Source: Chitinophagales bacterium
GTDB taxonomy: Bacteria; Bacteroidota; Bacteroidia; Chitinophagales; JADIYW01
Reading direction: 5' to 3'
DNA: 64,000 nt
Assembly: GCA_019694955.1 (NCBI GenBank)
Contig: JAIBAX010000005.1
Coordinates: forward strand, 62,001 to 126,000
Position numbers and translations under genes: made by a program
Notes under the pieces: generated by a model
Told to the model about the DNA's origin: nothing
Seen by the model: only the letters and a program-made list of their open reading frames with translations
Databases searched by the model: none
Shown: piece after piece, positions 1-64,000 of the stretch
Layout: the number at the start of each line of letters is the position of its first letter
Position numbering within the stretch: the first letter of the stretch is position 1

Positions 1-527
1 TTTGTTTTTTCGTAAGAAGAAAATCCGCGGTGCAACGCTCCTAATCGGGTAATTCCAGCTCTATTCATTCTTTCTAAGGCGCCTAACCACAATTGCAAAT
101 CAGGATTTACGGGATTCTTTACAATAACCGGAATATCCACTCCTTCCAAAGCATCCGCAATTTCCTGAACAGAAAATGGATTAGCGGTGGTTCTTGCACC
201 TATCCACAAAATATCTACTCCAGCTTTTAAGCAATCGAACACGTGTTCTCTGGTGGCAACTTCCACGGCAATAGGTTTTCCGATGGCTTGTCCGGCTTTT
301 TTCAACCATGGCAATGCCAGTTTACCCAATCCTTCGAAACCGCCGGGGCGTGTTCTTGGCTTCCAAATTCCGGCACGCAACACATCAATACCTTTGTCAG
401 CCAATCCCAAGGCCGTTTCCATCAATTGTTCTTCACTTTCTGCACTGCATGGACCAGAGACAATTACTGGTTTCTCGAAACTAAAACCCCACTCTATAAG
501 CGGTTTTACATTTAATTTGCTACTCAT
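1..527 (-). CDS. 3-deoxy-7-phosphoheptulonate synthase (probably fused to chorismate mutase), N-terminal part
   Basis: First step of the shikimate pathway: condenses phosphoenolpyruvate and erythrose 4-phosphate. The reading frame starts with ATG at 527 (MSSKLNVKPLIEWGF) and runs off the window edge, so only about 175 residues are visible. The stretches IVSGPCSAESEEQ, GIWKPRTRPGGFEG and IAVEVATREHVFDCL match the KDO8P-synthase-like (type I beta) DAHP synthase barrel. In Bacteroidota this barrel is usually followed by an AroQ-type chorismate mutase domain; that part lies outside the window, so the fusion is inferred. It is the fourth gene of a minus-strand operon, 11 bp after tyrA, and so sits under the pheA attenuator. 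Confidence 0.9.
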   Translation of the reverse strand, partial: MSSKLNVKPLIEWGFSFEKPVIVSGPCSAESEEQLMETALGLADKGIDVLRAGIWKPRTRPGGFEGLGKLALPWLKKAGQAIGKPIAVEVATREHVFDCLKAGVDILWIGARTTANPFSVQEIADALEGVDIPVIVKNPVNPDLQLWLGALERMNRAGITRLGALHRGFSSYEKT

Positions 528-538
528 ATCTTTACTTT

Positions 539-1378
539 TTATTTTAAAATCTTTTTTATTTCATTTGCTTGCGACATAAACCCTGCCAACTCGGTAAATT
601 TATTTTTGTTCACTAAATTTCTAAAGTGGTACATTTTTTCGATATAGGTATCCATCACTTCGAGGATATTTTCCTTGTTTTGTTCAAAAATTTGCGACCA
701 CATTTCAGGGCTTGATTTTGCTAAACGCACGGTAGATTCAAAACCACCTCCCGCCATTTCCAGTATGGCTTCCTCATCTTTTTCCTTTTCTAACACTGTA
801 GAAGCCAACACGAATGAACTAATATGTGAAACATGCGAAATATAAGCGGCATGTATATCATGCGATTTTGCATCCATGTATTTAATATTCATCTTCAATG
901 TGTGGAACAACTGCTCCACTTTTTCTACAGCATCGAAGTCAGCATCATTTGCATCGCAGAGTATACACACTTTATTATCAAACAATCCACTGAATGCGGC
1001 TTCGGGACCAGAATTTTCGGTTCCTGCCATGGGATGTGCGGCAACAAATCTACTGCGTTTAGGGTGACCCCTTACTGCTTCAACGATATTGTATTTTGTA
1101 GAACCCATATCCGTAACTACAGCATGGTGAACATTATCCAAGACATATTTCAATTCTTCCACCAGAATATTGACTGGAACACATAAAACAATAACATCTG
1201 CTTCTGCGATGGCTTCATCCTTTGTAACAATACGATCTACCAACCCGAGTTCGAGGGCCTTTTTTGCTGACCGCTCTGTCCGTGTGACACCGAGTACCTC
1301 TGAGGCAAATCCCCTACCCTTCAGGTCAATTGCCATTGAGCCTCCAATCAAACCAACGCCAAAGATTGCTACTTTCAT
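539..1378 (-). CDS. tyrA: Prephenate dehydrogenase
   Basis: Oxidative decarboxylation of prephenate to 4-hydroxyphenylpyruvate, the tyrosine branch. The 279 residues start with the Rossmann motif IFGVGLIGGSMA, followed by an NAD-binding half and a helical C-terminal half with AAHPMAGTENSG, the conserved prephenate-binding segment. The length is normal for a monofunctional TyrA; no fused chorismate mutase or ACT domain is visible. The ATG overlaps the stop of the upstream aminotransferase gene by 4 bp, so translation is probably coupled. Confidence 0.95.
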   Translation of the reverse strand: MKVAIFGVGLIGGSMAIDLKGRGFASEVLGVTRTERSAKKALELGLVDRIVTKDEAIAEADVIVLCVPVNILVEELKYVLDNVHHAVVTDMGSTKYNIVEAVRGHPKRSRFVAAHPMAGTENSGPEAAFSGLFDNKVCILCDANDADFDAVEKVEQLFHTLKMNIKYMDAKSHDIHAAYISHVSHISSFVLASTVLEKEKDEEAILEMAGGGFESTVRLAKSSPEMWSQIFEQNKENILEVMDTYIEKMYHFRNLVNKNKFTELAGFMSQANEIKKILK

Positions 1379-2541
1379 AGTTCCAACCGTTTTATTCTTT
1401 GAAGGGCTTCCTGCAACATTGATTCCGGGCTACACAGTGAAATCCTGAGGTATCTGGCACCATTACTGCCGAAAATAAAGCCTGGTGTAATAAATACATC
1501 TGCATCATACAAAATAATATCTGCCAACTCACCGCTATCTTTATAAGAATCGGGAATTTTCGCCCATAAAAACATGCCTACTTGATGCTTGTCATATCTA
1601 CATTGTAAGGCATCCATGATGGCATAAGCCAATTCTCTTCGCTGTTCATACACTTTGTTACGCTCCTGATGCCAAGTGGATGTGTTCCTTAGTGCGCTCA
1701 CTGCGGCTTCCTGCATAGGCAAAAACATACCGGAATCTACATTGCTCTTTACCTTTAATACTGTTGATATATAATCTTTTGCACCACACAGCATACCGAT
1801 TCTCCAGCCAGCCATATTATGTGATTTGCTCAAAGAATTGAGTTCCAAACATACTTCTTTACTGCCTTCTACTTGAAATATGCTGACGGGTTTCCCTTCA
1901 TTTAAGACTAAACTATATGGGTTGTCATTCACTACAAGAATGCTGTATTTATTGGCAATTTCTATAACTTTTTCAAACATGGCCATATCTCCCTTACTAC
2001 CTGTAGGCATGTTGGGATAATTGATCCACAGGAGTTTAGCATCCTTTAGGTCTTGTTCTGAAATTTGGGCAAAATCCGGTTCCCAGAGATTCGTTTCTGA
2101 CAAATTATAATATATGGGAATGCCTCCTGCCAGCCTGGTAGCCGATTCATAGGTAGGATAGCCAGGATTAGGAATGAGCACCTTATCACCGGGATTTATA
2201 AATGCCTGAGATATATGTGTAATACCTTCCTTTGAACCCAGAAGTGGCAATACTTCTGTTTCCGGATCTAGCAAGGCATCATAGGTTTCTATATACCATT
2301 GTGACATAGCTTGACGCAGTGCCGGAATACCAATATAGCTCTGGTAACCATGTGAATCGTGCCTTTGTGCCGCTGCCACTAATGCCTCAATGGTCTCAGA
2401 AGACGGTGTCATGTCTGGATTTCCGATGCCGAGATTTAGCACGGGTTTCCCTTGCAAAATCAGTTCTCTGATTTCCTTCAGTTTACGCGAGAAGTAATAC
2501 TCGTTAACGAACGACAATTTATGTGCTGCTTCTATGATCAT
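1375..2541 (-). CDS. Class I/II pyridoxal-phosphate aminotransferase
   Basis: A 388-residue fold type I aminotransferase. Visible landmarks are LNLGIGNPDMTPS near the N-terminus, the NYPNMPTGS segment and LNSLSKSHNMAGWRIG, in which the lysine of SLSKS is the expected pyridoxal-phosphate Schiff base. Similar genes in this phylum are often called aspartate or LL-diaminopimelate aminotransferase. Between pheA and tyrA the likely role is transamination of phenylpyruvate or hydroxyphenylpyruvate, or of prephenate; the substrate cannot be read from sequence. It overlaps pheA and tyrA by 4 bp at its two ends. Confidence 0.9.
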   Translation of the reverse strand: MIIEAAHKLSFVNEYYFSRKLKEIRELILQGKPVLNLGIGNPDMTPSSETIEALVAAAQRHDSHGYQSYIGIPALRQAMSQWYIETYDALLDPETEVLPLLGSKEGITHISQAFINPGDKVLIPNPGYPTYESATRLAGGIPIYYNLSETNLWEPDFAQISEQDLKDAKLLWINYPNMPTGSKGDMAMFEKVIEIANKYSILVVNDNPYSLVLNEGKPVSIFQVEGSKEVCLELNSLSKSHNMAGWRIGMLCGAKDYISTVLKVKSNVDSGMFLPMQEAAVSALRNTSTWHQERNKVYEQRRELAYAIMDALQCRYDKHQVGMFLWAKIPDSYKDSGELADIILYDADVFITPGFIFGSNGARYLRISLCSPESMLQEALQRIKRLEL

Positions 2542-3389
2542 AATACCTTTTCTCCTTGTTTATATTCACCTAAAATCGCCAAATCAATGACCAAATCTGC
2601 GATGGCTGTTTTCATGTGTTGATAGGCATCGTAACTGTCAAACTCGAGGTCGCAATAAAAAAAATACACCCATTCCATTCCCAAAACCGGCAAGCTCATT
2701 ATTTTGGTGAGGTTCATGCCATGATTTCCCATGATGGTAAGAATTTTTGCCAGACTACCCGGTTGGTGCTGGCTTCTAAAAGACAATGAGGCTTTATTGG
2801 GGATATCAATTTCTATCGGGGCGTTGTCTTCACGTCTTTTCAACGCTAAAAACCTGGTGAAGTTGCGTTTATTGGTTTCAATACTTGGTGCCACTATATC
2901 CAAGCCAAAGAGTTCCGCAGCACGTTGGCTTCCGAGCGCCCCCCGCCCTTTGATATGATGTTCTTTTATTTCTTGAGCACTTAATGCTGTGTCATTGGAT
3001 TCTACCAACTGAATGTGTGGATATTTTCTAAAATACTCTGTACACTGTAAAATCGCCATTGGATGAGAGTGGACTTCTTCAATGTCGTTGATGGTTTGAC
3101 CTTTCAGCGCCATTAGATTCATTTCTATCCGAAGATATACTTCTCCGAATATTTCCAAGTCATACTCCCTAAGTCGGGCGTAATTAGGAAGGATAGAACC
3201 TGCCACCGTATTTTCTATTGCACAAATGGCATAGCGAGCCTTCTTCTTAGCGATTCCGTCAAATAGTTTTTGAAAGGTATCGCATTCATAGGTATCTACT
3301 GCCTTATTAAAAAATTTAAAGGCAGCGATCTCATGGAATGAGCCTTGAAAACCTTGTATTGCAATTCTATCTTTCATCGTTAGCGCCAT
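2538..3389 (-). CDS. pheA: Prephenate dehydratase with ACT domain
   Basis: Converts prephenate to phenylpyruvate, the committed phenylalanine step. The 283 residues hold a dehydratase domain with the catalytic segment KRNFTRFLAL, then an ACT domain (SLSFRSQHQPGSLAKILTIM, then NLTKIMSLPV) expected to bind phenylalanine for feedback. The ATG at 3389 lies directly after the U-tract of the upstream terminator; an in-frame ATG at 3377 (MKDRIAIQG) is an equally credible start because the protein core begins there. It is the first structural gene of the operon and lies behind an aromatic leader peptide. Confidence 0.95.
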   Translation of the reverse strand: MALTMKDRIAIQGFQGSFHEIAAFKFFNKAVDTYECDTFQKLFDGIAKKKARYAICAIENTVAGSILPNYARLREYDLEIFGEVYLRIEMNLMALKGQTINDIEEVHSHPMAILQCTEYFRKYPHIQLVESNDTALSAQEIKEHHIKGRGALGSQRAAELFGLDIVAPSIETNKRNFTRFLALKRREDNAPIEIDIPNKASLSFRSQHQPGSLAKILTIMGNHGMNLTKIMSLPVLGMEWVYFFYCDLEFDSYDAYQHMKTAIADLVIDLAILGEYKQGEKVL

Positions 3390-3390
3390 T

Positions 3391-3422
3391 AAAAAAAAAG
3401 TCCCGGTTTTTGACCGAGACTT
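3391..3422 (-). terminator. Attenuator terminator of the pheA operon
   Basis: On the minus strand, arms at 3413-3422 and 3398-3407 form a 10 bp stem with one G-U pair and a 5-base loop, followed by a run of T to 3391. It ends right before the pheA start, so it can only act as a conditional terminator. Its 5' arm (3414-3420) can instead pair with 3454-3460, seven pairs including two G-U, inside the last codons of the leader peptide. A ribosome waiting at the leader stop would cover that segment; one stalled on the Phe/Tyr codons would leave it free. Confidence 0.88.
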
Positions 3423-3446
3423 TCATGTATATTTTTGCATACAGCA

Positions 3447-3506
3447 CTACTTCGCCCCGGAAATTCCAGTCCAAAAGTAAAAGCCATAATAAAACAAACC
3501 ATTCAT
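3447..3506 (-). CDS. Leader peptide of the aromatic amino acid operon
   Basis: A 19-codon ORF reading MNGLFYYGFYFWTGISGAK then TAG. Seven of residues 5-12 are aromatic (Phe, Tyr, Tyr, Phe, Tyr, Phe, Trp), as expected for a peptide that senses charged tRNA(Phe) and tRNA(Tyr). It lies 57 bp upstream of pheA and directly ahead of a terminator that overlaps the operon leader. Function is inferred from composition and position; the family logic is that of classical pheL/trpL attenuation. Confidence 0.85.
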   Translation of the reverse strand: MNGLFYYGFYFWTGISGAK

Positions 3507-3513
3507 GATGAAG

Positions 3514-3544
3514 CAAAGAAAAGCATAGTTTATTACAAATGCAA
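3514..3544 (-). promoter_or_regulatory. Promoter of the pheA operon
   Basis: On the minus strand TTG (3544-3542), a 20 bp spacer, then TTTCTTTG (3521-3514), one mismatch from the Bacteroidota -7 consensus TAnnTTTG. The expected start of transcription is only a few bases before the leader ATG at 3506. Confidence 0.5.
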
Positions 3545-3627
3545 CCTTTTTTCTGTTAATTCATTATTAATTGACTAAAAAAATGCATTAGGGATAGAAG
3601 CGTGTACCATGTACAGCGGATAGCCCG

Positions 3628-3663
3628 ACCCACTCACTCAATTTAAAGAATTGAGTGAGCGGG
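3628..3663. repeat. Inverted repeat
   Basis: Arms CTCACTCAATT (3633-3643) and AATTGAGTGAG (3649-3659) pair perfectly around a 5-base spacer; three more C-G pairs follow outside one mismatch. It has no U-tract, so it is not a clear terminator. The stretch 3545-3843 otherwise contains only this hairpin and the next repeat and no convincing gene. Confidence 0.6.
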
Positions 3664-3708
3664 GAATGCCCTAATTTACCATAGAACTGGGAAGTAGCGA
3701 TGCTTTTA

Positions 3709-3777
3709 TAGATGTGCCACTTTTTCGAAGTACAGATGTGGGTCAGATGTGCCACACTTTCGAAGTGTGGCACATCT
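3709..3777. repeat. REP-like palindrome with a degenerate second copy
   Basis: Positions 3745-3759 and 3763-3777 are perfect 15 bp inverted arms (AGATGTGCCACACTT) around TCG. Just upstream, 3709-3740 shows a decayed copy of the same sequence (gatgtgccac, ttcgaagt, acagatgtg). This is typical of short intergenic palindromic repeats; the function is unknown. Confidence 0.65.
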
Positions 3778-3843
3778 ACAAAAAAATAACACATACATTT
3801 CACCAGAAAATAATATACTTGCAATCCAAAGGGACTTTACAGC

Positions 3844-4707
3844 ATGGAAGAATTGACAGAAAAGGTATTTAAGGATAAGGCTTTCTCCTCTGATTCTGAA
3901 AAATTAGGTTATTGTGACACGCAATACCCCCTTATTCTTGTGAGTGGAATGGGATTCAAAGAGCATAATTTTATTCTTAACTATTGGGGTACTATACCGG
4001 ATTATTTGAAAAGCCATGGAGCAGAGGTATATACAGCCAATCAGGATGCATTTTGTGGTCATGTAGAGAACGCTATGAAGTTAAAGAAACGCATTAATGA
4101 CATTTTGAATAAGACGGGAAAAGAAAAAATAAACATTATTGCCCACTCCAAAGGTGGTATTGAGGCACGCTATATGGTTTCGAAATTAAACATGGGTTCA
4201 AAAACCGCTAGCCTAACAACGATTGGAAGTCCGCACCATGGCTCCGGATTGGCTGATATTATTGTCGGCAAGATACCTATCGGGCGTTTTGCGGCGGCAC
4301 GTTTAGTGAACATCTATGCGATGTTAATGGGTGACCGCAGACCTGATAGCTTGCGTGCGGTTGTACAAGTTACCACGGAAGCTATGAAGCGCTTTAATAA
4401 GGAAGTGGAAAATCATCCAGATGTCTATTATCAAAGCTATGCCAGTCATGTCAACAAGCAATATCCTAATATTATGTGGAGAACTATGGCCGGGTTATTG
4501 TATGTTTCAGATGGAAAAAATGATGGTATTGTTTCGATTGAGTCCGCGAAATGGGGGAATTATCAGGGGTTGATACAAACGGAAGCATCACCGAGCATCA
4601 ATCATGCCGACCAGGTGGGGTTGACACAATTTTCCGGCAATTTAGCTTTTGACGCGCATAATTTCTATTTGGAGTTAGTGCGGGCATTAAAAACTGCTGG
4701 TCATTAG
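3844..4707 (+). CDS. Triacylglycerol lipase-like alpha/beta hydrolase
   Basis: A 287-residue esterase/lipase. PLILVSGMGF forms the strand and oxyanion region, IIAHSKGGIEARY the nucleophile elbow with Ser102, then ASLTTIGSPHHGS, typical of lipases that act on acyl esters. A late Asp in SDGKNDGIVS and a late His in SINHADQVG complete a plausible triad. No signal peptide or membrane segment is visible, so it may be cytoplasmic. It stands alone before ogt. The substrate cannot be assigned. Confidence 0.85.
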   Translation: MEELTEKVFKDKAFSSDSEKLGYCDTQYPLILVSGMGFKEHNFILNYWGTIPDYLKSHGAEVYTANQDAFCGHVENAMKLKKRINDILNKTGKEKINIIAHSKGGIEARYMVSKLNMGSKTASLTTIGSPHHGSGLADIIVGKIPIGRFAAARLVNIYAMLMGDRRPDSLRAVVQVTTEAMKRFNKEVENHPDVYYQSYASHVNKQYPNIMWRTMAGLLYVSDGKNDGIVSIESAKWGNYQGLIQTEASPSINHADQVGLTQFSGNLAFDAHNFYLELVRALKTAGH

Positions 4708-4759
4708 TTTATTGGCAAAAGACATACTGTTTTAAACAATCATTTTGTATCTTTCCTCA

Positions 4760-5251
4760 ATGAATCCAGATTTGTACCTATTTCGGATGGACACGCCCTT
4801 AAAACCTTTAGAAATTGTCCATAATGGTACATTTTTAATGTATATCAATTTTTGTGATGTAGTAGTGGAACCAAAAACCTGTGACCATCCTTTATCCGTT
4901 GAGATACAACTGCAACTGGACGCTTACTTCCGACATGAATTATCGGTATTTAACCTTCCTTTACAACCCTATGGTACAGACTTTGAGCAAAAAGTATGGA
5001 AAGAATTGGAGAAAATACCATTCGGCAAGACGTATTCCTATAAAGACCTGGCATTAAAGATGGGTTCTGTCACCTACACACGCGCTGTGGGTTCTGCGAA
5101 CGGCAAAAATCCAATACCGATAATTATACCATGTCATCGTGTGATTGGCAACAAAGGTCAGTTGACAGGCTTTTCCGGTGGGTTATGGAGAAAGCAATGG
5201 CTGTTGGAGCATGAATTTAATAAAACGCACGGCATACAGCTTCTTTTCTAA
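4760..5251 (+). CDS. ogt: Methylated-DNA--protein-cysteine methyltransferase
   Basis: Direct repair of O6-alkylguanine by transfer of the alkyl group to a cysteine. The active site IIIPCHRVIG holds Cys125 in a protein of 163 residues, preceded by the helix-turn-helix region FGKTYSYKDLALKMGS. The ATG at 4760 is preferred to an upstream TTG at 4745; MDTPLKPLEIV at 4787 is another possible start. An imperfect -7 element (TATCTTTC) ends a few bases before the ATG. Confidence 0.93.
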   Translation: MNPDLYLFRMDTPLKPLEIVHNGTFLMYINFCDVVVEPKTCDHPLSVEIQLQLDAYFRHELSVFNLPLQPYGTDFEQKVWKELEKIPFGKTYSYKDLALKMGSVTYTRAVGSANGKNPIPIIIPCHRVIGNKGQLTGFSGGLWRKQWLLEHEFNKTHGIQLLF

Positions 5252-5278
5252 AAAACCTTCTTTCAAAACAGAAACCTG

Positions 5279-5286
5279 TATATTTG
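5279..5286 (+). promoter_or_regulatory. -7 promoter element TATATTTG
   Basis: A perfect TAnnTTTG element that ends three bases before the ATG at 5290; the permease mRNA would be leaderless or nearly so. No clear TTG -33 box is visible; TTC lies at the right distance. Confidence 0.45.
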
Positions 5287-5289
5287 ACT

Positions 5290-6054
5290 ATGGAAATTTC
5301 CAATTATTTGTTTTTTGAGCCAATGGAATACCTTTGGCTATTTATCTTACTTGCATTACTTGCAGAGGTATTGGGAACGATTGGCGGATTTGGGTCTTCG
5401 CTATTCTTTGTTCCGATAGCGGCCTATTTTCTTGATTTTCATTCCGTTTTAGGCATTACTGCCCTCTTCCACGTTACAAGCAACCTTTCAAAAATCATTC
5501 TCTTTAAGAAAGGATTTGACAAAAACATAGTACTATATTTAGGCATTCCTGCCGTTATATTCGTTGTAATTGGTGCTTACCTAAGTCAATTTGTCCAAAC
5601 AAAAATATTGGAGATACTTCTTTCAGTATTTCTTATTGGCATAAGTCTCTTTTTTCTATTTGCCAAAAAAGTAAATATTCAACCTACTAATAAAAGTTCT
5701 ATTATTGGTGGAACCTTGTCAGGATTTACTGCCGGACTCTTTGGTACAGGTGGTGCAGTAAGAGGAACGATACTTGCAGCCTTTCATTTAAAGAAAGAAG
5801 TTTTTATCGCCACTTCTGCTATCATTGATTTGGCCATTGATTGCAGTAGAAGTGCCGTGTATATTTACAATGGTTATGTCCATAAGCATGATATTTACCT
5901 AATTCCGATTCTTTTCATTGTCAGTATCATTGGCACCTTAATTGGGAAAAAAGTACTGACACATATCTCTGATAAAAGCTTTAGAAATATTGTTCTTGTG
6001 CTTATTCTATTCACCGGAATTACGACCCTTTTCAAGTGGTTTATGAGTACTTAA
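5290..6054 (+). CDS. TauE/SafE family membrane permease
   Basis: A 254-residue hydrophobic protein with about eight predicted membrane segments in two halves. Each half carries a glycine-rich loop, VLGTIGGFGSSLFFVP near residue 30 and SGFTAGLFGTGGAVRG near residue 148, the internal repeat typical of the TauE/SafE (sulfite or organosulfur exporter) family. The ATG at 5290 is preferred to a TTG at 5284. Single gene; the transported anion cannot be predicted. Confidence 0.88.
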   Translation: MEISNYLFFEPMEYLWLFILLALLAEVLGTIGGFGSSLFFVPIAAYFLDFHSVLGITALFHVTSNLSKIILFKKGFDKNIVLYLGIPAVIFVVIGAYLSQFVQTKILEILLSVFLIGISLFFLFAKKVNIQPTNKSSIIGGTLSGFTAGLFGTGGAVRGTILAAFHLKKEVFIATSAIIDLAIDCSRSAVYIYNGYVHKHDIYLIPILFIVSIIGTLIGKKVLTHISDKSFRNIVLVLILFTGITTLFKWFMST

Positions 6055-6141
6055 TCATACCGACAACTCACCAAAAACAAGTATTTAACATATTTTAGCA
6101 GAATTTTATTAGAAATTCGCGTGGTATATCCAAAACTGTTG

Positions 6142-6200
6142 TATATTTGCATCGAGGGGTTTTTTTATTTTGGGGAAGCTGCAATGGCTTCCCCTTTTTT
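6142..6200 (+). ncRNA. Putative tiny RNA, copy 1 (promoter plus terminator unit)
   Basis: TATATTTG (6142-6149) is followed by a short purine-rich start and a U-rich stretch, then an 8 bp perfect stem GGGGAAGC/GCTTCCCC (6172-6179 and 6187-6194) with a 7-base loop and six T. If transcription starts about 5 bases after the -7 element the RNA would be about 45-50 nt. A second copy lies exactly 380 bp downstream with one mismatch over 61 bp. A small ORF crosses it, but the single difference between copies changes the amino acid and the hairpin is kept, so an RNA is more likely. No good -33 TTG precedes copy 1. Confidence 0.6.
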
Positions 6201-6498
6201 ATTAAAAAAAATCAGGAACTGCCAACTCCATTTTTCCGTGAACTGTTTTTTGCCACGAATGCACGAACGACATTGCTATCGACGCTTGATTTGGTCTTTT
6301 AATAGGTTGATTCTTTGAACAAATACCTACAAACATTTCTCCTCAAGGCAAAAAACTTCTACCGAATATTCGTTATCAGCACCACACATTGGAATATAAA
6401 TATAATAAAAGTATAAATTTATTTAAATAATTAAGCATTAATAATCAATAGATTAAAATAAAAAATCAAATTTATATATAATTTTTTGAAAAATTATT

Positions 6499-6580
6499 TT
6501 GACATATCATTTATATTGATGTATATTTGCACCGAGGGGTTTTTTTATTTTGGGGAAGCTGCAATGGCTTCCCCTTTTTT
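6499..6580 (+). ncRNA. Putative tiny RNA, copy 2 (with complete promoter)
   Basis: TTG at 6499-6501, a 20 bp spacer and TATATTTG at 6522-6529 form a full Bacteroidota promoter. It is followed by the same U-rich leader and GGGGAAGC/GCTTCCCC terminator (6552-6574, T-run to 6580) as copy 1. The 61 bp core 6521-6581 differs from 6141-6201 at one position (C for T). The DNA between the copies (6201-6520) is very AT-rich and holds no gene that I can see apart from a 19 bp dispersed repeat (6247-6265) shared with 47897-47915. Confidence 0.65.
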
Positions 6581-6594
6581 ATACTATAATTTTC

Positions 6595-7104
6595 TTATAA
6601 AAACATTCCAAACAACATTAAGGGTGTATCATCACCGGGAAAGACGATTTCCCGTTCATATTTCATTCCGATTTTCTCTAATAAGTGTTGACTTGAGTAA
6701 TTGTCCCTAGTGGTTATTGCAACAAGTCTTTCCATCTGAAGGTTCTTTTGGGTATAATTTAGCACAGACATGGCCGATTCAAAGCCGTAGCCTTTTCCTT
6801 CAAATTCAGGAAGAAACGCAAAACCTATGTCTACATCATCCAAAAAATCTCTTTTCACCAATCCGCAAATACCTATCCTTACACCTTCCTTTGTTTCTAC
6901 CATATAAAAACCATATCTTAGCGTATCATAACTTTTAAGAATACCGTTGTCCAAATATTTTTCGGCGTCTTCAACAGTATGCACATTTCTGTTGCCAATA
7001 TACTTAAGCCAATGAGGGGTATTTAGTAAGGTCACAAAGAACGGAGCATCTTCTTTCGTAACTTTCCTAATCTTAAGTCGTTCTGTATGTAAAGACCACT
7101 CCAT
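6595..7104 (-). CDS. GNAT family N-acetyltransferase (RimJ/RimL-like)
   Basis: A 169-residue acetyltransferase. LHTERLKIRKVTKEDAPFF is the usual RimJ/RimL N-terminus, IGICGLVKRDFLDDVDIGF the central strands and LPEFEGKGYGFESAMSVL the acetyl-CoA binding loop with a Q/R-x-x-G-x-G/A-like motif. Family members acetylate protein N-termini or small amines; the substrate is unknown. Its 3' end lies 14 bp from the terminator of tiny RNA copy 2. Confidence 0.88.
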   Translation of the reverse strand: MEWSLHTERLKIRKVTKEDAPFFVTLLNTPHWLKYIGNRNVHTVEDAEKYLDNGILKSYDTLRYGFYMVETKEGVRIGICGLVKRDFLDDVDIGFAFLPEFEGKGYGFESAMSVLNYTQKNLQMERLVAITTRDNYSSQHLLEKIGMKYEREIVFPGDDTPLMLFGMFL

Positions 7105-7188
7105 ATACTCAGATTAAGTAAATAAAAATTTTACTAGTATAAAGGTATAAAAAGGAATGATAAAAAACTTATTACTTATATTTCCAAC

Positions 7189-7947
7189 ATGATTACGAAG
7201 CGGATTATTCCTTGTTTGGATATAAAAGACGGGCAAACTGTCAAAGGTATAAATTTTGTAGATCTCCGTTCTGCGGGAGATCCTGTAGAATTGGCAAAAG
7301 CATACGTCTTACAAGGTGCCGATGAGCTCGTATTTCTGGATATCACCGCAACGATAGAAGGAAGAAGAACCTTCGTTGAACTGGTCAAAAAAATTGGTCA
7401 AAACATCAATATACCCTTTACTGTGGGCGGCGGAATTAACAGTATTGAAGATGTAGGCAGACTTTTACAGGCGGGTGCTGATAAGATATCCATAAATTCA
7501 TCAGCGGTAAAAAATCCTACACTTATTGACCAACTCGCTGTCGAGTTCGGTGCACAGTGCGTAGTCATTGCTATAGACTCGAGGTTTCATGAACATGGCT
7601 TCAATGAAGTATATGTTCACGGAGGCAGAACACCCACAGGAATAAATACTATTGAATGGGCTAAAGAAGTACAAGAAAGAGGTGCCGGTGAGATTTTATT
7701 AACATCTATGGATCACGATGGCACCAAGCAAGGTTTTGCTTTAGACATTACTGGCACACTGGCAACCACCTTGAGTATTCCAATTATTGCTTCCGGTGGA
7801 GCAGGAACTAAGGAGCATTTTGAAGAGGTATTTCGCATCACCCAATGTGAAGCCGCATTAGCAGCAAGTGTATTCCACTTTGGAGAAATTCCCATTCCTG
7901 AACTTAAATTTTTTTTAAGAGAAAAAGACATTCCGGTAAGGCTCTAA
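7189..7947 (+). CDS. hisF: Imidazole glycerol phosphate synthase, cyclase subunit
   Basis: With HisH, converts PRFAR and ammonia to IGP and AICAR. The 252 residues form a TIM barrel starting [15 protein letters not shown] with catalytic Asp11, [23 protein letters not shown] with the second catalytic Asp, and [13 protein letters not shown]. It is separated from hisH and hisA by more than 50 kb and stands 193 bp before hisIE. An imperfect -7 element (TATATTTC) ends four bases before the ATG. Confidence 0.96.
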
Positions 7948-8140
7948 GACATATAAACCAAAAAATCAACTTTAGAATATAACATGATAAAATTGAACGT
8001 TTGAATGCTACTATTTGTCTACATCCCTATGATTCGGAAGACCAAGCAACTTGGAAAAAGAGCGAAAAAAATACTTATTCATTCTTAATGTATAATCTGT
8101 GTTGAACAGAATCTATTAACTTTGCTAAATAAAGTACGTC

Positions 8141-8755
8141 ATGAATACAACACTACTCAGCCCGGATTTTTCAAAAAATAGCGACGGACTATTGCCTGCG
8201 ATTATTCAAGACGCCCATACCGGTAATGTGTTGATGTTGGGGTATTTTAGCGAAACATCTCTTCGCATAACACTTGAAACAAAAAAAGTCACCTTCTTTA
8301 GTCGCAGTAAACAACGGCTGTGGACAAAAGGCGAAGAGAGTGGTAATTTTTTATTCTTAGAGGAAATAAAGTTAGACTGCGACAAGGATACCTTTCTGGT
8401 AAAAGTAAGTCCTAATGGTCCCACCTGTCATAATGGCACTGATACTTGCTGGGCAGAACAAAATACAGAAAAATTTGGCTTTCTACATTTTCTTTCCAAC
8501 ATCATCCAAGCACGTAAAGCACAACCCTCCGAAAAATCCTATACCAGTCAGCTATTTGCTAAAGGCATCAATAAAGTAGCGCAAAAAGTAGGTGAAGAAG
8601 CAGTAGAACTCGTCATTGAAGCCAAAGATAATAATAACGACCTATTCAAAAATGAGGCGGCCGATCTATTGTTTCACTTTCTAATACTTCTTGAGCAGAA
8701 AAACATTCCCTTAAATGATGTATTGGATATGCTCAAAAGTAGACATCATAAATAA
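8141..8755 (+). CDS. hisIE: Bifunctional phosphoribosyl-AMP cyclohydrolase/phosphoribosyl-ATP pyrophosphatase
   Basis: Catalyses histidine steps 2 and 3. The N-terminal HisI domain (about residues 1-115) shows FFSRSKQRLWTKGEESGN and the metal-binding region LDCDKDTFLVKV with PTCHNGTDTCW. The C-terminal HisE domain (about 120-204) shows QKVGEEAVELVIEAK and NEAADLLFHFLILL. The length of 204 residues is normal for the fusion. A TAACTTTG element lies 17 bp before the start. The 193 bp between hisF and hisIE holds nothing recognisable. Confidence 0.96.
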   Translation: MNTTLLSPDFSKNSDGLLPAIIQDAHTGNVLMLGYFSETSLRITLETKKVTFFSRSKQRLWTKGEESGNFLFLEEIKLDCDKDTFLVKVSPNGPTCHNGTDTCWAEQNTEKFGFLHFLSNIIQARKAQPSEKSYTSQLFAKGINKVAQKVGEEAVELVIEAKDNNNDLFKNEAADLLFHFLILLEQKNIPLNDVLDMLKSRHHK

Positions 8756-9174
8756 GGAAAGTTGACTTCTCATCATAATTTAAAAATCAGCATTTTCAAG
8801 AGGCTTTTGCTGCCTGAAAAACAAGAATACTGTTTATTTTTTGCAATAACAAAAAAACATCCACTCATCAAGTAAGCTACTTAAATATTTCTCCTTAAAA
8901 TTCAAGATAAAAATCACTTTACTTCTCTCAAAAAACGCACACCACACACCCAATGACCTCATTCCCATAACAATTTATTAACAAAAGATGACCATCTTTG
9001 CATCGAATTAGGAAATGATGTTTTTTTACCTTACCAATACTTCAGAAAACAGATTCCTTGACAAAAGTCGAGTTGCCATTTCGACGCTACTTAACACCCT
9101 AACTAAAGACATTTTTGACAATCTTCCTTTTCTGTCAAAAGGCAAGCAACACGCCACACAACACACACACAATA
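8756..9174. other. Intergenic region upstream of the phosphate uptake genes
   Basis: No gene is supported here. A weak -7-like element (CATCTTTG, about 8993-9000) would give the porin mRNA a leader of roughly 170 bases. A small ORF from 9015 lacks any domain and overlaps the porin start, so it is not called. I see no Pho-box-like direct repeat that I would defend. Confidence 0.4.
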
Positions 9175-10533
9175 ATGAACAAATTTATTCACTTTCTAAA
9201 ACTGGTACTTATTACATTAGGTTGTTTATTTAAATACCAAACGATTGTTGCAAACACAACAGACACCACTGCTAAGCAGTCGGTATCACTAAATTATGAA
9301 TTCGAAAGTAGGGATTCCATTGACGAGCCAAAGAAAACTAATGGGTTCAAATATTGGTACAACAACCAAAAAACAGAAGGGTTATCTACGCTTAGCGACA
9401 GCACCAAACCAAAAACAGAAAAAAAATGGTACGAGTCTTTTGCCATAAGAGGTTATGCCCAATTCCGTTATAACAGATTATTAGAGACCAACGAAAAGCT
9501 AAAATGCGAACAATGTGACAAAAGCTGGGGAGAAGGAGGTGGTTTCTTCTTTCGAAGAATACGTGTAATATTATACGGACAAATTGGAAAGCATGTTTAT
9601 TTCTACATCCAACCAGATTTTGCCAGTTCTGCCTCTTCCACAAGTCTTAACTTTGCACAGTTACGAGATGCTTATTTTGACTTAGGTATAGGCAAGCACA
9701 ATGAATATCGTTTCCGAATTGGACAAAGCAAGATACCCTATGGCTTTGAAAACATGCAATCCAGCCAAAACCGACTTCCCTTAGACAGGAATGATGCAAT
9801 GAATAGTGCCGTTGCGAATGAACGCGATTTAGGCATATTTTTTTATTGGGCACCTGAAAAGTATAGAAAGCTCTTCTCTGATGTCGTCAAAGATGGCTTT
9901 AAAGGTTCCGGCGACTATGGACTACTAAGTTTTGGAGTATTTAACGGTCAGACAGCCAACAAGCCGGAACTCAATGATGCGCCACATGTAGTTTTAAGAG
10001 GCTGCTTGCCTATTCGAATAAAAGAACAGATAATTGAACCCGGTATTCAGGCCTACTCTGGAAAGTATACAATAGCAAAAGATTTGGTAAGCACAGGCAC
10101 AAAAACAAACGCAGACAGGAGTTATATCGACCAACGTATAGCCGGTTCTTTTATCTTGTACCCTAAGCCCTTTGGCATACAGGCAGAATATAATTTTGGA
10201 AGAGGACCTGAGTTTAATACAGCGACAGACTCAATAGAAGTACAAAAATTACATGGTGGATACGTAACCTTATCCTATTTTATTCCGATAAAAAAAGAAA
10301 TTATCTTTCCTTTCTTTAGAGCACAATACTATAATGGAGGCAAAAAGCATGAACTCGATGCCAGAAGTTATGAAGTAAAAGAATTTGAAATCGGCATTGA
10401 ATGGCAACCTGTCAAACAGTTTGAATTGACTGCTATGTACACTTTTTCCAACAGAAGGTTCGAAGATTTTGCACTTCAGGACAATCATCAAAAAGGGAAA
10501 TTACTGAGACTACAGGCACAATTAAATTTTTAA
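9175..10533 (+). CDS. Phosphate-selective porin (OprO/OprP family)
   Basis: A 452-residue outer membrane beta-barrel. The ATG at 9175 gives a signal peptide (KFIHFLKLVLITLGCLF); a further upstream start would bury it. The barrel shows RGYAQFRYNRL, FFFRRIRVILYGQIGKHVYF, FRIGQSKIPYGFENMQSS and LPLDRNDAMN, the typical pattern of the polyphosphate/phosphate porin family, with alternating aromatic strands to the C-terminal F. It is followed by a DUF47 protein and Pit, which supports phosphate uptake across the outer membrane. Confidence 0.88.
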   Translation: MNKFIHFLKLVLITLGCLFKYQTIVANTTDTTAKQSVSLNYEFESRDSIDEPKKTNGFKYWYNNQKTEGLSTLSDSTKPKTEKKWYESFAIRGYAQFRYNRLLETNEKLKCEQCDKSWGEGGGFFFRRIRVILYGQIGKHVYFYIQPDFASSASSTSLNFAQLRDAYFDLGIGKHNEYRFRIGQSKIPYGFENMQSSQNRLPLDRNDAMNSAVANERDLGIFFYWAPEKYRKLFSDVVKDGFKGSGDYGLLSFGVFNGQTANKPELNDAPHVVLRGCLPIRIKEQIIEPGIQAYSGKYTIAKDLVSTGTKTNADRSYIDQRIAGSFILYPKPFGIQAEYNFGRGPEFNTATDSIEVQKLHGGYVTLSYFIPIKKEIIFPFFRAQYYNGGKKHELDARSYEVKEFEIGIEWQPVKQFELTAMYTFSNRRFEDFALQDNHQKGKLLRLQAQLNF

Positions 10534-10576
10534 TCAAATAAATGAATAATCATTAACTAACTTAAAACAAAAAATT

Positions 10577-11221
10577 ATGGCATTTTCATTATTAAAATTA
10601 TTTCAACCTAAAGACAAAGTGTTTTATGGGTTGTTCGAGCAAATGACAGAACATATTGTTCAGGCGAGTGAGAAATTTGTGGAAGGCATGAAGGCAGAAT
10701 CTGAAAAAAGATTTGAAATACACGCTCAAACAAAACCCATTGAGCATCAGGCAGATCAGGTAACACATCAAATCTATGTGGAATTAGGCAAAAACTTTAT
10801 CACTCCTTTTGACAGGGAAGACATTCATGCACTAGCCTCTGCATTAGATGATATTGTAGATTATATCGATGAGGTTGGCCACAAAATTAAGGTTTTTGAC
10901 TACAAAGAATTCAACCACCACCTATATCAGATTTCAGAACTTAATGACGAATCTGTAAAGGCACTTCGTGAAGCAATATACGAATTGCGCAACATGAAAA
11001 ACTTAGAAAAAGTCAACCAAGCGTGCTTAAAAGTACACGGCTATGAATCCAAGGTGGATTTATTGTACAATGAAGCACTTGGTGCGCTTATCCGAGAACA
11101 TAAGGATAATGCAGCTTATATGATCATCATGAAAGACCTGATTGAAGAACTTGAGCTGATATCAGACAAATGTCAAGATGCTTCCAATATTATAGAATCC
11201 ATCGTCATAAAATACTCCTAA
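10577..11221 (+). CDS. DUF47 (PhoU-like) protein, phosphate transporter accessory
   Basis: A 214-residue all-helical protein with the DUF47 pattern: an N-terminal long helix, IEHQADQVTHQIYVELGKNFITPFDREDIHALASALDD split by short loops, and C-terminal MKDLIEELELISDKCQDASNIIESI. DUF47 proteins resemble PhoU and are normally encoded beside Pit transporters, which they are thought to regulate. Here it lies 43 bp after the porin and 73 bp before pit, so the three probably form one unit. Confidence 0.9.
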   Translation: MAFSLLKLFQPKDKVFYGLFEQMTEHIVQASEKFVEGMKAESEKRFEIHAQTKPIEHQADQVTHQIYVELGKNFITPFDREDIHALASALDDIVDYIDEVGHKIKVFDYKEFNHHLYQISELNDESVKALREAIYELRNMKNLEKVNQACLKVHGYESKVDLLYNEALGALIREHKDNAAYMIIMKDLIEELELISDKCQDASNIIESIVIKYS

Positions 11222-11294
11222 AAATTTGGTTAGTTAAGTTTTTCATGATGTATTGAACTAAAAACTTACAACTAATAACACAAAACTATATAAT

Positions 11295-12944
11295 ATGGAA
11301 TTTATAGTAATTATTATCATCTTAGCCTTGTTGTTTGACTATATCAACGGCTTTCACGATGCTGCCAATTCAATAGCCACAGTGGTTTCTACAAAAGTAT
11401 TGACCCCCTTTCAGGCTGTTTTATGGGCGGCATTCTTCAATTTTGTTGCCTTTCTGATTTTCAAAGATCATGCAGTAGCCAACACTATTGGAAAAACAGT
11501 TTTTAAAGACTTTATCACCTTACCTGTTATATTTTCAGGACTTATCGCCGCCATTATTTGGAACTTGTTAACATGGTGGTATGGCATTCCTTCGTCCTCT
11601 TCACACACCCTGATAGGTGGTTTCGCCGGAGCGGCCGTAACACATGCCATGATCCAAAATGGCGGATGGATGCCATTGGGAGACATTATCGACAGCGGTA
11701 AAATACTCAAAACCATAAAGTTTATCTTTTTAGCACCATTGATTGGCATGATTATATCCATGTTTTACACCCTCGTCATGATGACCTATAATACATGGAT
11801 TAAATGTGGCATTCTTGCACTTACCGGTGTAGCTATTTGGTTCACTTTCATCAACTTTCAGGAAAAGAAAATTGACGAGAACATGGAGAAATTCTTTAAA
11901 GTCGACAAGTACACATTAGAAGTTAAAAAAGATCCTTCCAAACAAGAAAAATTAGACCATGCTATCGAAGACTCACATGCATGCTTCCCCTATATTGCTG
12001 ATTATGAGAAGAAAGGAGGAAAAGCAGTTGCGGAAAACATCGTTAAAAATGTAGACTTAGACAGGGTTATTGCTTCTAAAATTGAAGACAAACTCAAACT
12101 TTTCTTCAAAGTAGAACAACTTAAGATTCTTGCGGAAAAAGACCCTTCACATAAAGAAGCAGCAAGCTTTGCAAAGAATGCCGTTGATTCTTTGAAGCCT
12201 ATAGCTAAAAATCACGCTACATTAGGAATAGATGGCATGACGACAGCGATGTTAAGCAAAGTACCAGTGCAACCCGATAAAATTGCCGAATTTAAAAAAG
12301 CAGTAAATATCAACATCCAAAGCGATCTTGCTAAAGAAATGGACAAAGCCAACAATAGAATCATTCGCTTCGGATTGATTGGCATGTTAGCAATAATGAT
12401 ACTTTCATTTATCTACAACGAGAAAATCAAAACACCTAGCGCACAACGTACTGCCAACAATTTCAAAAAATTGCAGCTGCTTTCTTCGGCAGCATTCAGC
12501 ATTGGACATGGTGGCAATGATGCACAAAAAGTAATGGGTATCATTGCAGCGGCATTGATTGCCAATGGTAACATCGTTGATATTAAATCTATGCCGGATT
12601 GGGTACCCCTCTCCTGCTATCTGGCCATCAGCTTAGGGACGCTAAGTGGCGGCTGGAAGATTGTAAAAACAATGGGAAATAAAATCACCAAAGTAACACC
12701 GCTCGAAGGTGTGTGTGCCGAGACAGCAGGTGCTACTACCCTATTCCTGACTGAACAAATGGGTATCCCGGTATCGACTACGCATACCATTACCGGAGCC
12801 ATCATTGGTGTTGGTGCCGCTAAGCGAATCAATGCCGTCCGTTGGGGGGTTACCATAAACTTATTATGGGCATGGATACTCACCATTCCCATAAGTGCCT
12901 TACTAGCAGCATTGACTTATTTTATTGTCAGCTTCTTTGTATAG
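11295..12944 (+). CDS. pit: Inorganic phosphate transporter, PiT family
   Basis: A 549-residue inner membrane phosphate symporter. Both PiT signatures are present: FDYINGFHDAANSIATVV at the N-terminus and SIGHGGNDAQKVMGI in the C-terminal half, each followed by hydrophobic segments (GIPSSSSHTLIGG and GIPVSTTHTITGA mark the repeated halves). Between the halves, about residues 190-360 form a charged soluble insert not found in short bacterial Pit proteins; it may be a regulatory contact for the DUF47 partner (inference). A strong terminator follows. Confidence 0.93.
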   Translation: MEFIVIIIILALLFDYINGFHDAANSIATVVSTKVLTPFQAVLWAAFFNFVAFLIFKDHAVANTIGKTVFKDFITLPVIFSGLIAAIIWNLLTWWYGIPSSSSHTLIGGFAGAAVTHAMIQNGGWMPLGDIIDSGKILKTIKFIFLAPLIGMIISMFYTLVMMTYNTWIKCGILALTGVAIWFTFINFQEKKIDENMEKFFKVDKYTLEVKKDPSKQEKLDHAIEDSHACFPYIADYEKKGGKAVAENIVKNVDLDRVIASKIEDKLKLFFKVEQLKILAEKDPSHKEAASFAKNAVDSLKPIAKNHATLGIDGMTTAMLSKVPVQPDKIAEFKKAVNINIQSDLAKEMDKANNRIIRFGLIGMLAIMILSFIYNEKIKTPSAQRTANNFKKLQLLSSAAFSIGHGGNDAQKVMGIIAAALIANGNIVDIKSMPDWVPLSCYLAISLGTLSGGWKIVKTMGNKITKVTPLEGVCAETAGATTLFLTEQMGIPVSTTHTITGAIIGVGAAKRINAVRWGVTINLLWAWILTIPISALLAALTYFIVSFFV

Positions 12945-12966
12945 TTAAACCAAATAATTAATAAAA

Positions 12967-13000
12967 AATAGGCTGTCTGAAAAGGCAGCCTATTTTTTTT
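12967..13000 (+). terminator. Rho-independent terminator after pit
   Basis: A stem of about 12 bp (AATAGGCTGTCT with AGGCAGCCTATT, one G-U pair) with a GAAA loop, followed by T8. The next 510 bp, to 13515, is AT-rich with no gene that I can support. A weak similarity of 13241-13300 to 61000-61060 (gtggacaaataa, then ctactaatatt, then tattttcttcta) suggests a decayed dispersed repeat. Confidence 0.92.
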
Positions 13001-13515
13001 ATCCACAAAGAAAATCCTAAGAACTATAACAAACGATAAAAACATTCATCACAAATTACGCATTGGATGAGAAAAAATTATCACAAAAGTAATTATAAAA
13101 TAGTCCCTTAGTAAAATCCAATTCCTGTCCACTTGAACACGAGTGGACTACTTTACAAATCATCTTGTTGTTATTTTTGTGTCTTCTGCTGCGGAGGTTT
13201 CCCTAATCATCGGGATGACCGTCTCCAGATAAATCGGAATGTGGACAAACAACAGCCTTCTAATATTTTAATGCATTATATTTTCTTCTAACGCTGACTT
13301 TCGGATAAAAACCTTTCTCAAACACATATGTTTCAATAAGTTAAACCCAATACATTATTCTTTTCCTAAATATAATCATCATAACAGATTGAAAATATTC
13401 AATATGTGTAATATATTCTTTTTAAATTGAAAATAAATTAAAAAAACGTTGTATTAGATATTTATTTTATATAATTTTGATTTAAACTAATATTTACCTA
13501 ACATAAACCTAACAT

Positions 13516-14811
13516 TTGAAACCACATCTAATCATAAAAACAAAAACAGCAGTTACTGCTTCCCGAATTCCTTTCTGGGGCGACTTCATTAAAAACAAAA
13601 CGGGAGAAATAAGTAACTTTTTCCCGGAATTCGATAGCATACTTTCCAATAACCATTTAAATTTTTGGCTTACACAAGAATACAAACCTGTTTCTGAACA
13701 TTGGTCAAATGAAGAAATCAATAGTGGATTAAATAGAATTTATAGGGTTATACTAAAAGAGAACTTTGCATTTCCAGAGCGCTTACTAGAGCAAATAAAA
13801 ATCATACCGCTTGTAGAAGATGTAAGACCAGCCTTAGTAGCAGACGCTCCCATTCCGATTGCTTCATCCATGTCACTACAACCAAATATTTCCCGCTCAA
13901 GAGAAATAATAGGGCTTAAGCAAGCACATTTTTATTGCAAAGGAAATCCTTCCATCAAAATTGCCGTATTAGATACCGGAGTGGATGCACAACATGCAGA
14001 ACTCAGAACTGCTGTATCAAATCAAGCTGATTTCGTTAATTTAGATGGGTTAGATACTGTGGAATTCGTTGGAGACATTACTGGATATGATGAAGTGGCT
14101 GAGGATGAAGTAGGCCATGGCTCTCATGTGGCTGGTATCATCGCAGGCAAAGGAAAAGAAATGCCACTTGGAGTGGTACCTGAATGCAAGATTATGGCGG
14201 TTCGGGTACTTGCCAGCATGAAACAAGGTGATAAACTTGTGGGCGCCGGACTTATCGACAATATTAATGTTGGCATAAAGTGGGCAATTGACCACGGCGC
14301 CGATATAATAAATATGAGTTTAGGCATAAAACATAGTGGCGGAGGCTTACCACATGAAGAAATCATACAATACGCCAAATCAAAAGGCGTAACCATTGTA
14401 GCGGCCAGTGGCAACGATGGACAAAATAACAAATATTACCCCGGTGCACTACCGGGTGTAATAGCCGTAGGCGCTATCAATGACGATAGAGAAGTGGCAG
14501 ATTTTTCTTCGTATGGTGCAAATGTTTCATTAAGTGCTCCCGGCACAAATATTTATAGTTCTTATGCCTACGGCAAATATGCCTTTGCCTCCGGAACATC
14601 ACAAGCGTCACCATTTGTTGCTGGGGCCGTAGCTTTGCTCAAATCACATGCGCTCTCAAAAGGCTATCGCCTAAAAGACAATCAGGTTAAATATATACTT
14701 AAACATACTTCAGACAAGGTAAACACTCGGTTCAAAGATGAAAAAGCCGGATATGGCGTAATCAATCTGGCGGACGCAATAAAACTTTTAAATTATCAAT
14801 TAACATCATAA
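13516..14811 (+). CDS. Subtilisin-like serine protease (S8), no signal peptide
   Basis: A 431-residue S8 peptidase with the full triad: Asp153 in IAVLDTGVDAQHAE, His201 in VGHGSHVAGIIAGKG and Ser362 in SGTSQASPFVAG, with Asn300 in ASGNDG for the oxyanion hole. Residues 1-115 are unlike the catalytic domain and may be an inhibitory propeptide or targeting domain. No hydrophobic signal is visible, so it resembles intracellular subtilisins. The start is TTG at 13516: an in-frame stop lies just upstream and the next ATG would remove over 100 residues. It is first in a row of ten same-strand genes and may process or activate their products (inference). Confidence 0.9.
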   Translation: MKPHLIIKTKTAVTASRIPFWGDFIKNKTGEISNFFPEFDSILSNNHLNFWLTQEYKPVSEHWSNEEINSGLNRIYRVILKENFAFPERLLEQIKIIPLVEDVRPALVADAPIPIASSMSLQPNISRSREIIGLKQAHFYCKGNPSIKIAVLDTGVDAQHAELRTAVSNQADFVNLDGLDTVEFVGDITGYDEVAEDEVGHGSHVAGIIAGKGKEMPLGVVPECKIMAVRVLASMKQGDKLVGAGLIDNINVGIKWAIDHGADIINMSLGIKHSGGGLPHEEIIQYAKSKGVTIVAASGNDGQNNKYYPGALPGVIAVGAINDDREVADFSSYGANVSLSAPGTNIYSSYAYGKYAFASGTSQASPFVAGAVALLKSHALSKGYRLKDNQVKYILKHTSDKVNTRFKDEKAGYGVINLADAIKLLNYQLTS

Positions 14812-14822
14812 AATCAGATAAG

Positions 14823-16652
14823 ATGGGAAATTTTGGAATCACAAATTTTGGCAGTTCAAACGTAAACGGTTTGCGATTTGGCACCATCGGCAAGGAACCC
14901 GATCCTTATGCCGTAGAACAATTAAAAATACTCGGAAATCTACTCAGCGGAAAATTGATGAGTAATGATTGGGATCAGGCAGAAGAAAATGCTGAGGATT
15001 TCGGCTTGTATAGACTACTCACTACGCCTTTCCTCAAAAAAGGTAAAGACAACGACCTTTATGAAATCATTCCAAACTATAGGAATGACATGACTTTGCG
15101 CACATTCTGCGAAAAGCGAGTACCTTCACTCTTCTTTGAATTCAATTCACACTTCAATGATGCCTCCTCATCGCTCACTTTCAATCAGAAGCAGATACTA
15201 AGCCATAATAATATCAGAGATTTCTTATTTCTGAAAGCTGTTTACATTGAACAACTGAATAATGTTAAATCCATATTCAGTTACATGACACAAACAGGTA
15301 GTGCTTATCTCAACGTCTTTCAAGCAGTTGCAGTAAAAGCCTCAGAAAGAATTCGCGACAACGAGAAAATAAAATTAGGACATATCACAGCGTCCGACAG
15401 AATTATTGAGTTGCTAAAAGGCGAAGAATTCTCCATGGAGAAAACCATCTTCTATAATGAGATTAAAAATATCATCAATAGAATGGTCTTCGACCTCGAT
15501 AATTTGGATTTGATATCAAAAGTAGAAAAAGAACTCGGCGATATTATTTCCGACGACGATGTTCCGGCTATACTCAACTACTTGAAATCATCCAACATCA
15601 AAATTGATGCACAAAATGCCAAGTACTTTATTCCCATTGCCGTTAACAACCTAAAAAATAGCAATATTTCATATTCCAGTACCTCTTCGGGTGCTGCTTC
15701 GGAATTCGACTTTGCTGTTAATTATTATGAAGACGACAGAGCCTCTTTAGAAATTATTAAAGAAAACATCGTTTGTGCCAGCCAATTGTATTATGTAATG
15801 GTATTGGGCGATGAACTGGGAATCTTTAACATCATCAACTACATTGCCACCAAGAAACTTCCTGCCGGAAATATGGACATCAGAAACCGCGATACCTTAA
15901 AAGACTTGCAACTATACATCTTTAGTGAGAGTTTCAAAGACCTTCGCAATGGAGAAATCTTCAAACGCACACTCCCTGCTGAAAGAATGATGTTCTACAA
16001 ACAAGTGTATAGCGTTGGAGATGAACAAACCTTAGAAGGAATGGCCGTCAATAACGACTATAACAGACTTTGGTCAATACTTATGAAAGAGTGTGTAGAC
16101 TATATTCAACGAGTAGAAGACACTACCAATAGCGGATATAGCATTTCCCGACAAAAAATTATGCAGGCTATAGAAGATTTGCAATACAATCTTTCTACCC
16201 ACTGCACAGGAATGTCGAAAGTAGCCACGCCGATTATGTACAAAGAAATGGATTTCGTCATCGAGCGTTTCATGAAAAATGAGGAAATTACCAGACAAAT
16301 TTCATTAGGGAATTCCACTTCTTTCTGGAAAGTAATCGAAAGAATTTTATTTGAAATGCAAGGAGAAGTACCCAATGTGGCTGCCCTTCGCAACAAAGCC
16401 GTATTTGGACATCGCATACTCTCATTCATTGCCAATTACACCCCTGCACAGGTCGCCGATGATGTCAAGTTCAACGATTTTCTTTCTACGGTAGAAGCAT
16501 TTATTATTGCTGAAAGTCAACTACAAGACAATCCCATGGATATGAGAAGTGAAGATCCTGCCGACAATGCAAACGGTAATATGGGAGGCTATCCTGGAAT
16601 GAATGGCGTCAATAAAAATGTACCCGTAGGTGCTGACGATTGGAATTTTTAA
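14823..16652 (+). CDS. Unrecognised 609-residue helical protein of the protease/murein-hydrolase cluster
   Basis: I do not recognise this protein. It begins with a Gly/Asn/Phe-rich stretch (MGNFGITNFGSSNVNGLRFG), then reads as a long alpha-helical protein without signal peptide or membrane segment, and ends in a flexible Asn/Gly/Met-rich tail (about residues 575-609) finishing ADDWNF. There are no obvious nucleotide-binding or catalytic motifs. It starts 11 bp after the subtilisin gene and 21 bp before the next gene, so it belongs to the same operon. A scaffold or structural role is possible but unsupported. Confidence 0.75.
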   Translation: MGNFGITNFGSSNVNGLRFGTIGKEPDPYAVEQLKILGNLLSGKLMSNDWDQAEENAEDFGLYRLLTTPFLKKGKDNDLYEIIPNYRNDMTLRTFCEKRVPSLFFEFNSHFNDASSSLTFNQKQILSHNNIRDFLFLKAVYIEQLNNVKSIFSYMTQTGSAYLNVFQAVAVKASERIRDNEKIKLGHITASDRIIELLKGEEFSMEKTIFYNEIKNIINRMVFDLDNLDLISKVEKELGDIISDDDVPAILNYLKSSNIKIDAQNAKYFIPIAVNNLKNSNISYSSTSSGAASEFDFAVNYYEDDRASLEIIKENIVCASQLYYVMVLGDELGIFNIINYIATKKLPAGNMDIRNRDTLKDLQLYIFSESFKDLRNGEIFKRTLPAERMMFYKQVYSVGDEQTLEGMAVNNDYNRLWSILMKECVDYIQRVEDTTNSGYSISRQKIMQAIEDLQYNLSTHCTGMSKVATPIMYKEMDFVIERFMKNEEITRQISLGNSTSFWKVIERILFEMQGEVPNVAALRNKAVFGHRILSFIANYTPAQVADDVKFNDFLSTVEAFIIAESQLQDNPMDMRSEDPADNANGNMGGYPGMNGVNKNVPVGADDWNF

Positions 16653-16673
16653 TCACCACAAAAAGTAAAGTAT

Positions 16674-17687
16674 ATGAATCAACAATTAATGCCGGAAATT
16701 AAAGAACAAGCTCGCGCCATGGCCAGAGATATTCTCGTTAGAAGTCAATCATTCAAAGCAATGCCGCCTGATGAACAACGCAGTATATACCTGACATTAG
16801 TGGATGAAAATATCCATAAGCTTGCCAAACAACACGGACTAGTAAAAGAAATGGCACAAAGCAAAGGTCCGGGTGCCGAAATGGGATTTGGCGGTTACAA
16901 TCCCGGATTAGAAGGCAGTGTAGATGCCTTTGAAGACTTGGTAGACTCCGTAGATTTTCCAAAGTTTGTCGCCGACCTAATGAAAGCGGTATTTGATGCT
17001 AATATCACCGTCATGAAAAAACAAACAGATGATTATATCCGTTTGATGAAAGAAGCCACAAAAGGTGTTGCCGATTTTGTTAAAAAAGTAAAAGACGACG
17101 ATTCCTTTGCATACCTTGCAGAAACAAAAGGCAATCAATTTGGCATCCAAATGGAAGATTCGCCCGATGGAGGATCAAAAATGGTACTTACCAATCCTGA
17201 AGGAGAAAAAGTCGACATGGAAGACAATGAAGTAAAGGCGAAGATCATGGAAGCGAAAATCGCCATGGCCAAAGAACACCGTGCCGCACTCCGCGAAGTC
17301 ATCTTAATGGGTGTAACCCGCTTGGTAGTTGAGAAAGGAGAAATCGATGCCGCCGTAGAATTCAGCATCAAATCCACCAGAAAAAGCAACAAATCACATA
17401 AAGACCAAAACATCAATACCACATCCCTAAACATGGAGTATGGTGGTGGTTTGATGGGAAGTATTTTTGGAGGGCCAAGTGGGAGTATGAACATGACCAA
17501 TACCAACATTCAGGTAAACACCTCAAACAAAGATGCTACGGATGAAATGACTGCAAAACTTACAGGGCACGTGAACATCAAATTCAAGACCGATTATTTC
17601 AAACTCGACAATTTTGCAAACATGTATGCCGATGGTGGTATTGCAGCACTAAAACCAGCAGCTCCGGCTGCCGTTCCAGCAAAATAA
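16674..17687 (+). CDS. Unrecognised 337-residue cluster protein, weakly DUF2589-like C-terminal half
   Basis: Function unknown. Residues 1-190 are helical and charged. About residues 210-320 are beta-rich: AAVEFSIKSTRKSNKS, then a Gly/Ser/Asn-rich stretch (MEYGGGLMGSIFGGPSG), then AKLTGHVNIKFKTDYF. This strand-loop-strand layout weakly recalls DUF2589-type proteins, but I would not assign it on sight. It ends in an Ala/Pro tail (LKPAAPAAVPAK). No signal peptide or membrane segment. It lies 7 bp before the next gene. Confidence 0.72.
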   Translation: MNQQLMPEIKEQARAMARDILVRSQSFKAMPPDEQRSIYLTLVDENIHKLAKQHGLVKEMAQSKGPGAEMGFGGYNPGLEGSVDAFEDLVDSVDFPKFVADLMKAVFDANITVMKKQTDDYIRLMKEATKGVADFVKKVKDDDSFAYLAETKGNQFGIQMEDSPDGGSKMVLTNPEGEKVDMEDNEVKAKIMEAKIAMAKEHRAALREVILMGVTRLVVEKGEIDAAVEFSIKSTRKSNKSHKDQNINTTSLNMEYGGGLMGSIFGGPSGSMNMTNTNIQVNTSNKDATDEMTAKLTGHVNIKFKTDYFKLDNFANMYADGGIAALKPAAPAAVPAK

Positions 17688-17694
17688 TACGGCA

Positions 17695-19695
17695 ATGGCA
17701 CTGGCTTACCTAAAACTTGAAAGCAACGAGAACAGCGTAGTCAGATTCAAAGCTGATATTGGCACTAATAGGTGGTTTAGATATATCATCGGCAAAAAAA
17801 AAGACCATCAAAACGGCATTGACATCATCGACGAGGTCATTCATGAATCCAAACTCTTTGAACAATCCAACGAGAATCCCTTCAACAGTTCTTTTAATCT
17901 TGAAATTGCAGACGACTTATTTAGGGATGGACGTAAGTATGTTCAACTATTGAGTTATAAGGACAATCGAGGGACATCTCCTGCCGTTTCAAGTGCCGTT
18001 TTAGTGTTTAAAACAGTTGGCATAGGTGAATTGCCGACATTGGAACTTTCTTTATCACAACCAGAAAACAAAACGATGCAAACACAATCTTTTAATAGTT
18101 GCAGAAATGTAAGTTTTTCCTTTCAGGAAAGCAAATTCAGTGATGCCATGTTTCTGGATGCATTGCTGAATGTGGTTAAACTTTTGGCACCAACAGCAGT
18201 AAATGCAATTGGCAGTGCCGCCGGGATAAATCCATCTAGCAATACACAAATATTGCAAGTTGTCAATGGCGTTATTGATGCCATCAAAAATGCCACTCCT
18301 GCTGCCACGCCAGCCGCCAATCCCGCACCAGTGCCAGCGCCTGCACAACAGGTTGCAGAAGCGCATGCGCTCAGTTATGCCAAAACATCCCGAACGGCTA
18401 AATTTATCAATAAAAATAAACCCATCTCCAAAGGAATGATCATCGATGGTGGCGTAATTACCGGTCCACTGCTGGCTTCGCTGGCAGGCCCGGTTTTACA
18501 ACAAGCACCGCAGATTTTACAAACCTTGCTTGGCAAACCAATAGAATTGATGAATGCTATTATGAACTTCAACTTACAGAAGCGCCAGAATGAGCAAAAC
18601 TTCATGACAAACCTCATCAACTCAGTCAACCAAGACACCTTGCTGAGTGAAATGATAAGAAATGGGATGATGCCCGCCAATTTGGGAATAGCACAAAGCG
18701 TAAGCCATCAAATCACGCCTCCCAATGTTTCTCTAAAAATAGATATCGGGACACCTATGGAAGTATTTGGGAAACCAAAGTATGTGTACGCAACAACAAA
18801 AGGCATCCGCTTCACCTTAAGCACCAACTTTACAGAGAAAATACCCACCGCTCCCCTGCCGAAGGCTATCGTTAAAGTTTGCTTTAAAGATGCCACGAAT
18901 TCAAAGAAGTACTTTGAGAAACACTTTAAACTCAAAGACATCCTTCCAAATACACCCTTTCAAGTAGATTTCTTTCCCGATGAACTCAACGCCCTACCTG
19001 CACAAACAGATATACTGATGGACGTACAATTCTTATGGAAATCTGAAAAAACAGGAAAAGTATTCAGCCTGACAGCGCATCATGTAGTCTTCTTTGTGCA
19101 GCAATATATTTTACTTGACTTCGGAGATACTATCAGTGAAGAATTGTCCTTAAAAGACATGGAGCGTTTCCGTCCATTTTGGCACAAAGTATGGGAAGGG
19201 GCGACCTCCAACAAAGTTAAATGGGACATAGAAGCTACTTTCAGGTATTATACTTTTTACCGTCCGCTCGCCGATTCAAATGGGAGAATAGAAACAAAAA
19301 TTTCAAAGACAGAAAATGAAGAACAAGCGTCAGACTTACGGCTAGAAATCAGGGGTTCAATGAAATCAGGTTTGGAAATCAGCCCGGTAGAACTTAATAA
19401 GCTCAGTCCATTATTTGGCAAGTATCCTTCTCTACCCATGGAAAAATTAGCTGCATTCAAAACCAGCGATTTGTCCGCATACTTTAATCTTCAGGCGACA
19501 CAGAGCATTCAAATGAAAGGCAAAAAAGAAGAAATTGGCGCACTATGGGTATATCCGGAAGTCACCCTAAAAGGTGCAACCCTTGGAAAAATAGAAAAAA
19601 CCAATGAAAATGGTCAAGTCATAGAACACAGCAAGGAGAATGCTTACCTCCCGGCAGTGACTTCTGTGCATTTTGTAGGCTTAAAAACACAATAA
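17695..19695 (+). CDS. Unrecognised 666-residue beta-rich cluster protein
   Basis: Function unknown. Residues 1-105 look like a beta domain (FKADIGTNRWFRYIIGKKK, then YVQLLSYKDNRGTSPAVSSA). A low-complexity Ala/Pro linker near residues 200-222 is followed by a hydrophobic Gly/Ala/Leu segment (GPLLASLAGPVLQQAPQILQ, about residues 260-282) that could insert in a membrane or form a coiled helix. The remaining 400 residues are strand-rich. No catalytic motif was recognised. It could be a carrier or scaffold for the hydrolases encoded downstream; this is inference from position only. Confidence 0.73.
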   Translation: MALAYLKLESNENSVVRFKADIGTNRWFRYIIGKKKDHQNGIDIIDEVIHESKLFEQSNENPFNSSFNLEIADDLFRDGRKYVQLLSYKDNRGTSPAVSSAVLVFKTVGIGELPTLELSLSQPENKTMQTQSFNSCRNVSFSFQESKFSDAMFLDALLNVVKLLAPTAVNAIGSAAGINPSSNTQILQVVNGVIDAIKNATPAATPAANPAPVPAPAQQVAEAHALSYAKTSRTAKFINKNKPISKGMIIDGGVITGPLLASLAGPVLQQAPQILQTLLGKPIELMNAIMNFNLQKRQNEQNFMTNLINSVNQDTLLSEMIRNGMMPANLGIAQSVSHQITPPNVSLKIDIGTPMEVFGKPKYVYATTKGIRFTLSTNFTEKIPTAPLPKAIVKVCFKDATNSKKYFEKHFKLKDILPNTPFQVDFFPDELNALPAQTDILMDVQFLWKSEKTGKVFSLTAHHVVFFVQQYILLDFGDTISEELSLKDMERFRPFWHKVWEGATSNKVKWDIEATFRYYTFYRPLADSNGRIETKISKTENEEQASDLRLEIRGSMKSGLEISPVELNKLSPLFGKYPSLPMEKLAAFKTSDLSAYFNLQATQSIQMKGKKEEIGALWVYPEVTLKGATLGKIEKTNENGQVIEHSKENAYLPAVTSVHFVGLKTQ

Positions 19696-19696
19696 T

Positions 19697-19831
19697 ATGG
19701 AAGAGCAAGAAAACGAAGAACACGCTTCAACAATAGACACTTCTTCTACCGAAGTGAGATTTGAAGGCTATAATGTAGAATTTGATGTGAAAATCAAATT
19801 AATTCCTGTTCAATTGAATGAAAAGAAATGA
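19697..19831 (+). CDS. Small 44-residue acidic cluster protein
   Basis: ATG at 19697, one base after the preceding stop; its TGA overlaps the ATG of the next gene (ATGA at 19828). The product begins with an acidic, Ser/Thr-rich stretch and ends VRFEGYNVEFDVKIKLIPVQ, a likely pair of beta strands. The coupling on both sides and the strand pattern argue that it is real. Function unknown. Confidence 0.6.
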   Translation: MEEQENEEHASTIDTSSTEVRFEGYNVEFDVKIKLIPVQLNEKK

Positions 19832-20118
19832 ACGACAACAGGACAGATATAGATGAAGCCTTTGTTTCCTTACACGAAAAGATTGCCGCTTTTTGTGAGG
19901 AAATGATTGTCATACAAGATATGCCGCATGCTATACAGATGCGTGTAGAACGTTTGGAGATAGACACACCCATAGAAATAGATATCATCGAAGATGAATA
20001 TGGTACTCTGCAAATCGGGGCTGTCCCTCCACTGTATAAAGTAGCTACTTCTATTGAACCTATATACCATCAGATTAAATTTCGCATAGATGTAAAACAA
20101 AATCATCATGGAAAATAA
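19828..20118 (+). CDS. Small 96-residue cluster protein
   Basis: Overlaps the previous gene by 4 bp and the next by 11 bp. The N-terminal 35 residues are helical; then RVERLEIDTPIEIDIIEDEY and GAVPPLYKVATSIEPIYH suggest a compact beta domain. The layout (a conserved strand, an acidic turn, then PP and a late His before a final strand) recalls small partner proteins found next to trypco-type conflict-system genes, but I cannot name a family with confidence. Confidence 0.7.
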   Translation: MNDNRTDIDEAFVSLHEKIAAFCEEMIVIQDMPHAIQMRVERLEIDTPIEIDIIEDEYGTLQIGAVPPLYKVATSIEPIYHQIKFRIDVKQNHHGK

Positions 20119-20845
20119 AGCCTGGAATTTAGAATCATTTGTAGATGCACTCGTTGTAGAATTGGATAAAACCAAGGAAACGCTGGCAGTGAAAGCGGTC
20201 AATAAACCACTAACATATACTGTTAAAGACATGGCATTGGATTTACAAATATTCCCTTCCTATGATGGCGACCAAGTGAAATTTGTTACAGCGCAGGCAG
20301 GACAGTCAGGTGCCTCAAAAATCACCATTCAACTGGCATCTATAACAGACAATCAGGTACGGGCAACCACCAAAAAACCGCAATCAAAAGACGACCTCGA
20401 TTTAGAAAAAGTAGAAATAGACCCAGAGACTAAAAAATCATTGAGAAAGCTCGGTGTAAAATCTGTTGATGACCTAAAACAAATAGAAGAAAAAAATATC
20501 GACATAGAAAAAGTCAGCGAGAAGAAGATAGATTTTAAAAACCTTGCTAATCTGATAGAAAAATCACGACGTGACGCAAAACCACCTTTGGTAAAAAAAG
20601 TCAGCATGAGCATGCAAAACAATCAACCCATTTTAGTCGTCGAAGGCAGCAATTTAGCCGTTAATAAGAATTTCAATCCCGTTGCCGTCATCAATGGGAC
20701 GCTGGCGGAAGTTAAAAGCTTCAATAGCCATAAACTAGAAATTGAAATTGATAAATCCCAACTAGAAAAAGGGAAATCTGATTTAGTCATCACATTAGAT
20801 CCGTATTCCCTATTTAAGATTAACTTGAATAAAAGCAGGATATGA
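20108..20845 (+). CDS. Protein with trypco2-like N-terminal domain and C-terminal TIG-like beta domain
   Basis: A 245-residue protein. Residues 10-80 (FVDALVVELDKTKE, then TYTVKDMALDLQIFP, then VKFVTAQAGQSGASKITIQL) follow the pattern of the trypsin-co-occurring domain trypco2: an initial helix with V-x-E-L, two strands, and a late G-x-x-K-I-x-I-x-L strand. In known families this domain accompanies proteases in bacterial conflict systems. Residues 110-130 (LRKLGVKSVDDLKQI) look like a helix-hairpin-helix, and residues 165-240 (PILVVEGSNLAVNKNF) like an IPT/TIG fold. The assignment is by eye and tentative. The ATG of the next gene overlaps its stop. Confidence 0.65.
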   Translation: MENKAWNLESFVDALVVELDKTKETLAVKAVNKPLTYTVKDMALDLQIFPSYDGDQVKFVTAQAGQSGASKITIQLASITDNQVRATTKKPQSKDDLDLEKVEIDPETKKSLRKLGVKSVDDLKQIEEKNIDIEKVSEKKIDFKNLANLIEKSRRDAKPPLVKKVSMSMQNNQPILVVEGSNLAVNKNFNPVAVINGTLAEVKSFNSHKLEIEIDKSQLEKGKSDLVITLDPYSLFKINLNKSRI

Positions 20846-22359
20846 GCAACAAATATAGCAAAGACCTAAGCCGCATTATACAAGGTTATTATGGCATCCC
20901 CGCCACAAAGAAAATTGTTAGTGAGAAAACACATAAAGTAGTCATCACACAAAGTTATGACAATGGCGTAAGCCTAAACATGTCTTACTCCACAGAAGAA
21001 TATGTCGAGTATCAGGTACAGCAATCTCGGGAAAATTTTGTTGAATACGAAGTAATGGGCGCAAGTGAATTACCCCTGGTACAACAATCATCCATTCCCT
21101 ATTACGACACGCTGAGTGATGATGTTTTCATTGAAGATTTTACCGAAACAGCATCAGACCATTCAAATAACGTCTCCGTACAAAAAAGTCAAGAGTACGA
21201 CTTCCCCATTGAGCAAAGTCTTGAGGACAAAGAGCATCACATGATTTCTTTCGAAGAAGAAAAACCCAAAACGTCGAACGTCAAAAAGAGTTCCTCACAA
21301 AGTGTCGACGAAGATGATTTTCTATCAGATATGAAAGCCATCCTTCGTGGAGAGAAACGTTTTGAAAAAGAACAAGGTATGGTAGAAGCAAAGAGTACTC
21401 CAACCAAAAACCCACCACCTCCAAAAGAAGAAGAAACGCAAAACCTGCGTGACTTTAAGAGTGAGCATGCCATTTTCGATAAAATCGCTCAAAGCATGCA
21501 GTACGCCAATGCCTACGACTTAGGAAGCTTTGATTTAGAGCAGCGTTTTGATGACTTCGATAGAATAGAGGAATTAAAGGAAAAAAAATCAAAAGGAACA
21601 ACCTCTAAGAAGAAATCCAATGCCATGAGTGATGCGGAACTGGTTTTTGAAAAAGCCGACCACAGTGATTATATCGAAGACTTGGATTTAATGAAGTCAC
21701 TATCAGAAAAAGAAACATTCTTCCAGTCTTTGGAAGACACACGCATCAACAACCCTGATTGGCCATCCCGACCAACGACCATGAGACCGTACACGCTAAG
21801 CGAGAAAAAGGCAACATTCGGAACGTTTGAATATACCACCACGGAGGGAGATGATATTCACATAGATCCGGAATGGGTGAGGGATAATATTGTTTCAGTA
21901 GAAATACCACAATTAATTGGCAAGATAAATGGCAGTAAAGCCGACAACAAAGTAAGGAAAACGAAAAGCATGCAATTCCACAGAAAAGGGGCTACACAAT
22001 TAGCGGCTTTGTTTAAAGCTTGGGAAGATGCCGGCTTACTAGATAGGATTATCACTTTCAATGGAGACTTTGTGCCAAGATTTGTTCGATTGACAAAAGC
22101 ACAAAAAGAATGGGAAGAACGCAATGGCAGACGCATTGCCTTTGAAAACAGGTCCCTCAGCAACCATTCATGGGGAACAGCCTTTGACATCAATGCAGAA
22201 TGGAACAGACGCGAGCATGTTCCTGCCCTACTTAGCAAAGAAGGCTGTGTAAGAGAATTAGTAGAAATCGCCTACCAACACGGCTTTTTCTGGGGTGGAC
22301 ATTTCAAAGGAAAAAGCATCGATGGCATGCATTTCGAATTAGGCAAAATCATACAGTAA
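20842..22359 (+). CDS. Murein peptidase of family M15 with long disordered N-terminal region
   Basis: A 505-residue protein. About residues 1-320 are charged and low in complexity (runs of Glu, Ser, Lys, proline clusters such as KNPPPPKEEE) and probably disordered. The C-terminal 170 residues are a zinc D,D- or L,D-carboxypeptidase/endopeptidase domain: His442 and Asp449 in NHSWGTAFDIN and His497 in IDGMHFEL, the M15 metal site. Phage endolysins of this family cut the murein stem peptide. No signal peptide is present although the substrate is outside the membrane. It overlaps the preceding gene by 4 bp. Confidence 0.82.
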   Translation: MSNKYSKDLSRIIQGYYGIPATKKIVSEKTHKVVITQSYDNGVSLNMSYSTEEYVEYQVQQSRENFVEYEVMGASELPLVQQSSIPYYDTLSDDVFIEDFTETASDHSNNVSVQKSQEYDFPIEQSLEDKEHHMISFEEEKPKTSNVKKSSSQSVDEDDFLSDMKAILRGEKRFEKEQGMVEAKSTPTKNPPPPKEEETQNLRDFKSEHAIFDKIAQSMQYANAYDLGSFDLEQRFDDFDRIEELKEKKSKGTTSKKKSNAMSDAELVFEKADHSDYIEDLDLMKSLSEKETFFQSLEDTRINNPDWPSRPTTMRPYTLSEKKATFGTFEYTTTEGDDIHIDPEWVRDNIVSVEIPQLIGKINGSKADNKVRKTKSMQFHRKGATQLAALFKAWEDAGLLDRIITFNGDFVPRFVRLTKAQKEWEERNGRRIAFENRSLSNHSWGTAFDINAEWNRREHVPALLSKEGCVRELVEIAYQHGFFWGGHFKGKSIDGMHFELGKIIQ

Positions 22360-22373
22360 TTAAATAGAAATAT

Positions 22374-24851
22374 ATGGAAAACAGATTCTTAACAATGGAT
22401 AATTACCTGAAAAACTTAAGGGCAATTCCAACAGACAATAATATTCGCGCCAAAGGTTCTAAATCCGGGCGCTCTAGATTTAGAGCTTTCCAACCGGAGG
22501 TCGGTGCGATGTCATATAACGGATTTTCTAAACCATTTACAGCATCTCAAAGAGTTCTGATCGTATTGATTGAAAATGGCGGTATTGAAATCGACACAAG
22601 AAAAATCCTCGAGCCACTACTCCAAGTGATTCCTGAAACCTTCCGTGAAACAGCATTCAGCTATTTAAACCGAAAAATTAAGGAATATACCGACACCATT
22701 CTCGAATCAGCAGAGTTATACCTCAATAATTATGCAGGCTCCAGCCCTGATTTTTACGGCAATGTCGTCATCCTCAGGAATGGAACGGCTACTTTCGAAG
22801 AACTTAAAAATGCGTTAACAACCTACTCCAAACAAGATAAAACTATTGATTTATACATCCTCACCCATGGCAGCAATGAATATATCTCCGTTAATGGTGG
22901 TGGAATAAATGCGGCAAAAATTGAAAGCATAAAAGCAGCAAATGGCGGCAATAACCTAAGAATACGCTCCGTTTATATGATGAATTGCTACGGCTCCACC
23001 TTAAATACGGCCTGGCGAAATATCGGTGCAAGAGTCGTTTCGGGAACTGTTGGGTTAAATGTACTACCGGAACCAACCACTTATTTTTTATTTAAGGACT
23101 GGAAGAATGGGAAACCTTTTGGTGCAGCCGTCACAGATGCCTATCAGAAAACCATTAATTTCCTAAAAGACATTATACGCAATCTCCCATTACCCGACAT
23201 GGTGAAATCCATCATTCTAGGTTTTGATTTCAGCAGTTTTGATGTTATAAAATCCAGTGCACCTGTTGTTGTGGGCGATCAAAGCGTTACCATTGGCAGC
23301 GATAATCTTTCATTTTCGCAAACGGTACACTCCGCCTTTGCGCTAACCGTAACGCCTTTACACAGACTTTCGCTGTTCCAAGAAGTCATTCCGAGAACGA
23401 TGACTTTGACCATTTCTCAGAAAGGCATTGATTTTATTCTTTCATATGAAGGCTTTCGAGCCAATAAATACAATGATGCTGCCGGGCATTGCACCATAGG
23501 CTACGGACATTTAATACATCGTGGAAATTGCAATGACGACAGTTCGGAGGCACAGTTTTCAGGAGGTATTACTCAGGAAAGAGCCAAAGAACTCTTTATG
23601 GAAAGAATCCGCCCGGTGGAATTGCTCATCAATGAAGAGGTAAAGACAGAAATGACACAAGCACAATTCGATGCATTGTGCAGTTTTACTTTTAACGTTG
23701 GCTCCGGCGCCTTCAAAGGTTCTACATTACTGAAAAAACTGAATGCCGGCGACTATGATGCTGTACCCGTCGAGATGAACAAATGGGTAAATGCCGGTGG
23801 GCGGAAATTAGAAGGCTTGGTCAAAAGAAGAAAAGGTGAAGGAGAAATGTTCTCCGGTGGCATCTACTCCAACCACCAAAGCCTGATGGGTCGTTCATTT
23901 GAAAATACACCGCGCGGGATTCGCAATAATAATCCGGGAAACATCCGCCTCACCGACCAAAAATGGGAAGGCAAAGTACCCAATAAAGACAATACGGACA
24001 AATCCTTTGAACAGTTTACCAGTTATGCTTATGGTGTTAGAGCGCTAATAGTTCTATTAAAAAATTATATCACCAAAGGAAGGAATACCATTACAGCTAT
24101 TTTTGGGGCGTATGCTCCCCCCAATGAAAACAATACGCAGAATTATATTCGCTTTGTTGCCGAACGCTTGGGCGTAGGTGCGGATGCGCCGCTTTCTCTC
24201 ACAAAAAATATATTGAAAGAATTGGCACAAGCCATCGCAAAAATGGAAAATGGAGTCGAGTGCATTTCAGACACGCAGTTTGATGAAGGGTTTGCACTAT
24301 TATCCGATGACATGAAAACTGCCATTCAGCAGTCATTTTATTTTGGACAAGAATATTACTATGGAATGAATGCAGAAGAAGCTTCCGAAGGTGCTGAAAA
24401 CGATACAGCCGGAATCATTGCTGTCAGCAAATCATTCTCCATTCCATCCTATTGTCCAATTAATACCGCTACTACGGCAGGTACGGAGCATTTTTCATTG
24501 GGAGAATTTGGTTCTAAAGACGGTAAAGACATTCCGGATGGTGTGAAAGGCAATATCCAACAACTCATGGAGCAGTTAGAAGTCCTTCGTGCAGAAGTTG
24601 GCAAACCCATAAAGATCGTTTCCGGTTATAGAAGTCCGGAGCATAATAGCTCCGTAGGTGGTGTTTCACAAAGTCGCCATATGTGTGGACAGGCTGCGGA
24701 CATACGCATTAATGACATGACACCTGCTGAAGTACACCGCACCATAGAATCATTGATATCTACGGGAAAAATGAGACAGGGAGGGTTAGGTCTATATAAT
24801 TCATTTGTTCACTACGACATCCGCGGAACTAGAGCCCGTTGGAACGGTTGA
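22374..24851 (+). CDS. Caspase-like / GH24 lysozyme / M15A peptidase fusion protein
   Basis: An 825-residue multidomain protein. (1) About residues 125-265: a caspase-fold segment with His165 in IDLYILTHGSNE and Cys205 in YMMNCYGSTL, a credible His-Cys dyad. (2) About 345-495: GH24 muramidase, Glu359, Asp368 and Thr374 spaced exactly as the T4 lysozyme triad (E-x8-D-x5-T), followed by GYGH. (3) About 512-625: a domain starting PRGIRNNNPGNIR, as in phage virion-associated wall-cutting proteins. (4) About 700-825: peptidase M15A, with His769 and Asp776 in SRHMCGQAAD and His813 in FVHYDIRG. No signal peptide. It combines protease, glycan-cutting and peptide-cutting parts. Confidence 0.85.
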   Translation: MENRFLTMDNYLKNLRAIPTDNNIRAKGSKSGRSRFRAFQPEVGAMSYNGFSKPFTASQRVLIVLIENGGIEIDTRKILEPLLQVIPETFRETAFSYLNRKIKEYTDTILESAELYLNNYAGSSPDFYGNVVILRNGTATFEELKNALTTYSKQDKTIDLYILTHGSNEYISVNGGGINAAKIESIKAANGGNNLRIRSVYMMNCYGSTLNTAWRNIGARVVSGTVGLNVLPEPTTYFLFKDWKNGKPFGAAVTDAYQKTINFLKDIIRNLPLPDMVKSIILGFDFSSFDVIKSSAPVVVGDQSVTIGSDNLSFSQTVHSAFALTVTPLHRLSLFQEVIPRTMTLTISQKGIDFILSYEGFRANKYNDAAGHCTIGYGHLIHRGNCNDDSSEAQFSGGITQERAKELFMERIRPVELLINEEVKTEMTQAQFDALCSFTFNVGSGAFKGSTLLKKLNAGDYDAVPVEMNKWVNAGGRKLEGLVKRRKGEGEMFSGGIYSNHQSLMGRSFENTPRGIRNNNPGNIRLTDQKWEGKVPNKDNTDKSFEQFTSYAYGVRALIVLLKNYITKGRNTITAIFGAYAPPNENNTQNYIRFVAERLGVGADAPLSLTKNILKELAQAIAKMENGVECISDTQFDEGFALLSDDMKTAIQQSFYFGQEYYYGMNAEEASEGAENDTAGIIAVSKSFSIPSYCPINTATTAGTEHFSLGEFGSKDGKDIPDGVKGNIQQLMEQLEVLRAEVGKPIKIVSGYRSPEHNSSVGGVSQSRHMCGQAADIRINDMTPAEVHRTIESLISTGKMRQGGLGLYNSFVHYDIRGTRARWNG

Positions 24852-24865
24852 TAAAACCATCAAAT

Positions 24866-25660
24866 ATGTATACTAACAGATTCATTTCCAACGCATTTTC
24901 AATACAGAGAAAAAACACACCGAAGAAATTTTCTTTCTCTGCCTCCACCACCTTCAAAGTAGTTGAAAATGGTGTATTAATGGATGGTTATTACCGCGAC
25001 CCATCCGAAAAGCACTCGAAAGGTGGCAGAGAAAAACACCTCGGCGTGGATATCACAGGCCCTACTGATGGTGGTGCCTCCGTTCGTGGCAAACTAAATG
25101 ACCCCAGAAGAGGGTTGCCGGTTTATTCATGTATTAACACCATCATTCCAATAAATGACTTAAATCAAGCGAAAGTTTTTAACAAAACGACCAATAGCCT
25201 CGTAACAGGTGTCGGTATTCAGGGAACGGGAAATGCAGAAATGATCGAGGCAAAAATAAAAACACAGCCATGGAAAGATACCAGCGACCATGCATATGGC
25301 GGCATTGTAGGATTTCACTGTTACTACCGTTATAATAATTTGCAAGGCACTAGATCCGAGTTTACTGCTTGGATAGAATTTCTACACCTGATAACGGATG
25401 AATTTCCACCGAGATATGGAAGCTCAGTTGCCACCAAGGATGAGTGGAATGCCTTGGGCAGAGGCAATGGCTGGGGACCGGAAATAAAAAACAACGCTGT
25501 TGTACCTCCATCGTTCTTTCAAGGCCCCATATATAGCATTATCGGATATTTGGGTGCTACACAATCTCCACATGTACATGTGCAAGTAGCATTCCATGAT
25601 GGTCATAGCAATAGCATGCAAAATACGATAAGAATCGACCCGTTAATTTTTGTCTATTGA
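24866..25660 (+). CDS. M23-like murein endopeptidase
   Basis: A 264-residue protein with the LytM/M23 zinc site: His58 and Asp62 in KHLGVDIT, and His236/His238 in SPHVHVQVAF. The segment between them (about 170 residues) is longer than in minimal M23 domains and holds Tyr- and Trp-rich loops. The ATG at 24866 is chosen over a TTG at 24839 that would overlap the previous gene. No signal peptide. It is the last gene of the cluster; its end overlaps the convergent kup gene by 7 bp. M23 enzymes cut peptide crosslinks of murein. Confidence 0.75.
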   Translation: MYTNRFISNAFSIQRKNTPKKFSFSASTTFKVVENGVLMDGYYRDPSEKHSKGGREKHLGVDITGPTDGGASVRGKLNDPRRGLPVYSCINTIIPINDLNQAKVFNKTTNSLVTGVGIQGTGNAEMIEAKIKTQPWKDTSDHAYGGIVGFHCYYRYNNLQGTRSEFTAWIEFLHLITDEFPPRYGSSVATKDEWNALGRGNGWGPEIKNNAVVPPSFFQGPIYSIIGYLGATQSPHVHVQVAFHDGHSNSMQNTIRIDPLIFVY

Positions 25661-27615
25661 CCGGAATGATGCTTCCGCCTTATTTCTAATTCTGTTGGTA
25701 AATGGAAATGAAGCGGAATTTCTTCTGTTTCAATATTGCTGACATCTAGTCCAAAATCTTTTTCCGGAGGATAGCTGAGTTTCATTAGAAACTCATAGAT
25801 ATTCATAAAAATCTTATTCCGTTTTTTTAAATCATTGTCCTCAGAAACCATAGGCTTTATAAATATGAATTTAAAATCTGCCGGAATCTTGTGTTCCCGC
25901 ATAGAGGGATATCTGCTATAACCATCCACTTCTCCATTTTTCACCATATCATCAACGATGACATTAAATAGTCGATTTACTTTGTGTTTTATCTTGAACC
26001 CAAATTCTAAGCGCACAAAAAACACTTTCTCCGGAACGATGGTTTTAACATAATAATTCGTTTCATAGGCATGTGGTTCATCCAAAATATCTACATGAAC
26101 AAACCAATATACATCTGCGCGACGGGGTCTATTCCTAAAAATGGAATAAATAATATGTGTGTCAATCTGAGGATTTGACTTAGAGCGCTTAGACATAAAG
26201 ACGAGGTTTGTTGATTCTTTGGGTATTTGCTCATCATTAATTAAATCGATGAACATATGCTTCATCGACTCCAAATCCGTCATCTGCGTATAGGTATCTC
26301 TTATTTGCCTTGCTCTGCGCAAACTATATAACAATAGGAATATCGTTGCACCTATCACCAGTGTTACCCAACCTCCATAGAAAAACTTCCGAAGATTGGA
26401 AAATAGAAAGGCTGTTTCAATAGTAAAAAACATGCACCCCAGCATGACAAGTATCCATTTGGGATATCCCTCTAATCTGAAGAACAGCAGCAATAACATC
26501 GATGTCATCAACATATCTACAATGATGGCTAACCCGTATACTGCCTCCATATTTGAAGAGTTTTTGAATATTAGCACTATGGCAACGCAACCGAAAAACA
26601 ACATCCAATTGATGGCGGGTATATATATTTGTCCTTTCATTTCGGCTGGATAGTCAATCTTTAGGTTAATCCACAAACGTTGTTTAATCGCTTCACTTAT
26701 CAAGGTAAAACACCCGCTTATCAGCGCCTGACTGGCGATAATAGTTGCCATGGTAGCGAGGATAATAACAAAGGGGACATAAGATTTTGGGACGATGGCG
26801 TAAAAAATACTGCTACCGGGAGCAATAGTAGACATATGCATGAGTGCCCATGCACTTTGCCCAAAATAGTTCAACAGCAAGCAGATAAGCACAAACGACC
26901 ATGATATTCTGATATTAGATTTCCCACAATGTCCCATATCCGCATATAGTGCCTCGCCTCCTGTGGTGCATAGAAAGACGGCACCTAATATCCAGAATCC
27001 GGAGGGGTTTGCAAGCAGCATTTTTATCGCATACATTGGATTAAGGGCTACAAATATCTCCGGGAATAGAAAAATCTGTCGCAGCCCCAACATGGCAATA
27101 ACACTGAACCAGATAAACATGATAGGCCCGAAGGTTTTACCGATTACAGATGTGCCGAATTGTTGAAAGGAGAATAATAAAATAAGGATGAGGATAACAA
27201 TCGGTAGTGTAGGCAACTTTGGGAAGAATACATTTAGCCCTTCCACTGCGGAAGAAATAGAGATGGGTGGCGTAATAAAACCATCTGCAATTAGTGCGGC
27301 GCACCCCATGAGCGCAGCAATCACAGGCCATTTAGCGGGATGGTGTTTAACGAGCCCGTACAAGGCGAAGATGCCCCCTTCTCCTTTGTTATCGGCTCTC
27401 AGTGCTAATATTACATACTTAAACGTCGTAACCAGTATTAATGTCCAAAAGATACAGGAAGCACCACCGAGGATGATGTCGCGAGAGGGTTGTGTTTCGC
27501 TGATGATAGCCCTTAGGACATAAAGCGGTGATGTGCCGATATCGCCAAAGATGATACCAAGTGTAATAAGCAGCCCGGCGGCATGAATCTTGTTATCTTT
27601 TGTTTTTTCTGACAT
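25654..27615 (-). CDS. kup: Potassium transporter Kup
   Basis: A 653-residue potassium uptake protein of the KUP/HAK/KT family. The N-terminus LGIIFGDIGTSPLYVLRAI is the family signature; about twelve membrane segments span residues 10-430, including GGEALYADMGHCGK and GQSAWAL. The remaining 220 residues form the cytoplasmic C-terminal domain. Its length matches bacterial Kup proteins. It converges on the M23-like gene and is transcribed away from the ACP cluster, 165 bp apart. Confidence 0.95.
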   Translation of the reverse strand: MSEKTKDNKIHAAGLLITLGIIFGDIGTSPLYVLRAIISETQPSRDIILGGASCIFWTLILVTTFKYVILALRADNKGEGGIFALYGLVKHHPAKWPVIAALMGCAALIADGFITPPISISSAVEGLNVFFPKLPTLPIVILILILLFSFQQFGTSVIGKTFGPIMFIWFSVIAMLGLRQIFLFPEIFVALNPMYAIKMLLANPSGFWILGAVFLCTTGGEALYADMGHCGKSNIRISWSFVLICLLLNYFGQSAWALMHMSTIAPGSSIFYAIVPKSYVPFVIILATMATIIASQALISGCFTLISEAIKQRLWINLKIDYPAEMKGQIYIPAINWMLFFGCVAIVLIFKNSSNMEAVYGLAIIVDMLMTSMLLLLFFRLEGYPKWILVMLGCMFFTIETAFLFSNLRKFFYGGWVTLVIGATIFLLLYSLRRARQIRDTYTQMTDLESMKHMFIDLINDEQIPKESTNLVFMSKRSKSNPQIDTHIIYSIFRNRPRRADVYWFVHVDILDEPHAYETNYYVKTIVPEKVFFVRLEFGFKIKHKVNRLFNVIVDDMVKNGEVDGYSRYPSMREHKIPADFKFIFIKPMVSEDNDLKKRNKIFMNIYEFLMKLSYPPEKDFGLDVSNIETEEIPLHFHLPTELEIRRKHHSGQ

Positions 27616-27740
27616 TTTTTATTGAAAATTAAGTCACAAAATAAATATAATTTCCTAGTGGTTGATACCTATCATTGCTATTGGCATTTTTCGTAAATAT
27701 GACTTGATAATTTTACGAACCAAATTCTTCCAGTATTTGT

Positions 27741-27748
27741 TATATTTG
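27741..27748 (+). promoter_or_regulatory. -7 promoter element TATATTTG for the ACP cluster
   Basis: A perfect TAnnTTTG match 32 bp upstream of the ACP start. No TTG is at the expected distance, so the assignment rests on the -7 element alone. Confidence 0.4.
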
Positions 27749-27780
27749 TCGTTCCTATTTTAAACAATATATAAGAGAAA

Positions 27781-28017
27781 ATGGAGAAAGAACAAATTTT
27801 GAAAGACGTAAACGAAATTTTCTGTGACGTTTTAGATAATGAAGACATTACAATCGACTATAATACCAGTGCTCCGGATATCGAAGAATGGGACTCATTG
27901 AGCCATATACAATTAGTAGTAGCCATTGAAAAGCATTTTAAAGTTCGCTTTACAGCGTCGGAAATAAGTGGTTGGGGAAATGTTGGAGAGATGATTGATT
28001 GTATATTATCAAAGTGA
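27781..28017 (+). CDS. Acyl carrier protein (accessory)
   Basis: A 78-residue acidic four-helix ACP with the phosphopantetheine attachment Ser39 in EEWDSLSHIQLV. It differs from housekeeping AcpP, which usually has GADSLD, so it is probably dedicated to a special pathway. The dehydratase-like and SDR genes that follow suggest that a short acyl chain is modified on this carrier, as seen in some surface polysaccharide clusters (inference). This cluster is visibly richer in A+T than the genes before 25 kb. Confidence 0.92.
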   Translation: MEKEQILKDVNEIFCDVLDNEDITIDYNTSAPDIEEWDSLSHIQLVVAIEKHFKVRFTASEISGWGNVGEMIDCILSK

Positions 28018-28022
28018 TTTAA

Positions 28023-28412
28023 ATGCAAAAAGGCGATAAATTCAACCATACCTTTCAAGTAACGGAAGATATTTATCAAGGATTTATAAATATTTTCAAT
28101 GACAGGAATCCCTTACATATAGATACAATTATTGCACAATCCAAAGGCTTTGCCTCTTGTGTTATGCATGGGAATATACTAAATGGCTTTTTGTCATATT
28201 TCATTGGAGAATGTCTGCCAACAAAAGATGTAATAATACATCGCCAATCAATACTATTCAAGAAACCCACATATTTAGGTGATATTTTAGAATTTAAAGC
28301 CGAAATTTTAGATTTTTATGAATCTGTAAACGCCTTAGAATTTTCATTTAAATTTATTCATCATGAAAGAGGAATTGTCGCTAAGGGTGATTTTCAAATT
28401 GGTATAACATGA
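28023..28412 (+). CDS. MaoC-like (R)-hydratase / hotdog-fold protein
   Basis: A 129-residue hotdog protein with the (R)-specific hydratase motif: IFNDRNPLHID followed by GFASCVMHGNIL, providing the Asp and His usual in MaoC-like enoyl hydratases. It lies 5 bp after the ACP gene and overlaps the SDR gene by 4 bp. The likely substrate is an enoyl or hydroxyacyl group on the neighbouring ACP. Confidence 0.88.
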   Translation: MQKGDKFNHTFQVTEDIYQGFINIFNDRNPLHIDTIIAQSKGFASCVMHGNILNGFLSYFIGECLPTKDVIIHRQSILFKKPTYLGDILEFKAEILDFYESVNALEFSFKFIHHERGIVAKGDFQIGIT

Positions 28413-29125
28413 ACATTTTAGTAATTGGCGGATCGTCAGGACTTGGTCGTTCAATAACAGAAGAACTAGCTTCTGACACTAACAATAAGGTCTATTTCAC
28501 CTATAATCAATCTATAGAAAATGCTAAAGCATTAATAGATACATATAGTAATACCCAATCAATAAAAGTTGACTTTTTGAATAAGGCTGAAGTTGACCGT
28601 TGTACAACCTTATTTGCAGAAAATGATATTCAAGCTATAGTATTTAGTGCTATCGGATATTTAAATAAGAATTATGCGCATAAGGTAAATAGCGACTCAT
28701 ATTTAAAGGGATTTGTAACAAATATAATTCCTTTAATACAAATTGCTAATGCAGGGATTAGTTATTTCAGAAAACAAAAATTTGGTAGAATAATTACAAT
28801 CCTTTCTTCTGGAATGTTTGGAAGTCCTGCAATCGGTTGGTCTATGTATAATGCCGAAAAAGCGTACTTATATTCATTAGGGAAAGCATGGGCATCTGAA
28901 AACGCTGGCTTTGGGATTACGAGCAATTTTATTTCACCAGAATTTATGCAAACACAATTAACGTCTGACCTAGATGAAAGGTTAGTTGAAGAATTGTTAA
29001 AACAACACCCATTAAAAGAATTGCTACCTACTCATGAAGTTGCCAAATGCGTACATTTTCTTTTAAAAGGTCCAAAACACATAAATGGGGAAAACATAAT
29101 TATTAGTTCAGGGAAAGTTATGTGA
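28409..29125 (+). CDS. Short-chain dehydrogenase/reductase
   Basis: A 238-residue SDR: VIGGSSGLGRSI (glycine-rich NAD(P) motif), TILSSGMFG (catalytic Ser) and YNAEKAYLY (Tyr-x-x-x-Lys). The pattern fits a 3-oxoacyl-ACP reductase-like enzyme acting with the ACP and MaoC-like protein. After its stop, a 25-codon ORF (29179-29256, MNIGIHRYYK) may be the remnant of a further gene of the cluster, cut off at the junction with the next, convergent gene. Confidence 0.9.
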   Translation: MNILVIGGSSGLGRSITEELASDTNNKVYFTYNQSIENAKALIDTYSNTQSIKVDFLNKAEVDRCTTLFAENDIQAIVFSAIGYLNKNYAHKVNSDSYLKGFVTNIIPLIQIANAGISYFRKQKFGRIITILSSGMFGSPAIGWSMYNAEKAYLYSLGKAWASENAGFGITSNFISPEFMQTQLTSDLDERLVEELLKQHPLKELLPTHEVAKCVHFLLKGPKHINGENIIISSGKVM

Positions 29126-29246
29126 AAAATCTTGGATACGCTAATACCATTTTTGAAGAATAATTATGTAATAAAAAAATGAACATAGGTATACATAGGT
29201 ATTATAAAACTCCAACACAAGAAGTATTATATATATTATCTTGCAA

Positions 29247-32200
29247 TTATTCCTGAATAATAATTTGTTTCGTTATCAAAATCTCTGATTCATTTATTAA
29301 AGTTAGTAAATATAATCCAGAATTTAATTCATTTTTACTAACGACTATATTAAATTCTCCTTTATCGAAAGCTTTTTTCTCAAAAATACTCTTTATGAAT
29401 TTCCCTTCACTATTATATATTTTTAAATCAAATATACCTGGTTCTCCAATATTCAAATCAATTGCATAATCACCTTTAGTTGGATTAGGCACTATTTCAA
29501 AACTTATTTCCACAAAATCTTGACGCTCATCTTGGTTTTCCATCCTACTGGTATTATTCGTATTAGTTGTAAAACATATATCAAATGGGCTTCTAGCAGA
29601 GTTCTGGTCAGCATTAATCCTTAAAAAATAATCACCTGGTTGTGTAATTAGAACCCGCCTTACTAACGAAGTGAAAGGAGGACTATTCCAATAACTACTA
29701 CAAGTAATTAAATCACCTAAAGTCCCAGAGTTGTTTGCATATAAACTCCAAGTGGTTATTGTAGGATTATTATAGGTAGTTGGCAGTCTAAGTTTGGCTA
29801 ATAAAGGCACCTCATCTGATGTAACATTAATTACATACCACATATCAAGTGTAGCAACAGGGTTACTACAACTTGGAAGAATATTATCTGCATTTTGTGT
29901 AGCCCATTTGGTAGTAAAATCACCAAAATAATCTTCGGTATAGCTCGGATTAAAACATAAATCTCCAGCACCAACATTCCCAAGGTCTAAACTTATTGCA
30001 CCTTGCCATTCATCGTTACTAATTTCAGGATTTAAACATAATGTAAAAAGATTTCCTTGCCCAACGATTCTATCAACTGAAATAAAATATAAACTACCTA
30101 CCACTAGATTTGTTGCATCTATTCTAAGACTAGAATTAGAATGATTATGATATGATCTACAATGAATAGCATTCGTTGGCTCTTCATTGGCATTTGTTTC
30201 CCACAATGTAAGATGTGTATTAGAAACGTCTCCATAATTAATACCATTATGTATTCCCGTCCTAAGTTGAATATTTAAATTTTGAGAAGTAGCCCTAAAT
30301 GCAAACCAAACATCCGTACTTAAATATAAGGGTGTTTTCTGAGTAATAGGCATACATGGTGGTGAGAGAGGAGGCGTATAGGTTGAATTTACAAATGACA
30401 TCCCTTCATAGCACTCATTTAAATCGCATATCTCAACAGCATCTTCCCAATGATCGGCAGCAACAACAGCAGGTGCATTGGCGCATGGATCAATTGGTAT
30501 CGTTATAACTCCAATAGAACGAGCAGGTATCAACCAATTATCATTTTTTGTCTTGTGATTCATAATACCATTAGTAGAAGTGCCATTACCCACTAAATCT
30601 CCACTTAAACTAGCAGCATCATAATAATTCATCTCCGGGAACGTTCCGGAAATAATTAATTCAGACAAATCTTTTGTTTCTCCAGCAATTGTTACTTCTG
30701 AGGTTTGATCAAGTGTTACTGCGTTATCGCTAGTATTTGCGTAAAGGAAGGTAATTGTATTGGTGGTTGGATTGTGGTAAGGTATAATATTTAATTCGGA
30801 AGGCAAAATATTAGTATAAATCATTGAATTATTACTTGTCAAATCACATAAATTAAAGTTATTATGAATTTGATTTAACAAGAAAAATGGATAAAAGTTA
30901 TTATTAGGCAAAATATTTGAAGAACTCACATTTGGATAAAAAAGAACTCCAAAAGAGGACTGACCTGGTGAAAATAAATTATGATGGATATTAATTGGCA
31001 TTCTGTTCTCATGTTCAAAATTCCATCGTAGTAAATTATTAACCATAGAAATATTATAAGATGCATCTGCGAAGGAATTCCTAAAGTCTCCTTCATTAGA
31101 AGCGTTATTAACCCAAGCCCACTCAGTTAACCAAATATCGAAATTGTTTTCGCCAGTCAAGTAATCATTTAAAAAATCGAATAAAACATTTCCATTCTGA
31201 TTATATACTAATTGTAATTCTGAATTATTTGGAATAACACTATTTTCATTTCTATAAAAATAGTAATGAGGTATCACTGCATCAAATCCTAATGCCGTTG
31301 ATGGAAAAGTATGATTAATAATTGCCGAAGTCCAAACATCAGTTAGCGGTTGATTTATATTAATAGGAGCCCCAATAGGTATATCATTTAATTCCGCATC
31401 TGACTTTAAAGCAGTATAATAAAAGTCAGAAAGATTAAGGTATTCTTGAATATTCAAATCAATAGCCCACCTTGCATTATTATTTGAAGTATATTCCTCA
31501 AAATAAAACTCATTACCAAATTCAATCCCAACAACATCAATATCATTTTCTATCAAAAATCTAATGGCATTTAAATTTTCTTCGACTTTTTCTTGAAACC
31601 CTGTTGCAGCTTCTATTCCTTCCCAATCATTTGGAGAGGCAGGAGTTACATTAATTGTTCTTCCTTGATTACAAGGGTCAAAGAAATGAGTTAACATATT
31701 AATTACAAAAATTACTCTTGGTCTTTCGCCAGGTAATGCATTTACATACTCTACTAAATCAAATATATAGTTTCTTTCATAATTATTTTGAAGATCAAAA
31801 GCATCAGTACGCACGGGGGAATTAGCACCTATTCTAAAAACATTCAATTCTTGACTATTAATACCATATCCAACATTTACATTACATGAAGAGAATGCTG
31901 TTTGAGAAAAACCATCATTTGTAAAACAATTCTCAGAGTTGTTCAATTCGATTCCATAATGATAGTAATTTGCCAATGTACCACCGGGAAATCTTAAAAT
32001 ACTCGCCGGCATATTGTCTAAATAATTAATAATCAATTGATTTGGATCTTTAATATCGCGTTCACAATTAGGATTTTCAGTTGCGTCTTCAATAAAAATT
32101 GATTGACCTGAATTTGTTTCGGTACTAAAAGCAAAAGCCGTATTAAACCCAAAACCGCTCAAATCCAAAGGATTATTTGTAACAGTAAAATCTACTTTGA

Positions 32201-32264
32201 CAGATTGTGATTGTACGAGGTTGCAAATTGCCAATATGGCAATTAGAAGCATAAATTTTTTCAT
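29247..32264 (-). CDS. Secreted clan GH-A-like glycoside hydrolase with T9SS sorting domain
   Basis: A 1005-residue exported protein. Signal peptide at residues 1-20 (FMLLIAILAICNLVQSQ). About residues 25-590: TIM-barrel glycosidase-like domain with LRFPGGTLANYYHYG, a predicted acid/base Glu252 in VGIEFGNEF and nucleophile Glu380 in IWLTEWAWV, a layout as in GH51/GH79-type enzymes. Residues 600-920 contain two repeated beta domains with WYVI/WFAF strands. Residues about 925-1005 (IVPNPTKGDYAIDL to the end) are a type A sorting domain for type IX secretion. The substrate is unknown. Very AT-rich codons. Confidence 0.82.
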   Translation of the reverse strand: MKKFMLLIAILAICNLVQSQSVKVDFTVTNNPLDLSGFGFNTAFAFSTETNSGQSIFIEDATENPNCERDIKDPNQLIINYLDNMPASILRFPGGTLANYYHYGIELNNSENCFTNDGFSQTAFSSCNVNVGYGINSQELNVFRIGANSPVRTDAFDLQNNYERNYIFDLVEYVNALPGERPRVIFVINMLTHFFDPCNQGRTINVTPASPNDWEGIEAATGFQEKVEENLNAIRFLIENDIDVVGIEFGNEFYFEEYTSNNNARWAIDLNIQEYLNLSDFYYTALKSDAELNDIPIGAPININQPLTDVWTSAIINHTFPSTALGFDAVIPHYYFYRNENSVIPNNSELQLVYNQNGNVLFDFLNDYLTGENNFDIWLTEWAWVNNASNEGDFRNSFADASYNISMVNNLLRWNFEHENRMPINIHHNLFSPGQSSFGVLFYPNVSSSNILPNNNFYPFFLLNQIHNNFNLCDLTSNNSMIYTNILPSELNIIPYHNPTTNTITFLYANTSDNAVTLDQTSEVTIAGETKDLSELIISGTFPEMNYYDAASLSGDLVGNGTSTNGIMNHKTKNDNWLIPARSIGVITIPIDPCANAPAVVAADHWEDAVEICDLNECYEGMSFVNSTYTPPLSPPCMPITQKTPLYLSTDVWFAFRATSQNLNIQLRTGIHNGINYGDVSNTHLTLWETNANEEPTNAIHCRSYHNHSNSSLRIDATNLVVGSLYFISVDRIVGQGNLFTLCLNPEISNDEWQGAISLDLGNVGAGDLCFNPSYTEDYFGDFTTKWATQNADNILPSCSNPVATLDMWYVINVTSDEVPLLAKLRLPTTYNNPTITTWSLYANNSGTLGDLITCSSYWNSPPFTSLVRRVLITQPGDYFLRINADQNSARSPFDICFTTNTNNTSRMENQDERQDFVEISFEIVPNPTKGDYAIDLNIGEPGIFDLKIYNSEGKFIKSIFEKKAFDKGEFNIVVSKNELNSGLYLLTLINESEILITKQIIIQE

Positions 32265-32437
32265 GATAATAAAATTTGGTTAATAAATGTTCCTCTTGGA
32301 TTTTTAATTCAATATGCAAGAGAGATTGTTGAATTTAATAAACAATCTAATTCAAATAAATTTATTAACAAATATTTAACAACAATGCAATTCTAATAGT
32401 TGCACCATATATCCAGATGAGCCCTCCCTTTGATACA

Positions 32438-33820
32438 TCAATTTTCTTCAACCGTCTCTGACGATTTCCGTTTCTTGGACATATCAGATTTTCCAAAGCC
32501 TATGGACATCCAAAGATTGATGGACTTGAATTGTTTTTTCATTAGCGACGTCAGAAAATTATTTGACCCCAAAGAAAATTGTCCTACCCGAAATCCTGCG
32601 CCCATATTGAAGCCACCATATTTATTATAGCTCATCGGCAAATAAGCGCCAAATATTTTAGTTTCATATCTCGGCGTAATAGACAAAAGTGTCGGCATAT
32701 TACTACTGGGATTGTCTTTCTTTTGAGATAAGAGATTGATCTGCCCTGCTACTGCGACATAAAAATTCTTTACAGGTTGTATATCTGCGAATACATTCAA
32801 TACTGTTGGAAGCGTATTCTTAAAAGTTCCCGTCGGGTTGGTACGTGTACCTAAGATGTCTAAAATGGAATCTAAGTTCTTATAATCGCCATTGCCATCC
32901 AGCAGGAACTGACCCGGAATATTCAATCCATTGCCAACAAATGTTCTGGAATATTTCGATGCCTCATATTTTAATTTCCCGATATCATTCACGGACAACC
33001 CTGCTTTTAAAAATGGCGATGCTTTACCCGGAATAGTATAGGCATATACCACACCAAAGTCAAACCCCACTGATTTGATGCCAAAATTGACATCCTGTGT
33101 ATTCTCCTCATCATCGATTAGTGCATCAAAGCTATTGCTACCATAAAACTGGAACTTAGAGTCGTGCACATTGACGATACTATCTGCTGTAACCGTAAAA
33201 TTCACATCTTCGATATCTATTTTACCAACTATGCCATCGGTGAGTAATTTAACATTTACACCAACGTCTAAACTATGTTTTTCATTGGAAAAAACATTTC
33301 TACCATAAGAAGCACCAATTTCTCCCCAAGAGGTAAAGCCAATACTCGACTTTCCATCCTGCACGTATTCCACCCAATCCAATAAATCAAACTGTTGATT
33401 ATATAGAGATGTCGCCAAATCTTCATCAATTCCATTTACGGATAGATTGCCTCTGGCTTTAATAAAAAAGCCTATCGTATTTTTTTCTTTTATGCGCAAC
33501 ATAAACGAAGGTGCATTGGCAGTAGTACCAAAACGCATATCTTTATCTTCACCATTTAAATTTTCACCTACATGGGTATCTTGATCAAAATTGTTGGTCC
33601 AGTCCTTTATTTTACCTTTCATATATAGGTAATCATTCTCTGCCGTTACATCCACGCCTATGATGCCCACCTGCCATTTCATATGTCCGCCGACGCCTAA
33701 TGCCGGATTATAAGATTGCGCAGTCAATGCATCGAATGTACTGAAATTCAATCCTTGGAAACTTTGTCCGAAGGCGATATTTGTGGTAAGAACCAATATA
33801 ACAAGAAAGACTTTCCTCAT
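32438..33820 (-). CDS. DUF5723-like outer membrane protein
   Basis: A 460-residue protein with signal peptide (MRKVFLVILVLTTNIAFGQ) and a beta-strand-rich body typical of Bacteroidota FadL/PorV-like or DUF5723 barrels (SYNPALGVGGHMKWQVGI near the N-terminus, GFRVGQFSLGSNNF near the end). It ends in a short charged tail after the barrel. The ATG at 33820 is preferred over TTG at 33841. Role unknown; such proteins are often structural or tied to lipid or T9SS functions. Confidence 0.75.
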   Translation of the reverse strand: MRKVFLVILVLTTNIAFGQSFQGLNFSTFDALTAQSYNPALGVGGHMKWQVGIIGVDVTAENDYLYMKGKIKDWTNNFDQDTHVGENLNGEDKDMRFGTTANAPSFMLRIKEKNTIGFFIKARGNLSVNGIDEDLATSLYNQQFDLLDWVEYVQDGKSSIGFTSWGEIGASYGRNVFSNEKHSLDVGVNVKLLTDGIVGKIDIEDVNFTVTADSIVNVHDSKFQFYGSNSFDALIDDEENTQDVNFGIKSVGFDFGVVYAYTIPGKASPFLKAGLSVNDIGKLKYEASKYSRTFVGNGLNIPGQFLLDGNGDYKNLDSILDILGTRTNPTGTFKNTLPTVLNVFADIQPVKNFYVAVAGQINLLSQKKDNPSSNMPTLLSITPRYETKIFGAYLPMSYNKYGGFNMGAGFRVGQFSLGSNNFLTSLMKKQFKSINLWMSIGFGKSDMSKKRKSSETVEEN

Positions 33821-33830
33821 ACAATCATTT

Positions 33831-34505
33831 TTAGAAGCCAAATATAGAATAATCTAATAATACATTATTGGTTAAGTCGGGAACGTTGTCCTTTTTTCTT
33901 TCGCCATGCGGATAGTGTTCTCTTTGATTTAGAGACATATAAAACAGTCCGATCATGTCGTCATGGTTTTTTCCGAGAACTTTACCAATCATATCGATTA
34001 GGAATTTACCTATTTCTATGGAGGCAACAAAGACAGGATTTGCAGCCATGGCAACTACGGTGCCAAAATTCCCTGCAAAGGTATCCATTTCCTTGCTGTT
34101 GATAATTTCCTGCATCACAGCACCCATTTCCCTTTGTTGCTCGTCGATTTCTATGACAATACACTGCCAGTCGAACTGTTGTGGAATACTTTCTGACTGA
34201 AACAGCACGTACCCGACATCACCGAAGGTGATTTGCTGATTATCTTTTATATGTTGGATGGGTGTGAGCTTCTTTGATTGAAAGGTAGTCGCCATCATCT
34301 GCTGTAACAAGGCATTCTTTTCATTTATATCATTAGCGTTAAGATAGGATTGCAAATCAGGCAGTTCTGTGTTTTCAGTAGTCACAAAACTCACCAATTG
34401 AACGGTCGCTTCTTTGCGACCTATTTTCCTTCTAAACCGACGTCCTTCCCGATTATCGAAGATTTTGAGCTTATTGATTCTAAAATAAAACATGGCATTA
34501 TGCAT
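33831..34505 (-). CDS. Conserved-looking hypothetical protein, 224 residues
   Basis: No named family comes to mind. MFYFRINKLKIFDNREG begins the protein (a second ATG at 34493 could be the start). The middle shows ITFGDVGYVLFQSESIPQQF and WQCIVIEID, likely strands of a beta sandwich, then a hydrophobic helix (AMAANPVFVASIEIGKFLID). The C-terminal region reads LFYMSLNQREHYPHGERKKD. It lies 10 bp upstream of the DUF5723-like gene on the same strand, so the two may be co-transcribed. Confidence 0.72.
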   Translation of the reverse strand: MHNAMFYFRINKLKIFDNREGRRFRRKIGRKEATVQLVSFVTTENTELPDLQSYLNANDINEKNALLQQMMATTFQSKKLTPIQHIKDNQQITFGDVGYVLFQSESIPQQFDWQCIVIEIDEQQREMGAVMQEIINSKEMDTFAGNFGTVVAMAANPVFVASIEIGKFLIDMIGKVLGKNHDDMIGLFYMSLNQREHYPHGERKKDNVPDLTNNVLLDYSIFGF

Positions 34506-34617
34506 TTAGCATATCAAGGTAAGCATTTCATTGAATAAATCCCCTATTTATTCAACGAAACGCCTTAAATTTTCAATAAAAGCATATAAACAAACCCAAA
34601 CAAGGCTTAATTTTGAA

Positions 34618-35940
34618 TTATAATGTAGCATCACTCCCCACTTCCTTTGTTGGATAAGGTCTGATAATCAACCGCAATGTATGGTCATAATTGAAATAAT
34701 TGTACAGCCAACCAACCATGACAATCAACTTATTCCTAAAACCTATCAGCGTCATCACGTGTACGAACATCCATGCTAACCAAGCGATGAATCCGCCCAT
34801 TTTCACCTTACCTCCGGGGAAGTCCACCACCGCTTTATTTCTTCCTACGGTTGCCATAGAACCCTTGTCGAAATATTTAAAGGGTTTCATTTCGGCGTTC
34901 TTCATTTTCTTTTTGAGGTTCTCCCCTAATAAATCAGCTTGTTGGATAGCCACTGGTGCTACCATAGGATGCCCTTTTGGCCATTCTTCACTGACCATAC
35001 AGGCAATATCACCGAGGGCAAAGATGTTTTCATGTCCTTTTACTTTATTATATGCATCTACCAACATCCTATTCGCAGGTCCTTTGCTTTCAGGATTCAA
35101 TCCATTGATAGAAGCACCCATAACCCCTGCCGTCCATATCACTGTTTGCGTTCTAATATTCTTTCCATTATTTAGCTTAACGACATTATCTTCATAACCC
35201 GTAACTAATGTGTTTAGCCAAACATTTACGCCGAATTGCTTTACATATTTCAGTGCTTTCTCAGAAGAGTCATCACTCATTGCACTCAACAACTCACCAG
35301 ATGCTTCAAAAAGATGTACTTGCATTCTCCTAAAATCCAATTCCGGATAATCTTTGGGTAGGATATGATTCTTCATTTCGCCCAATGCACCTGCCAATTC
35401 CACCCCAGTAGGTCCACCGCCAACGATGGCAATATTTAGCAAGCTTTCTTTTTCTGTCTCATCTTTTGTGAGGAGTGCTTTTTCGAAATTTTGCAGGATA
35501 TAGCTGCGCAAATCCAATGCCTGATTGACGCTTTTCAGTTGCATCATTTGTGCTGAAACTTCCCGAGTGAAATTAAAGAAATTCGTCTTACTACCTGTGG
35601 CAATCACCAAATAATCATAGGATAAGCGGCCTATATTTGTTTCTAGGATATTTTCTTGCGGATAAATTTCCAACACTTCAGCCATGCGGAATATAGCATT
35701 TGGCACATTACGCAGGGCTTTACGAAGCGGATAGGCAATTGAACTCGGCTCCAATCCTCCTGTTGCCACTTGATATAGTAAAGGTTGGAAAGTATGGAAA
35801 TTATGCTTATCCAACATAACAACCTGCAAATCAGCGCTTTTTAATTTCTGCGTTAATTCTATGCCGGCAAATCCTCCGCCAATAATCACCAATCTTTTCT
35901 GTCCGGTATCCGGAATCATCAAGTCGCTATGCTGATTCAT
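34618..35940 (-). CDS. ndh: Type II NADH:quinone oxidoreductase
   Basis: A 440-residue two-dinucleotide-binding flavoprotein: VIIGGGFAGIELTQKL for FAD, NIAIVGGGPTGVELAGALGE for NADH and FALGDIACM near the C-terminal FAD site. Residues about 380-420 are hydrophobic (FIAWLAWMFVHVMTLIGF), as expected for membrane attachment. It transfers electrons from NADH to quinone without proton pumping. Single gene. Confidence 0.93.
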   Translation of the reverse strand: MNQHSDLMIPDTGQKRLVIIGGGFAGIELTQKLKSADLQVVMLDKHNFHTFQPLLYQVATGGLEPSSIAYPLRKALRNVPNAIFRMAEVLEIYPQENILETNIGRLSYDYLVIATGSKTNFFNFTREVSAQMMQLKSVNQALDLRSYILQNFEKALLTKDETEKESLLNIAIVGGGPTGVELAGALGEMKNHILPKDYPELDFRRMQVHLFEASGELLSAMSDDSSEKALKYVKQFGVNVWLNTLVTGYEDNVVKLNNGKNIRTQTVIWTAGVMGASINGLNPESKGPANRMLVDAYNKVKGHENIFALGDIACMVSEEWPKGHPMVAPVAIQQADLLGENLKKKMKNAEMKPFKYFDKGSMATVGRNKAVVDFPGGKVKMGGFIAWLAWMFVHVMTLIGFRNKLIVMVGWLYNYFNYDHTLRLIIRPYPTKEVGSDATL

Positions 35941-35951
35941 AATTTTTTTCT

Positions 35952-35959
35952 CAAAGGTA
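35952..35959 (-). promoter_or_regulatory. -7 promoter element TACCTTTG for ndh
   Basis: A perfect TAnnTTTG on the minus strand, 11 bp before the ndh ATG; a TTG lies 15 bp upstream, slightly closer than usual. The mRNA would have a very short leader. Confidence 0.45.
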
Positions 35960-36017
35960 TATGAAAGAAATTACCAAAAGTTTAAGACATTCTTTTATTT
36001 TTGATACGAATTTTACG

Positions 36018-36052
36018 GTTCTTGGTTCACGGTTCATGGTTCACGGTTCACG
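36018..36052. repeat. Heptamer repeat array GGTTCAC
   Basis: Five consecutive 7 bp units (GGTTCTT, GGTTCAC, GGTTCAT, GGTTCAC, GGTTCAC) lie directly before the 32 bp repeat array. A related array is found at 37176-37210, on the other side of the enoyl-CoA hydratase gene. Confidence 0.85.
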
Positions 36053-36299
36053 GAAATTTGGGGATTTGGAGATGTGAGAATGTGAAAATTTGGGGATTTG
36101 GAGATGTGAGAATGTGGAAATTTGGGGATTTGGAGATGTGAGAATGTGGAAATTTGGGGATGTGGAGATGTGAGAATGTGAAAATTTGGGGATGTGGAGA
36201 TGTGAGATGGGGATGTGGAGATGTGAGAATGTGAAAATTTGGAAATTTGGAGATGTGAGAATGTGGAAATTTGGAGATTTAGGGATGTGGTAATTTGCT
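36053..36299. repeat. 32 bp tandem repeat with 8 bp sub-period
   Basis: About seven and a half imperfect units of 32 bp, each built from four octamers of the general form GRRATKTG (for example GAAATTTG, GGGATTTG, GAGATGTG, AGAATGTG). One unit near 36205 is shortened. The minus-strand ORF through it (His/Ser/Ile repeats) is a by-product. There are no spacers of unique sequence, so this is not CRISPR. Confidence 0.9.
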
Positions 36300-36406
36300 C
36301 ACACTTCACGGCGAATCTCATCCGTGGTAATGACCATTTGACAGTTGACCATTTAACTAACCATCAGAAATCTTACCACTTAAGACTAACAACTAACAAC
36401 ATAAAT

Positions 36407-37168
36407 ATGGATTTTATACGAATTGAAAGAAAGGAGAATTTTGCTATTGTTGCCTTAGACAGGGGAAAATCAAATCCGATGAATCATCAACTGGTGATGG
36501 AACTCAGGAAAACCATTGCTGATATATCAGCAGATACTGCGATGAAAGGAATGATACTCACCGGAAAGGAGCATTTTTTTACGGCAGGATTGGATTTATT
36601 GGAACTTTTCTATTACGATCAGGAACAGTTCAGAATATTTTGGAGTGATTTTGCTAAGTTGATTTATGAACTTGCCGCCTTTGACAAACCTTTGGTGTGT
36701 GCTATCACGGGACACAGTCCTGCCGGTGGAACAGTGATGGCTGTTTGTGCCGATTATCGCATCATGGCAGACGGCAATTATAAGATTGGTTTGAATGAAA
36801 TCCCCGTAGGCATTGTTGTCCCGGAAGGGATTTTTGCCTTATATGCAGTGCTATTAGGAGAAAAACGGGCTTATCAATACTTACTAGAAGGGAAACTATA
36901 TGCGCCACAACATGCCTTAGATATTGGCATGGTGGACGAAGTCGTTACCTCAGAACAGGTATTGGAAAAAGCGGAAGCGCAGATGCGTATTTATACCGGA
37001 TTCAACGAAAACGCTTGGCGGACAACCAAAAGGAACCTTAGAAGAGAAGTATTAACCAGAATGGATTTCAGCAAAGGGGATGAATTTGAAAAAGGTCAGC
37101 AACAATGGTGGTCTCCTGAATGCAGGGCTATTTTGCAGGGTTTTGTAGATAAATTTGGGAAGAAGTAA
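36407..37168 (+). CDS. Enoyl-CoA hydratase/isomerase family protein
   Basis: A 253-residue crotonase. FTAGLDLLELF follows the usual K-x-x-F-x-x-G-x-D pattern (EHFFTAGLDL) and CAITGHSPAGGTVMAVCADYR gives the oxyanion-hole strand and helix. The glutamate normally found in hydratases is not obvious in the Gly-Glu positions, and IPVGIVVPEGIFALY resembles delta3,delta2-enoyl-CoA isomerases, so isomerase is as likely as hydratase. The ATG at 36407 is chosen; upstream codons come from repeat DNA. It is flanked on both sides by GGTTCNC arrays. Confidence 0.85.
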   Translation: MDFIRIERKENFAIVALDRGKSNPMNHQLVMELRKTIADISADTAMKGMILTGKEHFFTAGLDLLELFYYDQEQFRIFWSDFAKLIYELAAFDKPLVCAITGHSPAGGTVMAVCADYRIMADGNYKIGLNEIPVGIVVPEGIFALYAVLLGEKRAYQYLLEGKLYAPQHALDIGMVDEVVTSEQVLEKAEAQMRIYTGFNENAWRTTKRNLRREVLTRMDFSKGDEFEKGQQQWWSPECRAILQGFVDKFGKK

Positions 37169-37175
37169 TGGTGTT

Positions 37176-37210
37176 GTTCTCGGTTCTCGGTTCTCGGTTC
37201 ACGGTTCACA
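37176..37210. repeat. Heptamer repeat array GGTTCTC/GGTTCAC
   Basis: About four to five units of 7 bp immediately after the enoyl-CoA hydratase gene, related to the array at 36018-36052. Confidence 0.8.
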
Positions 37211-37297
37211 GTGTACGGATGTCGTAATACGCAATACGAGCGTCGCTGGACTAATAAAGGAGATTTGGGAATGTGAAGGTTCACACGTCAAATTAGT

Positions 37298-37918
37298 TTA
37301 AAATATTAAGAACCCGATTCCCGTTCTTAAGGAAAAACCTGTTGAAGGAGTATTATTGCTTTTACCTGCAAACAAATTTGCAGAATATCTTCCAAAATTA
37401 AACCACCCATATTCAGAGTTCACGGGTATGTTTGTTTGATCCAAAAAAATACCAATATCTAACATTAACCATCTTTTAAATATATATTGATAACCGCCAC
37501 CAAGTTTCCAATTTCTAAAAGGAACCTTATTATATTCAATATTATTCGCATTAAAATTTGCAAAACCAAAATGATAGGTAAACTCCGTATATCCGCCTAA
37601 AGGTGGATTCACAATACTTTTTCTCCAGAACTTCTTTAATCCAACACCAAATCTATTTTCGTGGATGGTAAATTTACTAGTAGCTCCTGTATTGAAATTA
37701 TACACTTCAGAAGGTTTGTTTAAAAATCTATAATCAAATCTAAGGCTTGCACCTTTAAATAAGAGATACTCTACAGATACATTTGCACCACGATCTAAAT
37801 AGGAAGCTGTCAAATCAGACATTATAAAAAACCTTTTACCTAAATGTCCTGGCACTTGAGAGAATATTTCAGATGAAATAAGGCAAAAAAAAGTCAGAAT
37901 AACAAGTGATTTTCTCAT
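37298..37918 (-). CDS. Outer membrane beta-barrel protein, hypothetical
   Basis: A 206-residue protein with a signal peptide (SLVILTFFCLISSEIFSQ) and alternating strands with many aromatic residues (SLRFDYRFLNK, YTEFTYHFGFANF, LGGGYQYIFKRWLMLDIGI) ending in F, as expected for a small barrel. It follows the lipoprotein gene after one base. Function unknown, but it probably works with the lipoprotein and the M48 peptidase encoded upstream. Confidence 0.75.
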   Translation of the reverse strand: MRKSLVILTFFCLISSEIFSQVPGHLGKRFFIMSDLTASYLDRGANVSVEYLLFKGASLRFDYRFLNKPSEVYNFNTGATSKFTIHENRFGVGLKKFWRKSIVNPPLGGYTEFTYHFGFANFNANNIEYNKVPFRNWKLGGGYQYIFKRWLMLDIGIFLDQTNIPVNSEYGWFNFGRYSANLFAGKSNNTPSTGFSLRTGIGFLIF

Positions 37919-37919
37919 C

Positions 37920-38663
37920 TTACTTTAAGGATTTTAATTTTAAGAATGAATTATAAATAACATTATCCAAGTATGTTTGTGAAGGCTTTTCTTTCATTGT
38001 CAACTCTTCCAAATAGACAATTTCTCCCAACTCAGCATCAACAATTATGTTATAGTATAGTGTTACATAATTGCCTTTAAATGCCTTTAGCGGTGCCACA
38101 AAAAGATATAAATAATTACTTTTATATGTATTTTTAACACTTATAACACCTTGAATAGCAAAATACTTGGTGCCATATTTTTCGATAAGTTCTTCGAAAT
38201 CAGGATTTATCTTTTGTGTCACAACCGTCTTTCTAGTTTTTTGCGTATATCTATTTACAAACAGCTTAACTTTGGTTTGTTCCAACTTAATATTTTGGAA
38301 TGTAATAGCACTAAAAACTTGATCCTTTAATGGTTTTAATAAGTTGTAATATATACTATCCGTTTCTTTAATCTTTTCAGGCTCAACAATAGATAATTTT
38401 ATATCATTTTTATCTGCACAATACTTCAATGAATTTAAAAAATTGGACTTCACCTCCGCGGTTTTATCATAAGATTCAGGGAATGTTTTCTTCTTCTCTA
38501 AATAGTATACATCCGGCGCAATGCTAACAATTTTCTTAATTTCTTTGATGCTATTTTTTTCCAAAGGTTTCTTAACTATAACCCCACGATAATAACGTCC
38601 CATACAGGAAGTAGTTAAAAAAACACTCAATATGCATATCACAAATAATTGAACCTGTCTCAT
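37920..38663 (-). CDS. Predicted lipoprotein, 247 residues
   Basis: Signal peptide with lipobox (VFLTTSC, Cys at residue 20), then a mixed alpha/beta region (KKIVSIAPDVYYL, FSAITFQNIKLEQTK, YLYLFVAPLKAFKGNYV). The pattern of a short N-terminal strand, a central AIQGVIS-like strand and a late YLEELTMK resembles periplasmic proteins that form ring-like assemblies, but I cannot name it. It overlaps the broken M48 gene by 4 bp (ATGA) and precedes the barrel gene by 1 bp. Confidence 0.72.
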   Translation of the reverse strand: MRQVQLFVICILSVFLTTSCMGRYYRGVIVKKPLEKNSIKEIKKIVSIAPDVYYLEKKKTFPESYDKTAEVKSNFLNSLKYCADKNDIKLSIVEPEKIKETDSIYYNLLKPLKDQVFSAITFQNIKLEQTKVKLFVNRYTQKTRKTVVTQKINPDFEELIEKYGTKYFAIQGVISVKNTYKSNYLYLFVAPLKAFKGNYVTLYYNIIVDAELGEIVYLEELTMKEKPSQTYLDNVIYNSFLKLKSLK

Positions 38664-40167
38664 CTTATTTCTTTTAGAAGTGCATTAACATGAAGATGGT
38701 ACTTTCCATTTGGGAACTTTTGGAGATACTCCTCAAAAATATTTATTGCTTGGGAAGAGAAATCCTCTAAGAAGTTTAGTTTCCCAGCAAACAGCAATAT
38801 TGCCTCACTATCAGGGAATTTTTCTTTTCTTCGATTAACGACATTTAAGGACAACTCACTAAACTTTTCTTTGTTCTCTATTAACCTCTGAAATGCTTTG
38901 GCATAAGCACCAAACCCATCACTTTCTGACTCAGCAAATTCATCAACAGTATAATCTAAAACTTCATTATTTAAATAGTAGTTTGTCCAATACAAAGCAG
39001 CGCAAATCATCTCTTGCAAGTATTTATTACTAGAAAAGGTATCACTTAAAACTAAACTTTCGTACAAAAGCTTTCTAAACTTAAGTTTCTGATAACAATT
39101 TTGTACAATTTCAAAATCTACGACATTTTATATAAAATAAAAACCTTGTTCAGAAATTAGAAAATATGGTTGATTATCAAGAGTATCTACATGTGATTCC
39201 ATTATGAGTGAATCAATCCTTACTTTAATATCTGGATGAGTGCTAAGAACATCTTCTGAAGCAATCTTGCTAGAGTCAACCTCTGCTTCTTCAAAAGTTT
39301 CGATGGAAGATGTTTCTTTCTCTTCATTTCTTACAGCCTTAACAGTTGTTTTCACCTCAGGTTCACGCGTTTTCAAAACAGTGCTTTTCTCTTTGTAAAA
39401 TACCGCTGAATCTGCATTGAAAAGTTCTGACAAGTCGACAAATTCTCTGTTAATACCATTCTCAATACTGTCTAGTATATTCATTACCTGTAATGCAGCA
39501 GTTTGATTATAGCCTAATTCTTTAAATAGCTTAAAGCCTTCTCTATCTGCTTCCAACTCTTGCTCTCTAGAGTAAGACAATGCTTTTAGATAATTTTCGA
39601 AATCCTCTTCAATATTTAATTTATCGTCCTTTCCATTAAGGCTTAAACTATATTCAAATTGCTTTAAGCTATGTTTTAATTTATAATGCGCTATTTCATG
39701 GCATAAGACAAAAGCAATTTGTGCCTCATTTTCTAATAACTTTAAAAGCGGTAAATTAAATACAATAGTACCATCCACAAAAGTAGCAGCATTGGGAATG
39801 TCATATCTTGTCACAAAAACATTAACTTCTTTTCTTACATCTGGCTCATTTGCTAAGATTTTATCCAATATAGAAGTAATATAATTACTCATAGTATCAT
39901 TATAGTAAATCTGACCACTTTGCAATGAAAAGCCGAAGACAATGAGAACTCTTCTTTATCTTCTTTAGCCAATTTACTAGAAGAAATAAACTTATTAATT
40001 TCAGTTTTTTTTTGTGCAGTGGATTGAAGAATTTCCTCTGGAATCAATGGGTTTAACTTAATTGGAGTATAATTTTTTTCAAAATCTTGCGCATATATTG
40101 TTCTTGCAACCAATAAAAATAAAAGAAATAATACCTGTTTTGACATCTGATTGTATAACTTGTGCAA
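38660..40167 (-). pseudogene. M48 family metallopeptidase, interrupted by a frameshift and a stop codon
   Basis: Three consecutive pieces make one gene. 40167-39889 gives a signal peptide (QVLFLLFLLVARTIYAQ) and N-terminal region. 39925-39131 gives the zinc peptidase domain, with LCHEIAHYKLKH and REQELEADREGF as metal site. 39127-38660 gives a helical C-terminal part ending in tetratricopeptide-like helices. The first join needs one extra T in the T4 run at 39928-39931, which would give SSAFSLQSGQIYY. The second is an in-frame TAA at 39128-39130 (probably from CAA), after which the same frame continues NVVDFEIVQNCYQ. A sequencing error could mimic either lesion. Confidence 0.75.
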
Positions 40168-40434
40168 AAAAAAGTAAAACCTATTAAAGAGTAAAAGCCC
40201 AATACTTTTATTATTAATAACTTAATATCTGCTACCGAACCTTACAAACTCAAGAGCATTTAAACTCAGAATCCGCGTTAGACTTAGTAACGAAAGGAAA
40301 TTATATAAAATAGCTATGATATGAAGTAGAATTTTCTTATAGTAATTTCTAATGCTGATGCTGGGTTAAAAGTGATTGGTAACATATTTTCACAAATTAC
40401 TATCCACTTCCTTCTTAACTTTGTAAAAAAAATT

Positions 40435-40944
40435 ATGCAGACACACTCCTCTCTTCTTTTGCGAATCAGAATTACGTTGGTAATTTTTATGATTGCACTT
40501 GCTCTAAGTGGCATCACCGCTTTTCCGATTGTTTGGGAAATAAACACCTTATTGCCGTGGCTCAATGCGCAGGATTGGATTACCCAATATTTTCCTAACA
40601 TGCTCGCCTTTTTAAACCATATCCACGAAGGCGTAAACATGATGAACACAAACTATAAGTTTATCTTTTATGGAACTGACTGGCTGGCTTTTGCACATAT
40701 CGTTATCGCCATTGCTTTTATCGGACCACTCAGAGACCCAGTAAGAAATAAATGGGTCATTGACTTCGGCATCATCAACTGCTTACTAGTATTTCCGCTT
40801 GCTTTCATCATGGGACCTATTCGCGAAATACCGCTTATTTGGCGTATCATCGATTGTAGCTTTGGTGTTTTTGGTTTGATTCCCTTATTTTTAGTGAGAA
40901 AGTGGATAAATGAATTAGAAATAAGAAGTTCTGCCGCCCATTAA
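40435..40944 (+). CDS. Four-helix integral membrane protein, hypothetical
   Basis: A 169-residue protein with about four predicted membrane segments (ITLVIFMIALALSGITAF, FAHIVIAIAFIGPL, IINCLLVFPLAFIMGPI, FGVFGLIPLFLV). The ATG at 40435 follows a TAACTTTG -7 element after 11 bp. No family recognised; it could be a small cytochrome-like or heme-sensing membrane protein, but no conserved paired histidines are clear. Confidence 0.75.
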   Translation: MQTHSSLLLRIRITLVIFMIALALSGITAFPIVWEINTLLPWLNAQDWITQYFPNMLAFLNHIHEGVNMMNTNYKFIFYGTDWLAFAHIVIAIAFIGPLRDPVRNKWVIDFGIINCLLVFPLAFIMGPIREIPLIWRIIDCSFGVFGLIPLFLVRKWINELEIRSSAAH

Positions 40945-40967
40945 AGAAATGATGGCAGAACTTCTTA
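40922..40967. terminator. Inverted repeat between convergent genes
   Basis: A perfect 14 bp stem (TAAGAAGTTCTGCC at 40922-40935 with its complement at 40954-40967) with an 18-base loop that includes the stop codon of the upstream gene. The next gene converges at 40978. No strong T-tract, so terminator function is plausible, not proven. Confidence 0.45.
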
Positions 40968-40977
40968 GAAATCTTCT

Positions 40978-42660
40978 CTAATTGTGCTCATAAACATTCA
41001 AATCCTCTGGATATTTAATCGTATAGACAAATTTCAACTTTTTGGATTCTCCGGGTTGAAGTTTTAAATTCCATGTCAGCTTACCATATTCCTCTACGAT
41101 TAATGCGCCACCAGTTTCATCTAAAGTCACTTCTATATCGTCTGTTTTTGAAATAGGATACTGATCTAAGACCTCGATCTCTATTGGGTAAGACTTATTG
41201 TTCTTGACGATGATTTCATAAGCCTTTGTTTCACGTTTTTTACTACCGACTACTTTTGTGACGGCATAATCGTTTAGTTTATTGCGCTTCACATTTACTT
41301 TCTCGTCCCTACCTAAAGAAATCAATAAAGTATCAGCGCTAACATTGGGATTTATGTACGATTTTCCAACATACATATCATCGAAAAAGATGGTGGTCTC
41401 TCCTGCTAAAAGGTTGTACTTACCCCAATCGGTAACCCTTGCCAGCAGAAATGCGCCTACATCCAATTTTGGCACTGCATGGTAATTATAAATGGCAGGT
41501 AAGCTGATTTCCTGAATCGCAACGATATGCTCTTTTCCATCACTTTCGATATCCTGCAAGTCTTCAATATCATATTCTACCATCATATCTCCTTCATAAA
41601 CAGTAACATTATTGTCTTTGATATTCAACCCGTTCTTAAAATCATCTAAATTATAACTTCCGTTCACATCTCCACTAAAACCGTAGGCAATATTCATAGT
41701 ATTAGAAAGACCCTCTGCAGACTTTTCTAAACCCGGTTTGTAGGCGTCAACATCTTCTAATTTCTTATTATAATAATCCGGCTGCATGAAATCGACAAAA
41801 ATAGGATATAAGATGGGGCGGCTATGGTTCTGGTTTGGATTTGCCGTTGAAAGCTTCACCTTCACATCTTTCCAGTCGTAACCGGAATTCTGAACGATTT
41901 TTGCACGACATGACAATTCCAATGGCTTGGTAGTATTGGCACATCTAATTTCGTAGGTCGGCACCCAATAAGCAGTAGTGATAAGGTAAGACGCTTTAAA
42001 TGCTACCGTTTTTGCCTCTTTTGAATAAACTTTTAAAACGATTTCTCTCACAGACTTAGAAGTACCATTCGAACTTCCCTGATAGATTTGGTTATTCAAA
42101 GTCGCAATCGTTTCTTGCATTTCATTATACTTCAGCTGTGCATCATAAAGCAACCTATTCAACTCTAGTTGCTTTGCAAAATTCAACTCTAGGAGCTGTT
42201 TTAGCAAATCAGGTTTCAATCCTTCTTGCTCATTGCCCAATTTATTGTTTGAATAGAGCAACTGAAGGCTATTGCGGTACACTTCCATTTCCTTCAATAT
42301 GAATCCGGCATCATTCTGGAGTAATTTCACAGAATCCTGCCAGATTTTCACTTTAGTAGGGTTGGCGAGTTTATTTGGCTCAACAAGATAATTTATTCGT
42401 GTGCTTACTGACAATATTTTAATATCGCTCCCTTTTGAACCCACTTGGATAGAATTCTCATCTATTAAATTGCTCACATTTGTAAGAATCACTTCGCTAT
42501 TCCCTTCCGGAATGGATGCCGACCCAACACGGGTTTCCTTTGCGTAATTTCTATAAATGGTAACCTCTACCACTTTAGAATTTTCAATCGTAACAGAAGC
42601 ATGTGCTGCCATTACCCAAGCACACATCATCCCTAAAAAGACCGTTATTTTTTTCATCAC
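40978..42660 (-). CDS. DUF4139 domain protein, exported
   Basis: A 560-residue protein: signal peptide (ITVFLGMMCAWVMAAHA), an N-terminal DUF4140-like domain (VVEVTIYRNYAKETRVGSA), a central coiled coil (about residues 130-200, rich in Leu/Glu/Asn), then a long DUF4139 beta region (ITTAYWVPTYEIRC, YDWKDVKVKLSTANPN) ending with WNLKLQPGESKKLKFVYTI. The family is conserved but of unknown function (distantly called mucoidy inhibitor-like). It is transcribed with the rhodanese gene upstream on the same strand. Confidence 0.85.
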   Translation of the reverse strand: MMKKITVFLGMMCAWVMAAHASVTIENSKVVEVTIYRNYAKETRVGSASIPEGNSEVILTNVSNLIDENSIQVGSKGSDIKILSVSTRINYLVEPNKLANPTKVKIWQDSVKLLQNDAGFILKEMEVYRNSLQLLYSNNKLGNEQEGLKPDLLKQLLELNFAKQLELNRLLYDAQLKYNEMQETIATLNNQIYQGSSNGTSKSVREIVLKVYSKEAKTVAFKASYLITTAYWVPTYEIRCANTTKPLELSCRAKIVQNSGYDWKDVKVKLSTANPNQNHSRPILYPIFVDFMQPDYYNKKLEDVDAYKPGLEKSAEGLSNTMNIAYGFSGDVNGSYNLDDFKNGLNIKDNNVTVYEGDMMVEYDIEDLQDIESDGKEHIVAIQEISLPAIYNYHAVPKLDVGAFLLARVTDWGKYNLLAGETTIFFDDMYVGKSYINPNVSADTLLISLGRDEKVNVKRNKLNDYAVTKVVGSKKRETKAYEIIVKNNKSYPIEIEVLDQYPISKTDDIEVTLDETGGALIVEEYGKLTWNLKLQPGESKKLKFVYTIKYPEDLNVYEHN

Positions 42661-42719
42661 CTATATTTTTAATTACTAATAATTTATACCAATAATGCCG
42701 AATGACCAATACTTATTAA

Positions 42720-43304
42720 CTATTCACCAATATCTATTGACTTTTGACCAAAATCATTCACATCCGTTCCTTCAAATTCTACATCGCCGTTAAATACTGA
42801 AATCAGATCCGCCAGTTCATATACATTTTTGTATCCATAGCCATAGAGATTGATAAATGTAGGGATATTCAATGCGAGCGTAAGTTCCTGTTCGCTTTTC
42901 ACTTTGGGGATTTTGGGGATATATACTTTTGAAGCAAAATTGATGGGGTCATCATCAAAATTATTATTACAATAGATTAAAATTCTGGTGGTGTCCGTAG
43001 GAATATACTTCGCAAGATTGGCTTGTGTAAAATCAGAAAAATTGATGTTTATAGCGCCCTTAACATGCTTGCGGTCATACATTTCTTTGGAACGGGCATC
43101 TAAAATAATGGTGTTCGCATCTTTAGACATTTCTATAAATTGAGCCAAATGCACCAATCTATCCTTACGGTATGTTTTTACCTCTTGAACAAGTCGTTCG
43201 TAGGCGTCGAAGTCAACCCTCGAGGTTGGCAGGAAAAATGTTTGTGCCGCCGCCATCATGCATATAGACATTAGCGCAAGCATGGTGAAATTCATTTTCT
43301 TCAT
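42720..43304 (-). CDS. Exported rhodanese-like protein
   Basis: A 194-residue protein with a signal peptide (MLALMSICMMAAAQ region) and a rhodanese domain: TIILDARSKEMYDRKHVKGAI is the CH2A-like motif, and ILIYCNNN holds the loop cysteine. Periplasmic rhodaneses move sulfur or act as redox partners. It is divergent from the LytS-type kinase gene, with the direct repeats at 43358-43390 in between. Confidence 0.82.
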   Translation of the reverse strand: MKKMNFTMLALMSICMMAAAQTFFLPTSRVDFDAYERLVQEVKTYRKDRLVHLAQFIEMSKDANTIILDARSKEMYDRKHVKGAININFSDFTQANLAKYIPTDTTRILIYCNNNFDDDPINFASKVYIPKIPKVKSEQELTLALNIPTFINLYGYGYKNVYELADLISVFNGDVEFEGTDVNDFGQKSIDIGE

Positions 43305-43357
43305 ATTTGTAAATTTTATGCCTCAAAAATATAAGGAGAAAAATTGCGAAATCAGAC

Positions 43358-43390
43358 CACTTGGTGAAACGCCTTTCTCACTTGGTGAAA
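43358..43390. promoter_or_regulatory. Likely LytTR-type operator: two direct repeats at 21 bp period
   Basis: CACTTGGTGAAA occurs at 43358-43369 and again, identically, at 43379-43390. The 21 bp period equals two helical turns, as in AgrA/LytTR binding sites. It lies 26-58 bp upstream of the -7 element of the kinase/LytTR operon and 54 bp from the divergent rhodanese start. The most economical reading is autoregulation by the response regulator encoded at 45357-46109, possibly also controlling the rhodanese gene. Confidence 0.6.
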
Positions 43391-43415
43391 TCTTAGCGAT
43401 TCCCATTTTATTGCG

Positions 43416-43423
43416 TAATTTTG
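43416..43423 (+). promoter_or_regulatory. -7 promoter element TAATTTTG for the LytS/LytTR operon
   Basis: A perfect TAnnTTTG that ends four bases before the ATG at 43428, so the transcript is expected to be leaderless or nearly so. Confidence 0.5.
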
Positions 43424-43427
43424 TATC

Positions 43428-45353
43428 ATGAAGTTTATCGGGACACATCTTTTTTGTTGGATATTAATGCTGCATGTTTATAGCATTTTCGGGCAAGAGG
43501 TCATTCAACCCGGATCGGTATCAAATTCAACGGAAAAAATCATTCAGGCAACAGAAGAATTAAACCAGTCTTTTAAGAATAAAGACATGTCCACAACTGC
43601 GGCCGCTTATGAAAAGATTGGCAATGAATATTTCGCTAAAAAAGAATATGGCAAAGCAGAAACGAATTACTTAAAAGCACAAGAGATCTATCAACAACTG
43701 GGAAAAAAGAAAGATATTGCCCGTGTAAGCAGGCAATTGGGGAAAGTACAAGAAGCATTGAATAAAATCCCTCAAGCGATGGAGAACTTCAAGCAAGCCG
43801 CCGACAATAGCAGTCAACCTGCAAAAAATGATGACAAAGTCAAGCCGGAAATGGACCATAACCAACCAAATATAGCTTCTGAAGATATTTCCAGCCCGAC
43901 AAACACAGGTGAAATAGCATTTGACGACTATGCGCTCAACTATAATGATTTTAACCGTTTAAAAAATGAAAAGAATTTAGCCGTTCAAGAAGGTTTTTTT
44001 AAATCCAATATTGCCCTTTTGGAAAACAAAGCAGAAAAACCGGAATTACAATTGGAACTAATCGATCAGTATAGTCAGCTGGGGGATGTGCAACTTTCAC
44101 AAAACAAATTACCGGAGGCTATTTACAATTATACGAATGCGTATGAGTCTGCCGGGGTTTCTAACCCTCAAGGGCTGGTGAATTATGGCAACAAACTCTC
44201 CAATGCCTACACCATTGCAGGCAAATATGACGACGCCATAAAAGTGCAAAAAGACATCTTAGCACAAAAAACCATTCAAGAAAATCCCGCTTTAAAAATC
44301 AATCAAATCCAACATCTCGCAGAGATACTTGTAAAAAAAGACGATACCGAAGAGGCTTTAGCCTTGTATAAAAATAGCTATCAGTTGGCATTAGAAAACA
44401 AAAACACATTACAGGCAAAGAATAGCGTTGAAGGAATGGCAAAAATCTACCTACAAAGGAATCAGCAAGAGATGAGCATTAATATTTACAAACATTTCCT
44501 TTCAGTCTTAGATACCTTGGTAAAAAGTGATAGCAGCATCGTTGATGCAAAAATTTTACAAGCTACTGAAGACAAAATCACTCAATTAGAAAAAGAAAAA
44601 ATTTTGCAGGATGAATTGCTAAAAAAGAAAAACCGCTTTAGCATACTACTTGTCGTTGCTTTAATATCTTCCTTACTGCTTTCTATTTTAATTTTCCGTG
44701 CGTTGCGTGCCATCCAAACGAAAAACAAGCATATTCAGCTGGCATCTTTGCGGAGAGAAATGAACCCACATTTTATCTTCAACAGCCTGAACAGCATCAA
44801 TCAATATATTTCTACTAATAATGAATTGGAAGCCAATAAATACTTGACGGCATATTCTACGCTGATGCGAAAAATCATGGAAAACTCTAACAAGGATTTC
44901 ATTTCTTTGCATGTGGAACTCGACCTATTACAGAAATACCTTTCGTTAGAAAAATTGCGCTTCCCAGATAAATTCGACTACGAAATCGACCTCGACAGTG
45001 GCATCGATATTGATGCAGTACAGGTGCCAAACATGTTGATACAGCCGCAATTAGAAAATGCCATTTGGCATGGCTTGCGCTATAAAGATGAAAAAGGGAA
45101 GCTTACTTTAAGCATTCACCAAAATGGCGATAGCATCATCATTAAGATTCAGGATAATGGCATCGGCATTTCCAACAGCAAAGCCTTAAAGACCAAAAAC
45201 CAACAAAGCCATCAATCAATAGGTATCAACAATTCTGAGGAAAGAATACGACTCCTCAATGAACTCTATGACAAGAATATCGCCTTAAAAATATCAGAAC
45301 TTCAAGCCCCGCAACAGGGAACATTGGTACGTATCAGTTACAAAATTCAATAA
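43428..45353 (+). CDS. LytS-family sensor histidine kinase with TPR sensor region
   Basis: A 641-residue kinase. The N-terminal signal (FCWILMLHVYSIFG) leads into a helical repeat region with TPR character (about residues 60-350, KAETNYLKAQEIYQQLGKKK). One membrane segment follows at about residues 405-425 (FSILLVVALISSLLLSIL). The cytoplasmic part has the His_kinase motif REMNPHFIFNSLNS with His448, and a GHKL ATPase domain (QPQLENAIWHGLRY, QDNGIGISNS). It senses an unknown periplasmic signal and phosphorylates the LytTR regulator encoded 3 bp downstream. Confidence 0.93.
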   Translation: MKFIGTHLFCWILMLHVYSIFGQEVIQPGSVSNSTEKIIQATEELNQSFKNKDMSTTAAAYEKIGNEYFAKKEYGKAETNYLKAQEIYQQLGKKKDIARVSRQLGKVQEALNKIPQAMENFKQAADNSSQPAKNDDKVKPEMDHNQPNIASEDISSPTNTGEIAFDDYALNYNDFNRLKNEKNLAVQEGFFKSNIALLENKAEKPELQLELIDQYSQLGDVQLSQNKLPEAIYNYTNAYESAGVSNPQGLVNYGNKLSNAYTIAGKYDDAIKVQKDILAQKTIQENPALKINQIQHLAEILVKKDDTEEALALYKNSYQLALENKNTLQAKNSVEGMAKIYLQRNQQEMSINIYKHFLSVLDTLVKSDSSIVDAKILQATEDKITQLEKEKILQDELLKKKNRFSILLVVALISSLLLSILIFRALRAIQTKNKHIQLASLRREMNPHFIFNSLNSINQYISTNNELEANKYLTAYSTLMRKIMENSNKDFISLHVELDLLQKYLSLEKLRFPDKFDYEIDLDSGIDIDAVQVPNMLIQPQLENAIWHGLRYKDEKGKLTLSIHQNGDSIIIKIQDNGIGISNSKALKTKNQQSHQSIGINNSEERIRLLNELYDKNIALKISELQAPQQGTLVRISYKIQ

Positions 45354-45356
45354 ATA

Positions 45357-46109
45357 ATGAGCCGAAAGATAACAAGTGTAATTATTGAAGACGAAGCTGC
45401 CGCTAGAGATGTGTTGAGGAATTACATCTCCAAATATTGTCCGCAAGTGGAGGTTTTGGGTGAAGCTGCCAATATTCGGGAAGCCGTGCCCCTCATCCAT
45501 GAACAGCGGCCACAATTGGTATTTTTGGACGTAGAAATGCCCTTCGGCAATGCCTTCGACGTATTAGAAGCCTGTAAAGACTGTTCCTTTAAGACCATTT
45601 TTGTTACGGCATTTTCCGAATATTCTTTGAAAGCACTGAACCAAAGTGCGGCATATTACTTGCTAAAGCCCGTAAGCATTGAGGAACTTATTATCGCCGT
45701 CAACAAAGTACAGGAAGAGATTTTGCAACAACAAGATTTCGACAGAAACAAGATCATTCTCCAGAATGCCCGAGAAGACAAACCCGGAAAGCAACAATTG
45801 GTATTGCCGACTTTAGATGGCTTTGAGGTGGTTTTATTGGAGAGCATCGTTCGATTCAAAGGCAATGGCAACTTTACGGATGTATTTCTAACAGACGGTA
45901 CAAAAAGAATGGTATGTCGATTTTTAAAGCATTTTTCCGAGATTTTATCACATCCCTTTATGCGGGTACACAAAACGCATATCATCAACACACAATTCGT
46001 AAAATCATACCATAAAGGTGGTGGCGGTTATGCAGTACTGCACGACAATACCGAAATAGAGATTTCACCCAACTATAAAGATGAATTTTTGAAGTTGTTT
46101 AAGCTTTAG
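45357..46109 (+). CDS. LytTR-type response regulator
   Basis: A 250-residue regulator: receiver domain (residues 1-120) with acidic pocket EDE at the start and phospho-acceptor Asp58 in LVFLDVEM, Thr in FVTAFSEYSLKAL and Lys in YLLKPVS. The LytTR DNA-binding domain (about 140-250) shows IVRFKGNGNFTDVFLTDG and FMRVHKTHIINTQFV. Such domains bind pairs of direct repeats spaced about 21 bp; the repeats at 43358-43390 fit. Confidence 0.95.
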   Translation: MSRKITSVIIEDEAAARDVLRNYISKYCPQVEVLGEAANIREAVPLIHEQRPQLVFLDVEMPFGNAFDVLEACKDCSFKTIFVTAFSEYSLKALNQSAAYYLLKPVSIEELIIAVNKVQEEILQQQDFDRNKIILQNAREDKPGKQQLVLPTLDGFEVVLLESIVRFKGNGNFTDVFLTDGTKRMVCRFLKHFSEILSHPFMRVHKTHIINTQFVKSYHKGGGGYAVLHDNTEIEISPNYKDEFLKLFKL

Positions 46110-46154
46110 TAGTATGGCGATGTTCGTATTGCGTATTGCGACATATTTTACATT

Positions 46155-46257
46155 TTTAATTTGGTTTTTTGGATGGTGGCTTTGAGCTATCAAGAGGATT
46201 GCAAACCCCCAATGTCCGCATTTCTAAATGCGCTTGCGCTGAACATGTCAAAGAGCT
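46155..46257. repeat. Diverged intergenic repeat, copy A
   Basis: Shares a common frame with copy B at 47011-47112: a T-rich start, TTTGAGCT, GGATTGCAAA, CCCCAATGTCC, ATGCGCTTGCGCTGAA, and AGAGCTA at the end. The two copies bracket the antitoxin/broken toxin pair. Confidence 0.6.
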
Positions 46258-46317
46258 ACGGGTTTTGTTTATTTTATTTTTACATAGAAGATAAATGATT
46301 TCTTGATATATCTTGTA

Positions 46318-46325
46318 TATATTTG
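46318..46325 (+). promoter_or_regulatory. -7 promoter element TATATTTG for the toxin-antitoxin pair
   Basis: A perfect TAnnTTTG 39 bp before the antitoxin ATG. No well-placed TTG is seen. Confidence 0.4.
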
Positions 46326-46364
46326 CTTTCAAAACCAAAAAAGCTTTTGCTAAATCTTAACAAC

Positions 46365-46592
46365 ATGAACAATTTACATGTAAACATCAACCTAAGCTTT
46401 CAGCAACTTGTAGAAGTAGTGAAGCAGTTATCGCCCTCTGAAAAACTTAAACTAAATGATGTGATTTGGGATGAAAGCGCTGAAATTCCTGCAGAACATC
46501 AAAAATTAGTTTTAGACAGAATAAAAGTAAGAAAAGCAAACCCAAGCAGAATGCTGGATTGGGATGAAGCTTCTAAAACCTTAAAGCCTTAA
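46365..46592 (+). CDS. Antitoxin-like small protein (addiction module component)
   Basis: A 75-residue protein: helix QQLVEVVKQLSPSEKLKLNDVI, then DESAEIPAEHQKLVLDRI and a C-terminal MLDWDEASKTL, a typical addiction-module antitoxin tail. Its stop overlaps or touches the ATG of the toxin reading frame at 46592. It is intact although its toxin is broken. The ATG at 46365 is chosen over an upstream in-frame start because of the domain boundary. Confidence 0.75.
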   Translation: MNNLHVNINLSFQQLVEVVKQLSPSEKLKLNDVIWDESAEIPAEHQKLVLDRIKVRKANPSRMLDWDEASKTLKP

Positions 46593-46900
46593 TGAATACC
46601 TATAAACTCAAAATTGACGAAGAGGCATTACAGGATATTCAAAAGGTTACCGACTGATATAATAAGCAATTGCAGGGTTTAGGTACTCGATTTCAAAAGC
46701 AAGTGAAAACCCAAATAAATGCTCTAAAAAAAGATGCTCTTTTGTATACCAAACGTTATGCAGATGTACGCTGTATACTCATTAAAAAATTTCCATTCTT
46801 AGTGCATTTTACCGTGGATGAAAAACAACTCATCGTTGAAGTATTTGCCGTAATTCACACCAGTAGAAACCCTACAATTTGGGAAGTAAAAAGAAGGTAA
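46592..46900 (+). pseudogene. RelE/ParE-like toxin broken by an in-frame TGA
   Basis: ATG at 46592 begins MNTYKLKIDEEALQDIQKVTD, a RelE/ParE N-terminus. Then TGA (46655-46657) stands where such toxins commonly have Trp (D-W-Y-N), and the same frame continues YNKQLQGLGTRFQKQV, VRCILIKKFPFLVHF and EVFAVIHTSRNPTIW, a complete C-terminal part. A single TGG to TGA change explains it. The antitoxin is intact, so inactivation of the toxin should be harmless to the cell. Confidence 0.8.
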
Positions 46901-47010
46901 ATTAAAAATCAGGCTTGGCTCTAAGTTGCAGACTTATAGCAGCACTTAAGTAAACTATTGCAGAATATCTACATTTCCATTTAGTACAGATTTATGCACT
47001 TTCTTACCCT

Positions 47011-47112
47011 TTTTATTTGATTTTTAGGATAGTAACTTTGAGCTGTGACGGGGATTGCAAATCCCCAATGTCCCTTCGACATGCGCTTGCGCTGAAAATG
47101 TAGCAGAGCTAA
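47011..47112. repeat. Diverged intergenic repeat, copy B
   Basis: Direct-orientation relative of copy A at 46155-46257. Contains the perfect hairpin GGGGATT-GCA-AATCCCC (47051-47067) and the self-complementary GCGCTTGCGC-like segment. Bracketing of a toxin-antitoxin cassette suggests that the unit 46155-47112 moved or expanded together; no transposase is present. Confidence 0.6.
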
Positions 47113-47123
47113 GCTTATGCGGT

Positions 47124-47573
47124 TTAATTAATGGCATTTACTAAACCACCTCTTGATTTTATTAATTGGATTGTGTTTTTGATTGCATTGCTCTTTGCTT
47201 TATCCGTTTTCTCTAATACATCACTATATGAATTTAAAATATCTTCCATTTTTGCATTAAGATGCTCTAGGCTTATAGCATTTATTCTGCCCTCGCTCAT
47301 TAAATAGTAATATGTGTGTAATTGATATAGCAGCGTATCTGCATGTTGGAAAGATTCTAAATTGGATGCAAAAGTTAGTTCTCTTATCATTTGTTCTATC
47401 CCACTATTAACGTAATTTACTCCTTTAACTTCTTGTAAAGGCAAAATGCAGTTAATCCAAGAACTAATCACAGAATGTTCTCCGTAATCTCTATCTACGA
47501 CAAAATATTTTTCTTGTCCCAAAGCAAATTTTAATAATTCATTTTTCTCTATAGCTTCTTCAAACAAATTCAT
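47124..47573 (-). CDS. Hypothetical protein, possible immunity partner
   Basis: A 149-residue soluble helical protein (MNLFEEAIEKNELLKFALGQ, SSWINCILPLQEVKGVNYV, ADTLLYQLHTYYYLMSEGR). I know no family. Its ATG overlaps the stop of the frame upstream (TAATG at 47571-47575), the coupling typical of toxin-immunity pairs. It is the partner of a broken frame and sits in the decaying patch. Confidence 0.5.
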   Translation of the reverse strand: MNLFEEAIEKNELLKFALGQEKYFVVDRDYGEHSVISSWINCILPLQEVKGVNYVNSGIEQMIRELTFASNLESFQHADTLLYQLHTYYYLMSEGRINAISLEHLNAKMEDILNSYSDVLEKTDKAKSNAIKNTIQLIKSRGGLVNAIN

Positions 47574-47905
47574 TACTTAATCTTTTCCCATTTATTAGGG
47601 AGGTAATTTAACAATTGATTCATATTTTTATTCTGAATAACATTTTCTGCTCATATTAATGATGCTTCTGCTGTACCACTTTTCGTATAACCACCAGAAA
47701 CCCATTCTCCTACTATAGCACCTCCTTCATTTCCATTAGATATATCAAAGCTAAATCTAGCATCAATTTTTATGTAGTAGATTCCCTCGGTAACTAGGTT
47801 TGTATTTAATCCTAAATTCAATTCGTCTCGTAATACAGCACAATCCTTTCCTTGTGCTTTATATTTAGCAATCACAACACCTCTGAGTAGTATCATTTTT
47901 GCCAC
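47573..47905 (-). pseudogene. Unrecognised small protein broken by an in-frame TGA
   Basis: The frame starts at 47905 (GTG) or 47896 (ATG) and reads 84 codons, ending GTAEASLI before TGA at 47651-47653. It then continues in the same frame AENVIQNKNMNQLL and LPNKWEKIK to a TAA that overlaps the ATG of the next gene. A TGG to TGA change is again the simplest explanation. It may be the end of a polymorphic toxin; no family is recognised. Its start overlaps a 19 bp dispersed repeat (TTTTTGCCACGAATGCACG) also found at 6247-6265. Confidence 0.5.
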
Positions 47906-48028
47906 GAATGCACGGATAAGTTTTTAGGTTTGGGGTGATAAGGCATTAGTAGGCGGACTGTGTTCTGTGTTCTGTTTGCAAAACCGCTGTGAACTGTGTA
48001 CAAATAACGTTAGCTTACTAACGCTTTC

Positions 48029-48565
48029 CTATCTACTATTCAATCTAAAATGTTTGGAATAAGATTGCTTTACCTCATCATCAGACACCAACCACGACAT
48101 GCTCATTCTTTTTGGCACTACAACGACTTCAACTTCTGTATATGTGCCAAAAACACGATCCCAAAACCTTGTTGTTACACCGTGATTCATACTTGGGTCA
48201 TGAAAATGGTGGTAAAAATGATGCTTCCTCAATACAATAAAGGGTTTTGCAATTGGCTCCGTTTGGTGGTAGCGGTAATGTGTCCTTTCATACAGAAAGT
48301 ACATACCCATGAACCCAACAATGAAAGATACCGCATTTAATGCGGAGAGAAATACATCCAACAGTAAAAACAATGCTATGGAGACAAGCATTGCCGCCAC
48401 AACCTTTTTATATACCGGCGCAAAATAATCGGCTTTTGCGTGATGCATCTTATGCTCTGCCTTAAAAAAATTCTTCCCTTTGTGTACATGCCCTAAAAAA
48501 CGATGCAATACATACTCCATAAATGTCCAAAAGAAAATGCCCGCAATACATAAAAACAACCACAT
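48029..48565 (-). CDS. Fatty acid hydroxylase/sterol desaturase family membrane protein
   Basis: A 178-residue diiron membrane enzyme. The histidine clusters are intact: HRFLGHVH, HKMHH, HYRYH, and HHFYHHFHDPSMNHGVTT. Four hydrophobic segments alternate with them. Family members hydroxylate or desaturate lipids such as fatty acids, sphingolipids or carotenoids; the size suits a beta-carotene- or fatty acid 2-hydroxylase-like protein. The substrate is unknown. Confidence 0.88.
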   Translation of the reverse strand: MWLFLCIAGIFFWTFMEYVLHRFLGHVHKGKNFFKAEHKMHHAKADYFAPVYKKVVAAMLVSIALFLLLDVFLSALNAVSFIVGFMGMYFLYERTHYRYHQTEPIAKPFIVLRKHHFYHHFHDPSMNHGVTTRFWDRVFGTYTEVEVVVVPKRMSMSWLVSDDEVKQSYSKHFRLNSR

Positions 48566-48696
48566 GACTTTGAAATTTTAATTAGAATAAAAGTACAAAA
48601 CAAAAAAACACCTTTGCAGACATTAACAATAATTTATCAAAATGACGCTAATAAAGCCCTTCAACATTATTTTATCATTAACCACCTGTGCAAATA

Positions 48697-48725
48697 TTGA
48701 CTTTTTGATTTTTCTACTATCTTTG
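48697..48725 (+). promoter_or_regulatory. Promoter of the trp operon
   Basis: TTG (48697-48699), an 18 bp spacer, and TATCTTTG (48718-48725), a textbook Bacteroidota promoter. The leader peptide ATG is six bases downstream, so the leader RNA should be nearly leaderless. Confidence 0.65.
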
Positions 48726-48730
48726 TCAAT

Positions 48731-48772
48731 ATGAATACTGTTCAAATCTATTGGCGTTGGTGGTCGGCTTAA
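48731..48772 (+). CDS. trpL: trp operon leader peptide
   Basis: A 13-codon ORF, MNTVQIYWRWWSA then TAA, with three Trp codons in a row of four (W-R-W-W). Function is inferred from composition, the promoter directly upstream and the attenuator directly downstream. Confidence 0.9.
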   Translation: MNTVQIYWRWWSA

Positions 48773-48776
48773 GATA

Positions 48777-48838
48777 GCGTGACTGGCAATGCCATAATAA
48801 AAATATAAGGCTCGCAGTCACGCGAGCCTTTTTATTTT
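48777..48838 (+). terminator. trp attenuator: terminator and mutually exclusive antiterminator
   Basis: The terminator is a perfect 9 bp stem (AAGGCTCGC at 48807-48815 with 48822-48830), a 6-base loop and a T-rich tail. The alternative is a perfect 9 bp pairing of GCGTGACTG (48777-48785), five bases after the leader stop, with CAGTCACGC (48815-48823), which destroys the terminator. A ribosome at the leader stop would mask 48777-48785 and allow termination; one stalled at the Trp codons would not. Confidence 0.92.
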
Positions 48839-48872
48839 AAACGGTATTCATGACAAATATTAAAAATTACAC

Positions 48873-50264
48873 ATGAAAAAAAAGCTTTATAGCACCTATA
48901 AAAAATTTCTTGCAGACACGCTCACGCCTGTAAGCATTTACCTGAATATAAGGAAGGAAAAGAATGCCTTCCTTTTAGAAAGTTCTGATTATCATGGCGA
49001 TGAACACAATTATTCATTTATCTGTTTCAATCCATTGGCTGAATTCAAATTGAATCATGACATCTTTACTTATACCACTCAAGGAAACACCACCACACAA
49101 AAGATAGCTAAAAACGAACTCATTTCCGTCGTAGAGCAAGTCTTATCAGATTATGACATCATCAAATACTTTGATTTCCCCTTTATTACAAATGGCTTCT
49201 TTGGGTATATTGCCTATGATACGGTCCAATATTTTGAAGACATACAGCTTGCTCACCCACAACCGGAAATTCCCTTATTGCAATATTTTTTGTTTGAATA
49301 CATTATAGCTTTCAATCATTTCAATCACGAACTATATATTTTTAAAAACAGCTTCTCTATTGCATCTGATGGTGATTTAGATGAAGTATTTGAAGATATT
49401 TGCGCCACGAGAATAAACAGAAAAGGTTTTAGGAAAACCGATGAACGAAAATCTAATCTCTCACCGGAAGCCTATTTGGAGATGGTAAAGAAAGGCATTC
49501 AGCATTGTTATCGTGGCGATGTATTCCAAATTGTACTGTCCAGATGTTTCGAGCAAGGCTTTGAAGGAGACGATTTCAAGTTGTATCGTGCACTCCGCTC
49601 CATCAATCCTTCACCCTACTTATTTTATTTTGATTTGGGCGATTTCCACCTGTTGGGTTCCTCACCGGAGGCGCAACTCATCATCAACAAAAACAAAGTC
49701 ACCATTCATCCTATTGCAGGCACCTTTAGGCGAACAGGAGATGATGTTCGTGACCTTGAATTATCCAAGAAATTAGAGCAAGATCCAAAAGAAAATGCCG
49801 AACACGTTATGCTGGTCGATCTTGCCAGAAACGACCTGAGCAGAAACGGAAAAAACGTTACCGTAGAAGTCTATCGTGAGGTACAGTTTTATTCTCATGT
49901 CATACATTTAGTGTCGAAAGTAACTGCCGAAATTCCGGAACACACCGCAAAATTCAAATTGGTAGGAGATACATTTCCGGCAGGAACGCTGAGTGGTGCG
50001 CCAAAGTATAAAGCCATGCAACTCATCGACGCATTAGAACCGACAGGAAGAGGATTCTATGGTGGTTGTATTGGTCACCTCAACTTCAATGGCGATTTCA
50101 ATTCTGCCATCATGATACGCACCTTTTTAAGTAAAGACAATACATTGATTTATCAGGCAGGAGCGGGTGTTGTTGCAGACTCTATTCCGGAAAGTGAATT
50201 GCAGGAAGTAGAAAATAAATTGGCAGCACTGAATAAAGCCATCGATTTAGCAGAAAAAATATAA
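48873..50264 (+). CDS. trpE: Anthranilate synthase component I
   Basis: Makes anthranilate from chorismate with TrpG. The 463 residues show the feedback site LLESS near residue 35, and the chorismate-binding C-terminal domain with FQIVLSRCFEQ, LGSSPEAQLI, HPIAGTFRRTGD, DLARNDLSR and GAGVVADSIPE. Feedback by tryptophan is expected from the LLES motif. First structural gene after the attenuator. Confidence 0.97.
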   Translation: MKKKLYSTYKKFLADTLTPVSIYLNIRKEKNAFLLESSDYHGDEHNYSFICFNPLAEFKLNHDIFTYTTQGNTTTQKIAKNELISVVEQVLSDYDIIKYFDFPFITNGFFGYIAYDTVQYFEDIQLAHPQPEIPLLQYFLFEYIIAFNHFNHELYIFKNSFSIASDGDLDEVFEDICATRINRKGFRKTDERKSNLSPEAYLEMVKKGIQHCYRGDVFQIVLSRCFEQGFEGDDFKLYRALRSINPSPYLFYFDLGDFHLLGSSPEAQLIINKNKVTIHPIAGTFRRTGDDVRDLELSKKLEQDPKENAEHVMLVDLARNDLSRNGKNVTVEVYREVQFYSHVIHLVSKVTAEIPEHTAKFKLVGDTFPAGTLSGAPKYKAMQLIDALEPTGRGFYGGCIGHLNFNGDFNSAIMIRTFLSKDNTLIYQAGAGVVADSIPESELQEVENKLAALNKAIDLAEKI

Positions 50265-50273
50265 TTCTAAAAC

Positions 50274-50858
50274 ATGTACGATTCAGATATGGCAAATAAT
50301 AAAATACTGTTATTAGACAACTACGATTCTTTCACCTATAACTTAGTACATTATGTAGAAGCATTGGGGTATGAAACAGAAGTATTCCGAAATGATAAGA
50401 TTACCTTAGAAGAAGTGGATCGCTACCAAACGATTATCTTATCTCCCGGTCCAGGAATTCCGGAAGAAGCAGGCATTTTGATGGCGCTAATAGAAAAATA
50501 TGCACCTACAAAAAAAATATTAGGTGTTTGCCTTGGGCATCAGGCCATTGGGCAAGTTTTTGGTGCGGCATTGTATAATATCGGAAAAGTTGTGCATGGC
50601 AAAGCTAAAAACACGCTTATCACAAAAGAAGATTGTATATTTACAGGTATTGAAAGTGGCTTTGCAACCGGAAGATATCATTCTTGGGCCATCCGCAATG
50701 TTGTCGAACCTTTGGAAGTAATTGCTGTTGATGAAGATAATATTGTAATGGCCATCAGGCATAAAGCCTATAACCTTCGGGGAGTGCAGTTTCATCCCGA
50801 ATCAGTGATGTCACCAGAGGGAAAGCTGCTTTTAAAGAATTGGCTGGAACTTTGTTAG
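50274..50858 (+). CDS. trpG: Anthranilate synthase component II (glutamine amidotransferase)
   Basis: Supplies ammonia to TrpE. Class I amidotransferase with nucleophile Cys in LGVCLGHQAIG and His/Glu in GVQFHPESVMSPEG. The protein is 194 residues from ATG 50274; an ATG at 50289 (MANNKILLL) fits the family start better and is equally possible. No fused TrpD domain. It starts 9 bp after trpE. Confidence 0.96.
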   Translation: MYDSDMANNKILLLDNYDSFTYNLVHYVEALGYETEVFRNDKITLEEVDRYQTIILSPGPGIPEEAGILMALIEKYAPTKKILGVCLGHQAIGQVFGAALYNIGKVVHGKAKNTLITKEDCIFTGIESGFATGRYHSWAIRNVVEPLEVIAVDEDNIVMAIRHKAYNLRGVQFHPESVMSPEGKLLLKNWLELC

Positions 50859-50867
50859 AGAATAAAG

Positions 50868-51734
50868 ATGAAAGACTGTTATACAAATATGAACCGACTT
50901 TTTAAAACATGGTTGATGATGACTATTGGATTATGTTCATGGCAGAATACAGTCTTGGGACAAGATCAGAATAGATATCTTGGCATTTGGGATTTACAAA
51001 CCAATAATGACAAAATACAGGCTACCCTATTTGTTCCACCCTTTAAAAATGATTCTTCTAAAGCCAACATAAAATTTTATGGCGCACATGCCGGACTTCG
51101 CATTGCCTGCACCGTCCTTAAAAAAGAAACAGCTATTTCCATCAAAGTAGATTCCTTAATTGCAGAAGATATAAATAAGAAATTTCCTACTAACTTCATC
51201 ACTGAGTTACCAGGCTTGTATTTATTCACTGATTCATTTATCAATAATAATTATAATGCCAAATACAGATTCCATCTTTTGGAGAAAATAATCCACGGAA
51301 AAGATACCATCGTTTGGATGAAAAAATTGGAAAAGATTGAACCGGGAAACACGCCAAAAACAGATACCGCCGGAACGTGGTTATCTGAGTTAGAAAGGAA
51401 ACAACCCGTTATTAAAAGCATTACCGTCTACCGAAAAAATATAGAACTTGAACTTTGGGACCATAATGAGGAAGATGGCGATACCATTTCCATCAAACTT
51501 AACGACAAATGGGTATTACAAGAGTTTCCTTTAAAAAAAGAAAAATATAAGTTCACCATAGTACTGGAAAACAAAAACAATGTATTGCTGATGTTTGCAG
51601 AAAATTTAGGCAGCATTCCTCCCAATACAGCATCCATATCTGTATTTGATGGCATTCAGAAACAATATGCAAAAGTAAATTCCGATTTTACAAAAAGCGA
51701 ATCACTAAGAATAGAACTTTACGGAGGAAAATAA
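50868..51734 (+). CDS. Exported protein of unknown function inside the trp operon
   Basis: A 288-residue protein with a signal peptide (LFKTWLMMTIGLCSWQNTVLG); a start at 50889 (MNRLFK) is likely. Residues 30-160 are unrecognised. The C-terminal 100 residues (LELWDHNEEDGDTISIKLN, then LMFAENLGSIPPNTASISVF) form a beta domain seen in several secreted proteins of the phylum, in which the AENLG and PPNTA pieces recur. It sits between trpG and trpD with gaps of 9 and 5 bp, so it must be co-transcribed with the trp genes, though no role in tryptophan synthesis is evident. Confidence 0.78.
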   Translation: MKDCYTNMNRLFKTWLMMTIGLCSWQNTVLGQDQNRYLGIWDLQTNNDKIQATLFVPPFKNDSSKANIKFYGAHAGLRIACTVLKKETAISIKVDSLIAEDINKKFPTNFITELPGLYLFTDSFINNNYNAKYRFHLLEKIIHGKDTIVWMKKLEKIEPGNTPKTDTAGTWLSELERKQPVIKSITVYRKNIELELWDHNEEDGDTISIKLNDKWVLQEFPLKKEKYKFTIVLENKNNVLLMFAENLGSIPPNTASISVFDGIQKQYAKVNSDFTKSESLRIELYGGK

Positions 51735-51739
51735 CAAAT

Positions 51740-52732
51740 ATGAAAACCATCTTACAAAAAATCTATGAAGAAGCAGTGCTGAGTTATGATCAAGCTTACG
51801 ATACCATGTCTGCAATCACAGCCTTGCGCTTTTCTAATGAAGAAATCGCCGCATTTCTTTCTGCCTTTAACATGAGGATGCCGACAACAGATGAATTCAA
51901 GGGTTTCCGGCAAGCCATACTCGACAAAGCCATTACGATCCGTTTTTCGCAACCTACCATTGATGTCTGCGGAACGGGAGGCGATGGCAAAAACACGTTC
52001 AACATCTCTACATTAGCCGCCTTTATTGCAGCAGGCGCAGGTGTTTATGTTGCAAAACATGGCAATTACGCCGCCAGTTCAGTATCAGGATCTTCCAATG
52101 TTTTAGAGAACCTAGGCATTCAACTTACTAACCAGCAAGATAAAATCATTGAGGGCTTGGAGGAATGTAAGATTGCTATTTTACATGCACCTTACTTTCA
52201 TCCTTCATTAAAAAATGTTGCGCCCATCAGAAAAGCTATCGGTGTAAAAACAGTATTCAACTTGCTAGGTCCGGTTGTAAATCCTATGTTGCCAGAATTT
52301 CAAATGACGGGTGTTGCCAACCTAAAAATCGCCCAATTGTATCGTGATTTACTCAGAGAAGTCGGCGTTGGCTTTGCATTGGTACACGGGTTAGAAGGAT
52401 ATGACGAAGTGTCGCTGACGTGTTCGACAAAAATTATTTATAAGGACATTGATATCGAACTCGACCCATCTTCGTTCGGCTCGCGAACATTGCAACAGAA
52501 CGAAATATTTGGTGGAGAAACGCCACAAGAAGCCGCTAACATTTTCATGAATATTATTTCTGGGAAAGGTACAGAAGCGCAAAACAATGTAGTATGTGCG
52601 AACGCCTCTATAGCCATTGCATTATATAAGAAGCTGGACTTAAAATCAGCCCTTCAAGAAGCTAGGGAGAGCCTTGCTCAGCTGGCGGCTTTAGATAGTT
52701 TTGAAAAATTAAAAAGTATTTACAACGCGTGA
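51740..52732 (+). CDS. trpD: Anthranilate phosphoribosyltransferase
   Basis: Couples anthranilate to PRPP. The 330 residues show the PRPP site IDVCGTGGDGKNTFNIST, then KHGNYAASSVSGSSNVLENLG, and LLGPVVNPMLPEFQMTGV. The length is normal. Its TGA overlaps the GTG start of trpC by 4 bp. Confidence 0.97.
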   Translation: MKTILQKIYEEAVLSYDQAYDTMSAITALRFSNEEIAAFLSAFNMRMPTTDEFKGFRQAILDKAITIRFSQPTIDVCGTGGDGKNTFNISTLAAFIAAGAGVYVAKHGNYAASSVSGSSNVLENLGIQLTNQQDKIIEGLEECKIAILHAPYFHPSLKNVAPIRKAIGVKTVFNLLGPVVNPMLPEFQMTGVANLKIAQLYRDLLREVGVGFALVHGLEGYDEVSLTCSTKIIYKDIDIELDPSSFGSRTLQQNEIFGGETPQEAANIFMNIISGKGTEAQNNVVCANASIAIALYKKLDLKSALQEARESLAQLAALDSFEKLKSIYNA

Positions 52733-53550
52733 AAAACATTTTAGATACCATTGTCGCCAGAAAATGGGTGGAAATAAGACAAGCAAAGGAAAACATTTCA
52801 ACAAAAGAACTGGAAAGCGCCATTGCCTTTGAAACACCTACAATATCCTTTGCAAAAACATTGGCAAATAGCCATCACGATACAGGTATTATTGCAGAAT
52901 TCAAAAGAAAATCTCCGTCAAAAGGTATTTTTAATGCGCATGCACAGCCTGAAATCATTTGCCCTGGATATGAAACTGCCGGGGCGACCGCCTGCTCCAT
53001 TCTAACAGATACCGACTTTTTTGGCGGTGGAAAAGAAGACCTTATCACTGCACGACCACTGGTTCACATACCCCTTCTTAGAAAAGATTTCATGGTAGAT
53101 GAATATCAATTCATAGAAGCAAAATCTTGGGGAGCCGATATCGTATTATTGATTGCAGCCATCCTGACTCCTAAAAGAACGGTAGAATTAGCAGCCTTTG
53201 CCAAAAGCCTTGGACTTCAGGTACTATTGGAATTACACGATGAAAACGAACTGCAAAATGTCAATCAATATGTTGATTTGGTGGGAATAAACAATAGAAA
53301 CCTCAAAAATTTCGAAGTGGACATAGAACGCTCTGCACGAATGGCAGAGCAACTTAACAAAAATTATATACTGGTAGCCGAAAGTGGTATTGCATCACCA
53401 GAAACAATTACTTATTTTCGTGGATTCGGATTTAAAGCATTCTTAATGGGAGAAACCTTCATGAAAGAAGATGACCCTGCAAATGCTTGCCGGAAGTTTA
53501 TCAAATCCATAAAAGAAGTATCTAATGCTGCCAACCTTACGTCAAGTTAA
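52729..53550 (+). CDS. trpC: Indole-3-glycerol phosphate synthase
   Basis: Closes the indole ring. The 273-residue TIM barrel shows IIAEFKRKSPSKG (catalytic Lys), LLRKDFMVDEYQ, LVGINNRNLKNFEVD and VAESGIASPETI. It starts with GTG. The 3' end overlaps the next gene by 26 bp. Not fused to TrpF. Confidence 0.96.
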   Translation: MKNILDTIVARKWVEIRQAKENISTKELESAIAFETPTISFAKTLANSHHDTGIIAEFKRKSPSKGIFNAHAQPEIICPGYETAGATACSILTDTDFFGGGKEDLITARPLVHIPLLRKDFMVDEYQFIEAKSWGADIVLLIAAILTPKRTVELAAFAKSLGLQVLLELHDENELQNVNQYVDLVGINNRNLKNFEVDIERSARMAEQLNKNYILVAESGIASPETITYFRGFGFKAFLMGETFMKEDDPANACRKFIKSIKEVSNAANLTSS

Positions 53551-54862
53551 ATCTGCCTTAACGATTGCCTTACTCATTGTAATGCAATATGCTGCTCATA
53601 GTGAAGAGCAGTACCTCATGAGTTATAAGAACCTCAAAACATACACTACCGACAACATAGACTCTCTATGGAAAGCCAATAGAATACCATCATTCATCTT
53701 GCCGGTGCGTTTTGATGTAGATATTTATGAAATCACCTATAAAGTAAAGTGGATCGATAGCACTTGGAGGAAAGCATCCGGATTTTACTTTGTCCCAAAA
53801 ACCACCCAAGCAATTCCTTATATGGTGTATGGCCATGGCACACAAATCGAGAAGAGGATGACTTTCTCCGATAGAGATGCTCAGCAAGGCATATGTATGG
53901 GATTCGCTACTGACGGATACGCAGCGCTGTTTCCCCATTATTACGGCATAGGAGAAGGAGAAGGGAAACATCTTTATCAGCATGCATGGAGTGAAGCAAT
54001 GTCATTCTACTATATGCTATGTGCCGTTGATGAATTAAATAAAAAAATAAATATCAATACCAATGGTCAACTGTTTTTAACAGGCTACTCGCAAGGAGGA
54101 CATGCTTCTTTTGCGGCACAAAAATATATCGAAGCAATCAATGACCCCAGATTTCAGGTGACTGCCTCCTCTCCCATGTCCGGTGCTTACGATATGACGG
54201 GAAAACAGGAAGATTATATGTTTCAAGAATATCCAAGGCCTTTTTATCTGCCTTATTTATTGCTCTCTTATGATTTAGCTTATGACATCGTGGAGACGGA
54301 TAATATATATTCCATTTTTAAGTCGCCATACGACACTTTGCTACGCCCTTATTTCGAAGAAAATGATGGCAGAACTTTAGATGAATTGGATAAAATAATG
54401 CCCAAAGTTCCAAAAGACGCCATTGTCGACTCTTTAGTAAGACTATATAAGGAAGACCCAAACTTTCTTTTCAGGCAAAAGCTGAAAGAGAATAGCCTAA
54501 CGGATTGGAAACCCAAGGCACCTGTACAATTGTGTTATTGCCAAGGTGATAAAGAAGTACACTACATGAATTCCGTTGTAGCAGAACAAAATATTCAAGC
54601 ATTGGGCAAAGAGGATATACGGGCAAAAAACTTAAGCAAATACCTCAACCACAACACTTGTGCAGCCTTTGCCGTATTGGAAACGAAATATTTCTTTGAC
54701 AGGTTTGTAAAGAAAGGGGGAAATCCTAAACTGAAAGGACTACCACCTTTCAAGAGGTTTCTGGTAGGATTTATTAAACGAAAAACGGAAAGAGAATACA
54801 AGAGAAATGAGCATGTATTGCGAGATACTGAGTCAATGATTAAGGTGCTATTTCCTCAGTGA
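53525..54862 (+). CDS. Exported alpha/beta hydrolase (secretory-lipase-like)
   Basis: A 445-residue serine hydrolase with a signal peptide (ALTIALLIVMQYAAHS). The nucleophile elbow LFLTGYSQGGHASFAA places Ser189; MVYGHGTQ is the oxyanion region; late Asp in CYCQGDKEVHYMNS and His in YLNHNTCAAF complete the triad. It overlaps trpC by 26 bp and lies in the trp operon without an obvious link to tryptophan. Family members include prolyl-oligopeptidase-like and fungal-type secretory lipases; the substrate is unknown. Confidence 0.8.
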   Translation: MLPTLRQVKSALTIALLIVMQYAAHSEEQYLMSYKNLKTYTTDNIDSLWKANRIPSFILPVRFDVDIYEITYKVKWIDSTWRKASGFYFVPKTTQAIPYMVYGHGTQIEKRMTFSDRDAQQGICMGFATDGYAALFPHYYGIGEGEGKHLYQHAWSEAMSFYYMLCAVDELNKKININTNGQLFLTGYSQGGHASFAAQKYIEAINDPRFQVTASSPMSGAYDMTGKQEDYMFQEYPRPFYLPYLLLSYDLAYDIVETDNIYSIFKSPYDTLLRPYFEENDGRTLDELDKIMPKVPKDAIVDSLVRLYKEDPNFLFRQKLKENSLTDWKPKAPVQLCYCQGDKEVHYMNSVVAEQNIQALGKEDIRAKNLSKYLNHNTCAAFAVLETKYFFDRFVKKGGNPKLKGLPPFKRFLVGFIKRKTEREYKRNEHVLRDTESMIKVLFPQ

Positions 54863-55301
54863 CGCTATAGTGCCAAAAACAAATTGCGCCATCTAATTCT
54901 GCCATCCATTGATTCAAATGCTCATCTAAGTAGCCTGGCCAAGCATCACATACTTCAATGGTAATTCCTGAAAATCCGTAGAAACTTTCCACATACCAAG
55001 GATGATTCTTACCAGTAATTATGTCTTTATTAAGCAAACTACAAGGCGATACACCCTTCGCTATCTTTCCGGTTACAATAAGCTCAGGATAGGCAGAACC
55101 ATATTTAATGATTTCTCTAGCAATCCTTAAATTCATAGTATCAGATTTTAGTATTGGTAAAACATATGAGTCTTTATGAAATTTAACATCAGTTATTTCA
55201 GACACTTTAAAATAGACATATTCACTACTACAATTATCTTCAGTTTCCTCATTTTTACAAGAAAACAACAAAACCGCTAACAACAAAACCAAATATTTCA
55301 T
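54840..55301 (-). CDS. Small predicted lipoprotein, antisense within the trp operon
   Basis: A 153-residue protein with a lipoprotein signal (LVLLLAVLLFSC, Cys15). The mature part holds several cysteines and FYGFSGITIEVCDAWPGY. It runs opposite to the trp genes, and its 3' end overlaps the hydrolase gene by 23 bp. Unknown function. Confidence 0.72.
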   Translation of the reverse strand: MKYLVLLLAVLLFSCKNEETEDNCSSEYVYFKVSEITDVKFHKDSYVLPILKSDTMNLRIAREIIKYGSAYPELIVTGKIAKGVSPCSLLNKDIITGKNHPWYVESFYGFSGITIEVCDAWPGYLDEHLNQWMAELDGAICFWHYSVTEEIAP

Positions 55302-55330
55302 AATATTACATTTTGAGTAAAGCTAAAAAA

Positions 55331-55984
55331 ATGTCTTTAAAAATTAAAATATGTGGATTAAAACACGCAGAAAATATTCTTGAAATAGCTAAATATCCAA
55401 TTAACTATTTCGGATTTATTTTTTATCAAACTTCAAAACGATATATTTTACATCAGCATTCGCTGGAAGAATTGCGGATATTGGTTGAAGAACTGAGTTT
55501 ACAAAAGATTGTTCCTATTGCAGTATTTGTGGATGAAAAGATAGAAGAAATGTGCAGAATCTGCCAAAGTGTTGGCATTTCGCACATACAATTACATGGC
55601 AATGAAACACCGCAAACTTGTGCATCGCTAAGAGACAAAGGCTATATCATCATAAAAGCCTTTGGCATCGACACATCCTTTAATTTTGAAATAACTTCTC
55701 AATATAAAAATGATTGCGATTACTTCCTATTCGATACTAAAACACCTCAATATGGGGGAAGTGGGATTCCATTTGATTGGGAAATATTGAAAGGCTATCA
55801 TGTTGAAAAACCGTTCTTCCTAAGCGGTGGGATTGGTTTAGATGAGCTTCCATCTGTCTTAAAAATATCCCACCCGCAGTTATATGCTTTGGACTTAAAC
55901 AGCAAACTAGAGATTGAACCCGGTTTAAAAAATATTGAATTAGTGAAGAATGCCGTTGACAAAATAGCTAAACCTCTATCTTGA
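55331..55984 (+). CDS. trpF: Phosphoribosylanthranilate isomerase
   Basis: Isomerises PRA to CdRP. The 217-residue barrel shows KIKICGLKHAENI (catalytic Cys), HIQLHGNETPQ, DYFLFDTKTPQYGGSGIPFDW (catalytic Asp) and FFLSGGIGLDEL. The ATG at 55331 starts the core and is preferred to TTG at 55313. The minus-strand PIN gene overlaps its end by 17 bp. Confidence 0.95.
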   Translation: MSLKIKICGLKHAENILEIAKYPINYFGFIFYQTSKRYILHQHSLEELRILVEELSLQKIVPIAVFVDEKIEEMCRICQSVGISHIQLHGNETPQTCASLRDKGYIIIKAFGIDTSFNFEITSQYKNDCDYFLFDTKTPQYGGSGIPFDWEILKGYHVEKPFFLSGGIGLDELPSVLKISHPQLYALDLNSKLEIEPGLKNIELVKNAVDKIAKPLS

Positions 55985-56411
55985 TTATGTTAAGATACTC
56001 TTCAGATAGATGATTAAAATCGTTATCACAAGTAATAAGCGTTGCATGGAGTACCGAAGTAATTGCCGCAATCCATAAATCATTTTTCCCCATATTCCTT
56101 GAAGAAAACTTACTCTTATTAAACTCATACTTTCCTTGACTATACGCATCTATCTCTGCATACCTCTCTAAAACATCCTTACTATTAATATCAGCAATGA
56201 GTAACAAACCTAGAACTTCATCTAATTTCATTAGTTTTTGCACACCCCAATTGGAACGAATTGCCATTGATTTAATCTCACCAATACAAACTACGGGAAC
56301 AATTGCTTCGTTTTCATTACCAAACGGATTGTATAATACATCCATTCTTTGAGCAACTTCACTTTTCCTCAAGTAATGAATAATAATATTTGTATCTAGA
56401 ATATAAATCAT
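55968..56411 (-). CDS. PIN domain toxin (VapC-like)
   Basis: A 147-residue PIN ribonuclease domain: MIYILDTNIIIHYLR (first Asp), VVCIGEIKSMAI (Glu), GKNDLWIAAI (Asp) and TLITCDNDFNHL (last Asp). All four acidic positions look intact. Its start overlaps the antitoxin gene by 4 bp, and its end overlaps trpF. Activity cannot be judged from sequence alone. Confidence 0.85.
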   Translation of the reverse strand: MIYILDTNIIIHYLRKSEVAQRMDVLYNPFGNENEAIVPVVCIGEIKSMAIRSNWGVQKLMKLDEVLGLLLIADINSKDVLERYAEIDAYSQGKYEFNKSKFSSRNMGKNDLWIAAITSVLHATLITCDNDFNHLSEEYLNIIKIEV

Positions 56412-56665
56412 TCTTCTAAGAGCCCTTCTGTATCCAGTTCAAAAGCACCCAATTCTGAAACCAAACGATTAAACTCATTTTGGTTAAAAGTAGTGTATCG
56501 TTGTAATTGCTTCATTTTTTCAACATCAAGTCTTTCACTTATTGGCTTAATAACAGATTTAAACGTTGACTTATCCAATAACAATTCGAGATTATCCAAT
56601 ACTTGATGGTCGTTTAAATGAATGATACGATCAATTATTTGAACTTTTCTTTCTAAAATACTCAT
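56408..56665 (-). CDS. Antitoxin of the PIN pair
   Basis: An 85-residue acidic helical protein (ERKVQIIDRIIHLNDHQVLD at the N-terminus, acidic tail) directly upstream of the PIN toxin with a 4 bp overlap, the standard order for such pairs. No DNA-binding fold is obvious by eye. It lies antisense in the trp operon, between trpF and trpB. Confidence 0.75.
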   Translation of the reverse strand: MSILERKVQIIDRIIHLNDHQVLDNLELLLDKSTFKSVIKPISERLDVEKMKQLQRYTTFNQNEFNRLVSELGAFELDTEGLLEE

Positions 56666-56825
56666 TTAACAACTTACCTTTTTACAAAAATGTAACAAAA
56701 AAAAACATTTTGCAAGTTTTTCTACTTACTAACATCCAATCACCTATCATAACAATCAATTAATTCACATATTTTTTTGGATTCCTTTACTATTGGTAAA
56801 TTGCTTCCAGATTTGAAATGATGTT

Positions 56826-58010
56826 ATGGAAAAGTTTAAGGTAGATAAACATGGATACTATGGAAAATTTGGTGGTGCATATATTCCTGAGATGTTGCAT
56901 AAAAATATTGAAGAACTTCAAAATAAGTACTTAGACATTATCTATGCTCCTGCATTTCAAAAAGAATTCCATCAGCTGCTAAAAGATTATGTTGGCAGAC
57001 CCACTCCCCTATATTTCGCAAAAAGGCTTAGTGAAAAGTACGCCACAAATATCTTTTTAAAGCGCGAAGACCTTTGTCATACAGGAGCACACAAGGTAAA
57101 TAATACCATCGGTCAGATTTTGTTGGCCCAGAAACTTGGGAAAAAACGCATCATTGCTGAAACAGGTGCCGGACAACATGGTGTTGCAACAGCAACCGTT
57201 TGCGCCTTAATGAACCTCCCTTGCGTAGTGTATATGGGCGAGGTAGATATCGCCAGACAAGCACCAAACGTGCAGCGAATGAAGATGTTGGGAGCAGAAG
57301 TGCGCCCAGCCACCAGTGGTAGCAAAACCCTGAAAGATGCTACTAATGAGGCCATGCGCGATTGGATCGCCCATCCCGAAGACACACACTATATTATAGG
57401 CTCAGTTGTAGGGCCACATCCCTTTCCGGATATGGTCGCACGTTTTCAAAGTATTATCTCTGAAGAAATTCGTTGGCAACTAAAGGAACAAACTGGTTCC
57501 GAGCTACCGAACTATGTTATAGCATGTGTAGGCGGTGGCAGCAATGCAGCTGGCGCATTCTATCACTTTTTGGATGATGAAACAGTTCAATTGATTGCCG
57601 TTGAAGCTGCAGGCGAAGGAATTCACTCCGGAAAATCTGCAGCAACTACCGCACTGGGAAAGCCTGGCGTATTGCATAGCAGCAAAACGCTTTTTATGCA
57701 AACCGATGATGGTCAGGTGGTAGAACCACACTCCATATCTGCAGGATTGGATTATCCCGGTATTGGACCAATACATGCCCATCTTTTTGATGTGGGAAGA
57801 GCAAAATTCCTGAGCGCTACCGATGAGCAGGCACTAGATGCTGTTTTAGAACTCTCCCGTCTGGAAGGTATTATCCCAGCCTTAGAAAGTGCCCATGCAT
57901 TTGCTATACTTTCCGAAATTGGCGTAAAAAAAGATGATACTGTAGTCATTAATTTGTCCGGGCGCGGTGATAAAGATTTAGACACTTATTTAAAAAGAAT
58001 AGCACTATAA
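56826..58010 (+). CDS. trpB: Tryptophan synthase beta subunit
   Basis: Joins indole and serine. The 394 residues show the PLP lysine in [35 protein letters not shown] and [12 protein letters not shown] (phosphate loop). The length is normal for TrpB1. The 160 bp before it follow the minus-strand toxin-antitoxin pair, so a promoter of its own is likely, though none is clear (CAGATTTG is a weak -7). Confidence 0.97.
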
Positions 58011-58024
58011 AACACTTCGCAACC

Positions 58025-58798
58025 ATGACCAATAGAATACAACAACTTTTTAAGCAAAAAGAAAACAACATATTAAGTGTGTTCATTACAGCAGGCTATC
58101 CTACTGTAGAGGCACTACCCGAAATACTAAAAGCTTTACAAAGTAATGGCGTCGACATGGTAGAAATCGGTATGCCTTTCTCTGATCCAACCGCAGACGG
58201 ACCTGTAATCCAGCATTCCAATACTATTGCCATCAACAATGGCATGACGATAAAATTGCTCTTTGAGCAACTAAAAGACATCCGCAAAGACATACATATA
58301 CCTTTGGTATTAATGGGATATATCAATCCTGCTTTGCAATTTGGCTTTGACAATTTCTTGGCATCCGCAAAGGATTGTGGTATAGATGGTGTAATCATCC
58401 CGGATTTACCGATGTATGAATATGAGCATATTTATGGGAATTTGTTTAAAAAGCATGATTTACAAAACATCTTCCTCATCACCCCGCAAACATCCAATGA
58501 GCGCATTCAAAAAATTGATCAAATCTCGAATAGCTTCATATATGTCGTATCAACACACGCTATTACAGGAGCTAATATTGATTTAGAAGCGCAACAAGTG
58601 GCCTATTTTGATAGAATAAAAACCTTGAATTTACGAAATCCAACTGTAATCGGATTTGGCATAAAAGACAAAGACACCTTAGCGTTTGCCCATAAAAATG
58701 CAAATGGTGCCATAATCGGCAGTGCATTTGTGAAAGTATTAGAAAACCGACAGAATATTTCCGAAACGGTTGCCGACTTCATCCAACAATTACAGTAA
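58025..58798 (+). CDS. trpA: Tryptophan synthase alpha subunit
   Basis: Cleaves indole-3-glycerol phosphate. The 257-residue barrel shows VEIGMPFSDPTADGPVIQ with the catalytic Glu and Asp, GVIIPDLPMYEYEH, and GFGIKDKDTLAF. It starts 14 bp after trpB. hisH begins one base after its stop. Confidence 0.96.
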   Translation: MTNRIQQLFKQKENNILSVFITAGYPTVEALPEILKALQSNGVDMVEIGMPFSDPTADGPVIQHSNTIAINNGMTIKLLFEQLKDIRKDIHIPLVLMGYINPALQFGFDNFLASAKDCGIDGVIIPDLPMYEYEHIYGNLFKKHDLQNIFLITPQTSNERIQKIDQISNSFIYVVSTHAITGANIDLEAQQVAYFDRIKTLNLRNPTVIGFGIKDKDTLAFAHKNANGAIIGSAFVKVLENRQNISETVADFIQQLQ

Positions 58799-58799
58799 T

Positions 58800-59396
58800 A
58801 TGAATGTCGTTATCATACAATACAATGCCGGAAACACCTGTAGTGTTGAAAATGCACTACATCGCTTAGGTGTTTCGCCCATCATCAGCGATGACATGGA
58901 CACCATTATCGGTGCAGACAAAATTATCTTTCCCGGCGTTGGTCATGCGGAGTCGGCAATGCGATATTTAAGAGAAAGGAAGCTCGATACAGTAATAAAG
59001 AACCTACAACAACCCTTTTTAGGGATTTGCTTAGGGCAGCAATTGATGTGCGCGCATAGCGAAGAAGGCGATACCGATTGTTTGGGCATATTTCCTGTTA
59101 CCGTCAAAAAATTCCCTGATAATCAACAAGGTTTAAAGATTCCTCAAATAGGTTGGAATGCCTTGCAAGGATTAAAATCTCCATTATTTAAGGATATCGA
59201 TGAGAATAGTTACGTGTACTTTGTCCATTCATACTACTGCGCATTGAGTGAATATACCATTGCAACAACAGATTATATACTTCCTTTCTCTGCTGCCATT
59301 CAAAAAGAAAATTTCTACGCCACACAATTCCACCCCGAAAAAAGTGCAGATATCGGTGCAAAGGTATTGGAGAATTTCTTAGTGGCCAAATTTTAA
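58800..59396 (+). CDS. hisH: Imidazole glycerol phosphate synthase, glutaminase subunit
   Basis: Supplies ammonia to HisF. The 198 residues show FLGICLGQQLMC (Cys nucleophile), LKIPQIGWNAL, and ATQFHPEKSADIG (His/Glu). The ATG at 58800 (MNVVIIQYNAGN) is chosen; an upstream start would overlap trpA by 29 bp. Its position, one base after trpA, joins the trp and his genes in one transcript. Confidence 0.96.
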   Translation: MNVVIIQYNAGNTCSVENALHRLGVSPIISDDMDTIIGADKIIFPGVGHAESAMRYLRERKLDTVIKNLQQPFLGICLGQQLMCAHSEEGDTDCLGIFPVTVKKFPDNQQGLKIPQIGWNALQGLKSPLFKDIDENSYVYFVHSYYCALSEYTIATTDYILPFSAAIQKENFYATQFHPEKSADIGAKVLENFLVAKF

Positions 59397-59478
59397 ATGT
59401 TAAATTTTAAATTTTTCATTAAATGATTCGTGGAATTTTGCTTAAAAATGTATCTATATATAATAAAGAATATACATT

Positions 59479-59844
59479 ATGGAAAAGAAAAATTTAATCG
59501 CAGAATTATCATTTGAGTTTGCTGTTGAAATCATCCAACTCTCACAGAGTCTTATTTATGAAAAAAATTATATTATTGCCAAACAGGTTTTAAGATCTGG
59601 CACAAGTATTGGCGCAAACATTGAAGAATCTACTGCAGCAATTTCAAAAAAAGAATTTATTGCAAAAATGTCGATTTCATCAAAGGAAGCCCGAGAAACA
59701 CGCTATTGGTTAAGACTTTTAAGAGAAAGCACCATAACAAAAATTGATGTACATGATTTATTATCAAAAATTGAAAAAATTATTAGGATTATAACAAAGA
59801 TTATTATTACAGCCTCAAAAAACCAAAATAACTCAAAATTGTGA
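59479..59844 (+). CDS. Four-helix bundle protein (23S rRNA intervening-sequence type)
   Basis: A 121-residue protein: LSFEFAVEIIQLSQSL, IAKQVLRSGTSIGANIEES, FIAKMSISSKEARETRYWL. This is the common 'four helix bundle / S23 ribosomal protein-like' family, found free or in 23S rRNA insertions. It lies between hisH and hisA with its own gaps (82 and 98 bp). Function unclear. It looks like an insertion in the his region. Confidence 0.85.
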   Translation: MEKKNLIAELSFEFAVEIIQLSQSLIYEKNYIIAKQVLRSGTSIGANIEESTAAISKKEFIAKMSISSKEARETRYWLRLLRESTITKIDVHDLLSKIEKIIRIITKIIITASKNQNNSKL

Positions 59845-59942
59845 AAACAGTATTTATTGTCAAGGTAGAAAACCTACTATTGCCTGCATTTAGGTAGAAA
59901 TGAATCTATAATCTAACATTCAACATTTACAATATAATAAAA

Positions 59943-60659
59943 ATGAACATCATACCAGCCATCGACCTCATCAACGCAGAATGTGTGCGACTCACAAAAG
60001 GCGATTATGACACCAAAAAAGTGTATCAAACCGACCCGTTGGCGCAGGCGAAAATCTTTGAAGATGCCGGTATTACACATTTACATCTTGTTGATTTAGA
60101 TGGTGCTAAAAAAGGTGAAGTCGTCAACTGGAAGGTACTGGAGGTTATCGCAACAAATACAAAATTATCCATCGATTTTTCCGGTGGCATCAAAACAAAA
60201 GAGCAAGCACAAAAAGCTTTCGATTGTGGCGCAGGTGCTATCACCATTGGAAGTTTAGCCGTTAAAAATCGCGATGAGTTTAGTAGTTGGCTACCGGATT
60301 TTGGAGACAAAATCATTCTTGGTGCCGATGTAAAAAATCATCATATTGCTACCCACGGTTGGTTAGAGGCTGATGGTCCTCATATTATGGATTTTATTGG
60401 CAGCTATCTTCCATTGGGTATTCAGCAAGTCATGTGTACGGATATTTCCAAAGACGGCATGTTACAAGGCCCCTCTATTGAACTTTACAAAAGTATTATA
60501 GCAAAATTTCCCTCGATAAAACTTATTGCCAGCGGAGGTATCAGTAACATGGCAGATGTTTATGAATTAAAGAAAATAGGTTGTCATGCCGCTATTATTG
60601 GAAAGGCATATTATGAGGGCAGAATACATATAGACGAAATGGTTGATTTTATCAAATAA
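59943..60659 (+). CDS. hisA: ProFAR isomerase
   Basis: Amadori isomerisation in histidine synthesis. The 238-residue barrel shows NIIPAIDLINAECVRL (first catalytic Asp), SIDFSGGIKTKEQAQ, VMCTDISKDGMLQGPS (second Asp) and LIASGGISNMADVYEL. Length normal. Confidence 0.96.
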   Translation: MNIIPAIDLINAECVRLTKGDYDTKKVYQTDPLAQAKIFEDAGITHLHLVDLDGAKKGEVVNWKVLEVIATNTKLSIDFSGGIKTKEQAQKAFDCGAGAITIGSLAVKNRDEFSSWLPDFGDKIILGADVKNHHIATHGWLEADGPHIMDFIGSYLPLGIQQVMCTDISKDGMLQGPSIELYKSIIAKFPSIKLIASGGISNMADVYELKKIGCHAAIIGKAYYEGRIHIDEMVDFIK

Positions 60660-60710
60660 AAAATAATACATTTTTCTTACCAATAAAGGATATTTCTATA
60701 ATTTTACCTT

Positions 60711-60884
60711 ATGAATCAGGATAAGAATACGGACAATATCAATGTCAAAGACCTTGATAATAATGAGAATAAATATCTTATCGAAGGATTAAAGAGAACC
60801 TATAAAGAACGTTTTCTCTTTTTAACCAATCTTATCAAAATACAAAACACCTTGAAAAAGGCCAAAATAACCCATAAAAAATAA
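60711..60884 (+). CDS. Small basic/acidic protein, 57 residues, between hisA and hisG
   Basis: The N-terminus is acidic and Asn-rich (MNQDKNTDNINVKDLDNNE), then a basic helix LKRTYKERFLFLTNLIKIQ ends in KKAKITHKK. No promoter or family is recognised. Conserved small ORFs with a C-terminal L-I-K-x-x-x-x-L-K-K-A-K-I-x-H-K helix occur in Bacteroidota, from memory. Moderate support from the ATG and the clean stop. Confidence 0.5.
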   Translation: MNQDKNTDNINVKDLDNNENKYLIEGLKRTYKERFLFLTNLIKIQNTLKKAKITHKK

Positions 60885-61107
60885 ATTTAAGAAGATGGTT
60901 AAGCAATATTAAACCCAGATTACACATTTAGATAAGTACAGTTCATTTTTATTTATGCTTTTCTCCGGCTACAATGGTCTGTTGTTGTTCGTTAACTGTG
61001 GACAAATAAGGTAATAGCCTACTAATATTCAAATGTATCGTATTTTCTTCTACTATTGAATTTCAGTTAAAACAAATATTAACAAATCCTCATTAATAAT
61101 CTTTACA

Positions 61108-61146
61108 ATTCCAACTAAAAGAAGAAAATTCTATTTTTGTTGGAAT
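61108..61146. promoter_or_regulatory. Inverted repeat around the hisG promoter
   Basis: ATTCCAAC (61108-61115) and GTTGGAAT (61139-61146) are perfect 8 bp arms, 31 bp apart from centre to centre (about three helical turns). Between them lies the -7 element TATTTTTG (61132-61139). The right arm covers the hisG ATG. Because transcription should start at about 61143, an RNA hairpin cannot form, so a DNA operator is the better reading. Confidence 0.45.
61132..61139 (+). promoter_or_regulatory. -7 promoter element TATTTTTG for hisG
   Basis: A perfect TAnnTTTG match ending five bases before the hisG ATG, so hisG would be leaderless or nearly so. No clear -33 TTG. The 250 bp upstream (60890-61130) holds no gene and no histidine-rich leader peptide. 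Confidence 0.45.
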
Positions 61147-62002
61147 GGAGAAATTGCGTTTAGCCGTACAAAAAAGTGGCAGACTTTCAGAGAAATCATT
61201 GGATTTAGTGAAAGAATGTGGCATCAGCTATGCCAGTGGCACAGGCAAATTATTAGCCTCTTGTTACAATTTCCCAATGGAAATTTTATTCCTACGGGAT
61301 GATGACATCCCCGGCTATGTAGAAGATGGTGTTGCGGACATTGGCTTCGTCGGTGAAAATGTTCTGATTGAATCTGGAAGGAAAGTTAAAACCATTGAAA
61401 GAATGGGGTTCGGAAGATGTCGCTTATCCATAGCCATACCCAGAAGTCAAGAATACAATGGCATTGAAGACCTACAAAACAAGTCTATTGCCACCTCCTA
61501 CCCACATATTTTAGGCAAGTTTCTAAAAGAAAAAGGTGTAAAAGCGGACATCCACGAAATCAGTGGTTCTGTAGAAATTGCGCCTGGAATTGGACTGGCG
61601 GATGCCATTTGCGACATCGTTAGCACGGGCAGCACCTTACTCAGCAACGGATTGAAAGAAGTGGAATCCGTATTCACGTCCGAAGCCGTACTCATCGGTC
61701 ACAAGGGAATTTCCGCTGAAAAGCAACATCTTTTAGAGAAGCTTCTTTTCCGTTTAGCTTCTGTAAAAAGGGCAAAGAACAACAAATATATCATGCTGAA
61801 CGCACCCAACAAATCCCTACAAAAAATCATTGCCTTGCTGCCGGGAATCAACAGCCCGACAGTACAATCTTTGGCTACTGAAGGATGGAGTTCTGTACAT
61901 TCCGTCATCAACGAGGATGATTTTTGGGAAAAAATCGAAGCCCTTAAAAAAGCAGGTGCCGAAGGAATTTTAGTGATGCCCATAGATAACCTGATATTAT
62001 AA
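61145..62002 (+). CDS. hisG: ATP phosphoribosyltransferase, long form
   Basis: First histidine step. The 285 residues are the long form: catalytic domains (LRLAVQKSGRLSEKSLDL, GLADAICDIVSTGSTL) plus a C-terminal regulatory domain (about residues 210-285). Long-form HisG does not need HisZ and is feedback-inhibited by histidine. Its stop overlaps the hisD ATG by one base. Confidence 0.96.
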   Translation: MEKLRLAVQKSGRLSEKSLDLVKECGISYASGTGKLLASCYNFPMEILFLRDDDIPGYVEDGVADIGFVGENVLIESGRKVKTIERMGFGRCRLSIAIPRSQEYNGIEDLQNKSIATSYPHILGKFLKEKGVKADIHEISGSVEIAPGIGLADAICDIVSTGSTLLSNGLKEVESVFTSEAVLIGHKGISAEKQHLLEKLLFRLASVKRAKNNKYIMLNAPNKSLQKIIALLPGINSPTVQSLATEGWSSVHSVINEDDFWEKIEALKKAGAEGILVMPIDNLIL

Positions 62003-63288
62003 TGCTAAAGATTTTCGAAGAACCGGATTTTTCTATTTGGCATACATTAGCTGAACGACCTTCGCAATCAACGGTAGCCATTGAAGCGAGTGTGCGACCT
62101 ATCATTGATGCCATTATTAAAGACGGAGATAAGGCATTGAGGACATTCACAGAAAAATTTGATGGCTTTTTCCCAAAAGAATTACAAGTAACAGAAAAGG
62201 AATTTGTAACTGCCGAAAACCAAATAGCCACGGACTTAAAAGAAGCTATTCTTCAAGCCAAAAGCAATATTGAAAAATTCCATGTCAGCCAAAAAGAAGA
62301 CAAACCTGCAATCGAAACGATGGAAGGTGTCACTTGTTGGCGGAAATCACTTCCCATAGATAAAGTTGGTCTATATATTCCATCAGGTACCGCTCCTTTA
62401 TTTTCAACGGTGTTGATGTTAGCGATTCCGGCAAATATTGCCGGCTGCAAAGAAATCTTGCTTTGCTCGCCACCAGACAAATCTGGGAACATCCATCCTG
62501 CCATATTATTTGCTGCAAAATGCTGTGGTGTAACAAAAATTATCAAAGCTGGTGGTGCGCAAGCCATCGCAGCGATGGCTTTTGGTACGGCAACCATCCC
62601 TAAAGTAGACAAAATTTTTGGCCCCGGCAATCAATATGTTACCGTTGCCAAGCAGTTGGTACAACAAATGGGCGTTGCCATTGACATGCCCGCAGGACCT
62701 TCTGAAGTGTTAGTAATTGCTGACGATTCTTCCGTGCCTGCCTTTGTTGCAGCTGATTTGCTTTCACAAGCGGAGCATGGTGCTGACAGTCAAGTTATCC
62801 TAGTTGCCAAAAACATTTCCATCGTAGATGCGGTAATAAATGAAATAAACATTCAACTACAAAATTTGCCACGAAATGCCATGGCAACACAAGCACTCAG
62901 TCATAGCAAGGCATTTGTTTTCTCAGATCTTCTTGGAACGGGCATGCAGTTTTCCAATTTTTATGCTCCGGAGCATTTAATCCTTAGTATCAACCATCCG
63001 GAAAATTATGCGGAGAAAGTGGTGAATGCAGGATCGGTATTTCTTGGTCACTATACGCCGGAGTCTGCTGGCGACTATGCTTCCGGCACCAACCACACCT
63101 TACCTACCAATGGTTACGCACGTGCTTATAGTGGTGTTTCTTTGGATAGTTTTATAAAAAAAATTACCTTTCAGCAAATTTCAAAGTCAGGCTTATTAAC
63201 TTTAGGACCTGTAATTGAAAAAATGGCAGAAGCAGAAATGCTAGATGCGCATAAATATGCTGTAACAGTTAGATTAAATACATTATGA
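62002..63288 (+). CDS. hisD: Histidinol dehydrogenase
   Basis: Last two oxidation steps of histidine synthesis. The 428 residues show KVGLYIPSGTAPLFSTVLML, KIFGPGNQYVTVAKQLV, IDMPAGPSEVLVIAD, LLSQAEHGADSQVIL (zinc-site Gln/His) and NYAEKVVNAGSVFLG. Its TGA overlaps the hisC ATG. Confidence 0.97.
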   Translation: MLKIFEEPDFSIWHTLAERPSQSTVAIEASVRPIIDAIIKDGDKALRTFTEKFDGFFPKELQVTEKEFVTAENQIATDLKEAILQAKSNIEKFHVSQKEDKPAIETMEGVTCWRKSLPIDKVGLYIPSGTAPLFSTVLMLAIPANIAGCKEILLCSPPDKSGNIHPAILFAAKCCGVTKIIKAGGAQAIAAMAFGTATIPKVDKIFGPGNQYVTVAKQLVQQMGVAIDMPAGPSEVLVIADDSSVPAFVAADLLSQAEHGADSQVILVAKNISIVDAVINEINIQLQNLPRNAMATQALSHSKAFVFSDLLGTGMQFSNFYAPEHLILSINHPENYAEKVVNAGSVFLGHYTPESAGDYASGTNHTLPTNGYARAYSGVSLDSFIKKITFQQISKSGLLTLGPVIEKMAEAEMLDAHKYAVTVRLNTL

Positions 63289-64000
63289 GCGGATTCGATT
63301 TCAATAAAATTCTACGTCCCCACTTGAGGGATTTTCAGGCTTACTCCTCCGCAAGGACAGAATTCAGGGGTAAAGCCGAGGTATTCTTAGATGCAAATGA
63401 AAATCCTTATCAGTCGGTAGGTGGTGGATATTTCAACAGATATCCCGACTCGTCTAATTTTGCTGTGCGAAGCAAAATCGCAGAATACAGAAAAGTAAGC
63501 GTTGACAATGTGGTGGTCGCAAACGGCAGTGATGAATTGATAGATTTACTAGTACGTGCTTTTTGCGATCCGGGTAAAGACAAAATACTCATTTGTCCTC
63601 CGACTTATCCCATGTTTAAAACAACTGCTGTTCTCAACAATGTTGGAGTTACGGAGATTCCGCTTAACACAAAGTTTCAGTTAGATACAGCGCAAATTTT
63701 TGAAGCGATTGATGAAAACACCAAGCTGATATTTATTAACTCTCCCAATAATCCTACGGGAAATTTAATACATTCTGATGACATTAAGTTATTGTTGAAT
63801 GGATTTCATGGGCTGATAGTTATCGATGAAGCCTATATCGATTTTGCAGATACAAATTCATGGATAAACTTGATTGACCATTATCCCAATCTTTACGTAA
63901 TCCAAACGATGTCAAAAGCGTGGGGAATGGCAGGTTTACGTCTTGGTTTGGGCTTCGGTAGCACAGATGTTTCCGGAATACTTCAAAAAATTAAACCCCC
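63285..64000 (+). CDS. hisC: Histidinol-phosphate aminotransferase, N-terminal part
   Basis: ATG at 63285 overlaps the hisD stop by 4 bp; the frame is open to the window edge. VFLDANENPY is the HisC signature, then VVVANGSDELIDLLVRAF, FINSPNNPTGN, IVIDEAYIDFA and, near the edge, QTMSKAWGMAGLRLG with the PLP lysine. The rest, and a possible hisB, lie beyond the window. Confidence 0.95.
   Translation, partial: MSGFDFNKILRPHLRDFQAYSSARTEFRGKAEVFLDANENPYQSVGGGYFNRYPDSSNFAVRSKIAEYRKVSVDNVVVANGSDELIDLLVRAFCDPGKDKILICPPTYPMFKTTAVLNNVGVTEIPLNTKFQLDTAQIFEAIDENTKLIFINSPNNPTGNLIHSDDIKLLLNGFHGLIVIDEAYIDFADTNSWINLIDHYPNLYVIQTMSKAWGMAGLRLGLGFGSTDVSGILQKIKP

Follow-up and report, generated by a model that had tools for sequence, protein, structure and literature searches.

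A 66-nt direct repeat in a Chitinophagales bacterium as a candidate pair of genes for a 47-nt small RNA

Small RNAs built from little more than a short 5' region and a terminator have been described in Bacteroides. In the account given in PMC11697453, the FopS sRNAs consist of a single-stranded 5' stretch followed by a terminator, occur in multiple copies with one 3'-UTR member, and are bound by the RRM protein RbpB; the family is described there as comprising 14 members of about 65–70 nt. The high-confidence intergenic sRNAs of B. thetaiotaomicron, as portrayed in PMC7366714, are intergenic and low in G+C, and have their own start site and an intrinsic terminator. The same source gives the Bacteroidota housekeeping promoter consensus as TTTG around –33 and TAnnTTTG at –7.

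Our analysis of a 64,000-nucleotide stretch of DNA from a Chitinophagales bacterium (contig JAIBAX010000005.1, positions 62,001–126,000; hereafter the window) revealed a 66-nt direct repeat, the two copies of which are spaced 380 nt apart and are identical at 64/66 positions (97%; Table 1). Each copy is composed of the –7 box TATATTTG, four bases, the sequence GAGGGGTTTTTTTATTTT, a hairpin formed by GGGGAAGC and GCTTCCCC, and T6, and the repeated block starts just before the –7 box and ends at the T tail of the terminator. Folding predicts the same hairpin of 9 bp for both copies (–16.6 kcal/mol, z –2.7). The RNA of copy 2, with its start predicted from the sequence motifs, would span positions 6534–6580 (47 nt) and comprise GAGGGGUUUUUUUAUUUU, the terminator hairpin with a GCAAU loop and U6. 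The 314 bp between the two repeats are AT-rich and unrelated, and the flanks are unlike each other in 120-nt local alignments, with the scores reached by 155/500 shuffles upstream and by 454/500 shuffles downstream. A faint upstream resemblance is possible, since the score over the 40 nt upstream, one of eight shorter global comparisons, was reached by only 15/500 shuffles. An earlier note on this DNA had described two near-identical promoter-to-terminator units 380 bp apart, an unduplicated sequence between them and a complete promoter ahead of copy 2. Our comparison bears out this picture with a block of 66 nt instead of 61, two differences per 66 nt, one of them within the 61, and the reservation about the 40 nt upstream.

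Table 1. Features of the repeat locus in window coordinates
Feature	Position	Strand	Basis or remark
TSUP/TauE-like permease ORF	5284..6054	+	translation reading; upstream of copy 1
Repeat copy 1	6137..6202	+	sequence reading and repeat search
–7 box of copy 1, TATATTTG	6142..6149	+	no TTG at –33 spacing
Predicted single-stranded 5' RNA part of copy 1, GAGGGGTTTTTTTATTTT	6154..6171	+	predicted +1 at G6154
Terminator hairpin of copy 1, GGGGAAGCTGCAATGGCTTCCCC + T6	6172..6200	+	fold; could also end the TSUP gene
–33 element of copy 2, TTTG	6498..6501	+	20 nt before the –7 box
Repeat copy 2	6517..6582	+	sequence reading and repeat search
–7 box of copy 2, TATATTTG	6522..6529	+	sequence motif
Predicted single-stranded 5' RNA part of copy 2	6534..6551	+	predicted +1 at G6534
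Terminator hairpin of copy 2 + T6	6552..6580	+	fold and terminator scan
GNAT-like acetyltransferase ORF	6595..7104	–	translation reading; convergent with copy 2

The candidate family shares with FopS, as described in its source, the single-stranded 5' stretch (here predicted) followed by a terminator, the presence of several copies and a single 3'-UTR member, the last being a third copy downstream of bcp. By comparison, the predicted RNA is shorter, at ~47 nt, and the family is smaller, with three members and no conservation found beyond its own genome. Set beside the canonical sigma-ABfr promoter ascribed to FopS there, the three copies vary: copy 2 carries the full TTTG-N20-TATATTTG motif, a complete match to the Bacteroidota housekeeping consensus, copy 1 carries the –7 box only, with no TTG at –33 spacing, and the bcp copy carries none. 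Motifs of a promoter and an intrinsic terminator are found together outside genes, complete in copy 2 and without the –33 element in copy 1. This is the same build, including the low G+C, as that of the B. thetaiotaomicron intergenic sRNAs in their published description, although theirs derives from measured transcripts and ours from motifs. A scan of the window region 3300–7300 against Rfam with E up to 5 gave no FopS match, in a copy of Rfam that may not hold FopS, and the window contains no Rfam match at the gathering threshold. The element is not named in the literature that we found on small RNAs of Bacteroidota.

The coupling of box and terminator was compared with chance in 478,001 bases of the same genome (the window together with 20 stretches and a 14-kb piece), in which a simple search for terminator-like hairpins returned 35 sites. 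The TATATTTG box lies within 70 nt upstream of 2/35, namely the two copies only, and TAnnTTTG lies within the same distance of 3/35, both copies again and, as the third, the pheA leader, whose match is situated inside leader-peptide codons. Because the sample contains 49 TATATTTG sites, we estimate a chance expectation of ~0.003 boxes per terminator, and the pairing of TATATTTG with a terminator in both copies exceeds chance. As a separate observation, the box also lies 3 nt before an ATG at two genes, in TATATTTGACTATG ahead of the TSUP-like gene (window 5279–5292, plus strand) and in TATATTTGCACATG ahead of guaB (L014 near 6430–6414, minus strand), which suggests that both genes have leaderless mRNAs.

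A third, diverged relative was found in the same genome (C67:8456–8509, minus strand) by Blast and by R1, a covariance model of both window copies (E 2.9e-7). It starts 5 nt past the bcp stop codon and stops short of guaB, a gene preceded by a TATATTTG box of its own. The match begins at GAGGGG, the predicted +1 of the window copies, and contains GAGGGGTTTTTTTATTTTGGGG exactly together with the GCAAT loop, the hairpin and the T tail, without the TATATTTG box and the promoter. Within the predicted RNA, the third copy differs from the window copies by eight substitutions and two inserted bases, all located in the stem arms, so that the 18-nt 5' stretch and the loop are unchanged and the stem is altered yet paired. 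Random placement of eight substitutions over the 48 columns puts all of them in the 18 stem columns with a post hoc p of about 1e-4. Pairing across the three copies is intact in 28/28 counted cells, and three pairs are changed on both sides; by itself this covariation is weak, because it comes from only three sequences and is reached by 25/500 shuffles. Furthermore, stem changes that preserve pairing are expected of any terminator and count against the small-RNA reading. The confinement of the third copy to just the predicted RNA, for its part, supports the putative promoter-to-terminator transcript.

The main rival explanation, less likely but quite possible and to be taken seriously, needs no regulatory RNA of its own and holds that a strong terminator was duplicated or reused: copy 1 would end the TSUP gene, the third copy would end bcp and copy 2 would be a spare that arose by a short duplication. 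An older terminator, lying in tandem with the hairpin, would have contributed GAGGGG and the T-run as its right half. The copies can be read in this way because copy 1 follows TSUP and the third copy follows bcp; the hairpin of copy 1 is 118 nt past the TSUP-like stop codon, with no other terminator-like site in between. Moreover, GAGGGGTTTTTTTATTTT is often found as the end of a terminator. Among the matches listed, a CCCCTC-like left arm is present at most 45 nt upstream in 52/80 public-genome loci, and an 18-mer search of public genomes returned matches in many phyla, mostly at ordinary terminator ends. Recent duplications or assembly repeats do occur in this genome, since it has a perfect 5.6-kb tandem duplication elsewhere. 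However, neither window copy has a CCCCTC-like left arm, and the copied block includes a –7 box, which a duplicated terminator would not require, to which copy 2 adds a full promoter. That the stem was rewritten while the 18-nt 5' stretch and the loop stayed constant is likewise the opposite of what a pure terminator needs. The tandem duplication itself (L175, C57:40001–60000) measures ~5.57 kb, is exact over 5,573 bases with a spacing of 5,571, and may be very recent or an assembly artefact.

Searches beyond this genome returned no convincing further copy. With R1, matches at E ≤ 0.01 were obtained in 6/396 genomes of the order, three of the matches in the own genome and one weak match in each of five others (E 0.003–0.008, about the chance level for 395 genomes), and a strong match in 0/395 other genomes. 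The 22-mer GAGGGGTTTTTTTATTTTGGGG with up to two mismatches was present in 2/395 genomes of the class, with three exact sites in the own genome and a single two-mismatch site in the other; the same 22-mer read backwards as a control gave three sites in two genomes, none of them in the own genome. A bcp gene was located in ten of the 12 other genomes from the same family, and 0/10 have the unit downstream of it. The R2 search over 38 relatives gave a match at E ≤ 1 in 17/38, the best outside the own genome at 0.061, and 14 inspected loci of the 30 R2 matches outside the own genome held no copy of the unit and were mostly ordinary hairpins. Blast found a match in 4/60 relatives, the own genome included, and no such unit was seen downstream of TSUP in the portions inspected of two relatives. 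The best outsider, in a genome of the same order (G058), has CCGAGGGGTTTTTTTATTTTAAGGAAGC, that is the 5' stretch and GAAGC, without a hairpin and between apparent rpsJ (S10) and rplC (L3) genes. This site (L010 / L045, near 1503–1530 and 2004–2031, minus strand) may be chance, a relic or unexplained.

The nearest relatives searched are distant (HisF 60–72% identical), and the set holds no other genome of the genus. Because of this distance, and with the genus represented by the own genome alone, youth of the family and its loss elsewhere are indistinguishable; the lack of an orthologue in relatives means that long-term selection cannot be shown. As judged from the sequences, the family is probably young and lineage-specific, in a genus represented by this one genome. 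The strong conservation reported in the earlier note applies to the copies inside one genome and does not extend beyond it. Its suggested covariance search yielded the third copy in the own genome and nothing convincing in relatives, and its predicted RNA of 45–50 nt fits the sequence and is shared by the third copy; the lack of further copies in the relatives searched tells partly against it by the note's own criterion.

The same searches bear on a decidedly unlikely DNA-level explanation, in which a protein binds the 22-mer as a site, or in which a lost insert with att-like ends left the direct repeats behind as scars. The exact occurrence of GAGGGGTTTTTTTATTTTGGGG at three places of its own genome, set beside the one two-mismatch site in 394 other genomes of the class, would suit such a site, and the unrelated AT-rich DNA flanked by the repeats would suit such scars; however, the repeat has the same boundaries as a transcription unit, all three copies retain the hairpin and T tail, plasmids gave no match and viral contigs gave 0 exact 22-mers. 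A link to phages was considered from three phage records matching over 28 bases (E 0.04) and was rejected, as the site, the only kind of phage match found, is part of a coding gene and lacks the stem. A mobile repeat or MITE was likewise rejected, since the unit occupies only three genomic places and has no shared element ends.

The best reading, to which we give about an even chance, is that each copy is a gene of its own for a small RNA of ~47 nt and that the two form a three-member family with the bcp 3'-UTR member. Such genes would be transcribed from a Bacteroidota-type housekeeping promoter at the predicted start. The working part would most likely be the constant single-stranded G/U-rich 5' stretch, perhaps with the loop, and the hairpin would mainly end and protect the RNA. 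The 5' stretch may bind an RNA-binding protein, plausibly one of two RRM proteins, or pair with mRNAs. Hfq gave 0 matches in the own genome by a search that was positive in 5/14 control genomes, and RRM_1 gave two matches above the cut-off, one of them a protein of 140 residues with a glycine-rich tail. When the 5' stretch was compared with 326 translation-start regions from a sample of about 12% of the genome, it paired worse with them than with gene interiors (mean –7.33 versus –8.51 kcal/mol); shuffled seeds behaved similarly, and the best site (–15.6) was not better than the mean best of the shuffles (–16.4). Within this sample, no start-region targets like those described for FopS are predicted for the locus, and binding by the two RRM_1 proteins of its own genome is putative. 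Protein binding or sponging appears a little likelier than mRNA pairing, because RbpB binds the like-built FopS and the start-region pairing search gave nothing above control.

A more specific version of the small-RNA reading, which we consider rather unlikely, is that of a newborn family, in which the bcp 3'-UTR terminator would have gained a promoter and been duplicated into two 47-nt genes acting as a sponge for an RRM protein in the absence of Hfq. Apart from its terminator, a gene of this kind would contain little but a G/U-rich stretch for protein binding. If expressed, the copies would represent very small sRNA genes of Bacteroidota, each reaching from promoter to terminator, and would illustrate how sRNA families may arise from 3'-UTR terminators in an Hfq-less lineage, where descriptions of RRM proteins as partners of sRNAs have only begun to appear. 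If they are not expressed, they would caution that a copied terminator and a chance –7 box mimic an sRNA gene.

The remaining explanation, a translated aromatic leader peptide in the frame EGFFYFGEAAMASPF, is hardly credible: both copies do hold a Phe/Tyr-rich frame and the window has a genuine-looking Phe/Tyr leader before pheA, but the frame crosses the –7 box, lacks a start codon anywhere from the predicted +1 to the Phe run, reads GAMCNT-stop in the third copy and is followed after copy 2 by no codirectional gene before hisF, the next ORF being convergent. A translated frame, which the earlier note had weighed against a non-coding RNA, is for these reasons not borne out. The Phe_leader attenuators (Rfam RF01859) are alike in their Phe/Tyr codons before a terminator, whereas the copies have neither a start codon after the promoter nor a codirectional gene directly downstream. 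The RF01859 model matches the pheA leader only, full-length but weakly, at 27.8 bits (gathering 55). This leader encodes the peptide MNGLFYYGFYFWTGISGAK (window 3506–3447, minus strand), has a terminator near 3420–3400 (minus strand) just before pheA, and is likely a classical attenuator.

Follow-up and report, generated by a model that had tools for sequence, protein, structure and literature searches.

Several described systems share traits with the gene cluster analyzed here. The eCIS particles (PVC, Afp) come from patchily distributed, transferred operons with varied toxic cargo, and their effectors lack Sec signals and are loaded by an N-terminal tag; the cluster appears to share all of this (the loading being putative), but no sheath, tube, baseplate, spike or AAA ATPase is recognised in it, and its cargo leader is conserved in sequence, unlike eCIS signal peptides, which have no conserved sequence (PMC11297309). 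T6SS effectors (Tae/Tge murein hydrolases, MIX-type leaders) are likewise exchangeable murein hydrolases with a common N-terminal marker, whereas the core of the cluster is unrelated to the T6SS, 25 of 29 carrier genomes lack VipB, and no immunity gene is recognised. Conflict systems of the NTP-dependent Trypco/VMAP type also place peptidases beside a Trypco-like domain (PMC7159879), and systems related to them have lysozyme-like and papain-like murein effectors (PMC7159879); the cluster differs in having a subtilase instead of trypsin, what is probably only a remote Trypco2 relative (protein E), and no MoxR, vWA, STAND, GTPase or other NTPase domain detected by Pfam among its ten proteins. 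The mycosins of type VII secretion (MycP) provide the best NCBIfam score for the S8 protease of the cluster (model TIGR03921, 187.2 bits), but this lies under the curated cut-off of 278.75, the protease has no signal peptide, and no further T7SS component is recognised. Phage lysis cassettes share GH24, M15 and RGIRNNNPGN domains with the cluster, in which, by contrast, no holin or spanin is recognised and whose proteins A, B and E do not occur in the phage records searched. The open-access text searched holds no published description of the cluster.

The window (the whole stretch of 64,000 nucleotides that was analyzed, from a Chitinophagales bacterium) carries the cluster as follows, with positions counted from its first letter.

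13449..13479, plus strand: promoter, exact match to the Bacteroidota consensus TTG-N20-TAnnTTTG, 36 nt upstream of the first gene
13516..14811, plus strand: S8 subtilisin-like protease (Pfam PF00082, 5e-52), TTG start
14823..16652, plus strand: core protein A, 609 aa; HMM relatives in all 30 loci, no database family
16674..17687, plus strand: core protein B, 337 aa; 37-69% identity to direct relatives across phyla
17695..19695, plus strand: core protein C, 666 aa; relatives in 30 loci, model pLDDT 72
19697..19831, plus strand: 44-aa core protein; motif-bearing short ORFs at the same position in many loci
19828..20118, plus strand: core protein D, 96 aa; 22-row alignment, motif PP...ET..MPVFH
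20108..20845, plus strand: core protein E, 245 aa; 23-59% identity to relatives, probable remote Trypco2-like N-terminal domain
20842..22359, plus strand: protein F, 505 aa; conserved motifs and M15_4 (7e-14)
21310-21381 and 21466-21558, plus strand: conserved linear segments of F, motifs in a disordered, low-complexity region
22150-22341, plus strand: C-terminal M15_4 domain of F (Pfam, 7e-14)
22374..24851, plus strand: 825-aa cargo protein with NR leader; Pfam and PHROGs domains
23442-23840, plus strand: GH24 lysozyme domain of the 825-aa cargo (Pfam/PHROGs)
23904-24395, plus strand: RGIRNNNPGN domain of the 825-aa cargo, phage-type (PHROGs)
24534-24818, plus strand: M15_3 peptidase domain of the 825-aa cargo (Pfam/PHROGs)
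24866..25660, plus strand: 264-aa cargo protein with NR leader; HxxxD and HxH metal-site motifs only

All ten plus-strand ORFs described in the earlier note (13516-25660) are found at the sizes given there, with intergenic spacings of, in order, +11, +21, +7, +1, -4, -11, -4 and +14 nt, followed by the last gene. For that gene a TTG start at 24839 would produce a 13-nt overlap; the in-frame ATG at 24866 (264 aa, MYTNRF...) is most likely the true start, since the NR leader of other cargo is then N-terminal and the gap to the preceding gene is 14 nt. With spacings of -11 to +21 nt throughout, one promoter in front, no occurrence of the full promoter consensus inside, and no convincing forward terminator between the genes, the ten form a single transcription unit. 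The flanks are ordinary transport and metabolic genes: upstream lie a phosphate porin, a PhoU-like protein and a PHO4 transporter, the phosphate transporter preceding the cluster being followed by a hairpin and T-run (read from the sequence) near 12970, and downstream lies a convergent Kup potassium transporter. In family members the two genes that flank the cluster sit on separate contigs, so that these genomes do not show the junction of an empty insertion site.

The S8 protease has the triad Asp153/His201/Ser362, present in all intact homologues, and an N-terminal extension of about 110 aa. Protein A, occasionally divided into two genes in relatives, ends in an acidic-aromatic tail (DDWNF) kept in most of them. 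Protein B is modeled poorly by AlphaFold (pLDDT 61) as helices and a long beta-hairpin; in the family as a whole both strands of the hairpin are amphipathic (shuffle p 0.009 and 0.001) and its tip is rich in Ser/Thr/Asn and Gly, a pattern compatible with a barrel-forming hairpin that in itself proves nothing. For protein C the AlphaFold model has confident, Ig-like beta domains at both termini and a low-confidence, hydrophobic helical middle. The 44-aa protein carries a motif of the type GxxVxFDxKVxLxPV (in the form GxKVxFDxKVxLMPV in short ORFs between C and D). A crude hydropathy scan finds no signal-peptide-like or transmembrane segments in B, D, E and most S8 and A proteins, and borderline hydrophobic segments in C.

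Searches of Pfam, NCBIfam, PADLOC and PHROGs give no significant match for proteins A-E, and no tail-part HMM matches any of them; among PDB sequences none matches A, B, C or E significantly, A, B and E are not found in 50,697 phage records, and B is not found in viral contigs. Weak Pfam/PDB matches of A (trigger factor, Pumilio), B (Endonuclea_NS_2, Focal_AT) and C (holin, Tpp toxin, GARP) are judged to be chance because they fall below threshold and, in the case of B, for which every member was scanned, are common to no more than 8 of 31. Foldseek matches of C to transglutaminase, complement, Vps26 or Spo0M are generic Ig-like (the PDB list has TM 0.3 or less), its viral matches name no function, and those of B to a beta-barrel pore or the FliF ring are not significant. 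No fold match links A-C to a known delivery body, nor was any phage-tail or T6SS match, which the earlier note had named as an outcome that would speak against its proposal, found for these 609-, 337- and 666-residue proteins. Judged by sequence comparison, A-E are a core of families without known counterpart, at least five proteins of unknown kind.

The earlier note had also seen a trypco2-like protein in the cluster, which Pfam does not report in window E or in any D. When five true Trypco2 domains are used as the reference for profile-profile alignment (hhalign), the N-terminal domain of E aligns collinearly with a probability of 58% (P 1e-4), compared with 2% for D and 0.2% for B. A remote relationship of this E domain to Trypco2 is likely, short of proof; for D, with its 2%, the Trypco2 reading finds no support.

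The cluster recurs in scattered bacteria and is rare. By tblastn the same genes in the same order are found on a Tolypothrix plasmid, and by genome search in Roseivirga; a Burkholderia pyrrocinia plasmid has a rearranged copy with four B and two A genes. With the B alignment as query, 84,980 species genomes yield at least 28 loci (the number is a minimum, as exact short patterns are required for a match); they belong to Bacteroidota, Pseudomonadota, Cyanobacteriota, Actinomycetota, Thermodesulfobacteriota, Myxococcota and Candidatus Eiseniibacteriota (the rarer phyla by MAGs only). Of the genomes sampled, the cluster occurs in 2 of 395 from Bacteroidota and 2 of 244 from cyanobacteria, the seed genome being counted in each. 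The 30 non-rearranged loci (window, L006 and L010-L037, with the Burkholderia plasmid copy outside this set) all contain S8, A, B and C by core-family HMMs, on one strand and in the order S8-A-B-C-D-E; all six genes are present in 22, four have no called D, and four end after C. The full fixed core order is S8, A, B, C, 44-aa protein, D, E, F. The earlier note expected that recurrence of the same gene set and order would mark a system, and this recurrence, in 30 loci from seven phyla, strongly supports it and extends beyond the Bacteroidota that it had in mind; homologues scattered without linkage, its contrary case, were not seen, as the loci keep their order.

In a tree of S8, B and E the window lies away from most other Bacteroidota, in a group with Saprospiraceae, Chromatiales, Roseobacteraceae, Sphingomonadaceae and an acidimicrobial copy. 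Monophyly is rejected both for Bacteroidota (AU p = 3e-77) and for Pseudomonadota (p 7e-7), and so the core genes travel together between phyla with their order intact. Purifying selection on the core is indicated by dN/dS values of 0.05-0.21, obtained from L030/L031 and, for D and E, from L014/L015; synonymous sites are saturated in other pairs.

Downstream of the core the genes differ between genomes. Their products are cargo from many unrelated enzyme families, murein-cutting in the majority: GH24, M15 types (M15_2/3), M23, Amidase_2, Tae4 (one protein, matching this T6SS amidase effector family), extensin-like, PG-binding, papain-like C70/C92 and caspase-like DUF4347 proteins, with zincin and phospholipase-like candidates by motif alone. 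The 825-aa cargo of the window has an architecture repeated in L011 and L012 and full-length relatives in Chromatiales and Thetidibacter clusters. The caspase, GH24 and M15A domains read in it by the earlier note are supported, the caspase-like one, which has no HMM match in the window copy, by an HG/C dyad kept in relatives and by DUF4347 domains in sister clusters; a fourth domain, RGIRNNNPGN, had been overlooked. The 264-aa cargo had been called M23-like, and its HxxxD and HxH motifs make it a possible member of the M23 family, although it has no HMM or PDB match. Both this assignment and the trypco2 one are thus less secure than the earlier note made them.

More than 25 cargo proteins begin with the NR leader, M-x(0-3)-NR[LFI]xxLxxEL, often with a basic stretch after it. 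Its enrichment over other ORFs of the same loci (p 9e-15) is indicative only: the motif had been noticed in these very data, and cargo proteins that are related do not count as independent. Protein F contributes a second conserved element, the segment HxIFDxIAQxMxYANxxDLG...RFDxF, which 24 of 29 carrier genomes contain, almost always in one copy and beside the core next to E. In relatives the C-terminus of F differs, or the protein has another enzyme (Amidase_2 in L028 and L030). As a reading of the segment, a docking tag shared among many cargo proteins is rejected, since the segment occurs almost always once per genome, adjoining E. The leader and the F segments, both overlooked by the earlier note, are the features most informative for mechanism. 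No cognate immunity gene is recognised in the cluster.

There is about an even chance that the cluster is a horizontally transferred, apparently undescribed effector-delivery assembly. Building on the architecture, linkage, transfer and leader described above, we infer its assembly, loading, activation and target as follows. The core proteins, having no signal peptides, would assemble in the cytoplasm, where B, by its amphipathic hairpin, and C, by its Ig-like domains and hydrophobic middle, may form an oligomeric body or pore. F and the NR leader would attach cargo to this B/C body, and S8 would cut a subunit or the cargo as maturation or trigger, perhaps restrained by the Trypco2-like E. Release, which has to be assumed as the cluster encodes no export route, would probably occur through lysis of some producer cells, and the released murein hydrolases and peptidases would attack other cells. 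Delivery is favored by the 30 one-strand, fixed-order loci, transfer as a unit, purifying selection, diverse murein-cutting cargo including Tae4, a leader on more than 25 cargo proteins, the single-copy F segment beside E, an amphipathic B hairpin and a design that needs no sheath. Against it stand the poor model of B, the lack of a fold match of A-C to a delivery body and the lack of a recognised immunity gene; the NR leader could instead serve storage or inhibition. Somewhat short of an even chance is the fuller claim of a new class of delivery machine, unrelated to phage tails and the numbered secretion systems, in which an A-E body is matured by the subtilase, loaded through the NR leader with exchangeable wall-degrading effectors, and spread by transfer to at least seven phyla.

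The main rival, which we consider rather unlikely, is a suicide device for abortive infection or programmed lysis, in which an internal trigger would let S8 cut B and/or C into membrane pores and stored murein hydrolases would then burst the producer. A protease, a caspase-like domain and a Trypco2-like domain together recall conflict systems (PMC7159879), secretion signals are absent, C has hydrophobic segments, and the patchy, transferred distribution resembles that of defence genes. But one wall enzyme suffices for self-lysis, and the cluster has two to four, in varying combinations, and papain-like peptidases as well; it has no sensor, nuclease or NTPase, PADLOC returns generic subtilase and weak IetS matches only with no system-specific defence set, and the dedicated leader is left unexplained. 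The missing immunity genes and secretion signals are equally compatible with self-lysis and delivery; it is the diversity of the cargo and its dedicated leader that speak for delivery.

A housekeeping or developmental complex that remodels the wall (in division, a sporulation-like change or predatory feeding) would account for murein as the target of most cargo, and is improbable for genes that are very rare within phyla, occur on plasmids, move between phyla and change their enzyme sets. It is more improbable still that the cluster is an accessory effector island serving a T6SS or eCIS encoded elsewhere in the genome. Its Tae4, GH24, M15 and C70 types do overlap with theirs, and the contractile sheath family PF04984 is matched somewhere in 15 of 29 carriers and VipB/TssC in 4, but the sheath is absent from the other 14, and 12 of the 29 have neither, among them the 100%-complete genome of the window, so that no such machine is needed; nor does a fixed core of seven to eight genes fit, or a leader of conserved sequence, which eCIS signal peptides do not have. 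Origin from a phage, as a prophage or as the remnant of a tail or lysis module, has next to no probability, since the GH24, M15 and RGIRNNNPGN domains common in phages appear here with no adjacent phage genes, with PHROGs matches of endolysin/virion-lysozyme type confined to cargo and no phage structural genes, and with core proteins A, B and E missing from the phage records and, for B, the viral contigs searched.

The cluster is a genuine gene system, apparently undescribed and with its function partly inferred. The combination of proteolytic control, murein attack and a structural body proposed by the earlier note fits its anatomy; control by S8 and a scaffold of A-C are putative, and the target may be self or foreign. 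If the delivery reading is true, a delivery or killing device is common to bacteria from seven phyla or more, and annotation pipelines see in it only a subtilase, some lysozymes and "hypothetical proteins"; a design not derived from phages would be added to the known injection and antagonism systems, and effector discovery could be tested directly through the short leader with its conserved sequence. If the cluster serves self-lysis instead, it would still be a multi-gene, protease-linked system of wall attack built on a core of unknown fold.

Two cargo genes, variable enzyme genes that lie downstream of the fixed-order core (16971-19391 of locus L014 and 16561-17874 of locus L034), encode proteins that have no Pfam match. 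These carry the N-terminal leader together with HFLTDAFAAGH and HEAVH motifs, and on the strength of those motifs the sequences suggest phospholipase-like and zincin enzymes. The short core protein of 44 residues, encoded between C and D, may be a detached docking tail, since in Tolypothrix a larger protein of 436 residues (L006 19276-20586) has the short protein's motif as its C-terminus.

In locus L008 (12615-16932), the S8 protease gene that begins the core is adjoined by a divergent sigma-factor-like gene and a membrane/TPR protein (assigned by eye rather than by HMM), a possible regulation module; Roseivirga has a TPR-CHAT-like protein, likewise assigned by eye, beyond these two. Divergent genes of similar size lie upstream of S8 in L020, L023 and L027. 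The window lacks this module; elsewhere (29247-32264) it encodes a protein of 1005 residues that bears a C-terminal sorting domain for type IX secretion.

In the Lacinutrix neustonica copy (L017 6503-13000), S8, A and C are each in pieces, through either frameshifts or sequencing errors. Adonisia turfae (G426) has the core in at least two copies, with three places on one contig (C11); the positions of B matches there coincide only in part with those of E and F, so this genome may hold a partial or third copy.

What the first reader, a model, noticed from the sequence alone, without database searches (positions are those of the whole stretch)
22374..24851. Fusion of a caspase-like domain with a T4-lysozyme-type muramidase and an M15A peptidase
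Seen: His165 and Cys205 in caspase-like sequence contexts, Glu359-Asp368-Thr374 with exactly the T4 lysozyme spacing, a RGIRNNNPGNIR domain, and a complete M15A site (His769, Asp776, His813), in one 825-residue chain. Caspase-like domains and murein hydrolases are not usually joined. The caspase part could release or activate the wall-cutting parts by self-cleavage.
Basis: partly seen in the sequence, partly recalled or inferred. Interest (0 to 1): 0.82.

Follow-up and report, generated by a model that had tools for sequence, protein, structure and literature searches.

The report
Caspase-like domain fused to wall-cutting enzymes
A bacterium of the Bacteroidota carries one protein that joins a protein-cutting domain of the caspase type to three cell-wall-cutting domains, and this protein is one of a set of tagged, mix-and-match enzymes in an undescribed gene cluster found in several bacterial phyla.

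Summary
The 825-aa ORF is real. It holds a short N-terminal leader, a caspase-fold domain (aa ~44-315), a T4-type lysozyme (357-489), an NNPGNIR domain (511-674) and an M15 peptidase (721-815). The caspase reading is supported: His165 and Cys205 are invariant in 9 of 9 aligned relatives, and a modest AlphaFold2 model (pLDDT 61) matches only caspase-fold proteins among the rows shown (SAVED-CHAT Z 10.2, gingipain, caspases). No Pfam family covers it. The protein sits in a 9-gene operon: S8 protease, five unknown proteins, an M15 'adaptor', this protein and a probable M23 enzyme. Fourteen of 21 loci found with one core gene hold the same cluster, in Bacteroidota and one actinomycete; plasmids of a cyanobacterium and Burkholderia hold versions too. 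The enzymes after the core vary (lysozyme, M15, M23, caspase plus a PLC-like domain, DUF4347). They share a new N-terminal leader (20 of 41 ORFs against 1 of 527 others). The window protein fuses modules that relatives encode separately. Best reading: a polymorphic-toxin-like effector whose caspase domain frees the wall-cutting part from its docked leader. Cleavage, delivery and target are inferred. No exact copy of the fusion was found.

The parts
22374..24851 (+). 825-aa fusion effector: leader, caspase-fold domain, T4-type lysozyme, NNPGNIR domain, M15 peptidase
   Evidence: ORF; domains
22374..22418 (+). N-terminal leader MENRFLTMDNYLKNL, shared in pattern with other enzymes of related clusters
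   Evidence: leader regex in 20 of 41 cargo-region ORFs, 1 of 527 others
22503..23318 (+). caspase-fold domain (aa 44-315); His165 codon 22866-22868, Cys205 codon 22986-22988
   Evidence: dyad invariant in 9 of 9; fold; CED-3 in register, E 0.64, not significant
23442..23840 (+). T4-type lysozyme domain (aa 357-489; E359, D368, T374)
   Evidence: PF00959 E 2.7e-41; 41-45% identity to lysozymes of related clusters
23904..24395 (+). NNPGNIR domain (aa 511-674), probable second glycan-cutting or virion-type lytic domain
   Evidence: phrog_873 E 5.6e-46; 52% identity to L035 cargo
24534..24818 (+). M15 peptidase domain (aa 721-815; H769, D776, H813)
   Evidence: PF08291 E 5.6e-20
20842..22359 (+). 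505-aa 'adaptor': N part conserved in related clusters (disordered-looking, my reading), plus C-terminal M15_4 peptidase
   Evidence: PF13539 E 6.9e-14; N part matched in L032-L037, L039-L042, L045, best E 1e-19; whole protein against L035, E 2e-80
24866..25660 (+). probable M23-type endopeptidase with leader MYTNRF (start at an internal ATG; the longest ORF begins at 24839)
   Evidence: no Pfam hit, so M23 is my reading of the H..D and HxH pattern
13516..14811 (+). S8 (subtilisin-like) peptidase, first gene of the operon; triad motifs at 153 (DTGV), 200 (GHGSH), 360 (GTSQA)
   Evidence: PF00082 E 4.9e-52
14823..16652 (+). core protein c600 (609 aa), unknown
16674..17687 (+). core protein c340 (337 aa), unknown; most widespread core family
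17695..19695 (+). core protein c660 (666 aa), unknown
19828..20118 (+). core protein c96 (96 aa), unknown
20108..20845 (+). core protein c245 (245 aa); weak resemblance to Trypco2 and TIG domains

Best explanation
The 825-aa protein is one of several leader-tagged effectors of an undescribed operon. The core proteins (S8 protease, c600, c340, c660, c96, c245) form a soluble complex or particle. The adaptor and the effectors dock to it, the effectors by the short N-terminal leader M-x(0-3)-N-R-[FIL]-[FIL]-x-[LIM]. In this effector the caspase-fold domain acts as a releasing peptidase: once triggered, by delivery, cell lysis or a signal, it cuts the chain on its C-terminal side. That frees the wall-cutting part (lysozyme plus NNPGNIR domain for glycan strands, M15 for peptides) to destroy peptidoglycan. 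Shown: the domains, the conserved dyad and fold, the conserved operon, the leader, and the swapping of payloads. Inferred: docking, self-cleavage, the role of S8, delivery, and whether a rival or the cell itself is the target.
For: His165/Cys205 invariant in 9 of 9 rows. Foldseek: SAVED-CHAT E 3.2e-5, then caspase-8; the 50 rows shown are SAVED-CHAT or caspase entries. VIA-align: 8tl0 Z 10.2 (rmsd 3.6, 170 aligned), gingipain RgpB Z 9.1, caspase-6 Z 8.5, then Raptor, metacaspase and separase. In three relatives (L032, L033, L037) the same domain is internal, behind the same kind of leader, and precedes an unrelated payload with a PLC-like look. The core cluster is in 14 of 21 loci found with c340. 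Leader: 20 of 41 against 1 of 527; a pattern taken from six clusters rings in 7 of 22 cargo-region ORFs of the other six and in 0 of 429 other ORFs. The window lysozyme and NNPGNIR domains are 41-45% and 52% identical to cargo of related clusters. None of the nine window proteins has a clear signal peptide or TM segment (maximum KD19 1.59). Caspase-like releasing peptidases upstream of toxins are described (PMC3482391, section 11).
Against: No cleavage site can be seen in the window protein: the YSxAK motif that lies between caspase domain and payload in L032, L033 and L037 is not kept there. The model is of modest confidence (pLDDT 61.2) and the matches have high rmsd (3.6-5.4). No immunity gene specific to the effector is evident. 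No contractile sheath match was found in the window's genome, so no known delivery machine is at hand. The leader was not seen in the Couchioplanes cargo or in the Tolypothrix and Burkholderia clusters (read by eye).
Confidence: 0.45

Rival explanations
1. Programmed self-lysis. The operon senses infection or damage; the S8 and caspase-like proteases are switched on and release leader-tethered wall-cutting enzymes inside the producing cell, which lyses for the benefit of its kin.
For: All nine proteins look soluble and cytoplasmic; two protease classes sit with lytic enzymes; no immunity gene is evident; the best structural match is the SAVED-CHAT protease of CRISPR defence (CRISPR link from abstracts); effectors with a common N-terminal adaptor that carry lysozyme-like domains are described in conflict systems (PMC7159879, passages).
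Against: No recognisable sensor or NTPase in the operon; no PADLOC match beyond subtilase models and one weak one; cytoplasmic hydrolases need a pore to reach the wall, and none is identified.
Confidence: 0.25
2. The caspase-like domain is a protease that acts in trans: on proteins of the target cell, or on other operon proteins such as c660 and cargo that carry YSxAK-type sites.
For: Related caspase-like proteins without such a payload exist (G052, G757, G407, G426, G518); YSxAK occurs 16 times in cluster ORFs against 2 in background.
Against: In window, L032, L033 and L037 the domain is internal, upstream of another enzyme, the position typical of releasing peptidases. The YSxAK count is dominated by one homologous family, and an unbiased search for shared 6-mers found no general excess.
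Confidence: 0.17
3. The caspase-fold domain no longer cuts and serves only as a structural or binding part.
For: Inactive caspase-like repeats occur in toxins (PMC3482391, section 11); Raptor, a match, is to my recall an inactive caspase fold.
Against: His and Cys are among only 12 invariant columns of the 9-row alignment.
Confidence: 0.08
4. An ordinary phage or prophage endolysin or virion lysozyme with an odd N-terminus.
For: Lysozyme, NNPGNIR and M15 domains all match phage lysis or virion families.
Against: Of the neighbouring core genes only S8 matches a PHROGs family; c340 and the caspase domain have no relatives in viral contigs and c340 none in phages; the cluster is conserved across phyla.
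Confidence: 0.05

Closest known systems
Polymorphic toxins with caspase-like releasing peptidases (PMC3482391, section 11 and passages read)
   Same: Internal clan-CD peptidase just upstream of exchangeable C-terminal toxin domains; N-terminal part fixed by the delivery route
   Different: The leader is a short new motif, not a known trafficking domain; no effector-specific immunity gene is evident; three wall-cutting domains in one chain; core genes match no known family except S8
SAVED-CHAT / TPR-CHAT proteases of CRISPR systems (search listing and abstracts only)
   Same: Best structural match; His/Cys caspase fold in bacteria
   Different: No CHAT Pfam match; no SAVED or TPR domain found; no CRISPR link looked for; fused to wall-cutting enzymes
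DUF4347 domain proteins
   Same: Carried by leader-bearing cargo of related clusters (L035, L038) with a GHG...GCN pattern that may be another His/Cys protease
   Different: Different family; function unknown; a T6SS effector candidate PA0256 bears it (PMC8262886, one passage)
Conflict-system effectors joined to EAD1-type adaptors (PMC7159879, passages read)
   Same: Common N-terminal module on variable effectors, including lysozyme-like and papain-like peptidoglycan enzymes; S8 and trypsin peptidases nearby
   Different: No STAND NTPase, vWA-MoxR or GTPase seen in the window operon
Phage endolysins and virion lysozymes
   Same: Homologous catalytic domains
   Different: Context, leader and caspase domain

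Membership tests
Caspase fold (clan CD) | Caspase-like fold | tested here: met
   model pLDDT 61.2 and pTM 0.61, so moderate support
Caspase fold (clan CD) | His then Cys, each after a core strand, conserved in relatives | tested here: met
   H165 and C205 in 9 of 9 rows; strands E114-120 before H122 and E153-158 before C162 of the domain
Caspase fold (clan CD) | Cysteine protease activity | not testable with these tools
   needs purified protein
Pfam CHAT or Peptidase_C14 family | Sequence profile match | tested here: not met
   none of 9 members matched either family at E up to 10 (filters drop most matches above 0.1)
T4-type phage lysozyme (PF00959) | Profile match and E-D-T catalytic residues | tested here: met
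   (141 bits, cut-off 22.3)
Peptidase M15 (PF08291) | Profile match and zinc ligands H, D, H | tested here: met
   (71.9 bits, cut-off 23.2); subfamily M15A not tested separately
Polymorphic toxin with releasing caspase | Internal caspase upstream of swappable C-terminal toxin modules | tested here: met
Polymorphic toxin with releasing caspase | Known N-terminal trafficking domain | tested here: not met
   no family at the N-terminus; only the new leader
Polymorphic toxin with releasing caspase | Adjacent effector-specific immunity gene | tested here: inconclusive
   No further gene between the effectors and the next, opposite-strand gene; immunity proteins are too diverse to exclude
Passenger of eCIS, PVC or T6SS | Contractile sheath in the genome | tested here: not met
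   no PF04984 match in G000 or G173; one in G699. Only this one sheath family was tested
T9SS cargo | C-terminal sorting domain | tested here: not met
   no such domain on the fusion
Known anti-phage system (PADLOC 2.0.0) | Profile match of signature genes | tested here: not met
   only subtilase and IetS models on the S8 gene and one weak MTase_III match (E 0.0014) on c660

The most novel reading that the evidence does not exclude
The operon is a new kind of non-contractile, soluble effector-loading system, spread over at least four phyla. Core proteins of unknown fold build a carrier. A short N-terminal docking motif loads interchangeable wall- and membrane-attacking enzymes. Built-in proteases (S8 in trans, caspase-like or DUF4347 in cis) unload them.
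Probability: 0.3. Interest if true: 0.88.

Novelty: new variant of a known kind. Interest (0 to 1): 0.62.

Why it matters
If right, it shows caspase-type proteolysis wired directly to cell-wall destruction in one chain, and gives a testable entry into an undescribed, horizontally spread cluster with its own targeting leader. The leader can be used to find new lytic enzymes and to test how the core loads them. A cleavage-released multi-domain lysin would also interest those who engineer lysins.

Tried and rejected
Weak single-sequence caspase hits in G116, G124, G237, G361 and G387 were dropped. A profile of the nine true relatives finds only G124 again, at E 0.0038 over 44 residues, without a caspase pattern.

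Viral contigs hold no relative of the caspase domain or of c340 that the tool could find; phages hold none of c340; plasmids hold none of the caspase domain.

A c340 structure was predicted but is too poor to search (pLDDT 55.9, pTM 0.30). Profiles of c660, c340 and c245 find nothing convincing among solved structures (best E 0.012, 0.17, 0.33). Reading c245 as a Trypco2 protein was not accepted: E 0.14 in one of 13 members and 0.0098, below the curated cut-off, in Burkholderia.

The YSxAK motif as a cleavage site was not accepted: it is striking but chosen after the fact, mostly within one homologous family, and absent from the window fusion. An unbiased search for shared 6-mers gave no general excess.

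More clusters were sought for an independent leader test: 1 of 321 genomes (order of G699, the known one) and 2 of 328 (own order: the window itself and G173, whose coordinates agree with the Pseudoflavitalea record L035), so nothing new. The leader was therefore tested by splitting the known clusters; the pattern and its spacing were already known to me then, so this is a partial hold-out only.

Paper searches that found no description of this fusion or operon. They cover the open-licence library only.

Full report
Observation. Pfam gives a phage lysozyme at 357-489 (E 2.7e-41) and Peptidase_M15_3 at 721-815 (E 5.6e-20). The NNPGNIR stretch is phrog_873, 511-674, E 5.6e-46. The region called caspase-like matches nothing in Pfam, NCBIfam, PADLOC or PHROGs at the thresholds used.

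Is the caspase domain real? Relatives were found by protein and profile search. In the window's order, 7 of 396 genomes gave a match at E <= 0.01; of these I keep two, the window's own and G052. A profile search of 395 genomes of the phylum gave 5, the window's own and four more. Three clusters from a search with a neighbouring gene carry it too: L032 Fulvivirga marina, L033 F. imtechensis, L037 Rhodonellum. The alignment of nine rows has 12 invariant columns, among them His165, Gly166 and Cys205. The five other weak hits were dropped after a profile check. AlphaFold2 on four sequences gave a model of modest confidence (mean pLDDT 61.2, pTM 0.61) with the strand order expected of a caspase fold (my reading) and the dyad after the third and fourth core strands. 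Foldseek ranks the SAVED-CHAT filament first (E 3.2e-5), followed by caspases. VIA-align gives SAVED-CHAT Z 10.2, gingipain RgpB 9.1, caspase-6 8.5, then Raptor, metacaspase and separase. The rows shown are all of the caspase fold; rmsd is 3.6 to 5.4, so detail should not be read from it. A profile search of solved-structure sequences placed CED-3 second with HG and Cys in register, but E is 0.64, which is not significant.

The surroundings. The gene is the eighth of nine closely spaced genes on one strand: S8 peptidase, c600, c340, c660, c96, c245, a 505-aa adaptor with an M15_4 domain, the fusion, and a probable M23 enzyme. A scan of genome contigs with a c340 alignment gave 21 loci. Fourteen hold the same cluster: 12 with the S8 gene in the DNA held and 2 at contig ends. 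Thirteen of these are Bacteroidota by record title, including one that is the same locus as the unnamed G699; one is the actinomycete Couchioplanes, with 71% G+C. The remaining seven loci hold only distant c340 relatives. A tblastn search of plasmids with c245 found Tolypothrix and Microchaete (three records) and Burkholderia pyrrocinia pBPJTT; the Tolypothrix and Burkholderia clusters that I fetched also hold S8, c600 and c340 relatives. The cluster is rare: 1 of 321 and 2 of 328 genomes in two orders.

The payloads. Downstream of the core the genes change from cluster to cluster: lysozyme (L034, L036, L040), M15/VanY (L034, L039), M23 (L040), NNPGNIR plus DUF4347 (L035), duplicated DUF4347 (L038), and leader plus caspase domain plus a 400-aa domain with a zinc-phospholipase look (L032, L033, L037; that label is my reading, as Pfam finds nothing). 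In Couchioplanes that 400-aa domain sits on the adaptor protein instead (36% identity), and half a lysozyme is fused to another cargo family. In Burkholderia one 1254-aa chain joins an amidase, a C92 permuted-papain amidase and a C70 papain-like protease, again protease and wall-cutting domains together. The window protein is thus a concatenation of modules that relatives encode apart: its lysozyme is 41-45% identical to cargo lysozymes and its NNPGNIR domain 52% to the L035 cargo; its last M15 domain has no cargo relative in the clusters held. No held record shows the whole order: 0 of 1221 matching plasmid records and 0 of 3035 matching phage records cover 80% of it, and of the 6 of 60 relatives with a match only the window's own genome covers all of it.

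The leader. Cargo proteins begin with M-x(0-3)-N-R followed by hydrophobic residues in a helix-like pattern. The regex was found in 20 of 41 cargo-region ORFs, which include adaptors and short spurious ORFs, and in 1 of 527 other ORFs. It was written after seeing the data, so I took a pattern from six clusters and tested the other six: 7 of 22 cargo-region ORFs, 0 of 429 other ORFs. With leader and following residues removed, leader-bearing proteins fall into six single-linkage groups, one of them held together by the window fusion itself. The leader was not seen in the Couchioplanes cargo, so it may be a Bacteroidota feature.

Mechanism. None of the nine proteins has a clear signal peptide or membrane segment (maximum KD19 1.59), and the genome holds no match to the phage-sheath family PF04984. 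The simplest reading is a soluble carrier or depot to which effectors dock by their leaders and from which proteases release them. The position of the caspase domain, inside the chain and just ahead of the enzymes, is that of the releasing peptidases described for polymorphic toxins (PMC3482391, section 11 read). Whether the target is a rival or the cell itself cannot be told from sequence. A YSxAK motif lies between caspase domain and payload in L032, L033 and L037 and also in c660 and other cargo (16 hits against 2 in background), but it is missing from the window fusion and an unbiased test gave no support, so I do not use it as evidence.

Verdict. The fusion is a new variant of a known principle. 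The larger prize is the undescribed operon with its leader. Paper searches in the open-licence library found no description.

Noticed in passing
L066:6815-10579 (Burkholderia pyrrocinia plasmid pBPJTT): A 1254-aa chain joins Amidase_2, a C92 amidase and a C70 papain-like protease next to S8, c245, c600 and four c340 paralogues.
   Followed up: partly
L041:6632-17047 (Couchioplanes caeruleus, 71% G+C): Complete cluster in an actinomycete; c340 is 57% identical to the window's, the highest identity of the 21 loci in that scan, which suggests transfer between phyla.
   Followed up: partly
   Followed up: partly
L050:8368-9222: A lipoprotein-like ORF with a legumain- or caspase-like pattern (MGHGGG ... 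MTCHSGG) lies upstream of a distant c340 pair.
   Followed up: no
L036:6503-18475 (Lacinutrix neustonica): The cluster looks broken: S8 in three ORFs, c600 and c660 in pieces.
   Followed up: no
L040:8764-10941 and 14978-15808: The unrelated c660 and M23 cargo share the 8-mer LEPEMIIE, which may be a common docking or cleavage site.
   Followed up: partly
L038:14153-17320, L042:14266-17484: Over 1000-aa leader-bearing proteins; that of L038 has two DUF4347 domains with a GHG...GCN pattern.
   Followed up: partly
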